33,646 nucleotides of DNA from an uncultured Planctomycetota bacterium. GTDB taxonomy: Bacteria; Planctomycetota; Planctomycetia; Pirellulales; Thermoguttaceae. The position numbers were made by a program, and so were the translations under genes. The stretch covers positions 1 through 33,646 of the forward strand of contig CACYBR010000518.1 of assembly GCA_902772705.1 (NCBI GenBank), in the 5' to 3' direction. The notes beneath the pieces were generated by a model. That model was not told where the DNA came from, searched no databases, and saw only the letters and a list, made by a program, of their open reading frames with translations. Within the stretch, counting starts at the first letter, position 1; each line of letters starts with the position of its first letter. Below, piece by piece: positions 1 through 33,646 of the stretch.

Positions 1-38
1 CTTCCCGAACTGAAACAGCGCTCGCGAATTTACAGGGG

Positions 39-66
39 TTGACAAGGCCTTTTCCACGAGTAGAAT
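39..66 (+). promoter_or_regulatory. Sigma70-type promoter for the 383-3352 gene
   Basis: A perfect -35 box TTGACA (39-44) is followed after 16 bases by a -10 box TAGAAT (61-66). Transcription would start near position 73, leaving a leader of about 310 bases before the first plausible start codon. The leader contains a 68-codon open frame (143-349) with no ribosome binding site and an unremarkable product, so I do not call it a gene. Otherwise I see nothing specific in 67-382. Confidence 0.6.
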
Positions 67-382
67 ACCGGACAGACAGCGTGGTTTAGGCGTCTTTCGC
101 CTTTATCAGATCCTTAGATCGCGTGGTTCTAGCCCCGATTTCATGGATATGCGCTGGGACGCAGTTTCTTCCCAGAGGATAACTTTTTCAAAGAAGCCAT
201 TTTGCATTTTTGTTAGCGTTGTTCAGAATCGGTTTCCGGTAAGAAATGGAGAACGCGGGCTCCTTTGTTTTTTGTCCGTGTCGAAGCCTTGTCAATCCTG
301 GGTCTTCTTGTTTTGCTCGTGGATAGACGGCGGAACGCTCGAGGCTTGACGACGACTTCCTTCAGGATTGAGTATTTACGTG

Positions 383-3352
383 ATGCATAACGATAGCGAC
401 GAATTCGAAAAGAACGATGGTTCTCCTTATGAAAGCGAAAGGGACGACGTCACGGGCTCGGTCCGAGACGAATTGCGAGAGGAGGATTCAGGCCGAAGAA
501 GCGCCTCGCACTCAGGATGGAACGACAATTCTGGGGAGTCTCGTTCTGGCTACGCGTCTCGACCGGGCGATCTTGATCGCAATCGTGTTCTTCTCAGGGT
601 GGTTAACGACGTTCTGAATCAACATTTCCCATTGAAGACGCTCTTTTGCGGTCTTGAATTTGACGAGTTTCGCAACGAGGTCATTGAAGCAACGCCGGGG
701 ATGGCGGAAGACCCTGCCGCTTTTATCTCTGGCGTGAGACCGATTAAGGATCCGTCTGACCCTGAAGAGGTCGATCGGGTTGTCGACGAGGTTCTGAAGG
801 ATTTGTTTTTCCACGCGGGAGGAACGCTTATTGGCGACCTTGAGGAACGTCGCGTTCGGTTGTCCAAGGTGGCTGATTATTTAGCCAAACATGTTGATTC
901 CGTGAAATTTCGTCTGAATCGCCGTCCCAAAATGAGGGACGATTTTGTTCTTGAAGAACTCTACAGCAAAGTTGGCGAGCCTGTCTCCGATTCTTCTGGT
1001 TCTGACAAACACGTTCATTTTTCGAACGTTCGAGGATTTTCTGAAGCGCAATCGTTTGAGGATAAATCGACTGCTCCTTCCGACGTTCAAGGGGAGGCGG
1101 GGGAGACTCCGGACGAGGAGCCCGCCGAGGCGTTGCCCTGGATTGCTTCATACCGTAAGGCGTCAGGTCTTGTCCGACGCTTCTTTGGCGGCGAAGCGCT
1201 TGAACCCGACGAATTCGCGACGTTTAGACGTTTGTTCTATCTTAAGTCTGAACCGCAGGTTATGGATGAAAGGCCAGGCTTCGGAGCGTCCAGTCCTCTG
1301 GAGTCGCTCTTCGAAGTGATTAAAGAGTCTGTCGACGAGTCTTATCCGTCTCTCAAACTCTTTGATGTGAAGAGTCTTGAAGGCTTTTTTGATAATCTCA
1401 ACAGCAAGGTGCTCCTCGAGAAGAAATCTTTAGCGGAGGTAGACGAGATTACCCAGATTGCTCTCGATTTTATTGGCTTAAAAATCAATCCCGACGACGA
1501 AGAGGAACTGACAGACGATTCAGATTTTAGCGTCGAGTTTCTGTTGATTGCGAAATTTGTTTTGAACGAGCGCTTTCGCAACCGGCATTTTAGTCCGGAT
1601 TTTTCTGACTTTGGAGATTTTTATACGGTATTTCTCGAAGTTGCCGGGCCACGCGCTCGTGCGACGGAATTGGAAGTTCGCGAATATTTCGAGCAGGCGG
1701 GCGGTCGTTTTTTTGAAAAAACGGTTTCGCAGGAAGAGACTTCCGAAAATCCCACAATGACCCGCGGTGAAATGATCAAGAAGGTTCTCGCCGACGATTT
1801 TCCGGCGGGATTAAAGCTTTTTGCTCTTCCTGATCTGGCGCGTTTTCGCGAGAGTTGCAAAAAGTATGGCGGTCAGGACGAAGTTGACATTTCCGACGAC
1901 AAGCTTCGTAGCGCTATCTGTCGTTGCGCAACGACTTGCGACGGGCGAGCCTATTCGATCGCTGAAAAGAATAAAAAACTTCTTAAACAGACGGTCGAAT
2001 CTCTTACACGCGTTGGCGCTTCTGTGATCTACTATGAAGCGTGGTTTGAGAAGAACGCGTCGTGGCTCGCTTCTGTCAATGTCCCAAACTGGCGCGTGCT
2101 TCGCGCGTTGCTTGCCTCGTGTTTCCCGAGATTTGTTTTTTATGATTATTACTTTGAGACCACCAAGGTCGTTAAGTTTGAATTTCTCAAGGTTCTCGAC
2201 GAGATCAATCGCCTCTGGGGAAGCGCGAAGATCAGAAGGCCCGACGAGTTGGCGGAGCGCGTTCACGTTCCAATTGATCGAATCGTGCGTGTTTTGACCA
2301 TCGACGTAAATGATTTTATTCCTGTCGACAACGGTTTCGCGCATACGACTCAGGAGAATGTTCCAGACGTTCTTCTGGGCGATAGAGAACTGGACGAAAA
2401 GTTTCGCGAGCCTTTCGAGTATGTTTATCCTTTGGAAGGCGTCACGGGCAAACAGTTTCAGGCGATCCTCAACGACGAGGTTAAGAATCATGAATTAGGC
2501 GCCGTCGTTGAAAAAGTTCCGCCGGTTCAAACGGATATTGCATCTGCGGTCAAAGAACTGTTCTCGCAGGCGCAGAAAGAAGTTCATGATAGAAAAGCTG
2601 TACGAACATCAAAACCGAACGATTCAGCTGAAAAAGTTCCACACAGAACGTCAGAGAAGAAGGCTCCCGAGTCGAAGGGGGTGGAGGGAACCTCTTCCAG
2701 TTGGCGCAAACATGCCAATATGATCGCTAAAATTCTTTCGAGTAGCTTCAAAGACGGTTTGCCCATTTCTGAACCCAACGCGATTAAACTTTTCAGGGCG
2801 ACGGCGGAAGAAAACGGTTTGGAACTTAGCGAATCTGACGAAGAAGTTCGAGAGCAAATTCTGCGTGTCGGTTTCCTCTGCGACGATCGTGTTTTTGTCG
2901 TTTCTCAGAAGTCAAAAGCCCGCGTTATGGCGGACGTCGACGCCTGGTTTGAACGTGGCGGTTCTGTCATCTATTTCGAAGCTTTCTTCAACCGCCATGT
3001 TGAGGAGCTCATGAAGGCTGGTATTCCCAGTGTCAGCGTTTTGGAAAATCGCCTTCGAAAGTATTATCCCGATTATGTTTTTTCCGCTGAAGGCTATTTT
3101 GAGGTTCGAGAAGACACGGAGAGGACGATTGACGAAAAGATTAGGGACGACATATTCTCCGTCTGGGACGGCAGTTCGGCCAAGCGTCTCAACGAGTTGG
3201 CGGAGGTCGTTTATGTTCCTCGTGAAAAACTGGAAGAGACGTTAAAAGACGACAGAACGAATTTTGACGTGCGCTCTAACGGCTACTGGATACGTAAGGG
3301 CGGGGCTGGTAAAAAGAGCATCGTCGTTAGAAGGAAAAGTTCCAGAAGATGA
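383..3352 (+). CDS. Large protein of unknown function with an internally duplicated C-terminal domain
   Basis: I do not recognise this protein. Three starts are possible: TTG at 368, GTG at 380 and ATG at 383. An AGGA sits at 364-367, directly against the TTG and rather far from the ATG, so the start is uncertain; ATG gives 989 residues. There is no signal peptide or membrane segment, so it is probably cytoplasmic. The N-terminal ~60 residues are acidic, Ser-rich and probably disordered. The clearest feature is a duplication. Residues about 460-655 and 778-980 each run from an Ile-rich helix (MIKKVL / MIAKIL) through a segment ending GASVIYYEAWF or GGSVIYFEAFF, then a YPDYVF-type segment, then a winged-helix-like tail with LNELAEVVYVP or PDELAERVHVP. 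A charged linker of about 110 residues separates the copies. More divergent helical segments lie upstream. A modular helical adaptor or nucleic-acid-binding protein is possible, but this is inference. It converges on the next gene across a shared hairpin terminator. Confidence 0.8.
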   Translation: MHNDSDEFEKNDGSPYESERDDVTGSVRDELREEDSGRRSASHSGWNDNSGESRSGYASRPGDLDRNRVLLRVVNDVLNQHFPLKTLFCGLEFDEFRNEVIEATPGMAEDPAAFISGVRPIKDPSDPEEVDRVVDEVLKDLFFHAGGTLIGDLEERRVRLSKVADYLAKHVDSVKFRLNRRPKMRDDFVLEELYSKVGEPVSDSSGSDKHVHFSNVRGFSEAQSFEDKSTAPSDVQGEAGETPDEEPAEALPWIASYRKASGLVRRFFGGEALEPDEFATFRRLFYLKSEPQVMDERPGFGASSPLESLFEVIKESVDESYPSLKLFDVKSLEGFFDNLNSKVLLEKKSLAEVDEITQIALDFIGLKINPDDEEELTDDSDFSVEFLLIAKFVLNERFRNRHFSPDFSDFGDFYTVFLEVAGPRARATELEVREYFEQAGGRFFEKTVSQEETSENPTMTRGEMIKKVLADDFPAGLKLFALPDLARFRESCKKYGGQDEVDISDDKLRSAICRCATTCDGRAYSIAEKNKKLLKQTVESLTRVGASVIYYEAWFEKNASWLASVNVPNWRVLRALLASCFPRFVFYDYYFETTKVVKFEFLKVLDEINRLWGSAKIRRPDELAERVHVPIDRIVRVLTIDVNDFIPVDNGFAHTTQENVPDVLLGDRELDEKFREPFEYVYPLEGVTGKQFQAILNDEVKNHELGAVVEKVPPVQTDIASAVKELFSQAQKEVHDRKAVRTSKPNDSAEKVPHRTSEKKAPESKGVEGTSSSWRKHANMIAKILSSSFKDGLPISEPNAIKLFRATAEENGLELSESDEEVREQILRVGFLCDDRVFVVSQKSKARVMADVDAWFERGGSVIYFEAFFNRHVEELMKAGIPSVSVLENRLRKYYPDYVFSAEGYFEVREDTERTIDEKIRDDIFSVWDGSSAKRLNELAEVVYVPREKLEETLKDDRTNFDVRSNGYWIRKGGAGKKSIVVRRKSSRR

Positions 3353-3424
3353 ACTTGACCAGATCTATCTTACTTTTGACGAACGCTCCCTCGCGTTAAA
3401 ACTCTGAGATCGTCTGCAAAAGAG

Positions 3425-3466
3425 AAGACCGGATTCCTGAATACAGGAACCCGGTCTTTATCTTTT
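3425..3466. terminator. Bidirectional hairpin terminator between convergent genes
   Basis: Arms of 15 bases (3425-3439 and 3444-3458) pair with one mismatch around the loop AATA. The plus side is followed by TATCTTTT and the minus side by CTCTTTTGC, so it can end both the 383-3352 gene and the oppositely oriented beta-lactamase-fold gene. Confidence 0.8.
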
Positions 3467-3502
3467 GTCGCCCATTGTCGACACGCCTTCGACGGAATAG
3501 AT

Positions 3503-4921
3503 TCAATCTTTATAAATCTCGCCGAGCTCCGGCACGTAAACATTTGTTTCTGGAGCGATTTCTCGAATTTTATCCGCAAGCGTTTTGGACGCGTTGACGT
3601 CGCCGTGAACGACGAACGTTGTTGAAGGATGCTGACGAATCGCGGAATACCACGCGAGAAGTTCGCGTTGATCGGCATGTCCGGACACGCCCTTAATGGA
3701 GACAATTTCCGCTCGAACAGGATGTTCCTCGCCAAGGATTCGCACGGGCGAGACTCCGCTGAGGATAATCCTGCCCAGCGTGCCTTCCGCTTGGTAACCA
3801 AGGAAACAGATTGTATTTTTGGGACTTTCGATGTGGTTGGCCAGATGATGCTTGATGCGTCCGGCGTTACACATTCCCGCAGAAGACATAATGATGGCCG
3901 CCCCTCCTATCTTGTTAATCGCTTTTGATTCTTCTCGTGTTTTAAGCAATCCGAGATTGCCCATTTTATTCTTGAGTTTCTCGATGAGTTCAAGAGTTTC
4001 GTCGTCGATGCAGTCTCTGTGTCTTGAGAAGATCGTCGTCGCTTCGACCGCCATTGGGGAATCAAGAAAAATGGGAACGGAGTCTGGAATACGCCCATCC
4101 ATTCGCAGTTTTGCAAGACGACAAAGAATCTCCTGGGATCTTTCAACCGCAAATACAGGCATGATAACTTTACCGCCTCGTTCAACGGTACGATTGACGA
4201 CGTCGACTAGCTGATCGTCAACCGTGTCGATGGGTTCAGAAAAACGATCTCCGTAAGTTGATTCAATAAAGAGATTAGAAATGATTTCCGTTTCGTGGCA
4301 GGTTTCAGGATCGCGTAGAATAGGACGATTCGCTCTTCCCAGATCTCCTGAGAAGAGCAGACGCCGAGGCTCGTCGCTGTCGACCTGAGGCGACGTGAGA
4401 ACGACTTCGATGAACGAGGATCCCAGAATATGACCAGCTTCCTGAAAGACGACCTCGACTCCATTTGCGATCTTTTGAGGGCGATTATAACGAATTGGAC
4501 GGAACAGGCGCGCCGTTGCTTCGACGTCCGCCGTTGTGTACAACGGACGTTCCGGATACGGGGCGACGCGTTTTTCGCGCTCATGCCGTTTCTTTTTGTA
4601 GGCAACGTCTTCTTCCTGAATGTGCGCAGAATCGAGAAGAATCAGTTGAGTCAGATCAAGGGTGGCGGGCGTTCCGTAGATATTGCCGCGGAATCCGTCA
4701 GCCACAAGTTTCGGAAGAAGTCCGCAGTGATCCAGATGGGCGTGCGTCAAGAGAACGGCGTCAAGTTTGCCGGGATTCTCAAGGAACGGTTCCCAGTTCA
4801 AGTTTGCTCTTGAACGTTCCTGAACCAGACCACAGTCGACTAGAAATTGGAAATCATTGCAAGTAACAAGATGCTTGGACCCGGTCACGCTTCCGGCTGC
4901 GCCGCAAAATTTAAATTCCAC
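3503..4921 (-). CDS. Metallo-beta-lactamase/beta-CASP family RNA-processing exonuclease-like protein
   Basis: This is a complete beta-CASP metallo-hydrolase of the bacterial CPSF73/Ysh1-like group, whose known members cut or trim RNA with a two-zinc centre. All signature motifs are visible, numbered from the GTG start: DCGLVQ early, the zinc motif HAHLDH at about 60-65, GHILGSS, SGDLGR, beta-CASP motif A FIESTYGDR, motif B with SSAGMCNAGRIKHHL, and the C-terminal VSGHAD and VHGD of the RMMBL segment. The protein has about 472 residues, normal for the family, and no signal peptide, so it should be cytoplasmic. I prefer GTG at 4921 because GAGGTG lies about seven bases upstream. An in-frame ATG at 4945 adds eight unconserved-looking residues and has no ribosome binding site. 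A good promoter lies upstream (5006-5034). The fold is certain; RNA as substrate is inferred from the family. Confidence 0.93.
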   Translation of the reverse strand: MEFKFCGAAGSVTGSKHLVTCNDFQFLVDCGLVQERSRANLNWEPFLENPGKLDAVLLTHAHLDHCGLLPKLVADGFRGNIYGTPATLDLTQLILLDSAHIQEEDVAYKKKRHEREKRVAPYPERPLYTTADVEATARLFRPIRYNRPQKIANGVEVVFQEAGHILGSSFIEVVLTSPQVDSDEPRRLLFSGDLGRANRPILRDPETCHETEIISNLFIESTYGDRFSEPIDTVDDQLVDVVNRTVERGGKVIMPVFAVERSQEILCRLAKLRMDGRIPDSVPIFLDSPMAVEATTIFSRHRDCIDDETLELIEKLKNKMGNLGLLKTREESKAINKIGGAAIIMSSAGMCNAGRIKHHLANHIESPKNTICFLGYQAEGTLGRIILSGVSPVRILGEEHPVRAEIVSIKGVSGHADQRELLAWYSAIRQHPSTTFVVHGDVNASKTLADKIREIAPETNVYVPELGEIYKD

Positions 4922-5005
4922 CTGTTCACCTCGAGATTCTCTCATGGAGTACCAATGTTTGCATAGTCAGTAATAACGTCCAGCGCGACTCTATCGCACG
5001 GAATC

Positions 5006-5034
5006 ATTCTACGTCATTTGGGATCATGTTTCAA
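5006..5034 (-). promoter_or_regulatory. Sigma70-type promoter for the beta-CASP gene
   Basis: On the minus strand TTGAAA (5034-5029) is followed after 17 bases by TAGAAT (5011-5006). The predicted start is near 4999, giving a leader of about 80 bases to the GTG start. It lies back to back with the promoter at 5085-5113. Confidence 0.6.
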
Positions 5035-5084
5035 CTTTTTCCGTTAATTTACGAGTGTCGTCAAATATAAAAACATGCGATAAC

Positions 5085-5113
5085 TTGACGTATGAGAGCG
5101 CTTCTGTTATTTT
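5085..5113 (+). promoter_or_regulatory. Sigma70-type promoter for the small exported protein
   Basis: TTGACG (5085-5090), a 17-base spacer and TATTTT (5108-5113). The predicted start is near 5120, about 40 bases before the start codon at 5161. Confidence 0.55.
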
Positions 5114-5160
5114 AACGTCACTGTTGAAAGCATGACGCACACAACGGAAAAGGCAATGAA

Positions 5161-5691
5161 ATGAAAAGATTCCAGACGTCGATCATTTGTTCGTTGATAA
5201 TCGTTCTTGTCGTTTTGGCGTGTTTTCGCTCGCGTCCGAACGAGTCGCAGGCGCAAACTCAAAACACTCCTGTCGCTTTTGATCTGGAGACCTTGAGAGA
5301 GTCTATCGCGAATTTCTTTGAGAATATGTCCGACAACAGCAAAGGTCCCGGCAGGGCGGTGGACGATTTTCTCAAAAACTCTTCACTGGCCGAAACTGAA
5401 AAGACCAGAACGAAACTTGCCGAAGACATTCGTACTATCAACAATACCTTCGGAAACTACGTTTCGTACGAGCCAATTGGCGTTAAAATGGTCGGGACTG
5501 ATTTGGTGGTCTTCCGCTATCTCTACAAGTGTCAGAATTACCCTGTCGTTTGGTACTTTACCTATTATCGTCCTCGAGCGAAATCAACAGACGCTTCAGC
5601 GGCTTCCGCATCATGGACGCTGATCGGATTTCGATTTGACACAAACCTTGACGCCGCCCTTCTTGACGCAACCTTTGATCAGAGAAACTAA
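5161..5691 (+). CDS. Small exported protein of unknown function
   Basis: A 176-residue protein with a clear export signal: MKR, then an uninterrupted hydrophobic stretch. Two processing routes are possible. One is signal peptidase I cleavage after SQA at about residue 31; the other is lipid attachment at Cys21, preceded by VLA. The mature part starts with a helical segment (about 40-100) and ends with an aromatic beta-rich part containing VVFRYLYKCQNYPVVWYF and WTLIGFRFDTNLDA, suggesting a small alpha+beta fold. I do not assign a function. GGAAAAGG ends nine bases before the ATG. An overlapping start-stop ATGAAATGA at 5156 lies just before it, out of frame. The gene has its own promoter and is divergent from the beta-CASP gene. 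No clear terminator follows; the 100 bases before the next, convergent gene contain only weak inverted repeats. Confidence 0.82.
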   Translation: MKRFQTSIICSLIIVLVVLACFRSRPNESQAQTQNTPVAFDLETLRESIANFFENMSDNSKGPGRAVDDFLKNSSLAETEKTRTKLAEDIRTINNTFGNYVSYEPIGVKMVGTDLVVFRYLYKCQNYPVVWYFTYYRPRAKSTDASAASASWTLIGFRFDTNLDAALLDATFDQRN

Positions 5692-5794
5692 CGTGTTTTT
5701 TCATCCAAAAAAGTTCAGGAGGCCGGACGCGTAGGCGATAGTCCGTCTGCGCAGTCTTTTTTCAGTTTGACACTGTCGTTTTCTTATCACGCGA

Positions 5795-6652
5795 TCATTT
5801 GACAGTAACGTCCCTGAGCGTTTTGCCGTCGAAATCGACCCATCTGAAGCACGCCGACGTTTGGCCGTCTTGCTTCTCGTCTGTTCTGGCGACGAGAAGA
5901 CGCGTGAACTCTTTGGGGTTGGGTTGCATAGACTCAGGAAGCGCGTACCAACCGTTTGATCCGTCTAACTCTGTCACGCCGAGAACGCCGCCGTCACTGT
6001 TGACGATCGCGCCGCGGGGGGCGCCTTGAGTTTTGTCGACCGCGTAGAAAGCAATAAGGAGAACTCCGCGACAGCTGGCGATCGACTGGGGACCGTAGTT
6101 GGTCTTGGCTCCGAAACTAATTTCATGATGGGATAATCGTTTGAAGCGTTCGTCGAAGATGTTGAGCGGGTTGTCTTCATGGGGGGTGGACGGCGATGGG
6201 CCGCCAGTGTAGAAACGACCGTCTAGGAAAGCGATTCCGTCGCAAGCGGGACATTCAGGGATCTTGATCTTCCTTAGAAGATTGAGTTCCAGATCGTATT
6301 CGTACACAGCGCAAGCGTCTTCGCTGGACATTGAGACATAGAGTTTACCCATCGCGAGACACGGATCGCCAGAATGCGAGACTGCCGGAACGCTCCTGAG
6401 CGTCTTGCCTGACCAGTCCAGCTTGTAGATGTAGTTGGAGAAAACGACATAGATTGCGTTTTCATCGCAACAGATTCCCTGAACGTGCGCTGCGGCGTCT
6501 TTAAAAGCGCCGGGTTCTGTTTTGATTTCTTTAGGCTCTACAGGCTCGCTTGCGCCGACGATTTCTTCGGATGAACTGAGAAACAGCACGCAGAAACTCA
6601 GCATGATGATAAGTAACCTGACAATAAGACGTCGTGTCGATCGTTGATTCAT
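5795..6652 (-). CDS. Secreted beta-propeller-like protein of unknown function
   Basis: A 285-residue protein. Residues 1-34 form a signal peptide: an Arg-rich start, a hydrophobic core with LLIIMLSFCVLFL, and a cleavage site near VGA. The mature part repeats short strands of the kind seen in propeller blades, for example AIYVVFSNYIYKLDWSGKTLR, KLYVSMSSEDACAVYEYDLELN and IAFLDGRFYTGGPS, so a small beta-propeller is likely (inference). The mature part has several cysteines, including an ICCD pair and a CPAC motif, that could form disulfides. No catalytic motif is visible and I give no function. The start is supported by GAGGTGG five bases upstream. A possible promoter lies at 6735-6763. The gene converges on the small exported protein at 5161-5691. 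Confidence 0.8.
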   Translation of the reverse strand: MNQRSTRRLIVRLLIIMLSFCVLFLSSSEEIVGASEPVEPKEIKTEPGAFKDAAAHVQGICCDENAIYVVFSNYIYKLDWSGKTLRSVPAVSHSGDPCLAMGKLYVSMSSEDACAVYEYDLELNLLRKIKIPECPACDGIAFLDGRFYTGGPSPSTPHEDNPLNIFDERFKRLSHHEISFGAKTNYGPQSIASCRGVLLIAFYAVDKTQGAPRGAIVNSDGGVLGVTELDGSNGWYALPESMQPNPKEFTRLLVARTDEKQDGQTSACFRWVDFDGKTLRDVTVK

Positions 6653-6734
6653 GGTTCCACCTCGTGATGAATCCGGGGACGTTGATTTTAAAGAGCTCGC
6701 GCTGTTTTTTGTTTTGACGCGCGCTTCTCCCTTG

Positions 6735-6763
6735 ATTGTAACGTGACCGAAGAAAGCCTGAAA
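6735..6763 (-). promoter_or_regulatory. Possible promoter for the beta-propeller-like gene
   Basis: On the minus strand TTTCAG (6763-6758), 17 bases, then TACAAT (6740-6735). The -10 box is good and the -35 box is weak. The leader would be about 75 bases. Confidence 0.4.
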
Positions 6764-6810
6764 CGAGATAGAAGCGCTTTTTGACGATTTTGTTAAACCT
6801 CTAAAAAGAG

Positions 6811-6842
6811 AAAAGGGGAATATGCGCGCGCATATCCCCTTT
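6811..6842 (-). terminator. Hairpin terminator of the porin gene
   Basis: AAAAGGGG plus ATATGCGC (6811-6827) pairs with GCGCATAT plus CCCCTTTT (6827-6842), with a single bulged A at 6819. On the minus strand the stem follows the porin stop codon by about 25 bases and is followed by TCTCTTTTTAG, a typical intrinsic terminator. Confidence 0.8.
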
Positions 6843-6866
6843 CCAAAGAGTTTCCTGACGTCGGCG

Positions 6867-8756
6867 TCAGAAGGAAAGACGCGTTGTGAATTCGGTCCGA
6901 AGCGCCTTGGCTGTTTTTTCTGAAACGAGAGTGGGCGTTGGATTGATCACATCCATTGTTCGATAACCAGTTTCCCAGTAACTGAACTCAATGCCCGTCA
7001 TGAAATTTTTCGTCCAGTTGTACAGGAAGTTCACGTAGTAGATCTCGTTCTTTGTGCGAGCGGCTGTTTTTCCGTTGGTCGGAAGGCTGGTCCCAACGAG
7101 GTCGTCCCGATCTGGTTTGTCGATTCCATAACCGACGTTCGTGGAGAATTGCGTGGTCCAGTCTTTGTGAAGCCCAGTCCACCATCCGTAGTCGTCGATA
7201 CCCTCGCGACGATAGAGGTCGACTCCTTGATTGATAGCGCCGCAGAACGAGCTCAACATAGATCCCTGGTAATATTCGCCTTGAAATTTAAGCGTCGCGG
7301 TGATAGGAACGCTGTAATCAACGTTAGCCGACCAGGTTTTAATCGACTTGCGCTCCGCTGTGGAAGCGACGGGAACGCCGGCTATTGGCGAAAACTTGTA
7401 GTATTGTTCCCCGATGTGTCCGGAGAGTCCCACTGTAATGGGAAGGCCGTTACGAATTTCTTCGAACAGCTTGGTTTCGATACGTCCCTCAATAACGGGC
7501 CATCCGGAAGACATCGGCGAGACGCCGGTTGTGGAGGTATAATCTCCCAGAACATTGTCGCAAGCTGCGATTTGAGCGAGAAAATGAAGGTTTGAGCTAC
7601 AGGTCCAACCTTGCTCGAAACGTAGCTGAGCTCGACGATATTGAATATTGCCAGCGAAAGCGCCCGGGAGATAATTCAGCATCATGGGAGCGCCGGGAGA
7701 GATAACTTCCCAATCCTGACCGGCGAGGAATCTTCGTTCATGCTGAGCGTCGACAAGTTCGGCAAACGCGCGTCGGAGCTGCACGCCGCCTTTATTCTTT
7801 GAACCGCTGTAAACTCCCTGAAAGTCGAACTCAGCCGTTCCCCCAAGCGTTGCGTTAAGTTGTTCGATACGAGGTCCCTCGAGCTTGAGCCCAAGGCGAG
7901 AGGTTCTGGCGTCGACGGCAAAATCGGAAGACGAGTCGACGTCGGGATTTTGTAAATAAAGAATATATTCGCCCGGGACGGCTCGTTCAGTATCGTTGGA
8001 CACTGAAAGGTTCAGAAAACCGTAGGGCGTAATCTTCAGATCTCCCTTTTTCCAGGCAAGCCCCTTCGTTTCCTCGCGAAGGGCGTCGATATCGGCACGC
8101 GTGGCCAGTTCTTCCGTTGCAATTTGAGCTCCCTCGGGATCGAGCGGGGGAAGTTCGGCGCTGGCGAGCGTGATAACAGGCGGCTTAGCCGGGGTTACGG
8201 CGACGTTATTCTGCTTTTCCTTCTCTTCCGGATTGATCTCCTCTATGACAGGAGGTTCCGGAGCTTCCACAACGTCGGAACGGTCGCCGAAAAAACGTTC
8301 GCGAGCACGCTTGAAAGGGCGAATGTTGGCGAATAGTCTCGCGTCGTCGGCGCCAGCGACTTCGGCCGCGCGAACGTCGCTCGACGTCGCATAGGTCGCG
8401 CCGCCTCCAGAAAGACCGATCGAATCAACGTCGTCCGTTCCTGCGTCGACCGTGCGACCGTTCGTGAGCAGACCTCTTTTGGGCGCGAGTTCTGTTCTGC
8501 GAAGCGTTGTTTCAACGAATCTTGGCGCCGACTTCGAACCGTCTTCATTCTCGTCGTCCGCGACCTGAAACATTTCCAGAGGCTTTGAAGGGGCTTCCCT
8601 GTCGGCCGCGTCGACGCTTTGAAGGGTAAAGGGGCCTGTAAAAACAGCGGCGACGAGCAACGTCAGACAGCGAACGCCTCTGAATGACAGTTCAGCGGCT
8701 GACGCGTGACGTCTCGCGTTACGCAACGAGCTTTGTTCATTAATTTCGTTGGCCAT
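6867..8756 (-). CDS. DcaP-like outer-membrane porin
   Basis: A 629-residue outer-membrane beta-barrel protein. The frame stays open upstream to 8951, but I start at ATG 8756 (MANEINEQ) because it places a signal peptide at the N-terminus: a hydrophobic core around residues 28-42 and cleavage near SVDA, residue 50. Residues about 55-210 are polar, acidic and probably disordered. A short coiled-coil-like stretch (ADIDALREETKGLAW) precedes KITPYGFLNLSV, the first barrel strand. From there to the end the sequence alternates as in a barrel and finishes with FTTRLSF, whose terminal Phe is the usual BAM recognition signal. The pattern resembles DcaP-like porins, which pass small anionic or aromatic solutes. 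The substrate is not visible here. No clear ribosome binding site is seen. A strong terminator follows, and direct repeats upstream (8872-8890) may regulate it. Confidence 0.85.
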   Translation of the reverse strand: MANEINEQSSLRNARRHASAAELSFRGVRCLTLLVAAVFTGPFTLQSVDAADREAPSKPLEMFQVADDENEDGSKSAPRFVETTLRRTELAPKRGLLTNGRTVDAGTDDVDSIGLSGGGATYATSSDVRAAEVAGADDARLFANIRPFKRARERFFGDRSDVVEAPEPPVIEEINPEEKEKQNNVAVTPAKPPVITLASAELPPLDPEGAQIATEELATRADIDALREETKGLAWKKGDLKITPYGFLNLSVSNDTERAVPGEYILYLQNPDVDSSSDFAVDARTSRLGLKLEGPRIEQLNATLGGTAEFDFQGVYSGSKNKGGVQLRRAFAELVDAQHERRFLAGQDWEVISPGAPMMLNYLPGAFAGNIQYRRAQLRFEQGWTCSSNLHFLAQIAACDNVLGDYTSTTGVSPMSSGWPVIEGRIETKLFEEIRNGLPITVGLSGHIGEQYYKFSPIAGVPVASTAERKSIKTWSANVDYSVPITATLKFQGEYYQGSMLSSFCGAINQGVDLYRREGIDDYGWWTGLHKDWTTQFSTNVGYGIDKPDRDDLVGTSLPTNGKTAARTKNEIYYVNFLYNWTKNFMTGIEFSYWETGYRTMDVINPTPTLVSEKTAKALRTEFTTRLSF

Positions 8757-8871
8757 GGCGGTGAATAGGAAAGGGACTTCGCAGGACGAGAACGTCTTCG
8801 ATCTTTCCCACCGCGGGACAAGTACTAAGCGCAAGACGTCCATGTCTGTTATATGGCGTATTAAGAGCCGT

Positions 8872-8890
8872 ATGCGCAATCCATGCGCAA
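8872..8890. promoter_or_regulatory. Direct repeat ATGCGCAA x2, 11-base period
   Basis: ATGCGCAA occurs at 8872-8879 and again at 8883-8890, exactly 11 bases apart, about one helical turn, in the intergenic region upstream of the porin start. Such same-face repeats are typical of response-regulator sites. The regulator is unknown. Confidence 0.4.
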
Positions 8891-8980
8891 AAACGCTCCT
8901 CTTCGTCATTAATCGGAACAGACTATTCCCAGTCTTCAGACTTTCAGACACGTTTGAGAAAAAAAATGAAAAGTTTTTGA

Positions 8981-8993
8981 TTTAGAATCTAAA
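8981..8993. promoter_or_regulatory. Inverted repeat TTTAGA-A-TCTAAA next to the symporter promoter
   Basis: A perfect 6+1+6 palindrome ends four bases before the -35 box of the symporter promoter (8998-9026). It is placed as an operator or activator site would be, and lies between the divergent porin and symporter genes. Confidence 0.4.
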
Positions 8994-8997
8994 ACTC

Positions 8998-9026
8998 TTG
9001 ATAAACGCAACGCGCCGGGGTAAACT
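8998..9026 (+). promoter_or_regulatory. Sigma70-type promoter for the symporter gene
   Basis: TTGATA (8998-9003), a 17-base spacer and TAAACT (9021-9026). Predicted start near 9033, leader about 135 bases. Confidence 0.55.
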
Positions 9027-9166
9027 TTCTTTGGCGGCGGCTGTAAAATAGGCGCTTTGCCGTTCTTACGGGACTATTATTAAACTTCATGCGCCCGCCA
9101 GACTTTGTTTTGCGGAGCCCAGTGAGGTTGTTTTGGTGTAAACTTCATGGTTTCAGGAGAATGTTT

Positions 9167-10768
9167 ATGGCTGAAGGTAAGAGCAATCCGCTCATGTATT
9201 TGCGCTTGCAGATCGCCTATGCTCTCGAATTCGCGATTTGGGGATGCTGGTCTTATGCGCTTGGTACTTTTTGTGGCAATCACGGAATCGCTCAGGGAAA
9301 ATTGTACGCCGCTTTTGCGCTAGGAGCTCTCTTTGCTCCTGTCATTGGTCCAATCGCGGATAAGAAGTTTTCTGCGCAGAAGGTTTTTGCCTTCATGCAA
9401 CTCGTTTGTGGCGCCGCTCTCCTCTATTGTGGAAAGATCGCTTCTGATATCGCCAACGGCGCCGTGCCCGCCGATGGTAAGCCCAGTTATCTCTGGATTG
9501 CCATGATGTTTATCGCGGGTCTCATGTTCATGCCGTCGATCCCCCTTCTTAATGCGATTGTTTTCAAGCATATTCCAAACGGCGAAAAGACCCCGTTTGT
9601 CTTTGTTTTTGGTACGATTGGCTGGATTGTCGTCAATCTGGTGATTACAGCGCTCGGCGACCTTGGGGTGGACGTCTTCTATTACATCGACGGCGGTCTG
9701 GCTATCCTGCTTGCGCTCTACGCGCTTACCCTTCCGGACACTCCTCCTTCAGGAGCTGGAAACAGCGACCCGTTTGGCTTCAAGGCTCTTGCTCTCTTCA
9801 AGCGCTTTGATTTTGCCCTCTTCATTATCTGTGCGACTCTTGTTGGTATCTTTGGTTCCAACTACTACTTTGCGCTGCTTGGCGAATGCTTCCCGGACAA
9901 GGGCGTTTTGAACCAGTTCAGTGAAATTATCTTCATGCTGGCTCTTGCTTTCACCGTCAAGAAGATTGGTCTGAAATGGACTCTTACCTTGGGAATGGGC
10001 GCGTGGGGCGTTCGTTACCTGTGCTTTGCTCAGGGGTCTGATCCCTTGGCTCTTGTCGGCATTCTCTGTCACGGTTTTGCTTACGCGTTCCTTTATACCG
10101 CCGCCTACATGTACGGCGACGTAGTTGCTCCTAAGGAAATGAAAGCCAGCGTTCAGGCTTTGATCGCGTTCCTGCTCCTCGGCGTCGCTCAGACTCTTTC
10201 TGGATTCGCTGCCGACTGGGAAAAGAAGACTAACGAAATCAAGCCGGACGCCGCTTCCGTGGTTTACCTCATTGAATCCTCGGCGTACGCTCAGGATGGC
10301 TCGATCGACGCCGCCGAGGCCGCTTCCGAAGTTGCTCAAGAGGCGACTGACGCTGTCGCCGACGCCGCTCAGCAAGCTACCGACGCTGTCGCCGACGCCG
10401 CTCAAGAAGCGACTGACGCTGTAGCCGACGCCGCTCAGGAAGCTACCGACGCTGTAGCCGACGCCGCTCAGGAAGCTACCGACGCTGTCGCCGACGCCGC
10501 TCAGGAAGCTGCCGACGCTGCTGCTGGAGCCGCTGAAGAAGCTGCGCCCGCTGAGGGAACTGCTACTCCAGAAGCCACGTCCGCCAAAAAGACTTCTTCC
10601 ATACTTTCCCCTGAATACTGGAAGACTTTTTGGGATCAGAAAAAGAAGGCCGAGTATGATTGGAAGAAGATTTGGGGCGGCCCGGCGATCTTCTGCCTGT
10701 TCTTTGCTCTTGTCTTCGCGATCTTTGGTAAAGAACCCAAGAATGCTGAAGAAGAAAAGAAGGAATGA
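9167..10768 (+). CDS. Nucleoside:H+ symporter-type MFS transporter with an Ala-rich repeat insert
   Basis: A 12-helix inner-membrane transporter of the major facilitator superfamily, resembling the nucleoside:H+ symporter (NupG/XapB) branch: IAYALEFAIWGCWSYALGTF as helix 1, GPIADKKFS after helix 2, and FVFVFGTIGWIVVNLV as helix 5. I count eleven helices up to about residue 353 and the twelfth (GGPAIFCLFFALVFAIFG) near 505-522. Between them lies a loop of about 150 residues, where family members have a short one. It contains five near-identical copies plus one degenerate copy of an 11-residue unit, then a Thr/Pro-rich and basic stretch. By the usual N-in topology this loop is periplasmic. I start at ATG 9167 because AGGAGA lies six bases upstream. 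An ATG at 9161 is also possible, and the upstream frame to 9089 is unlikely. The total of 533 residues exceeds the ~420 typical of the family by about the size of the insert. Nucleoside as substrate is inferred. Confidence 0.87.
   Translation: MAEGKSNPLMYLRLQIAYALEFAIWGCWSYALGTFCGNHGIAQGKLYAAFALGALFAPVIGPIADKKFSAQKVFAFMQLVCGAALLYCGKIASDIANGAVPADGKPSYLWIAMMFIAGLMFMPSIPLLNAIVFKHIPNGEKTPFVFVFGTIGWIVVNLVITALGDLGVDVFYYIDGGLAILLALYALTLPDTPPSGAGNSDPFGFKALALFKRFDFALFIICATLVGIFGSNYYFALLGECFPDKGVLNQFSEIIFMLALAFTVKKIGLKWTLTLGMGAWGVRYLCFAQGSDPLALVGILCHGFAYAFLYTAAYMYGDVVAPKEMKASVQALIAFLLLGVAQTLSGFAADWEKKTNEIKPDAASVVYLIESSAYAQDGSIDAAEAASEVAQEATDAVADAAQQATDAVADAAQEATDAVADAAQEATDAVADAAQEATDAVADAAQEAADAAAGAAEEAAPAEGTATPEATSAKKTSSILSPEYWKTFWDQKKKAEYDWKKIWGGPAIFCLFFALVFAIFGKEPKNAEEEKKE
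10343..10540 (+). repeat. 33-base tandem repeat encoding ATDAVADAAQE units
   Basis: Five 33-base units start at 10343, 10376, 10409, 10442 and 10475, and a degenerate sixth runs from 10508 to 10540. They encode the 11-mer ATDAVADAAQE (first copy ending QQ) and differ mostly at silent positions such as gcgact/gctacc and gtcgcc/gtagcc. An 11-residue Ala/Asp/Glu period is expected for a long amphipathic helix. The near identity suggests recent copy-number change by slippage or unequal exchange. Confidence 0.92.
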
Positions 10769-10808
10769 GTTCTCGGAGACCGCGTTTTCTTGAACGCGAG
10801 TAGTAGCA

Positions 10809-10848
10809 AAGTCCGACTTATCGCTTATGCTTTAAGTCGGACTTCTTT
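10809..10848 (+). terminator. Hairpin terminator of the symporter gene
   Basis: A perfect 12-base stem (10809-10820 with 10833-10844, arms AAGTCCGACTTA and TAAGTCGGACTT) is followed by CTTTTCTGTCTGTT. Confidence 0.85.
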
Positions 10849-11021
10849 TCTGTCTGTTGGAACGTTTCGGTTAGATAAAATCGAAAAAAAGTTCTGTTTT
10901 GGTCGTTTATGATATTTAAAACGACAGCTTCTTTTTTCGTTATTGCGCCTCTGGCGAATTGCCGATACGGGCGGCGTTGATACGCTCTTCCAAGCGAGAG
11001 CTCTGCATAAGGAGAAAAACG

Positions 11022-11813
11022 ATGAAATTGGATCGCTGTAAACGAGGCGTGACGTCGGGATTGAGCGTTCTGACAGTTGCTTTCTATTTCGTTTTCCTTG
11101 CTCCCTTTTGCTGGGCTCAGACTGATATAAACGACGCTGCCGAGAGTATGGGCGTCGGTATGAAAAGTCGTTTTGCTTCCGGGGCGGAGCCTATTGCCAT
11201 TCAGAGAACGAAAATTATTCCAGGCACGCCGATGTCAGTTAATTCGACGATGAGCAACATCCTGACGTCGAATTCAGGCTCTTCGTTTGGCGGCATTCTC
11301 GCACGGTACGATATGTCGAATTTCGGTAAGTTTTTCGGCACAGGAGCTCTTCCTGCCAGAGCTCCTTCCTTCGGTTCTCGGGTCGACGCGCTTACGGATC
11401 TCGATCAGGGAGACAACGAGGTAGAAAACATTGAAGTTGAAAGGATGTACCCTCCGCGTCTTTCAATTGATTTTGACGATAAACAGACGCGTTTGCTTAC
11501 GACGAAAACAGGAGATTCTATTCGAACGACAAGGGCGGCGCTTGCCACCCAGATCGACATTGCGCTGGAGCGTTGCGATTTTGACCGCGCACGCGAAACG
11601 GTACGGATTGAGAATATTGGCGAAAAGGTTTATTTGCGAGGAAAAGTGAAATCGGAGAGGACGGCTCGTTTGCTTGAGAACGTTCTTTCAATTAATTTTG
11701 GCGGCGAAGCCGTTGTGAACGAGCTGGCGGTAGAAGGAACAGACGACCCGAACGTAGACGTGTTTGGCCATTCGATTCAATCGAAAGCGCGCGATACTCG
11801 CGTCAAGGAATAA
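11022..11813 (+). CDS. Exported BON-domain protein
   Basis: A 263-residue exported protein. ATG 11022 is chosen because AAGGAGA ends six bases before it and a signal peptide then begins at once (MKLDRCKRG, hydrophobic core SVLTVAFYFVFLAPF, cleavage near CWA, residue 32). The in-frame extension to 10959 lacks these features. Residues about 35-145 are low-complexity and rich in Ser, Gly and Asn. From about 165 to 240 the sequence fits a BON domain: an amphipathic helix (RTTRAALATQIDIALERCDF), then VRIENIGEKVYLRGKV, then a second helix and INFGGEAVVNELAV, the usual alpha-beta-beta-alpha-beta order. BON domains are often found in periplasmic or outer-membrane proteins and may bind lipid surfaces. 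The partner is unknown. A perfect hairpin terminator follows, shared with the convergent lipoprotein gene. Confidence 0.8.
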   Translation: MKLDRCKRGVTSGLSVLTVAFYFVFLAPFCWAQTDINDAAESMGVGMKSRFASGAEPIAIQRTKIIPGTPMSVNSTMSNILTSNSGSSFGGILARYDMSNFGKFFGTGALPARAPSFGSRVDALTDLDQGDNEVENIEVERMYPPRLSIDFDDKQTRLLTTKTGDSIRTTRAALATQIDIALERCDFDRARETVRIENIGEKVYLRGKVKSERTARLLENVLSINFGGEAVVNELAVEGTDDPNVDVFGHSIQSKARDTRVKE

Positions 11814-11843
11814 TAACTCGTTTTCCTCTCAGCAACTTCAATG

Positions 11844-11879
11844 CAAAGCGGAAAACGTTGACGGACGTTTTCCGCTTTG
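11844..11879. terminator. Strong hairpin between convergent genes
   Basis: A perfect 15-base stem (11844-11858 with 11865-11879) closes the loop TGACGG. There is only a short T-rich stretch after it, but the A/T-rich arm and its place between two convergent genes fit a shared terminator. Confidence 0.7.
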
Positions 11880-11893
11880 TTAACCTGAAAAGA

Positions 11894-13225
11894 TCACATC
11901 ATTTTTTTCACGTAAATCTCCGTTGGCGGCGCCGACGGGTCGGGCAACAAATCGTTTAGCGAGTCTTGTTCGCTTGGTTTCGTCACGACCTCAGAGGAAA
12001 TATGCGACGGTTTGGGCAATTCATAGCCGTTGGCAAGCGGGGATCCGTAGATTTGTTCCTGCGACTTACTTTCCTGAGCGTATCTTGCTCTTGCGTCTTC
12101 GAGCATCATCGCGTCGTTGTTAGGCGCGGCGCCCTTTTCCGAGGCGGGGCTGTCGCTTTTTTTGGCGTATTCCTCCATGGCGCGTTCGCTGAATTGAGAC
12201 GCGATATTTTCGTAATTTTGAGAAGTCGCCTTCTGAAGATCGATATACGATTTCGGAACGTTGTTGAAGTTCATCGGGTAAGACATGCCCGGCGCGTCGC
12301 GTAATGAGGAAATATTATCGCTTCGAGACGCCTGTTCAATCCGATATTTTTCCGCTTCCTGGCTTCGCTTTTCACGATAGAAACTCTCTTTGGCAAGATT
12401 ATCGTCCATAATCTTTTGGAGCGCTTCATCACGATTTTTCTGGATCTGTTGGAGGTAAGAGACGCTCTTGTTGGGGTTCGACTTGTCCAAATCTTCAAAT
12501 CGCGAGTTTGAAACGTCGATTGTCTCTCGAACACGCGTGTTTTTTGTCGCGTCGAGTTCCTCTTCCCGACGTTTATTTTTAATGGAATAACGAGCCTGAA
12601 GCTCAGCGATAGGGTTTTCGAGTTCCTTTTCGTCTCCCAAAATTCTTCGCGCGATCTTTTCTTCTTCGGTTTCAGGAACGACTTTTTCTTTTTTGACGGG
12701 AGGAGAAGTTCCTAGCGTTTTCGTCCTGATTTCCTTAGAGAGGGTTACCTGACCTGTTTTGGCGTCCTTAAACACAGAAAGAATAGTGATCTCCTCTTCG
12801 GGCTGGTCGTATTCGCCAAGGTCGAGAAAAACGTGATAGGAATACCCTGTTTCTTTATCGAACTTTCGATGCTTTTCGTTAAGTTCTTCAGACGTAACGA
12901 CCATTTGAGCGTCCGGTTGTGTGAGCGTGACGCCTTCTCGTTGGCTGTAATAAACCTTGACAGTAAGATCGCCGTCGACAAGAATCGCCTTTGAGTAACT
13001 GCCTTTTTTGAAAAAGCGGATAACGCCGCCTTTACCACGTCGGAGCGGCAACTCAGGATCGTCTGGTTTGAACGGATAGTCTTCCCAGTAGTCCTCAAAC
13101 ATCTCAACCTTTTCCGGTTGAGGATCGCCGAAAAAGACGTATTTACGCGGTCCGGCGCTTGAACATCCGGAGGCCATGGCGCAAACGAGGGCGACAAGCA
13201 ACGTGATGACCAGTTGATTTTTCAT
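11894..13225 (-). CDS. Lipoprotein with a charged coiled-coil region, downstream of the secretin gene
   Basis: A 443-residue probable lipoprotein. The N-terminus MKNQLVITLLVALVCAMASGC is a lipoprotein signal peptide with the lipid-carrying Cys at residue 21. Residues about 50-185 contain beta-type segments (GVIRFFKKGSYSKAILVDGDLTVKVYY, YSYHVFLDLGEYD) and look like a compact domain. Residues about 190-330 are strongly charged (EEEKIARRILGDEKELE, REEELDATKNTRVRE) and probably helical or coiled-coil. The rest is polar and disordered, ending in a Pro-rich stretch. I recognise no family. The gene lies 111 bases downstream of the giant secretin on the same strand with a stem-loop between them, so the two may be co-transcribed. 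A role as pilotin or periplasmic partner of the secretin is an inference from position only. No good ribosome binding site is visible. Confidence 0.82.
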   Translation of the reverse strand: MKNQLVITLLVALVCAMASGCSSAGPRKYVFFGDPQPEKVEMFEDYWEDYPFKPDDPELPLRRGKGGVIRFFKKGSYSKAILVDGDLTVKVYYSQREGVTLTQPDAQMVVTSEELNEKHRKFDKETGYSYHVFLDLGEYDQPEEEITILSVFKDAKTGQVTLSKEIRTKTLGTSPPVKKEKVVPETEEEKIARRILGDEKELENPIAELQARYSIKNKRREEELDATKNTRVRETIDVSNSRFEDLDKSNPNKSVSYLQQIQKNRDEALQKIMDDNLAKESFYREKRSQEAEKYRIEQASRSDNISSLRDAPGMSYPMNFNNVPKSYIDLQKATSQNYENIASQFSERAMEEYAKKSDSPASEKGAAPNNDAMMLEDARARYAQESKSQEQIYGSPLANGYELPKPSHISSEVVTKPSEQDSLNDLLPDPSAPPTEIYVKKMM

Positions 13226-13261
13226 TTTGAGTTGAGGATCGTCGACGTGGTTAATAGATTG

Positions 13262-13295
13262 TCCTCCTCCGCGTGGCGCATGTCGCGGAGGAGGA
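13262..13295 (-). terminator. Intercistronic stem-loop between secretin and lipoprotein genes
   Basis: A perfect GC-rich 12-base stem (13262-13273 with 13284-13295, arms TCCTCCTCCGCG and CGCGGAGGAGGA) encloses a 10-base loop. On the minus strand it follows the secretin stop by about 40 bases. No T-run follows (CAATCTATT), so it may be a partial terminator or an mRNA-stabilising or processing structure rather than a full stop. Confidence 0.55.
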
Positions 13296-13336
13296 TGTTA
13301 ACGGGTGTTTAACGGACGAGAACGCGACCTTGAGGG

Positions 13337-16300
13337 TCAGTCGTTATCCCAGCGGAAGAGCTTGAATTTTGACGTCTCGCGCGCTTCTCCATAAGGAACC
13401 GCCGTTGTTAGCGTTGAAAGGAGCCGAAGCTTATCCGAAAACCTTGCTCTGGGATTGACGGCGTTTTGATAGGTTTCTCCAATTTCGGCGATTTGACCGC
13501 GGATCATCCCGCTTTCATTACCGGAAACGCCGGCGGCTTCTTCAATTTCAGAACTTGTCGTTGCGCTGGAGGCGTTCGAACTTCCCGTTTTCGTCTCTGG
13601 CTTTTGACGATAATACGAAAGCCCCAGAGCTTTTCGAGGCTCCTGAGATTGCTTTTCACGAGAGTCGGTTGACTTGATCGAGCGAAGATTGCTGGCGCGT
13701 TGCGAATTTGTAGAGGCGACTTGACCTGATAATCGCGAAGCTTCCGCCGCCGGCTCGGCGCGTCCGAGCGTTTCTAATTTCCTTTGCGCTGGCGCAGGAT
13801 TCGTTAGACTGGCAGAAGCGACTCTGTCCGATTCTCGCATTGCGACTTTTCGCTCATTCTGACGAATTGAAGCGTTGGACTTTGCGGTAAAGCGATCGTC
13901 GATATAGAAATCGTCGTTTCCGGAGGCGTTTTCCTGCGGCTCTTCTGATTCTTCCGTTTGCAGCGTCGGACGCGAAGTGAAACGTCTTTTGACGACGGAA
14001 TTGCCGGAATTGCCGAAACTTGAAGTTTCCTGAGTTGAGGACGGCTCGTCAAACACAGGAGTGGTGGTCGTGGGCGAATAAGGATACGGATCTTCGAGAT
14101 TTTCCTTAACAGGTCTCGGTCTGTAGTCCCGAGTGGGCGAGTAAGGCGGGATCTTCTGAAGATCGTCCATCTTGTCGGGATGAACAAGGTCGCTGACGAT
14201 CGTTCTCGTTTTCTTGTTTCTATACCCCTGATCAGTGCATGGGTCGTACAACCCCATGTTGCCGTTGATACTCATCGCTTCATCAAGATCGATGTTGGTT
14301 CGCCCCATCTCGCGCTGCATGACTTCGGCAAAGTCCGTCGAGTCGCGCATAATGCGCGGGGTCATAACGATGAGAAGTTCCTTACGCTGGATAGTTTCCT
14401 GATCGAATCGGAATAACCAACCGAGGATTGGAATATCCGACACGTACGGAACGCCGCGTGAGATTTTCTCTTTCGTCGAGGTCAAAAGGCCTCCAAGCAT
14501 AACCGTTTCGCCGTCTCGCGCGCTGATAGCGGTCATCGATTGAATCGTGTCGATTGAGCGCGACTTGATGACAGAGCCTCCCTGAGAATAGATTGGCGTG
14601 GCGTCAGAGTCGTTTCCAAGACTTGACTTTTCGGCGCCGATTTCCATGACGACCTTACCGTCCTTGGTAACACGAGGAGTGACGAGAAGAATGAGACCGA
14701 CGGGAGTGTCGGTGGTGTTCATCTGCACGCCATAGTTCGTCGTGGTTGTTCCGTTAATACGCGGAACGCGTTGACCAACGAGAATAAACGCCTGCTGGTT
14801 GTCCATGGCCGTGACCTGAGGACAACTCAGAACCTGAAGTCTGTTCTTTTCCCGGAGAGCGCGTAGCGTAGCGGCGATAGAACGGCTGCTCGCAGAAAGT
14901 ACGAACCCTCCGTAGCCGAGCGCCGTGTCGGTCGAACCCATCGCGAAATTATTGAGAACCTGACCGGCAATATCAGTCGTGTCGACGTTTGCGGACATAT
15001 TTTTACCGGGACCGGTGTTGTTGAGGATATCAAAGCCCGGCGTGCCTGTGGAACTATCGGCGGAGGTCGCCGTGATCAGGCTTCTATCGAAGGACGTCGA
15101 GTTCTGCAGACCAGCTTCGATACCAAATTCTTCCTGATTTGTAAGGGTAACTTCCGCGATCAGAACTTTGATTTGGACCTGCGGAGGATCCTGGTCAAAC
15201 GTTCGAATCATTTTGAGAATATTGGGGAGTTCCTCTGGAGACGCGCTAACGATGATTGAGTTGGAGATGGATTCGGGAATGACGATGACTTGCGACTCGT
15301 AGAGCTGATAGTTCGACAGAACTTCAGACGCAGTTTCGAGCGTCTGCTTTTGGGTCAGGTAGCTGTCGATTGCTTCTGCGACAACAAGCGCTTGAATATT
15401 GCGCAACTGAACGACGACTTCCTCACGTTGAGAGGTGTCCTTAGAGTCAAGCGCGACGATGAGCGCGTCGATGATCGCAAGCTCCTTTGGCGCCGCCGCC
15501 GCGATAACGACATTGGTGCGCGTATCGAGAGCAAATCTCACCGGGACAAATGACTCTTCCTTTTCTGCTTGCGGCAGGGTCGGGGCGGACAGATTCGCGT
15601 CTGAAGTGGCCAGTAGCGACTGCAACGTCTGGATAATTTGCTGCGCGTCGCCATGCTTGACCTGGAAGAAGCGGATTTGGGCTTTCTTAGGGGCGACGTC
15701 GAGCAATTCAATCAGACGTTCCATGAACTCCATGCAGTCTTCAGGAGCGCTAACAATAAGCTGATTATGATAAACGTCGGCGGAAACGTCCACGTCCATC
15801 ATAACGCCAGACTCGACAAGCCGGCGTCCAGTTTCGTCGACGGACAAGAGCTGAAGAATCGGAAACTTTGCCGCTGTCGTATCGAGCGTGCCTTGTTTTG
15901 CAGGAAGAATTGTGTTATTGATCGTCGTTCGAATGTTCTCGGCAAGTGAATTTTTGAGAGGAAATATTCTCGTAACGAGTTTTGTTTCCGCTTTATTGAC
16001 GTCGAGTTCGAGTAGAATTTTCTGAATTTCGTTCCAATCGTTGGGGGACGCCTGAATGACGAGCGAGTTGGTACGCACGTCGGCAAAGACTCGGATTCGA
16101 GGCGCAAAACCGCCGGTTCCCGTCGTTTGCGGAGTGATAAACGTGGAGGTAAGCAGTTGAGAGATTTCGTCGACAGACGCGTATTTAAGTCGAACGACAC
16201 GATAAGTTCCGGCGCCGTCGGCGACCGGTTGATCAAAGAGTTGGATCAGCGTCTTCATGTCAGTGAACGCCTGTCCCCAACCGGCGACGAGGATTGCGTT

Positions 16301-18514
16301 GGGATTCTGCAACGCGTAGAAGACGACACGCCCCTGTTTCGTGGTAAACATTTCTGTGTAGAGAGTTGTGAGAACGCCATGAAGCATTGCGCAATCGACG
16401 TACTTAAGATTGTAAATCTCCGTTTGAATATCGGCGATTTTCGCAAGTTCCTCGATTTGCTCAATCATTTGTTTAATGCGTTCAAATTCCGCAGAGGTCG
16501 CGTTGTCAACGATAACGACGTCGATGTCCTGAAGAACTGTTGGAATAAAGTCCTGAACAACGCCGACGCCAGTACGACCTTCTCGGAACGAGTCAAAGTC
16601 CCCTCCAACAGGAGGAGCGTCAAACGCTCCCAAATCGCCTTCCTGATACGCAACCTGTCGGATCGCTTTGGAAGCGTCTTGGGGACCGGTTACGATGTAA
16701 TCGACGGAGGCATAGGCTTCCTGAAGAGGATCGACGACAAGCGGTCTGTTGAGCGCCGCGTTGACGGATTTGCGGACGTCAGGAGAAACGACCTGATTTA
16801 TAGAAGAGGCAAATCTTCTTTCTGCGGGCGCGTCTGTCGCAAATTCTGCGAGTTCAGGAAGGTCCTTTTTACATAGTTCGTCTGCAACGCGAATGAGTGT
16901 AAGCGCGTCGAGCCTGGCGCTTGACGTTTCTTCAGGCTTTTGGGTCTCGTATTCGAAAATCTGCTGGATCTTGCTCGGATCGCAGTTCCGAATTGGAATA
17001 AAGCGGCGAACGTTGCCGTTACGAAGCGGAGGCTGATCCATTGCACGAAGAAGAACAATCATCTGCGAGCAGAGTTTTGGATCGCCCTGCAGGGAAATCT
17101 GATTATGGAGCGCGTCAATAGAGACGTCGCAGAAGCGAGGTTCGACAGGGACGTCTCCATCAGTGGAAGGCGCGCGTTTCACAAAGCGATATGTTACGAC
17201 CTGACGCTGAGTAAAAGGCGCGTTGGGATCAGTTTGCAGACGTCTAAGACGGTTGCCGAACAGCTGAAGGAGCGAATCCTGAAGCTCTTCCGCCTTGCGT
17301 GTTTGAGGCGTATAGACGTCGTTCAGAACGCCGTTGAGGTTTTGTCCCTGGCGTGAATTGGAGTTCTGGGGATTGACTTGATTGAGCGAACGCTCAAACG
17401 CAGAAGCGTTCGAATTGTTGCCGTCAATCGGCACAATATCGCCCCTAGCGACGCGCAGGTCGGCTTCGTAAGCGGACTGCCTCGCAGGATAAATCTGGAG
17501 TTGAGCGAAGAAGTCCTTGACTTCACGCTGGTATTTTCGATTTGTGTGAACGACGATTGTCCCGAGTTGACTATCGACGCTGAAGGCGACTTCCGGATTA
17601 GTCGCAAAACGACGTTCTACAAGTTGTGCGACGCGGTCGCAAGTGGAAGGAGAACATCGATAGGAGACGACGTCCAAAATTGCGTCGTCGTCGTTGACCT
17701 GAGTCGTTTGAGACGCAGAATTTTGACGAAGGACGGATTCGAGCGTCGGACGATTATACTCGTTGGCTTTGGCTTCTTGAGGACTGGTTGGGGCCGGTTT
17801 TTCGTCTCCTGAGCCGAAGGCGACTGCGTATTCCCGACGATCTGGAACGATTGCTCCCTGAGCTTCATAAGCGACCCTGACGAGATCGTTGTGATTCGGG
17901 TCGTAGTAATTACGTCCTACCGTAGACTCCGAATTGGAGTCGACGGTGGGAATGGGACGTTCGCGCGAGACGCCTGCGACGCTGACGAATTCTCCAGAGG
18001 TGAGAAAAGCCTCAAAAAGAGTCTCGCTGAAATTATTCAAAAGATTTTCAGAGAGTTTGATCGCCTGTTCGGGCCCGTACATGATAATGAGGTTGTCTTC
18101 TTCACTGTAGCGACACGTCGTCTGTTCGCGAAGTTTATCAGGAAGAAGACGGAGAATAAACGTGCCGATGAGCGCCGCGTTTTGATTTTCGGGAGCGCGA
18201 AAGGCCCGCTGAACGCACTGGGCGTTGCTTGTCGTTTCCCCGACGGCGACGAGATTGTTGGACGCGCGCGAGACGGAGCGATCAGGAGCGGCAGGCAGTG
18301 AATCTCCATAAGCCGTCGCCGAACGCATAGCGTCGCTTCGTGGGGCAATTTGCGCTCGTGCGGGGGAGATCGCTAACAGCGTAACAGCAAACGTCGCTAC
18401 GGTAAGCGCCGTCGTTATTACCGCCATTGAGGACAGCGTTGCAGGCCGTTTGGCGTCGGGACTCGGAACCCGGCGAAAACTGTTGGTTGATCGCGTCTGT
18501 TCTTTGTTTAACAT
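13337..18514 (-). CDS. Very large secretin (type II/III secretion and type IV pilus family outer-membrane pore)
   Basis: A 1725-residue member of the GspD/PilQ secretin superfamily, roughly 2-2.5 times the usual length. Secretins form the outer-membrane ring through which folded proteins or pili pass. Residues 1-54 are a long signal peptide (hydrophobic core about 31-50, cleavage near PARA). I see about eight ring-building N-type modules between residues 105 and 1108. The most regular are near 768-840, 846-935, 938-1020 and 1028-1108, each with a V-R-L/F-x-x-A opening, an I-V-x-A-S/A-P strand and a closing helix ending in LD. The pore domain follows: QIKVLIAEVTL at about 1110, VGQRVPRI, LLVTPRVTKDGKV, and the diagnostic VPYVSDIPILGWLF at about 1355, ending with LLIVMTPRI. 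The last ~330 residues are polar and probably disordered. No other secretion-system gene is present. ATG 18514 has a weak GAGAG upstream; an internal ATG at residue 30 is the alternative. Confidence 0.93.
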   Translation of the reverse strand: MLNKEQTRSTNSFRRVPSPDAKRPATLSSMAVITTALTVATFAVTLLAISPARAQIAPRSDAMRSATAYGDSLPAAPDRSVSRASNNLVAVGETTSNAQCVQRAFRAPENQNAALIGTFILRLLPDKLREQTTCRYSEEDNLIIMYGPEQAIKLSENLLNNFSETLFEAFLTSGEFVSVAGVSRERPIPTVDSNSESTVGRNYYDPNHNDLVRVAYEAQGAIVPDRREYAVAFGSGDEKPAPTSPQEAKANEYNRPTLESVLRQNSASQTTQVNDDDAILDVVSYRCSPSTCDRVAQLVERRFATNPEVAFSVDSQLGTIVVHTNRKYQREVKDFFAQLQIYPARQSAYEADLRVARGDIVPIDGNNSNASAFERSLNQVNPQNSNSRQGQNLNGVLNDVYTPQTRKAEELQDSLLQLFGNRLRRLQTDPNAPFTQRQVVTYRFVKRAPSTDGDVPVEPRFCDVSIDALHNQISLQGDPKLCSQMIVLLRAMDQPPLRNGNVRRFIPIRNCDPSKIQQIFEYETQKPEETSSARLDALTLIRVADELCKKDLPELAEFATDAPAERRFASSINQVVSPDVRKSVNAALNRPLVVDPLQEAYASVDYIVTGPQDASKAIRQVAYQEGDLGAFDAPPVGGDFDSFREGRTGVGVVQDFIPTVLQDIDVVIVDNATSAEFERIKQMIEQIEELAKIADIQTEIYNLKYVDCAMLHGVLTTLYTEMFTTKQGRVVFYALQNPNAILVAGWGQAFTDMKTLIQLFDQPVADGAGTYRVVRLKYASVDEISQLLTSTFITPQTTGTGGFAPRIRVFADVRTNSLVIQASPNDWNEIQKILLELDVNKAETKLVTRIFPLKNSLAENIRTTINNTILPAKQGTLDTTAAKFPILQLLSVDETGRRLVESGVMMDVDVSADVYHNQLIVSAPEDCMEFMERLIELLDVAPKKAQIRFFQVKHGDAQQIIQTLQSLLATSDANLSAPTLPQAEKEESFVPVRFALDTRTNVVIAAAAPKELAIIDALIVALDSKDTSQREEVVVQLRNIQALVVAEAIDSYLTQKQTLETASEVLSNYQLYESQVIVIPESISNSIIVSASPEELPNILKMIRTFDQDPPQVQIKVLIAEVTLTNQEEFGIEAGLQNSTSFDRSLITATSADSSTGTPGFDILNNTGPGKNMSANVDTTDIAGQVLNNFAMGSTDTALGYGGFVLSASSRSIAATLRALREKNRLQVLSCPQVTAMDNQQAFILVGQRVPRINGTTTTNYGVQMNTTDTPVGLILLVTPRVTKDGKVVMEIGAEKSSLGNDSDATPIYSQGGSVIKSRSIDTIQSMTAISARDGETVMLGGLLTSTKEKISRGVPYVSDIPILGWLFRFDQETIQRKELLIVMTPRIMRDSTDFAEVMQREMGRTNIDLDEAMSINGNMGLYDPCTDQGYRNKKTRTIVSDLVHPDKMDDLQKIPPYSPTRDYRPRPVKENLEDPYPYSPTTTTPVFDEPSSTQETSSFGNSGNSVVKRRFTSRPTLQTEESEEPQENASGNDDFYIDDRFTAKSNASIRQNERKVAMRESDRVASASLTNPAPAQRKLETLGRAEPAAEASRLSGQVASTNSQRASNLRSIKSTDSREKQSQEPRKALGLSYYRQKPETKTGSSNASSATTSSEIEEAAGVSGNESGMIRGQIAEIGETYQNAVNPRARFSDKLRLLSTLTTAVPYGEARETSKFKLFRWDND

Positions 18515-18661
18515 AACCGTACTCTCGTTGTCTGACGTCGCAAAGGACGCTCTAAACCGGAAAACAGAGCGTTCTTTGGAAAACGTGTCTCCGACTGTTC
18601 ACGACGTGTTGAGCTAAAAAATCGGCGCTTCCTTGCGTCGACCGAATACGTCTTTCGATGG

Positions 18662-18686
18662 ATTTCAGTCGGAGTCTGACTGAAAT
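18662..18686 (-). promoter_or_regulatory. Stem-loop at the predicted 5' end of the secretin mRNA
   Basis: ATTTCAGTC (18662-18670) and GACTGAAAT (18678-18686) form a perfect 9-base stem with a 7-base loop. With transcription starting near 18690 on the minus strand, the stem begins within the first few nucleotides of the message, as 5' stabilising stem-loops do. Confidence 0.4.
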
Positions 18687-18696
18687 TTGCCTTGGA

Positions 18697-18725
18697 ATGC
18701 TAAGTAAAATTATGAAAATACTCAA
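18697..18725 (-). promoter_or_regulatory. Sigma70-type promoter for the secretin gene
   Basis: On the minus strand TTGAGT (18725-18720), a 17-base spacer rich in A/T, then TAGCAT (18702-18697). The leader would be about 175 bases. The 18515-18887 gap holds only this promoter, the stem-loop at 18662-18686 and the helicase terminator. Confidence 0.5.
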
Positions 18726-18829
18726 TACCATTTTGGCAAACTACCCATAAAAACGCCTTTTTTCAACAGGTACCTGGGGAATCTTTCGCGGTTTGGGGAT
18801 ATGAGCGTGACATTTTCCGTTCGTTGAAG

Positions 18830-18863
18830 AAAAAAGGTCCCGAAGCGGACGTTTCGAGACCTT
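18830..18863 (-). terminator. Hairpin terminator of the helicase gene
   Basis: On the minus strand AAGGTCTCGAA (18863-18853) pairs with TTCGGGACCTT (18844-18834), the T-G position forming a wobble pair that would be a mismatch on the other strand. A run of Ts follows (18835-18830). It lies about 25 bases after the helicase stop codon. Confidence 0.82.
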
Positions 18864-18887
18864 AAACCTACTTGAGCATTTCTGGAA

Positions 18888-21695
18888 TCATCCTTTTTTA
18901 TTTCCGCGTCCAATCGCGACCAGAACAAGTTCCGGATCGCTGAGGGGCAGATCAAGTTCGCCGATACCGGACAGGAAGGAAATTCTCGCAATCCTGTCGA
19001 AGGATGGACCGAAGATGGCGTTGACGACGCCGACTCCGTATTTTTTGTGTTGCACGAAAGAATGAACGACGATTTCTCTGGGAGGCGTTCCGACAGAATT
19101 GTCGTGTTTTTCCTTGTTGGTCCCGTTTTCCAAACTTGACGCAGTTGAGAGCGCTCCAGGTTTGATTTGTCTGGGCGTTCTTTTGGGAACGGACGGTCGT
19201 TTGACGTATGGGCGATTTTGCGACTCGGATTCGTCGTTGATATCAATCACGATAGCGTCGCCATCAAAATCTCCGTAGAAGGTTGGTTCTGAGTCCGGAG
19301 ACGCCTCAAATACAAGATCAAGCTCGGAGGAATCGTCTTGAGTCGGTTTGTCGACGCGTTCGGCAGATTCAGGCAACGCCTGTAAGTAGTCGTTTTCCGA
19401 GTCGGGACGAACGTATTCGTCGACGTTGTCAAAATCCGAAAAATCGCTGGCTTCTCCTTGGTTTCCTCTTTGTCCGCGACGTCCTGCGTCTCGGCATAAA
19501 CGTCTGTCGAAAGGGAAAGCGTCTTCGTGAGACAGGTTCGGAAGGCCGTTTTCCCAAAGAGCTCTTCGTTGCGAGATTCCCTCTTTCCTCTCGAATAAAC
19601 GCGGAACGACAATCCCAGCGTTGGGATCGTTGGACGCCTCGGCTTCAAGGGTGTTGAGGAGTTCCTGAAGACTGTTGTAACTATCGATTCCCGTCTTGGG
19701 AAATTCGAAAAGGAAACGACTTGAAAGAGAAGGGGAATAACTGCCACGGAATTCCCGAAACCTCGTCCGTGAGAGTCTCAATTCTTCTTTAGCGCGGGTA
19801 AGCCCGACAAAGAGGAGTCGTCTTTCTTCTTCCAACTGTCGAATGTCGTTTTTAGAACGTTCGTGAGGCAACACGCCGTCTTCAATCGCGACAATATAGA
19901 CGACAGGAAATTCGAGTCCTTTTGCCGCATGAAGCGTCATCAGCGAGACACGGTCGTCGCTGGAGTTCCAGGCGTCAACGTCGCTGATAAGCGCAATTTG
20001 TTCGAGAAACGTCCCAAGTCGATCACGAGGGGCGACGTCCTGATTGAAGAGTTGAACGGGAGCGTTTTCCTGTTCAAGTTGGGCAAAGTCGGAATCGAAT
20101 TCACGGACTTCCGACAGGAGTTCCTGTATATTAGCCAGTCGCTGTTCGTCTTCCTCCGTTTTAGTAGAGTTGCGAAGATATTCCACGTATTTCGTTTCTT
20201 CCAGAAGCATACCCAACACAACTTCCATATCGGCTCCTTCAGAGAAGGAAGCGGCGAGTCGATCGACGAGGGCAACGAATTTTAGCAGCGCTTTTTGCAC
20301 TTTAGTCGACAGTCCGCCAATGCGAGCCGCAGAACGCGCCGCTTCGAAAAGAGTCGTTCCGTTGTCTTCCGCAAACTGCTCAAGTCGAGCGAGAGAAACA
20401 CGACCAACGCCCCGCGCCGGGAGGTTGACAACGCGTTTGAACGCAACGACGTCGCTTGGATTATGGACAAGTTGCAAGTAAGAACACAGGTCTTTAACTT
20501 CCTTTCGATTGAAGAATTCAAGACCACGAACAAGCTGATAGGGAACGCCGTATCGTTTTAACGCGTATTCCAAATTACGCGAGAGCGCGTTCATCCGGTA
20601 AAAGATAGCGTAATCCTGAGGTTTGCGCTTTCCCGCGGCGAGTTCAGCCGCAATTTCTGCCGCGATTGCCTCCGCTTCTTCTTCCTGATCGTAGTTAACT
20701 ATGATTCTTGGGGGAACGCCTTCCTTATTGTCTGTGTAAAGATCCTTGTCTTTACGAAAAGTATTGTGCTTGATCAAACTATCGGCAACACGAAGAACGC
20801 CCTTGACGCTACGATAATTCTGTTCGAGCCGAACGACTTTCGCGTCTGGAAAATCCTCTTCGAAGTTTAGGATATTGTTGATGTTGGCGCCACGCCATCC
20901 GTAGATGGATTGATCGGGATCGCCAGTTGCCGCGAGATTGGGGTAATCGATCGACAAGGCTCTTGCAATTGCATATTGGACGAGGTTTGTATCCTGATAT
21001 TCGTCGACAAGGATATATCTGAAATTCGCGTCGAGACTGGAACGAATTTCTGGATTTTGTTTTAGCAGGACCGCGACGTGAAAGAGGAGGTCGTCAAAGT
21101 CGACGGCGTTTGCTTTCTTTAGCGCTTCCTGATAGCGTGGGTAAACGTCCTCGACGACCTTCCCGAGCAAACTTCCATCTTTGGCTGTATACTCAGAAGC
21201 GTCGACGAGGTCGTTTTTGGCCCAACTGATTCCGGACGCAATCTTTTGGACGTCGATTCCGTTGGGAAGGTTGGTCTTGGGAGCAACCTCTTCGAGAAGC
21301 TTTTTACTCTGTTCCGCGTCATAAATAGCGTAGTTTTCTTCAAGCCCAACGAATCGCGCATAGTATCGGAGCAGGAACGCGCAGAATCGGTGAAACGTTC
21401 CAATCCAGACTCTGTTTCCCGGCGCCAGCGTCTGAAGGCGGCGCTTCATCTCGTCTGCCGCTTTATTGGTGAACGTAAGCGCCAAAATGTGCGAATCACG
21501 GATTCCATTCTGAAGCAACCATGCGATTCTGTGAGTTACGACGCGTGTTTTTCCGCTACCCGGACCCGCCAGGACAAGCATGGGACCGTCCATGTGGGTT
21601 ACCGCTTCTCGCTGCGCTTTATTTAAACCTTCAAGAAGGGGATTAGCGGCGTTCTGATCAATGGGCGACGGAGTCGACGAAGCGTCTTGCGACAT
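18888..21695 (-). CDS. pcrA: UvrD/PcrA-type superfamily 1 ATP-dependent 3'-5' DNA helicase
   Basis: A 935-residue helicase with every superfamily 1A motif: Q-motif LNKAQREAVTH, Walker A GPGSGKT (44-50), motif II VDEYQDTN (about 229), motif III GDPDQSIYGWRGA (about 257-269), motif IV LEQNYRS (about 289), motif V TLHAAKGLEFPVVYIVA (about 587) and motif VI EEERRLLFVGLTRAKEEL (about 620-637). Known relatives unwind DNA in excision repair and replication-fork clearance. The core ends near 690. It is followed by a linker of about 180 residues, very acidic and Ser/Asp-rich, probably disordered. The last ~65 residues (VVHSFVQHKKYGVGVVNAIFGP) match the Tudor-like C-terminal domain that binds RNA polymerase in PcrA. 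The extra linker explains why it exceeds the usual ~720-780 residues. AGGAAC lies nine bases before the ATG. PcrA rather than UvrD or Rep is favoured by the C-terminal domain. Confidence 0.94.
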   Translation of the reverse strand: MSQDASSTPSPIDQNAANPLLEGLNKAQREAVTHMDGPMLVLAGPGSGKTRVVTHRIAWLLQNGIRDSHILALTFTNKAADEMKRRLQTLAPGNRVWIGTFHRFCAFLLRYYARFVGLEENYAIYDAEQSKKLLEEVAPKTNLPNGIDVQKIASGISWAKNDLVDASEYTAKDGSLLGKVVEDVYPRYQEALKKANAVDFDDLLFHVAVLLKQNPEIRSSLDANFRYILVDEYQDTNLVQYAIARALSIDYPNLAATGDPDQSIYGWRGANINNILNFEEDFPDAKVVRLEQNYRSVKGVLRVADSLIKHNTFRKDKDLYTDNKEGVPPRIIVNYDQEEEAEAIAAEIAAELAAGKRKPQDYAIFYRMNALSRNLEYALKRYGVPYQLVRGLEFFNRKEVKDLCSYLQLVHNPSDVVAFKRVVNLPARGVGRVSLARLEQFAEDNGTTLFEAARSAARIGGLSTKVQKALLKFVALVDRLAASFSEGADMEVVLGMLLEETKYVEYLRNSTKTEEDEQRLANIQELLSEVREFDSDFAQLEQENAPVQLFNQDVAPRDRLGTFLEQIALISDVDAWNSSDDRVSLMTLHAAKGLEFPVVYIVAIEDGVLPHERSKNDIRQLEEERRLLFVGLTRAKEELRLSRTRFREFRGSYSPSLSSRFLFEFPKTGIDSYNSLQELLNTLEAEASNDPNAGIVVPRLFERKEGISQRRALWENGLPNLSHEDAFPFDRRLCRDAGRRGQRGNQGEASDFSDFDNVDEYVRPDSENDYLQALPESAERVDKPTQDDSSELDLVFEASPDSEPTFYGDFDGDAIVIDINDESESQNRPYVKRPSVPKRTPRQIKPGALSTASSLENGTNKEKHDNSVGTPPREIVVHSFVQHKKYGVGVVNAIFGPSFDRIARISFLSGIGELDLPLSDPELVLVAIGRGNKKG

Positions 21696-21767
21696 TACGG
21701 ATTGTTCCTGTTGAAGCTGTGGTTGATTTTCCTGAATACCAGGATAAAGATGATCCGTTATATGTTA

Positions 21768-21800
21768 AAACGCCGGAAGAGCAGAACCCTTCCGGCGTTT
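21768..21800 (-). terminator. Hairpin terminator of the DUF1573 gene
   Basis: A perfect 12-base stem (21768-21779 with 21789-21800, arms AAACGCCGGAAG and CTTCCGGCGTTT) begins about 45 bases after the DUF1573 stop on the minus strand and continues into TTTTAACAT. It separates this gene from the helicase gene. Confidence 0.82.
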
Positions 21801-21845
21801 CGTTCTGACGAGATTATCAGCAGGTCAGCGTCGTCTCTGTGGACG

Positions 21846-23201
21846 TCAACGGTACAGACTAAACGGCGCGACACGTCCCAACGGCATAGGCTGATATCTG
21901 GAAGATCTGGGCGTCGGGGTTGGAGAAGGAATCGTCATAGGCGTCACGTCCTGACGTCTTCCTGCGATCGACGTTGGAGACAGGGCTCTATCTTCATTCT
22001 TTTTTGCTCCAGAAACGCTGATCTTAGCATTGGAAAAGTCGTCCTTTTCCTCTGTTTGCTGAGATATCTTTTCGGCGTCTTCCGTTTTGGAGTCGTCTGT
22101 CTTTTCCGCCGTATTCTTCGGTTCAACTTTGGAAGAATCGAAGTTGCCAGAAGAGATTTGAACGTCGAGGAAAAGGATACGACCGTCAGTCGTTTCAATC
22201 TTCAGCTTCAGGTTTTCAGAAGCGTCGGAGACGAGGGAAGGGTCGAAGGTGACTGGGACGACACAAACCTTTGCCGGACGAACCGCGGCCGGGGAGAACT
22301 TGCACACGACGGCCTTAGACGGGGATTGAACCGCTTTGAGCGTGAATTCAGAAGGTGCAGAGACAACGAAATTTTTCGTGATTTTTTCGCCTTCTTCCGA
22401 GGTGAAGAAGGTTAGTGTTCCGGGCGACGCCGTAAGGGGCGCGCGAACGACGCCAGAGACATTAAGAACGAGCGGCGTTCCTCCGGAAGCTCCGTTGGAC
22501 CAGATCTGAACGTTGGCGTCTATATAACCGGCAGGCGCGTCGTTCTTAACAGTCACGTAAAGGGGCGTCTGAGTGCCTCCGTTGCTGGAACGAACGGGCT
22601 TTCCTGTTTGTACTTCGAGGAAAGGACTTGAAGAAGTAACGCGCGAGATTGTTTCGTTATAGCCCGGATAAACCACCATCGCCTGTTTTGTACGAACTGT
22701 GTCGGTTGGATTAATCTGAACGGTTCCGTCCTTCGTGTCTAATTGCGGTTTGATCTCCTGATCGACGAGGAACGTTAGCTTCTGGGGATTCAGAGACACA
22801 TTCTCGATAATGACGCCCGAGATGTTAAGTGGAATCTCGAAAACGCTCGAACCGCGCTGGAAAGTAACCGTCACGGTAACGTGCCGGACGCCAGTGAAAC
22901 GAACTCCGTCGATCTGAGCGGCGACCTCGCCCTTTTCACCCGGTTTATATACGCGCTTTTGGGGTATGAAAACCTTAGTGCATTGACAACTGACACGCGC
23001 CGAAACGAGCTTGAGATCTTCGGAACCGTTATTCGTAAAAATGAACGAATGGCGCGGCATGGTATACCGTGGGATACCTTTGAAATCGTACCCAGTTTCT
23101 GAAAAAATCTGAGAATTGTTTTGGGCGTTGCCTCGAGTGGGATTCATGAAGAAAACGAATAATAGCGACAAAAATGAAAGCGCTAGTGAAGCACGACGCA
23201 T
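21846..23201 (-). CDS. Secreted DUF1573-domain protein
   Basis: A 451-residue exported protein. I start at ATG 23201 (MRRASLALS) because GAGG lies about seven bases upstream and the signal peptide then begins directly (core SLALSFLSLLFVFF, cleavage near GNA). The frame is open to 23261, which would add 20 residues before the signal. Residues about 35-130 fit DUF1573, an Ig-like beta-sandwich: FKGIPRYTMPRHSFIFTNNGSEDLKLVSARVSCQCT, then YKPGEKGEVAAQID and HVTVTVTF. The Cys pair in SCQC is typical of the family. Two or three further Ig-like segments follow (about 135-355). The C-terminal ~100 residues are acidic, then Pro/Arg-rich and disordered. The family is common in Planctomycetota and Bacteroidota, and its function is not established. 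A promoter overlapped by an inverted repeat lies upstream and a terminator follows. Confidence 0.86.
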   Translation of the reverse strand: MRRASLALSFLSLLFVFFMNPTRGNAQNNSQIFSETGYDFKGIPRYTMPRHSFIFTNNGSEDLKLVSARVSCQCTKVFIPQKRVYKPGEKGEVAAQIDGVRFTGVRHVTVTVTFQRGSSVFEIPLNISGVIIENVSLNPQKLTFLVDQEIKPQLDTKDGTVQINPTDTVRTKQAMVVYPGYNETISRVTSSSPFLEVQTGKPVRSSNGGTQTPLYVTVKNDAPAGYIDANVQIWSNGASGGTPLVLNVSGVVRAPLTASPGTLTFFTSEEGEKITKNFVVSAPSEFTLKAVQSPSKAVVCKFSPAAVRPAKVCVVPVTFDPSLVSDASENLKLKIETTDGRILFLDVQISSGNFDSSKVEPKNTAEKTDDSKTEDAEKISQQTEEKDDFSNAKISVSGAKKNEDRALSPTSIAGRRQDVTPMTIPSPTPTPRSSRYQPMPLGRVAPFSLYR

Positions 23202-23309
23202 GGCAACCTCACGACGCACGTTCAAGAGGGGAGAACTGCCCGGTTTGAAACGTGTTTTCACGATGGAATTATGGGTGGATTACAACTCGGCTCCGCCACG
23301 TCAGAGAAG

Positions 23310-23352
23310 GTCGGCAACAAGCCGACACGTCCAACGAGAGGCCGCAAAGCCT
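23310..23352 (-). promoter_or_regulatory. Two small hairpins in the DUF1573 leader
   Basis: GTCGGC (23310-23315) pairs with GCCGAC (23321-23326), and AGGC (23339-23342) with GCCT (23349-23352). Both lie inside the ~190-base leader predicted from the promoter at 23396-23423. They are small, and their function is unknown. Confidence 0.3.
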
Positions 23353-23395
23353 TAGATTTGTACGCAATAACGCTGGAGCCTGCTGAGTGTGACCG

Positions 23396-23423
23396 ATTAT
23401 AGAACGTCTTTTTGGTTTAACAA
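23396..23423 (-). promoter_or_regulatory. Sigma70-type promoter for the DUF1573 gene
   Basis: On the minus strand TTGTTA (23423-23418), 16 bases, then a perfect -10 box TATAAT (23401-23396). Predicted start near 23389. Confidence 0.6.
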
Positions 23424-23439
23424 TAAACAAATTGTTAAA
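23416..23439. promoter_or_regulatory. Operator-like inverted repeat overlapping the DUF1573 -35 box
   Basis: TTTAACAAT (23416-23424) and ATTGTTAAA (23431-23439) are perfect 9-base half-sites with a 6-base spacer. One half covers the -35 box of the minus-strand promoter, the usual place for a repressor to block RNA polymerase. Confidence 0.5.
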
Positions 23440-23497
23440 AATAACGTGTTTTACCTGCGCGGTCCATTTTGACTCTCCCTTCTAATCGCACCCTAAG

Positions 23498-23517
23498 GTT
23501 TTTCAATAATGAAAAAC
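23498..23517. promoter_or_regulatory. Inverted repeat GTTTTTCA-ATAA-TGAAAAAC
   Basis: A perfect 8-base stem with a 4-base loop in the gene-free stretch between the two divergent promoters. It could be a protein site or a weak hairpin. Nothing else is visible in 23440-23680. Confidence 0.3.
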
Positions 23518-23682
23518 GACGGCGTTTTCAACTTGAACGGAGAATAGGGGCTTAGGCTCCAAATGCAGGGTAACAAAAAGCCAATAGTCGGCAAATAGCG
23601 TTTTCTGGAAAAATGTGAATTTTATTAAAAATAAAAGGCCTGAACGGAAGAAATCGAATCGCAAGGGGCGTCAAGTCATTTA

Positions 23683-23711
23683 TTGACGTACGCAAAAGAT
23701 TTCTCTATAAT
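23683..23711 (+). promoter_or_regulatory. Strong sigma70-type promoter upstream of the giant gene
   Basis: TTGACG (23683-23688), a 17-base spacer and a consensus -10 box TATAAT (23706-23711). Predicted start near 23718, 440 bases upstream of the giant gene's ATG. A small A/T-rich hairpin followed by seven Ts (23744-23770) lies just inside the transcript and could act as a weak attenuator. Confidence 0.65.
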
Positions 23712-23808
23712 GCGGTCGCTTAGCGTGTGACGTTTTTCCGTTTAACCTTAAATGATTTTTAGGTTTTTTTAGGAATTAAACGAAAGACCAGCCGTCTAAA
23801 AGCAACTG

Positions 23809-23867
23809 CTCAATCGGCGAGCGTCGTTGGTTGAGAGGGCGCTCAACGACGTAGCCGTTGTATTGAG
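23809..23867 (+). ncRNA. Candidate structured leader RNA element 1
   Basis: The transcript can fold into one long interrupted hairpin. CTCAAT (23809-23814) pairs with ATTGAG (23862-23867), CGGC (23815-23818) with GCCG (23854-23857), GTC (23823-23825) with GAC (23848-23850), and GTTGAG (23830-23835) with CTCAAC (23842-23847) around the loop AGGGCG. GTCGTTG with CAACGAC is an alternative inner pairing. I match it to no known RNA family. It may be part of the 5' leader of the giant gene or a separate small RNA. Confidence 0.35.
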
Positions 23868-23979
23868 AAGAACGAATATCACGATTCTTACGAGCATTGG
23901 GGCGACTCCGTTTTTCATTAAGAAGCAGATTTCGGGCGTCGAAAAACAAGAGTACGTTGCGTAGTCTGTTCAGGGAAAC

Positions 23980-24029
23980 GGGGCGGTTCCTCGTCTAAGG
24001 ACGCGTTTGCTTACAGGAGCGCCTGCCCC
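23980..24029 (+). ncRNA. Candidate structured leader RNA element 2
   Basis: A second nested fold: GGGGC (23980-23984) with GCCCC (24025-24029), GG (23985-23986) with CC (24022-24023), TCCT (23988-23991) with AGGA (24015-24018), and an inner hairpin CGTC-TAAG-GACG (23992-24003). It ends about 130 bases before the giant gene's start codon. No known riboswitch consensus is recognised. Confidence 0.35.
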
Positions 24030-24157
24030 ATTATTCCTTCCATGGACGAGTTTGGGAGCGATATTGTTTACGTAAGAGACCATAGGCGCGCAATGCCGTT
24101 AGCAGAGGAGCTCGACAGGCGAGCGTTCCTGCGCGGGTCAGATAAAAGGAGTTCAGA

Positions 24158-27100
24158 ATGACGTCTTTTCTTCAGTTCTTTAATAACAGAGGTCGGCGAG
24201 CTAATAATCAGGCGAAACATAGTTCTCCCTTGAAGCCTCGTCGCCTCATGACGGAAACATTGGAAGAACGCCAACTCCTTGCCGTTGGCGTTTTGGAAGG
24301 CGCGTCGGCCGCAGTTTCTGACGTCGCAAACGTCATCAATATCTCCTCTGGTTCCGCTTCTGTAGAATCGATTAAACAAGCGATCGCCGAAGCTGCGACG
24401 ACGGCTGAAGACGACGTCGTCAAGATCGACGCCTCTCTTATTCAGTTTGATTCTGCCAACGACGAGATCTTGATTGACTATGATTCTTCGGCATACGGTT
24501 CGATCACGATCCTTGCCGTTAACGGAGGCGTTACGATTGACGCGAATTTTCTGGCGCGCGCTTTTTCCATCAAGAATGGCGACGTTATTCTTGATGGAAT
24601 CACGATTATTAACGGCGTCGCCGATTATGGCGGGGCTATTGCCAACGCGGGCAATCTGACTCTTGACAACGTCTCGGTTCTGGGGAATAAAGCGACAGTT
24701 TCGGGCGGAGCGATAGCGAACAGCGGCGCGTTGTATATTCAGGATTCCTTTATCACGGACAATTCGGCGTTCGGGGACGGGGCCGCGATTTACGAAGGTG
24801 ATTTCTCCTGGCCGACGGCGAACGTCCCTGAATGGGGCGTCATTCCGGAACTGATAGGCTCCAAAGGCTCTACTGTTTCCGTGGATCTTGGCGACTACAT
24901 TAACGCCGGCAACTGGACATACTCGTTTTCAGTCGCGGATTCTTCAAGCGTCATTCTTGCGACAGAGCCCACGCTTAGTTCTTCGGGCGTCCTCTCCTTC
25001 ACATTCATTGGCGACGACGCTTACTACGGCGAGGACGACTATTCAGCGCTTGAAGTTACTGTAACTGCAACTGACGGAACGAATACGGATTCCACAACTT
25101 TCACAGTCGCAATGGCGGAACAGACGTCGACGACGCTTGCCGCCATCCTGTCGAATATGACGCTTGCCGACGCTATGGACGCGTACGTTCAGGGGTCTTC
25201 ACGACGTCCTACCGGTTTTTCCGCCGATGAAATACCTTCGCCGTCTGTTGTTGACGTGACTCAAGACACGACAGTTCAGGTTTGGTTGCAGGATTTCGAT
25301 TGGGACGGTTATGCTGACAAGATTTGGGACGCCGGCGATTTCCTCATCATGGGCGTCCAGTATCGTATCCATCTTGAGAACGCGACCGTTGACGAGGATG
25401 CGTTTTCAGAGGCCTCTGATCTTGTCAGGAGTTCCTACGTACACAAAAAACTCGGCAACGGCGATTACGAATTCATCATCGCGTATACCTCAGGCGCCAA
25501 TTTTGGTTACGAGGAAGCCTTATTGCTTGACGTTCTGCCGATCAAGGCGATTGATTCGACTAAGCCTGTGAGCGCGTCGATCTACCAGTTGAGCACGGAC
25601 TTCACGTTCCCGTGCTATACGCGTCTTTATTCTACGCCGACCGAACGTGATCCGTCTCGAAGCCACATTAACGTCGATCCATCCCAGACCCTCTTTGTCA
25701 GTACGATCTCCAACTCTACGGAGCCGCTTTCCTCCGTTCCGGGCAAGGCGTTCGATACGAACGTTTCCCGCGCGGAGTTTGACGATTCGGCATACGCGTT
25801 TTCGAACGCGGGCGTTTCGGCCGTGAAGTCTCTGACAATCTCGAATTCTGTGATTGTCGACAACGACGCCTCCGGTTCCGGAGTCGTCTATATTTCTGGC
25901 GATGGAACAGCCGTTTTTCGTAATGTAACGGTTGCAGAAAACAACGTTGCCGACGCGGCGGTATACTACGCCGGATCGAACGCAAACGCCGTCATAATTG
26001 CTAACACAATCGTAGTAAACGATTTCGTTTCTCCTGTTGCCGGAAGAGCGACTGTTTCAGGAAGCCTCTTCAACGCTTCGGGCTGGAATGGAGCGATTGC
26101 CTACGAAGGAGGTTTGCTCTTTGCCGACGCGTCTACCGGCGATTATTCTCTCGTTTATGGTTCGGAAGCGATGAACATAGGCGTCGACGCCGCTGCGCTC
26201 GACGTTACGGGAGCCTCGCTCACAACCGATATTGCCGGACTCGCGCGTACCGTAGGCGTGGTAGACGCGGGAGCGTACGAATATCAGGGCTCTGTCCCGG
26301 CCGCTCCGACGAGCGTAACGATTTCTGACTACGTCGAATCGGACAAGCGCCCGACGCTGAGTTGGACCGCGTCTGCCTCGGACGACGTTGACTGGTACAT
26401 CATCTATCTGATCGACGGCGCCGAAGAAACCGTGATCACGTCGGTCGACAGTTCGACAACGTCTTATTCTGAAATTGCGTCCGTAGTTACGCTTGAGGAC
26501 AATAAGGAATATGTCTTTGGAGTCGCCGCTTACAACGAATTTGGCACGTCTTCGATCGCTACGGTTACGCTCAGTACCGCGTCCGCGCCTTCGGCTCCGA
26601 CCAACCTTGCGTTTGGCGAATACAACGACGGAACGGCGACGCTGAGCTGGGCTGCCGCCGATAATGCGACCTCCTACAATATTGAATCCCTCGATTCGAC
26701 GGGAACTTGGACTGTAGTCGCCAGCACGACAAATCTTTCCTATGACGTTGTGGGTTTGAACGTCTTTACGACCTATACGTATCGTGTAACGGCTGTGAAT
26801 TCTGCCGGTTCCGCTTCTTCCGACTCAATCGAGATTACTCCTGTTGGCGCTCCCGACGCGCCGACTGGTCTGAAATGGGCGTCTTCCTACGCTGGAGACG
26901 GAACAGCCGTTCTTGAATGGACTCCTGTAGATAATGCCCGAGGTTATACCGTTTACCAGAAGGTCGACGGCGAATGGACTGCGGTTGGAACGGTAAGTAG
27001 AGCGACTTATTCCTTTAGCGGTTTGCTTGACAATACGACCTATGAATTTAGCGTCGCCTCTTATGCCAAGGACTCCGACGGCAATGTTTATTATTCTGAC

Positions 27101-30100
27101 GCGACAGAAATCACGCTTACGACCACGGCTTCGCCAGACGCTCCGACCTATGTCGCCTGGGCGACTGAGTATTCAGGAACTGGCGACGCCAAATTAATTT
27201 GGAACGAAGTCGACGGCGCCTATGCGTACTCTATCGCTCAATATATCGACGGCGAATGGACTGAAATTAAGCGTATCCGCGCCACGAGTTACACGCTTAC
27301 TGGACTTGATAACAACAGCGAGTACGTCTTTGGCGTCGCCTCTTATTCGACGTCGGGGTCTCAGAGATATTATTCCGACTACGCCAGCATCGATCTGAAC
27401 ACAATTGTCGCGCCAGACGCGCCTGCGAACGTTCGCTTTGCGCCCTACGCTGGCGGGACGACGGCGTCCTTGACCTGGAATGCTTCGGATGGCGCGACTG
27501 GCTATATTGTGGAAACGATGAACGCTTCCCGTGAATGGACGACCGTTGCGAGTACGACGCAGACACGATATGACGCGACCGTTGAGGAGAACTCGTTCTA
27601 TGTCTATCGTGTTTCTGCATATACGACGGTAGGATCCAAAACTCTTTATTCCAAAACAGTTACGGCGAATCTTGATACGTTGGTCGTTCCTTCTGGCGAC
27701 CTGAACCTTGTTGTTTCAGGCTACGACGCGGCGACTGGAACGGCGGAACTTTCCTGGAATGAATTGAGCGGCGCTGGTTACTATGCGATTTACGAACAGG
27801 TAGAAAATGGCAACTGGTCGATGATCGAAGCGTCTGCGACGGGCGCCTCCTACGTCGTCTCCGGCCTCGATATCAATACGAACTACTCTTTCCGTGTAGT
27901 TGCCGTGAACGCCGCCGGCGCGGGCGCGTCCGAAGAAGTCTCCCTCTATACTTCCGCAGTCCCGGCAACTCCGTCTGACGCGGCCTTTGGCGATCTCGAT
28001 GCGAACGCCTGCGAAATAACGATAACCTGGTCTCCCGTTGACAACGCGACAGGTTATACGGTGGAAGTTTATGATCTGGCGACAGACGTCTGGTCCGTTG
28101 TTGACCGCGACGACGACGCCGCGACCTCGTACATCGTGACCAACGTTGAACGCTATACGACTTACACGTACCGTATTTCTGCGTATAACGACGCGGGTTC
28201 GTCTGAGCCTACGGTTGTTTCTTACGTAAACACTGGTGTTCCGGAGTCGCCGACGAACCTTGCCGTTCAGTTCTTCAAGGCGGCGATGTCGGCGAATCTG
28301 TCCTGGGATCTCATGGCAGGCGCCGACGGTTACAATGTTTACCTGAGGACCGGTTTTTATACGAATTGGAATAAGATTGCTTCTTTGTCGTCGATCTCTC
28401 ACTTTTACACCGTACAGGGGCTGGCTAAGAACACCGATTATGTTTTTGGCGTTTCAGCTTTGAATTCCGACGGTGAATCGGAGCTTTCGACCATCGAGCT
28501 TTCCACGCTCTTCGCACCAGACGCCCCGGCAGACGCAACTTTTGTTGACGCGGGTTCTTTCAATGGTAGCGCGACTTTGACATGGACTGCCGTCGACGGC
28601 GCCGAGGGGTATCTTATTGAGCAAAAGTCTGGCGACGAATGGGTCGTCGCTACCGTGCTTGACGGCGACGCTACCTCCTGGAGCGTTTCCGGGCTCGAAG
28701 AATCGACCGTTTACACCTTCCGAATCTCCGCATTCAACGAGGAAGGATATTCCGACGCCGTGGAGGTTGCGCTGTCGACAGGCGCGACTTCGACGCCCGA
28801 GGCTCCTACTGATTTCCAGATCGCTTCCTACAGCGAAGAGACCCATCGTGCGACGATGACGTGGACCGATAATGCCACGAACGAAACTGGATACGAGATT
28901 CAGTACAGTTACGACGGTTCCGAGTGGCGCTCTGCCGCGATTCTTGGCGCTAATGTGACGACCCGCGTTGCGAGCGGCTTGACGCCTGGCGTGACCTATT
29001 ACTTCCGTCTTGCGGCGTTTAACGACGTCGGATACTCCGACTGGGTTCAAATTTCCTATGACGTTCCGGCTGAAGTTCCTGCCGCTCCAACGAACCTGAC
29101 CTTTAGCGACTACGACGCCTCCGCTCAGACGCTCGTCGTGTCCTGGACCGACAACTCCGACGACGAAATTGCTTTCCGCGTCCAGTATAGCCTTGATCAG
29201 AATCAGTGGTACACAACCGCGAATACTGACCCCGACGTTACCTCGTATACCGCTTCGGGACTCGTGGCCGGGAGAACGTACTACTATCGAGTCGCGGCGG
29301 TTGGGCTTTATGGCGTTTCTGATTGGGTTTCCGGCTCCTACACCGTGGAATCTCCTGTTTCGGACACGCCTGCCGCGCCCTCTGACATTGTCTTTACCGA
29401 CGCTGAAATAACGACGAGCGGCGTTGACGTTACGATGTCCTGGAATGACAATTCCGACAATGAAGATCGATTTGTCGTCCAGTTTAGCTATGATAATACG
29501 AACTGGTACGGAGCTGGTTCTACCGAAGCGAACGTTACGACGCGCAGAGCTACCGGCCTTGTTTCCGGCAGGACTTACTATTTCCGCGTCGCGGCGTATA
29601 ACGACGCTGGATATTCCGACTGGGCGACCGCAACTTACGTTGCCCCGTCCGCCGACGTCAATCCGCCTTCAGAGATTGTCTTCGGCGAATACTCTAACGG
29701 TCAGCTGCCGATGTCCTGGACCGATAATTCCGACAATGAACTCGGCTTTGTCGTTCAGTTCAGCTATGACGGCGTCAACTGGCACCGCGGCGGCACGACC
29801 GAGGCAAACGTTACTTCACGTGTCGCGACCTCGGTGTCCCCCGGGCGTCTCTATTACTTCCGCGTTGCCGCATATAACAACGAAGGTTATTCCGAATGGG
29901 TTGTCGGTCAGTACACGACGCCCACGGGCGCGCCGGTCGCTCCTGGCGCGATTACGTTCTCGAATTACTCGCCCGCCAATCGTACTGTCGACATGACATG
30001 GGTTGACAATTCTGGCGATGAAACGGGCTTCAATATTCAGTACAGTATTGACGGAGGCGACACATGGCTTGTTTCCGGCAATACATCCGCTGACGTCAAC

Positions 30101-31156
30101 TATCGAACCGCGACAGGTTTGCGCGTTGGCACGACGTATCAGTTCCGAGTTCGTTCTTACAACCCCTACGGTTCTTCCGGATGGACGACGGGCTCCTTTA
30201 GCGTTCCCGTATCGGAAAACGCGCCAGCCGCTCCGACGGACTTCGTCTTCGGCGAATATGACCCCAACGCGAAAACTCTGTCCATGTCCTGGACGGACAA
30301 CGCCACGAACGAATCGGGCTTTAAAGTTCAATATAGCGTAGACGGCGGCGCAACCTGGTATTCCGCTGGAACCTATGGCGCGAATGTCACGTCGCGTACA
30401 GCGACCAGCGTTTCTGCTGGCCGTAGCTATACGTTCCGCGTTGCCGCGTACAATTCTGACGGAACTTCTTCCTGGCTTACCAGCGAAGCGTTCGAGGCTT
30501 CCTCTTCCGTCAATATTCCCGCCGCTCCAACGAACGTGGTCTTCGGCGATTACGACGCTGACGCTCAGACGGTCGTTATGTCCTGGACTGACAATTCGTC
30601 CAACGAGAAAGGGTTCAAGGTTGAATACAGCGTTGACGGAGGCACGACCTGGAACGACTCCGCGTACCTTTCCGCCGACGTAACTTCCCGCACTGTTACC
30701 GGATTGGTCGCTGGTCGTAATTACTCGTTCCGCGTTGCCGCATATAATAACTATGGTTATTCTGACTGGGCGATCGGTTCGTATTCCGTCGTTAATGCCG
30801 ACTCGACGCCTGCTCCGGTGGATCTCGCGTTTACGTACTCCACGACGAAACGGCGAATCACGCTTAGTTGGTCTGGCGACGCTGCGAGCTACAATGTTCA
30901 ATATCAGCCGACGACGGGTTCTGAGTGGTATTCGCTCGTAGCGAACGGCACGAGCGCGTCCCTCACCAACGTGATCTATGGTTCTGCGTATCGCTTCCGC
31001 GTTCAGTCTGTCGCGGACGACGGCTCGCTCTCCGAATGGACGGAAGGTTCCTATGACACGCGGACTGGCGGGGCAATTGCCTCGAACGTTGAGACTGATT
31101 CAAACGCTGAACTCTTTGAAGAGATTTTCAGGGATTACCTTGACGACCTTCTCTGA
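24158..31156 (+). CDS. Giant secreted protein: LEPR-XLL-like N-terminus, beta-helix, 17 fibronectin type III domains
   Basis: A 2332-residue surface or secreted protein. AAGGAG six bases before the ATG fixes the start. The N-terminus is basic and carries LEERQLLA (35-42), a variant of the LEPR-XLL motif of planctomycete exported proteins; there is no classical signal peptide. Residues about 130-212 form right-handed beta-helix coils (GGAIANAGNLTLDNVSV, GGAIANSGALYIQDS). A ~330-residue block with an Ig/cadherin-like part (TVSVDLGDYINAG, LEVTVTATDGTNT) interrupts the helix. It resumes at about 545-712 and ends VVDAGAYEYQG, the closing motif of choice-of-anchor-Q-type proteins. Seventeen Fn3 domains of ~93 residues follow (about 715-2303), in two sequence classes, then a short acidic tail. 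There is no dockerin, LPXTG or C-terminal membrane anchor, so attachment is unexplained. An adhesive or structural role in the envelope is inferred. It has a strong promoter, a long leader and its own terminator. Confidence 0.92.
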   Translation: MTSFLQFFNNRGRRANNQAKHSSPLKPRRLMTETLEERQLLAVGVLEGASAAVSDVANVINISSGSASVESIKQAIAEAATTAEDDVVKIDASLIQFDSANDEILIDYDSSAYGSITILAVNGGVTIDANFLARAFSIKNGDVILDGITIINGVADYGGAIANAGNLTLDNVSVLGNKATVSGGAIANSGALYIQDSFITDNSAFGDGAAIYEGDFSWPTANVPEWGVIPELIGSKGSTVSVDLGDYINAGNWTYSFSVADSSSVILATEPTLSSSGVLSFTFIGDDAYYGEDDYSALEVTVTATDGTNTDSTTFTVAMAEQTSTTLAAILSNMTLADAMDAYVQGSSRRPTGFSADEIPSPSVVDVTQDTTVQVWLQDFDWDGYADKIWDAGDFLIMGVQYRIHLENATVDEDAFSEASDLVRSSYVHKKLGNGDYEFIIAYTSGANFGYEEALLLDVLPIKAIDSTKPVSASIYQLSTDFTFPCYTRLYSTPTERDPSRSHINVDPSQTLFVSTISNSTEPLSSVPGKAFDTNVSRAEFDDSAYAFSNAGVSAVKSLTISNSVIVDNDASGSGVVYISGDGTAVFRNVTVAENNVADAAVYYAGSNANAVIIANTIVVNDFVSPVAGRATVSGSLFNASGWNGAIAYEGGLLFADASTGDYSLVYGSEAMNIGVDAAALDVTGASLTTDIAGLARTVGVVDAGAYEYQGSVPAAPTSVTISDYVESDKRPTLSWTASASDDVDWYIIYLIDGAEETVITSVDSSTTSYSEIASVVTLEDNKEYVFGVAAYNEFGTSSIATVTLSTASAPSAPTNLAFGEYNDGTATLSWAAADNATSYNIESLDSTGTWTVVASTTNLSYDVVGLNVFTTYTYRVTAVNSAGSASSDSIEITPVGAPDAPTGLKWASSYAGDGTAVLEWTPVDNARGYTVYQKVDGEWTAVGTVSRATYSFSGLLDNTTYEFSVASYAKDSDGNVYYSDATEITLTTTASPDAPTYVAWATEYSGTGDAKLIWNEVDGAYAYSIAQYIDGEWTEIKRIRATSYTLTGLDNNSEYVFGVASYSTSGSQRYYSDYASIDLNTIVAPDAPANVRFAPYAGGTTASLTWNASDGATGYIVETMNASREWTTVASTTQTRYDATVEENSFYVYRVSAYTTVGSKTLYSKTVTANLDTLVVPSGDLNLVVSGYDAATGTAELSWNELSGAGYYAIYEQVENGNWSMIEASATGASYVVSGLDINTNYSFRVVAVNAAGAGASEEVSLYTSAVPATPSDAAFGDLDANACEITITWSPVDNATGYTVEVYDLATDVWSVVDRDDDAATSYIVTNVERYTTYTYRISAYNDAGSSEPTVVSYVNTGVPESPTNLAVQFFKAAMSANLSWDLMAGADGYNVYLRTGFYTNWNKIASLSSISHFYTVQGLAKNTDYVFGVSALNSDGESELSTIELSTLFAPDAPADATFVDAGSFNGSATLTWTAVDGAEGYLIEQKSGDEWVVATVLDGDATSWSVSGLEESTVYTFRISAFNEEGYSDAVEVALSTGATSTPEAPTDFQIASYSEETHRATMTWTDNATNETGYEIQYSYDGSEWRSAAILGANVTTRVASGLTPGVTYYFRLAAFNDVGYSDWVQISYDVPAEVPAAPTNLTFSDYDASAQTLVVSWTDNSDDEIAFRVQYSLDQNQWYTTANTDPDVTSYTASGLVAGRTYYYRVAAVGLYGVSDWVSGSYTVESPVSDTPAAPSDIVFTDAEITTSGVDVTMSWNDNSDNEDRFVVQFSYDNTNWYGAGSTEANVTTRRATGLVSGRTYYFRVAAYNDAGYSDWATATYVAPSADVNPPSEIVFGEYSNGQLPMSWTDNSDNELGFVVQFSYDGVNWHRGGTTEANVTSRVATSVSPGRLYYFRVAAYNNEGYSEWVVGQYTTPTGAPVAPGAITFSNYSPANRTVDMTWVDNSGDETGFNIQYSIDGGDTWLVSGNTSADVNYRTATGLRVGTTYQFRVRSYNPYGSSGWTTGSFSVPVSENAPAAPTDFVFGEYDPNAKTLSMSWTDNATNESGFKVQYSVDGGATWYSAGTYGANVTSRTATSVSAGRSYTFRVAAYNSDGTSSWLTSEAFEASSSVNIPAAPTNVVFGDYDADAQTVVMSWTDNSSNEKGFKVEYSVDGGTTWNDSAYLSADVTSRTVTGLVAGRNYSFRVAAYNNYGYSDWAIGSYSVVNADSTPAPVDLAFTYSTTKRRITLSWSGDAASYNVQYQPTTGSEWYSLVANGTSASLTNVIYGSAYRFRVQSVADDGSLSEWTEGSYDTRTGGAIASNVETDSNAELFEEIFRDYLDDLL
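26300..31065 (+). repeat. Tandem array of 17 fibronectin type III domain repeats
   Basis: About 280-base units begin with codons for APxAPTxxxF and contain a strand with L/M-S/T-W and a TYxFRVAAYN-type strand. Units 1-9 (to about 28800) share TLSW-x-x-x-x-x-A-x-x-Y, while units 10-16 share MSWTDNSxNExGFxVQYSxDG and are closer to each other. Unit 17 is divergent (LSWSGDAASYNVQY). The pattern suggests two phases of duplication, the second more recent. Confidence 0.88.
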
Positions 31157-31220
31157 CTCTTGCGCTGATGGTTAAGCTTTCGGCAGATTGTTGAGCTTCA
31201 AGGTTTAGGCAGAAAAGAAG

Positions 31221-31251
31221 AGGACGCCCTCGTATGAGAGCGTCCTTTTTT
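31221..31251. terminator. Terminator between the giant gene and the convergent NagB/PIG-L gene
   Basis: AGGACGC (31221-31227) pairs with GCGTCCT (31240-31246), then after a C/A mismatch CTC (31229-31231) pairs with GAG (31236-31238). Six Ts follow on the plus side. On the minus side the stem is followed by TCTTCTTTTC, so it may serve both genes. Confidence 0.8.
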
Positions 31252-31309
31252 GATGTATTTCAGACAGGCGTTTTGAGTTACAGCTTCCGAAACTTACCAA
31301 CCTGGGGCG

Positions 31310-33205
31310 TCAAACCACATAGGTTCCGTCCCAGCGAACGAACGCCTCCATGGCGTAGAATTCCGGGAGTCCGATTCGGTTGTATGCTTCAGCCGTTTCC
31401 ATGTTTCGTTCCTCTGCTCGTTGCCAGAATTCTCGCGCGTCGTCGCCAAGGAAGAGCGCGCCGTCTTTCTGGGACGCATGGCGGAAGATGGCTTCGCGTT
31501 TTTTTTCAGAGTCGCGTGGGAAGAGAGGAACGGCAAGCTGAATCTGGTCAAGGGGCCATTCTTCCCAAGCTCCCCGATAAAGCAGGACTTCGGGAACGTG
31601 CTCGCCTTCGTTTTTCATTTGATGAAGAACGGCAAACGCGATGAGCGCGCACACGCGGTGTGTTCCGTGTGGATCAGAAAGATCGTTGGCGATGAATATT
31701 TCGTCCGGTTTGATCTCGTCAATCAGATTGCGAACAAGCAGGTGATCCGTTTCTGTTGGGGGAAGTTTTTCAACGGCTCCCGTTGAATAGAACGGGAGGT
31801 TTAGGAAGTGGACATGTTCCTCTGGAATACCGCAGACCTTGGCTGCTGAACGCGCCTCGCTCCAGCGGATCAGACGCTTAACGCTGAGGACTTCCTCAGA
31901 ATCGCGATCGCCCGGTTTCTTATTTCGGAGCGGCGTCTGGATTTTTTCTTCCATCTGTTTGGCGACCTCTTCATTGCCGTCAAATTGCCGATTGATTTCC
32001 TCAAAAAGGTCGGCCATTCGGTAAGCGTCGTGGTCGTTTACGGCAATGTTGCCGCTGGTCATGTAGGCCACGTGAACTTCATGTCCATCGTCGACGAGAC
32101 GAATCATCGTACCGCCCATGCTAATTACGTCGTCGTCTGGGTGGGGACTGAATACCAGAATTTTTTTACGATCTAAACCACAGGGATGCTGAGCGATTGT
32201 GCTGGTCATCCACGAAAAAACCCTTGCGGAAACCTCTGGCGCCGGTCCGGCCTGGCGCAGGAGCGAGTGAAGACCATGGGCGCGAAAGTCGCTGTCCGTG
32301 AGTTTTAACAGCGCTTTATTCGTCTTTTCACAAAGCCAGAGCACTGCGCGTTTGATCATGTTGTCAGTCCATTCGACGGGCCGCGTAAGCCATGGTGTGG
32401 CGACGTCCTGTAATTTGGAGGCGGCGCTTTTATCAAGAATGAACGAAACGTCGCGGTGTTCGCGCAGCCAGCCTGCCGGAATCGCCTTGGAAACAGGTTC
32501 CTCAAGAGCGCGATGAACGACCTCGGCCTTGGCGTCTCCGAACGCCAGAACGACGATCTTGCGCGCTTCCATCATGGTGCCGAAGCCGAGCGTGACGCCG
32601 TGGGTCGGAACGTTGGACTCGCTGAAGAAAAGCGAGGCGGCGTTGAGGCGTGTTTCTGGGTCGAGTTGAACAAGACGCGTACGGCTCGTTCTGGAAGTAT
32701 AAGGTTCGTTAAAACCGACCGCGCCGTTCGTGGAAACGCCAAGCAGAAGAACGTCGAAACCGCCGGCTGCGACGATCTCGTTTTCGTACTGACGGCAACT
32801 GGCTTCTATCTGCTCGAGCGGAAGCGTTGCGTCGAAGAAATGCACATTCTCCAGAGGGATATTCATCTTCATGACGAAGTTGTCCATGAGCCAGCGGCGC
32901 ATACTCTGAAGACGATCCTTGTCCAAGCCATAATACTCATTGACGATGAAGAGGGACGTTCGATAGAAATCGAGACTATTTTCTTCATGAAGCCGAACCA
33001 GTTCCTGATAGACTCCGATTGGACTGGAACCCGCGACAAGGCCAAGCGTCGCGTTTTGCCCGAGGGAGTTTCGATCTCGAACGATCGAAGCAATCTGTTG
33101 GGCAACGTGGTTGCACGCGTCCGCTCCTGATTCGAAAACATACGTTGGCGCTTCGACTTCACGCGCCGGAAGCGCCGCACGGGGCGTCTGATTGATGATC
33201 GACAT
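31310..33205 (-). CDS. NagB-like (glucosamine-6-phosphate deaminase fold) and PIG-L deacetylase fusion protein
   Basis: A 631-residue two-domain protein. ATG 33205 (MSIINQTPR) is chosen because homology to NagB starts just after it; the open frame to 33421 has basic, unrelated-looking sequence. Residues about 20-270 have the NagB/6-phosphogluconolactonase fold (TLGLVAGSSPIGVYQELV, LENVHFF, GFNEP). The catalytic residues of E. coli NagB are mostly replaced: Asp72 by Asn89 (VNEYYG), Asp141 by Asn160 and His143 by Ala162 (GVSTNGAVGFNEP); only Glu148 remains (Glu167). Residues about 345-620 are a PIG-L/LmbE zinc deacetylase domain with SPHPDDDVISMGG near 353-365 and PHGTHR near 512, both metal motifs intact. 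NagB/PIG-L fusions are known, for example in Bacteroidota. The likely activity is removal of an acyl group from an amino sugar, with the NagB part acting as a binding or regulatory module (inference). There is no signal peptide, so it should be cytoplasmic. Confidence 0.9.
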   Translation of the reverse strand: MSIINQTPRAALPAREVEAPTYVFESGADACNHVAQQIASIVRDRNSLGQNATLGLVAGSSPIGVYQELVRLHEENSLDFYRTSLFIVNEYYGLDKDRLQSMRRWLMDNFVMKMNIPLENVHFFDATLPLEQIEASCRQYENEIVAAGGFDVLLLGVSTNGAVGFNEPYTSRTSRTRLVQLDPETRLNAASLFFSESNVPTHGVTLGFGTMMEARKIVVLAFGDAKAEVVHRALEEPVSKAIPAGWLREHRDVSFILDKSAASKLQDVATPWLTRPVEWTDNMIKRAVLWLCEKTNKALLKLTDSDFRAHGLHSLLRQAGPAPEVSARVFSWMTSTIAQHPCGLDRKKILVFSPHPDDDVISMGGTMIRLVDDGHEVHVAYMTSGNIAVNDHDAYRMADLFEEINRQFDGNEEVAKQMEEKIQTPLRNKKPGDRDSEEVLSVKRLIRWSEARSAAKVCGIPEEHVHFLNLPFYSTGAVEKLPPTETDHLLVRNLIDEIKPDEIFIANDLSDPHGTHRVCALIAFAVLHQMKNEGEHVPEVLLYRGAWEEWPLDQIQLAVPLFPRDSEKKREAIFRHASQKDGALFLGDDAREFWQRAEERNMETAEAYNRIGLPEFYAMEAFVRWDGTYVV

Positions 33206-33287
33206 GTTTTTTCTTTCGTGTATATAAGCGCTTCCGCACAATAAAATGTGTTTGTTGACGCTTCTCTGTTCTCTTGTGTACAAAAAA

Positions 33288-33301
33288 CGTTTACGTAAAC
33301 G
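33288..33301. promoter_or_regulatory. Perfect palindrome CGTTTACGTAAACG, LacI-family-like operator
   Basis: A 14-base perfect palindrome centred on CG, about 85 bases upstream of the NagB/PIG-L start codon. LacI/GalR-family repressors, common sugar regulators, bind such CG-centred palindromes. A second partial palindrome, AAGCGCTT (33218-33225), lies nearer the gene. I found no convincing -35/-10 pair for this gene. Confidence 0.5.
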
Positions 33302-33646
33302 AATAAAACTTCTCTTACAGACCTGCCGGTTGAGGTCATGTTGTTTCAAGTTCAGCTTGAAACGACGAAGTCTCTTGTCGAATCCGAGTATAATTCTTGG
33401 TAATTGTACCGATTGTGTCAATGTTCAACGACGTTAAAAATTCTAAATTAGATGAAATGAGAGCTTTTTAGCGATAGCCCCCTCGAATTTCTGACTGTTC
33501 TCATTATAATCGTCTACAAGCGTTAGACTAGGAGGTTCTACAGGACTTTGTCGAGTAGAATCGTGGTTATGACGTTTTGGACCCAAACGGATTTTTGCTT
33601 TTCGTCGTGTTGACGCGGATCTGGAGTTGGCGAGATCTGACTAATC
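33302..33646. other. Gene-free end of the window
   Basis: No supported gene. The stretch contains short open frames with unremarkable products and an isolated TATAAT (33389-33394) without a matching -35 box. It is probably the upstream region of a gene beyond the window edge. Confidence 0.5.

Follow-up and report, generated by a model that had tools for sequence, protein, structure and literature searches.

The gene at positions 31310..33205 (minus strand) of the window, the whole 33,646-nucleotide stretch of DNA that was analysed here, encodes a NagB-like/PIG-L fusion protein of 631 aa with an ATG start, in which the residues corresponding to the catalytic Asp72 and His143 of E. coli NagB are replaced and the metal motifs of the PIG-L half are complete. 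With modest confidence, the protein is read from its sequence as a conserved pseudo-deaminase that would still bind a ligand, fused to a probably active deacetylase of amino-sugar salvage on which it may have a regulatory effect.

The ORF has no internal stops, and the contig ends 441 bases upstream of its start codon. The assigned ATG fits, because homology to relatives begins at residues 2–9 throughout the genus. The protein matches NF002557 (PRK02122), an NCBIfam entry labelled 'glucosamine-6-phosphate deaminase-like protein', over its full length (796.1 bits vs a cut-off of 384; profile positions 27–651 of 653), and has the layout of that family, in which a NagB domain, a linker and a PIG-L domain form a single chain. 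It misses the cut-off of the NagB equivalog TIGR00502 (182.1 bits vs 236.9). The fusion architecture is already known, since NF002557 covers the full length and Pfam detects both PF01182 and PF02585; the initial annotation had correctly described a fusion but had missed this named family. A search for a paper on the activity of the NagB/PIG-L fusion found none in the literature collection covered.

The NagB-like domain, which is catalytically incomplete, spans residues 25–268 (32402..33133, minus strand; PF01182 and AlphaFold2 model). It is followed by a helical linker conserved across the family and delimited by the secondary structure of the model (residues 269–344; 32174..32401, minus strand), and by a PIG-L/LmbE-type deacetylase domain (residues 345–631; 31313..32173, minus strand; PF02585 and structural match). 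In the AlphaFold2 model (mean pLDDT 79.5, from a 13-sequence alignment), the N-terminal half superposes on Bacillus subtilis NagB (2bkv_A; TMt 0.95, rmsd 1.5 Å), and the C-terminal half resembles the archaeal diacetylchitobiose deacetylases 4xm1 and 8bgo. In some Gemmata-type relatives the gene appeared to be split into two ORFs; these are actually two alignment pieces of one ORF.

Alignment to E. coli NagB (1cd5), which has no indels in the catalytic motifs, places Asn89 (32939..32941) at the position of catalytic Asp72, Asn160 (32726..32728) at that of Asp141, Ala162 (32720..32722) at that of catalytic His143, and Glu167 (32705..32707) at that of Glu148, which is kept (all on the minus strand). 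The four correspondences given in the initial annotation are thereby confirmed, and its count of three lost catalytic residues out of four holds for Asp72 and His143, which are truly gone, but not for Asp141. Asn at the latter position is an ordinary variant: B. subtilis NagB, whose crystal structure was deposited along with kinetics (2bkv), has it, and catalytically intact fusions carry Asn, Thr, Ser or Asp there. Asn160 is therefore not diagnostic, and a third catalytic loss by Asp141-to-Asn replacement is ruled out. All 30 of the catalytically intact relatives that were compared have Asp72 and His143, and both residues are lost throughout a well-supported clade, which supports the earlier proposal that the deaminase half is dead or altered; from this pattern we infer that deaminase activity has been lost in the window protein.

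The ligands of the phosphate group are partly preserved: the loop is mostly kept, Lys208 is kept and Arg172 is replaced. The phosphate-binding loop reads LVAGSSP (residues 56–62; 33020..33040, minus strand; LPTGGTP in E. coli), with Thr41 changed to Ala58, and Lys226 (32528..32530, minus strand), at the position of the phosphate ligand Lys208, is present in 15/15 sequences of the window's clade and lost in other dead lineages. Thr41 and Tyr85 of the pocket are changed in the window's clade as well, which counts against the favoured reading. In every fusion read, those of Bacteroidota included, another residue (Asp, Ser, Thr, Gly or others) stands at the position of Arg172, which binds phosphate in E. 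coli NagB; the initial annotation missed this change, although the positions it gave were right. The corresponding region of the window protein comprises residues 190–194 (32624–32638, minus strand), and the fusion family has one inserted residue upstream (TRxDAASDFF vs TRVANSRFF). Because Arg172 is replaced in all fusions read, the altered phosphate site is a family-wide property, and even the 'intact' members of the family may bind or use GlcN6P in a non-standard way, which is a further point against the favoured reading; Lys208 is kept.

The metal motifs of the PIG-L half, HPDDD (residues 355–359; 32129..32143, minus strand), which is also catalytic, and HGTH (residues 513–516; 31658..31669, minus strand), are both whole, as previously annotated, and PF02585 matches at 76.2 bits (vs 28.2). 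These motifs are intact in nearly all complete fusion copies. One fusion from another family, L192 (G273:C89), has ADPNGTH for SDPHGTH in a PIG-L motif and an intact NagB site; this pattern is the reverse of that in the window, possibly reflecting a dead deacetylase.

All 16 fusions of the window's genus have Asn at position 72 and Ala or Ser at position 143. The same pattern occurs in two sister genera, g29 (one genome) and g32 (four genomes), with Thr at position 72 in one of the five, and the three genera form a single clade in a tree of the PIG-L half (UFboot 100, SH-aLRT 99). The alignment with other NagB/PIG-L fusions that had been suggested as a check thus places the losses clade-wide, in 16/16 sequences of the genus and in five from the two sister genera. 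As 16/16 congeneric fusions share them, the losses are not sequencing noise. An artefact of misalignment, frameshift or contamination, which might be suspected in MAG data and in a contig that ends so close to the start codon, is refuted for practical purposes by an identical residue pattern in 16 independent genomes, the absence of indels from the motifs and the uninterrupted reading frame.

Separate losses are found in three further genera of the same bacterial family. The g28 fusions have Arg at position 143, Asp or Glu at position 72, and no Lys208; those of g37 have Gly or an unread residue at position 72, Arg at position 143 and His for Lys208; and that of g2 has Ala at position 72, Asn at position 143 and Ser for Lys208. 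On the PIG-L-half tree, these patterns need at least three changes at position 143 (bootstrap range 2–4) and at least five at position 72. The fusion is present in 44 genomes of the 119-genome bacterial family, and His143 is replaced in 27 of these 44, as read genome by genome, whereas about 120 fusion loci not known to belong to the family all have His143 and lack Asp72 in only two cases. Judged from these residues, catalytic-residue loss is recurrent within this bacterial family. With His143 replaced in 27/44, database names of the type 'glucosamine-6-phosphate deaminase' should not be relied on for such genes in these planctomycetes.

After the loss, the NagB half has remained under constraint. 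Its mean identity is 65% within the loss clade vs 63% within the intact sister group, and that of the PIG-L half is 70% in both; between the loss clade and the intact sisters, the NagB half is more diverged than the PIG-L half (50% vs 62% identity). With a fixed topology and the catalytic columns left out, the NagB/PIG-L branch-length ratio is 1.05 for intact lineages, 1.59 for the stem branch that leads to the loss clade, 0.94 within that clade and 1.67 within g28; the stem value alone is not significant, because single-branch ratios scatter from 0 to 2.6. The dN/dS of the NagB half is 0.03–0.11 in loss-clade pairs and 0.02–0.10 in intact pairs. Simple decay is disfavoured by these rates. It is accordingly very improbable that the NagB half is a disappearing relic, under selection relaxed after a second NagB had made it redundant: the somewhat accelerated stem and a separate NagB-like protein with Asp72 and His143, present in all 12 congeneric genomes that were checked, would agree with such a course, but post-loss rates and dN/dS are as low as in intact relatives, and all 16 congeners have a full-length fusion.

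Constraint is strongest in the pocket. Within the loss clade, 20/33 pocket columns are invariant vs 57/211 in the rest of the NagB domain (p=0.0002), the pocket set consisting of known motif stretches that are prone to conservation anyway. Gly59, Ser60, Pro62, Glu90, Glu167 and Lys226 are kept in 15/15 sequences, and Val57 and the triplet Tyr169-Thr170-Ser171 are newly fixed, the triplet (15/15; 32693..32701, minus strand) lying beside the active-site motif. The other dead lineages are without Lys208 and Pro62, and mostly without Gly156. In g28, g37 and g2, conserved pocket residues are kept at 62% vs 85% (0.848) for non-pocket residues, and the corresponding figures in the window's clade are 70% vs 77% elsewhere. 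A pocket that is dead but re-used, as in the window's clade, can therefore be told apart from one that is dead and eroding, as in the other lineages.

This difference bears on whether the NagB half serves purely as a structural scaffold, one that keeps linker and deacetylase properly shaped or assembled into an oligomer and binds no ligand. That the same fusion has lost its catalytic residues several times is in keeping with a scaffold, and the copies of g28, g37 and g2, with eroded pockets, no Lys208 and the remainder of the domain kept, do look like scaffolds. For the window's clade this explanation is unlikely, since the pocket there is more conserved than the rest, Lys208 and the loop are kept, and the replacements are fixed. 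A little less likely again is an enzyme with altered chemistry or substrate, in which Asn89, Glu90 or Glu167 would carry out ring opening or isomerisation without deamination. Strong conservation, the fixed new pocket residues and the retained equivalents of Glu148 and Glu73 are compatible with residual catalysis; the deaminase has lost its two proton-transfer residues, however, and no other Asp or His has been fixed in the motif. The homologous 6-phosphogluconolactonases make use of the conserved His too, which counts further against an altered enzyme. Purifying selection, the intact phosphate loop, Lys208 and the newly fixed pocket residues together suggest retained ligand binding, and the NagB half of the window protein is predicted to bind a phospho-sugar.

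The second NagB-like protein, with Asp72 and His143 intact, is encoded in 12/12 genus genomes checked, the window's and those of 11 congeners, and could be the working deaminase of the genus. This rules out the idea that the genus has no NagB apart from the fusion. The second protein (L139, G000:C148:4620-5270; congeners L246–L255 and L258) has the motifs HMDEY and GENGHVAFNDPP (HMDEY...GENGH), with Glu148 changed to Asp, and scores below all NagB equivalog cut-offs. The NagA-like protein in the window's genome is below the curated cut-off, and no MurQ above the curated cut-off was found in the genus. MurQ-like proteins of about 620 aa (G000:C34:585-1271 and congeners) have two matched stretches in a layout like that of the two-SIS glucokinase regulatory protein.

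Around the fusion in the window's genus, no recurrent amino-sugar operon was found, the neighbours being TruA-like, FHA/phosphatase-like and surface-protein genes only, as judged by eye. In the window, a 2332-aa protein with fibronectin-III-like repeats (24158–31156, plus strand) is encoded convergently with the fusion gene and has the N-terminal sequence LEERQLLAV, as in planctomycete surface proteins; a large opposite-strand ORF lies downstream of the fusion in eight loci of the genus. Among Bacteroidota-type loci, 13/34 have a gene of peptidoglycan-recycling type within about 5 kb, and the neighbours in these 34 loci include GHL10 (9), MurQ (7), AmpG-like MFS (6), NagZ-type GH3 (6) and AnmK (5); the names AmpG, MurQ and NagZ are presumed, Pfam itself giving MFS, SIS and GH3. 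The product of MurQ is GlcNAc-6-phosphate, and a deaminase acting together with a deacetylase would turn this compound into fructose-6-phosphate. The MurQ-type neighbourhood in Bacteroidota is the best clue to the role of the fusion family. As the window's own lineage has no recycling operon around the gene, any function for its protein is transferred from distant relatives, which weakens the favoured reading.

As the sequences show, the common ancestor of the genus and its two sister genera lost the general base Asp72 (replaced by Asn, once by Thr) and His143 (replaced by Ala or Ser), with the PIG-L metal site left whole. The change from Asp to Asn removes the base and preserves size and hydrogen bonding, and that from His to Ala or Ser removes the ring-opening residue. 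Under normal purifying selection thereafter, the NagB half retained Lys208 and the phosphate loop, and part of its set of pocket residues is new. In the favoured reading of a ligand-binding pseudo-deaminase, deamination of glucosamine-6-phosphate would be gone and a phosphorylated amino sugar would still be bound in the old pocket, so that this half would serve the deacetylase as a binding or docking module. The PIG-L half would be an active metal-dependent deacetylase whose substrate is a compound of N-acetylglucosamine, with GlcNAc-6-phosphate or a closely related conjugate as the likeliest candidate. Where deamination is needed, it would be provided by the separate NagB-like protein of the congeners, and the deacetylase product could therefore be spared for cell-wall synthesis.

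The idea in the initial annotation of a sensor half by which the deacetylase would be controlled or fed is plausible but unproven. In its most specific form, a pseudoenzyme would sense a hexosamine phosphate, such as the substrate or product of the deacetylase, and gate the fused deacetylase allosterically, and the parallel inactivations in sister lineages would end as scaffolds; this form is tentative, and we consider it somewhat improbable. If true, a domain that began as a metabolic enzyme would have become, without leaving its place in the chain, the regulator of the domain fused to it. The family offers a phylogenetically controlled case in which one domain of a two-domain enzyme appears to have been switched off several times and the other retained; in one lineage the dead pocket has been preserved and re-tuned, and in others it has eroded. 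These close natural controls make the transition from enzyme to sensor testable.

Among known systems, NF002557/PRK02122 is matched by the window protein in both domains and the linker, but members outside the bacterial family have retained His143 and, with two exceptions, Asp72, whereas the window's clade has Asn/Thr and Ala/Ser. A second, distant type of NagB/PIG-L fusion, about 790–870 aa long, occurs in the same bacterial family (L147, G007:C49; L148, G035:C248; L149, G022:C157). It has FN[IV]RGSDHHSTTRL in place of FNEP, so that Glu148 is absent, and keeps Asp141 and His143; its PIG-L part has EPHHDD for HPDD (read in L147 and L148), and NF002557 gives the copy in L148 no more than 191 bits. 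Monomeric B. subtilis NagB (2bkv/2bkx) is the nearest solved NagB (32% identity) and shares the close fold and the Asn at the Asp141 position, but in it Asp72 and His143 are present and the TGGT loop is intact. The PIG-L/LmbE deacetylases (archaeal diacetylchitobiose deacetylase 4xm1 and 8bgo; BshB) have the same HPDD metal motif, C-terminal HxxH and fold, whereas the deacetylase domain in the window is fused behind a NagB domain. A precedent for a NagB-like fold that binds phospho-sugars without catalysis is provided by the sugar-phosphate effector domains of the SorC/DeoR type; those proteins are transcription regulators, whereas the window protein has no domain for DNA binding and has an enzyme as the partner of its NagB half.
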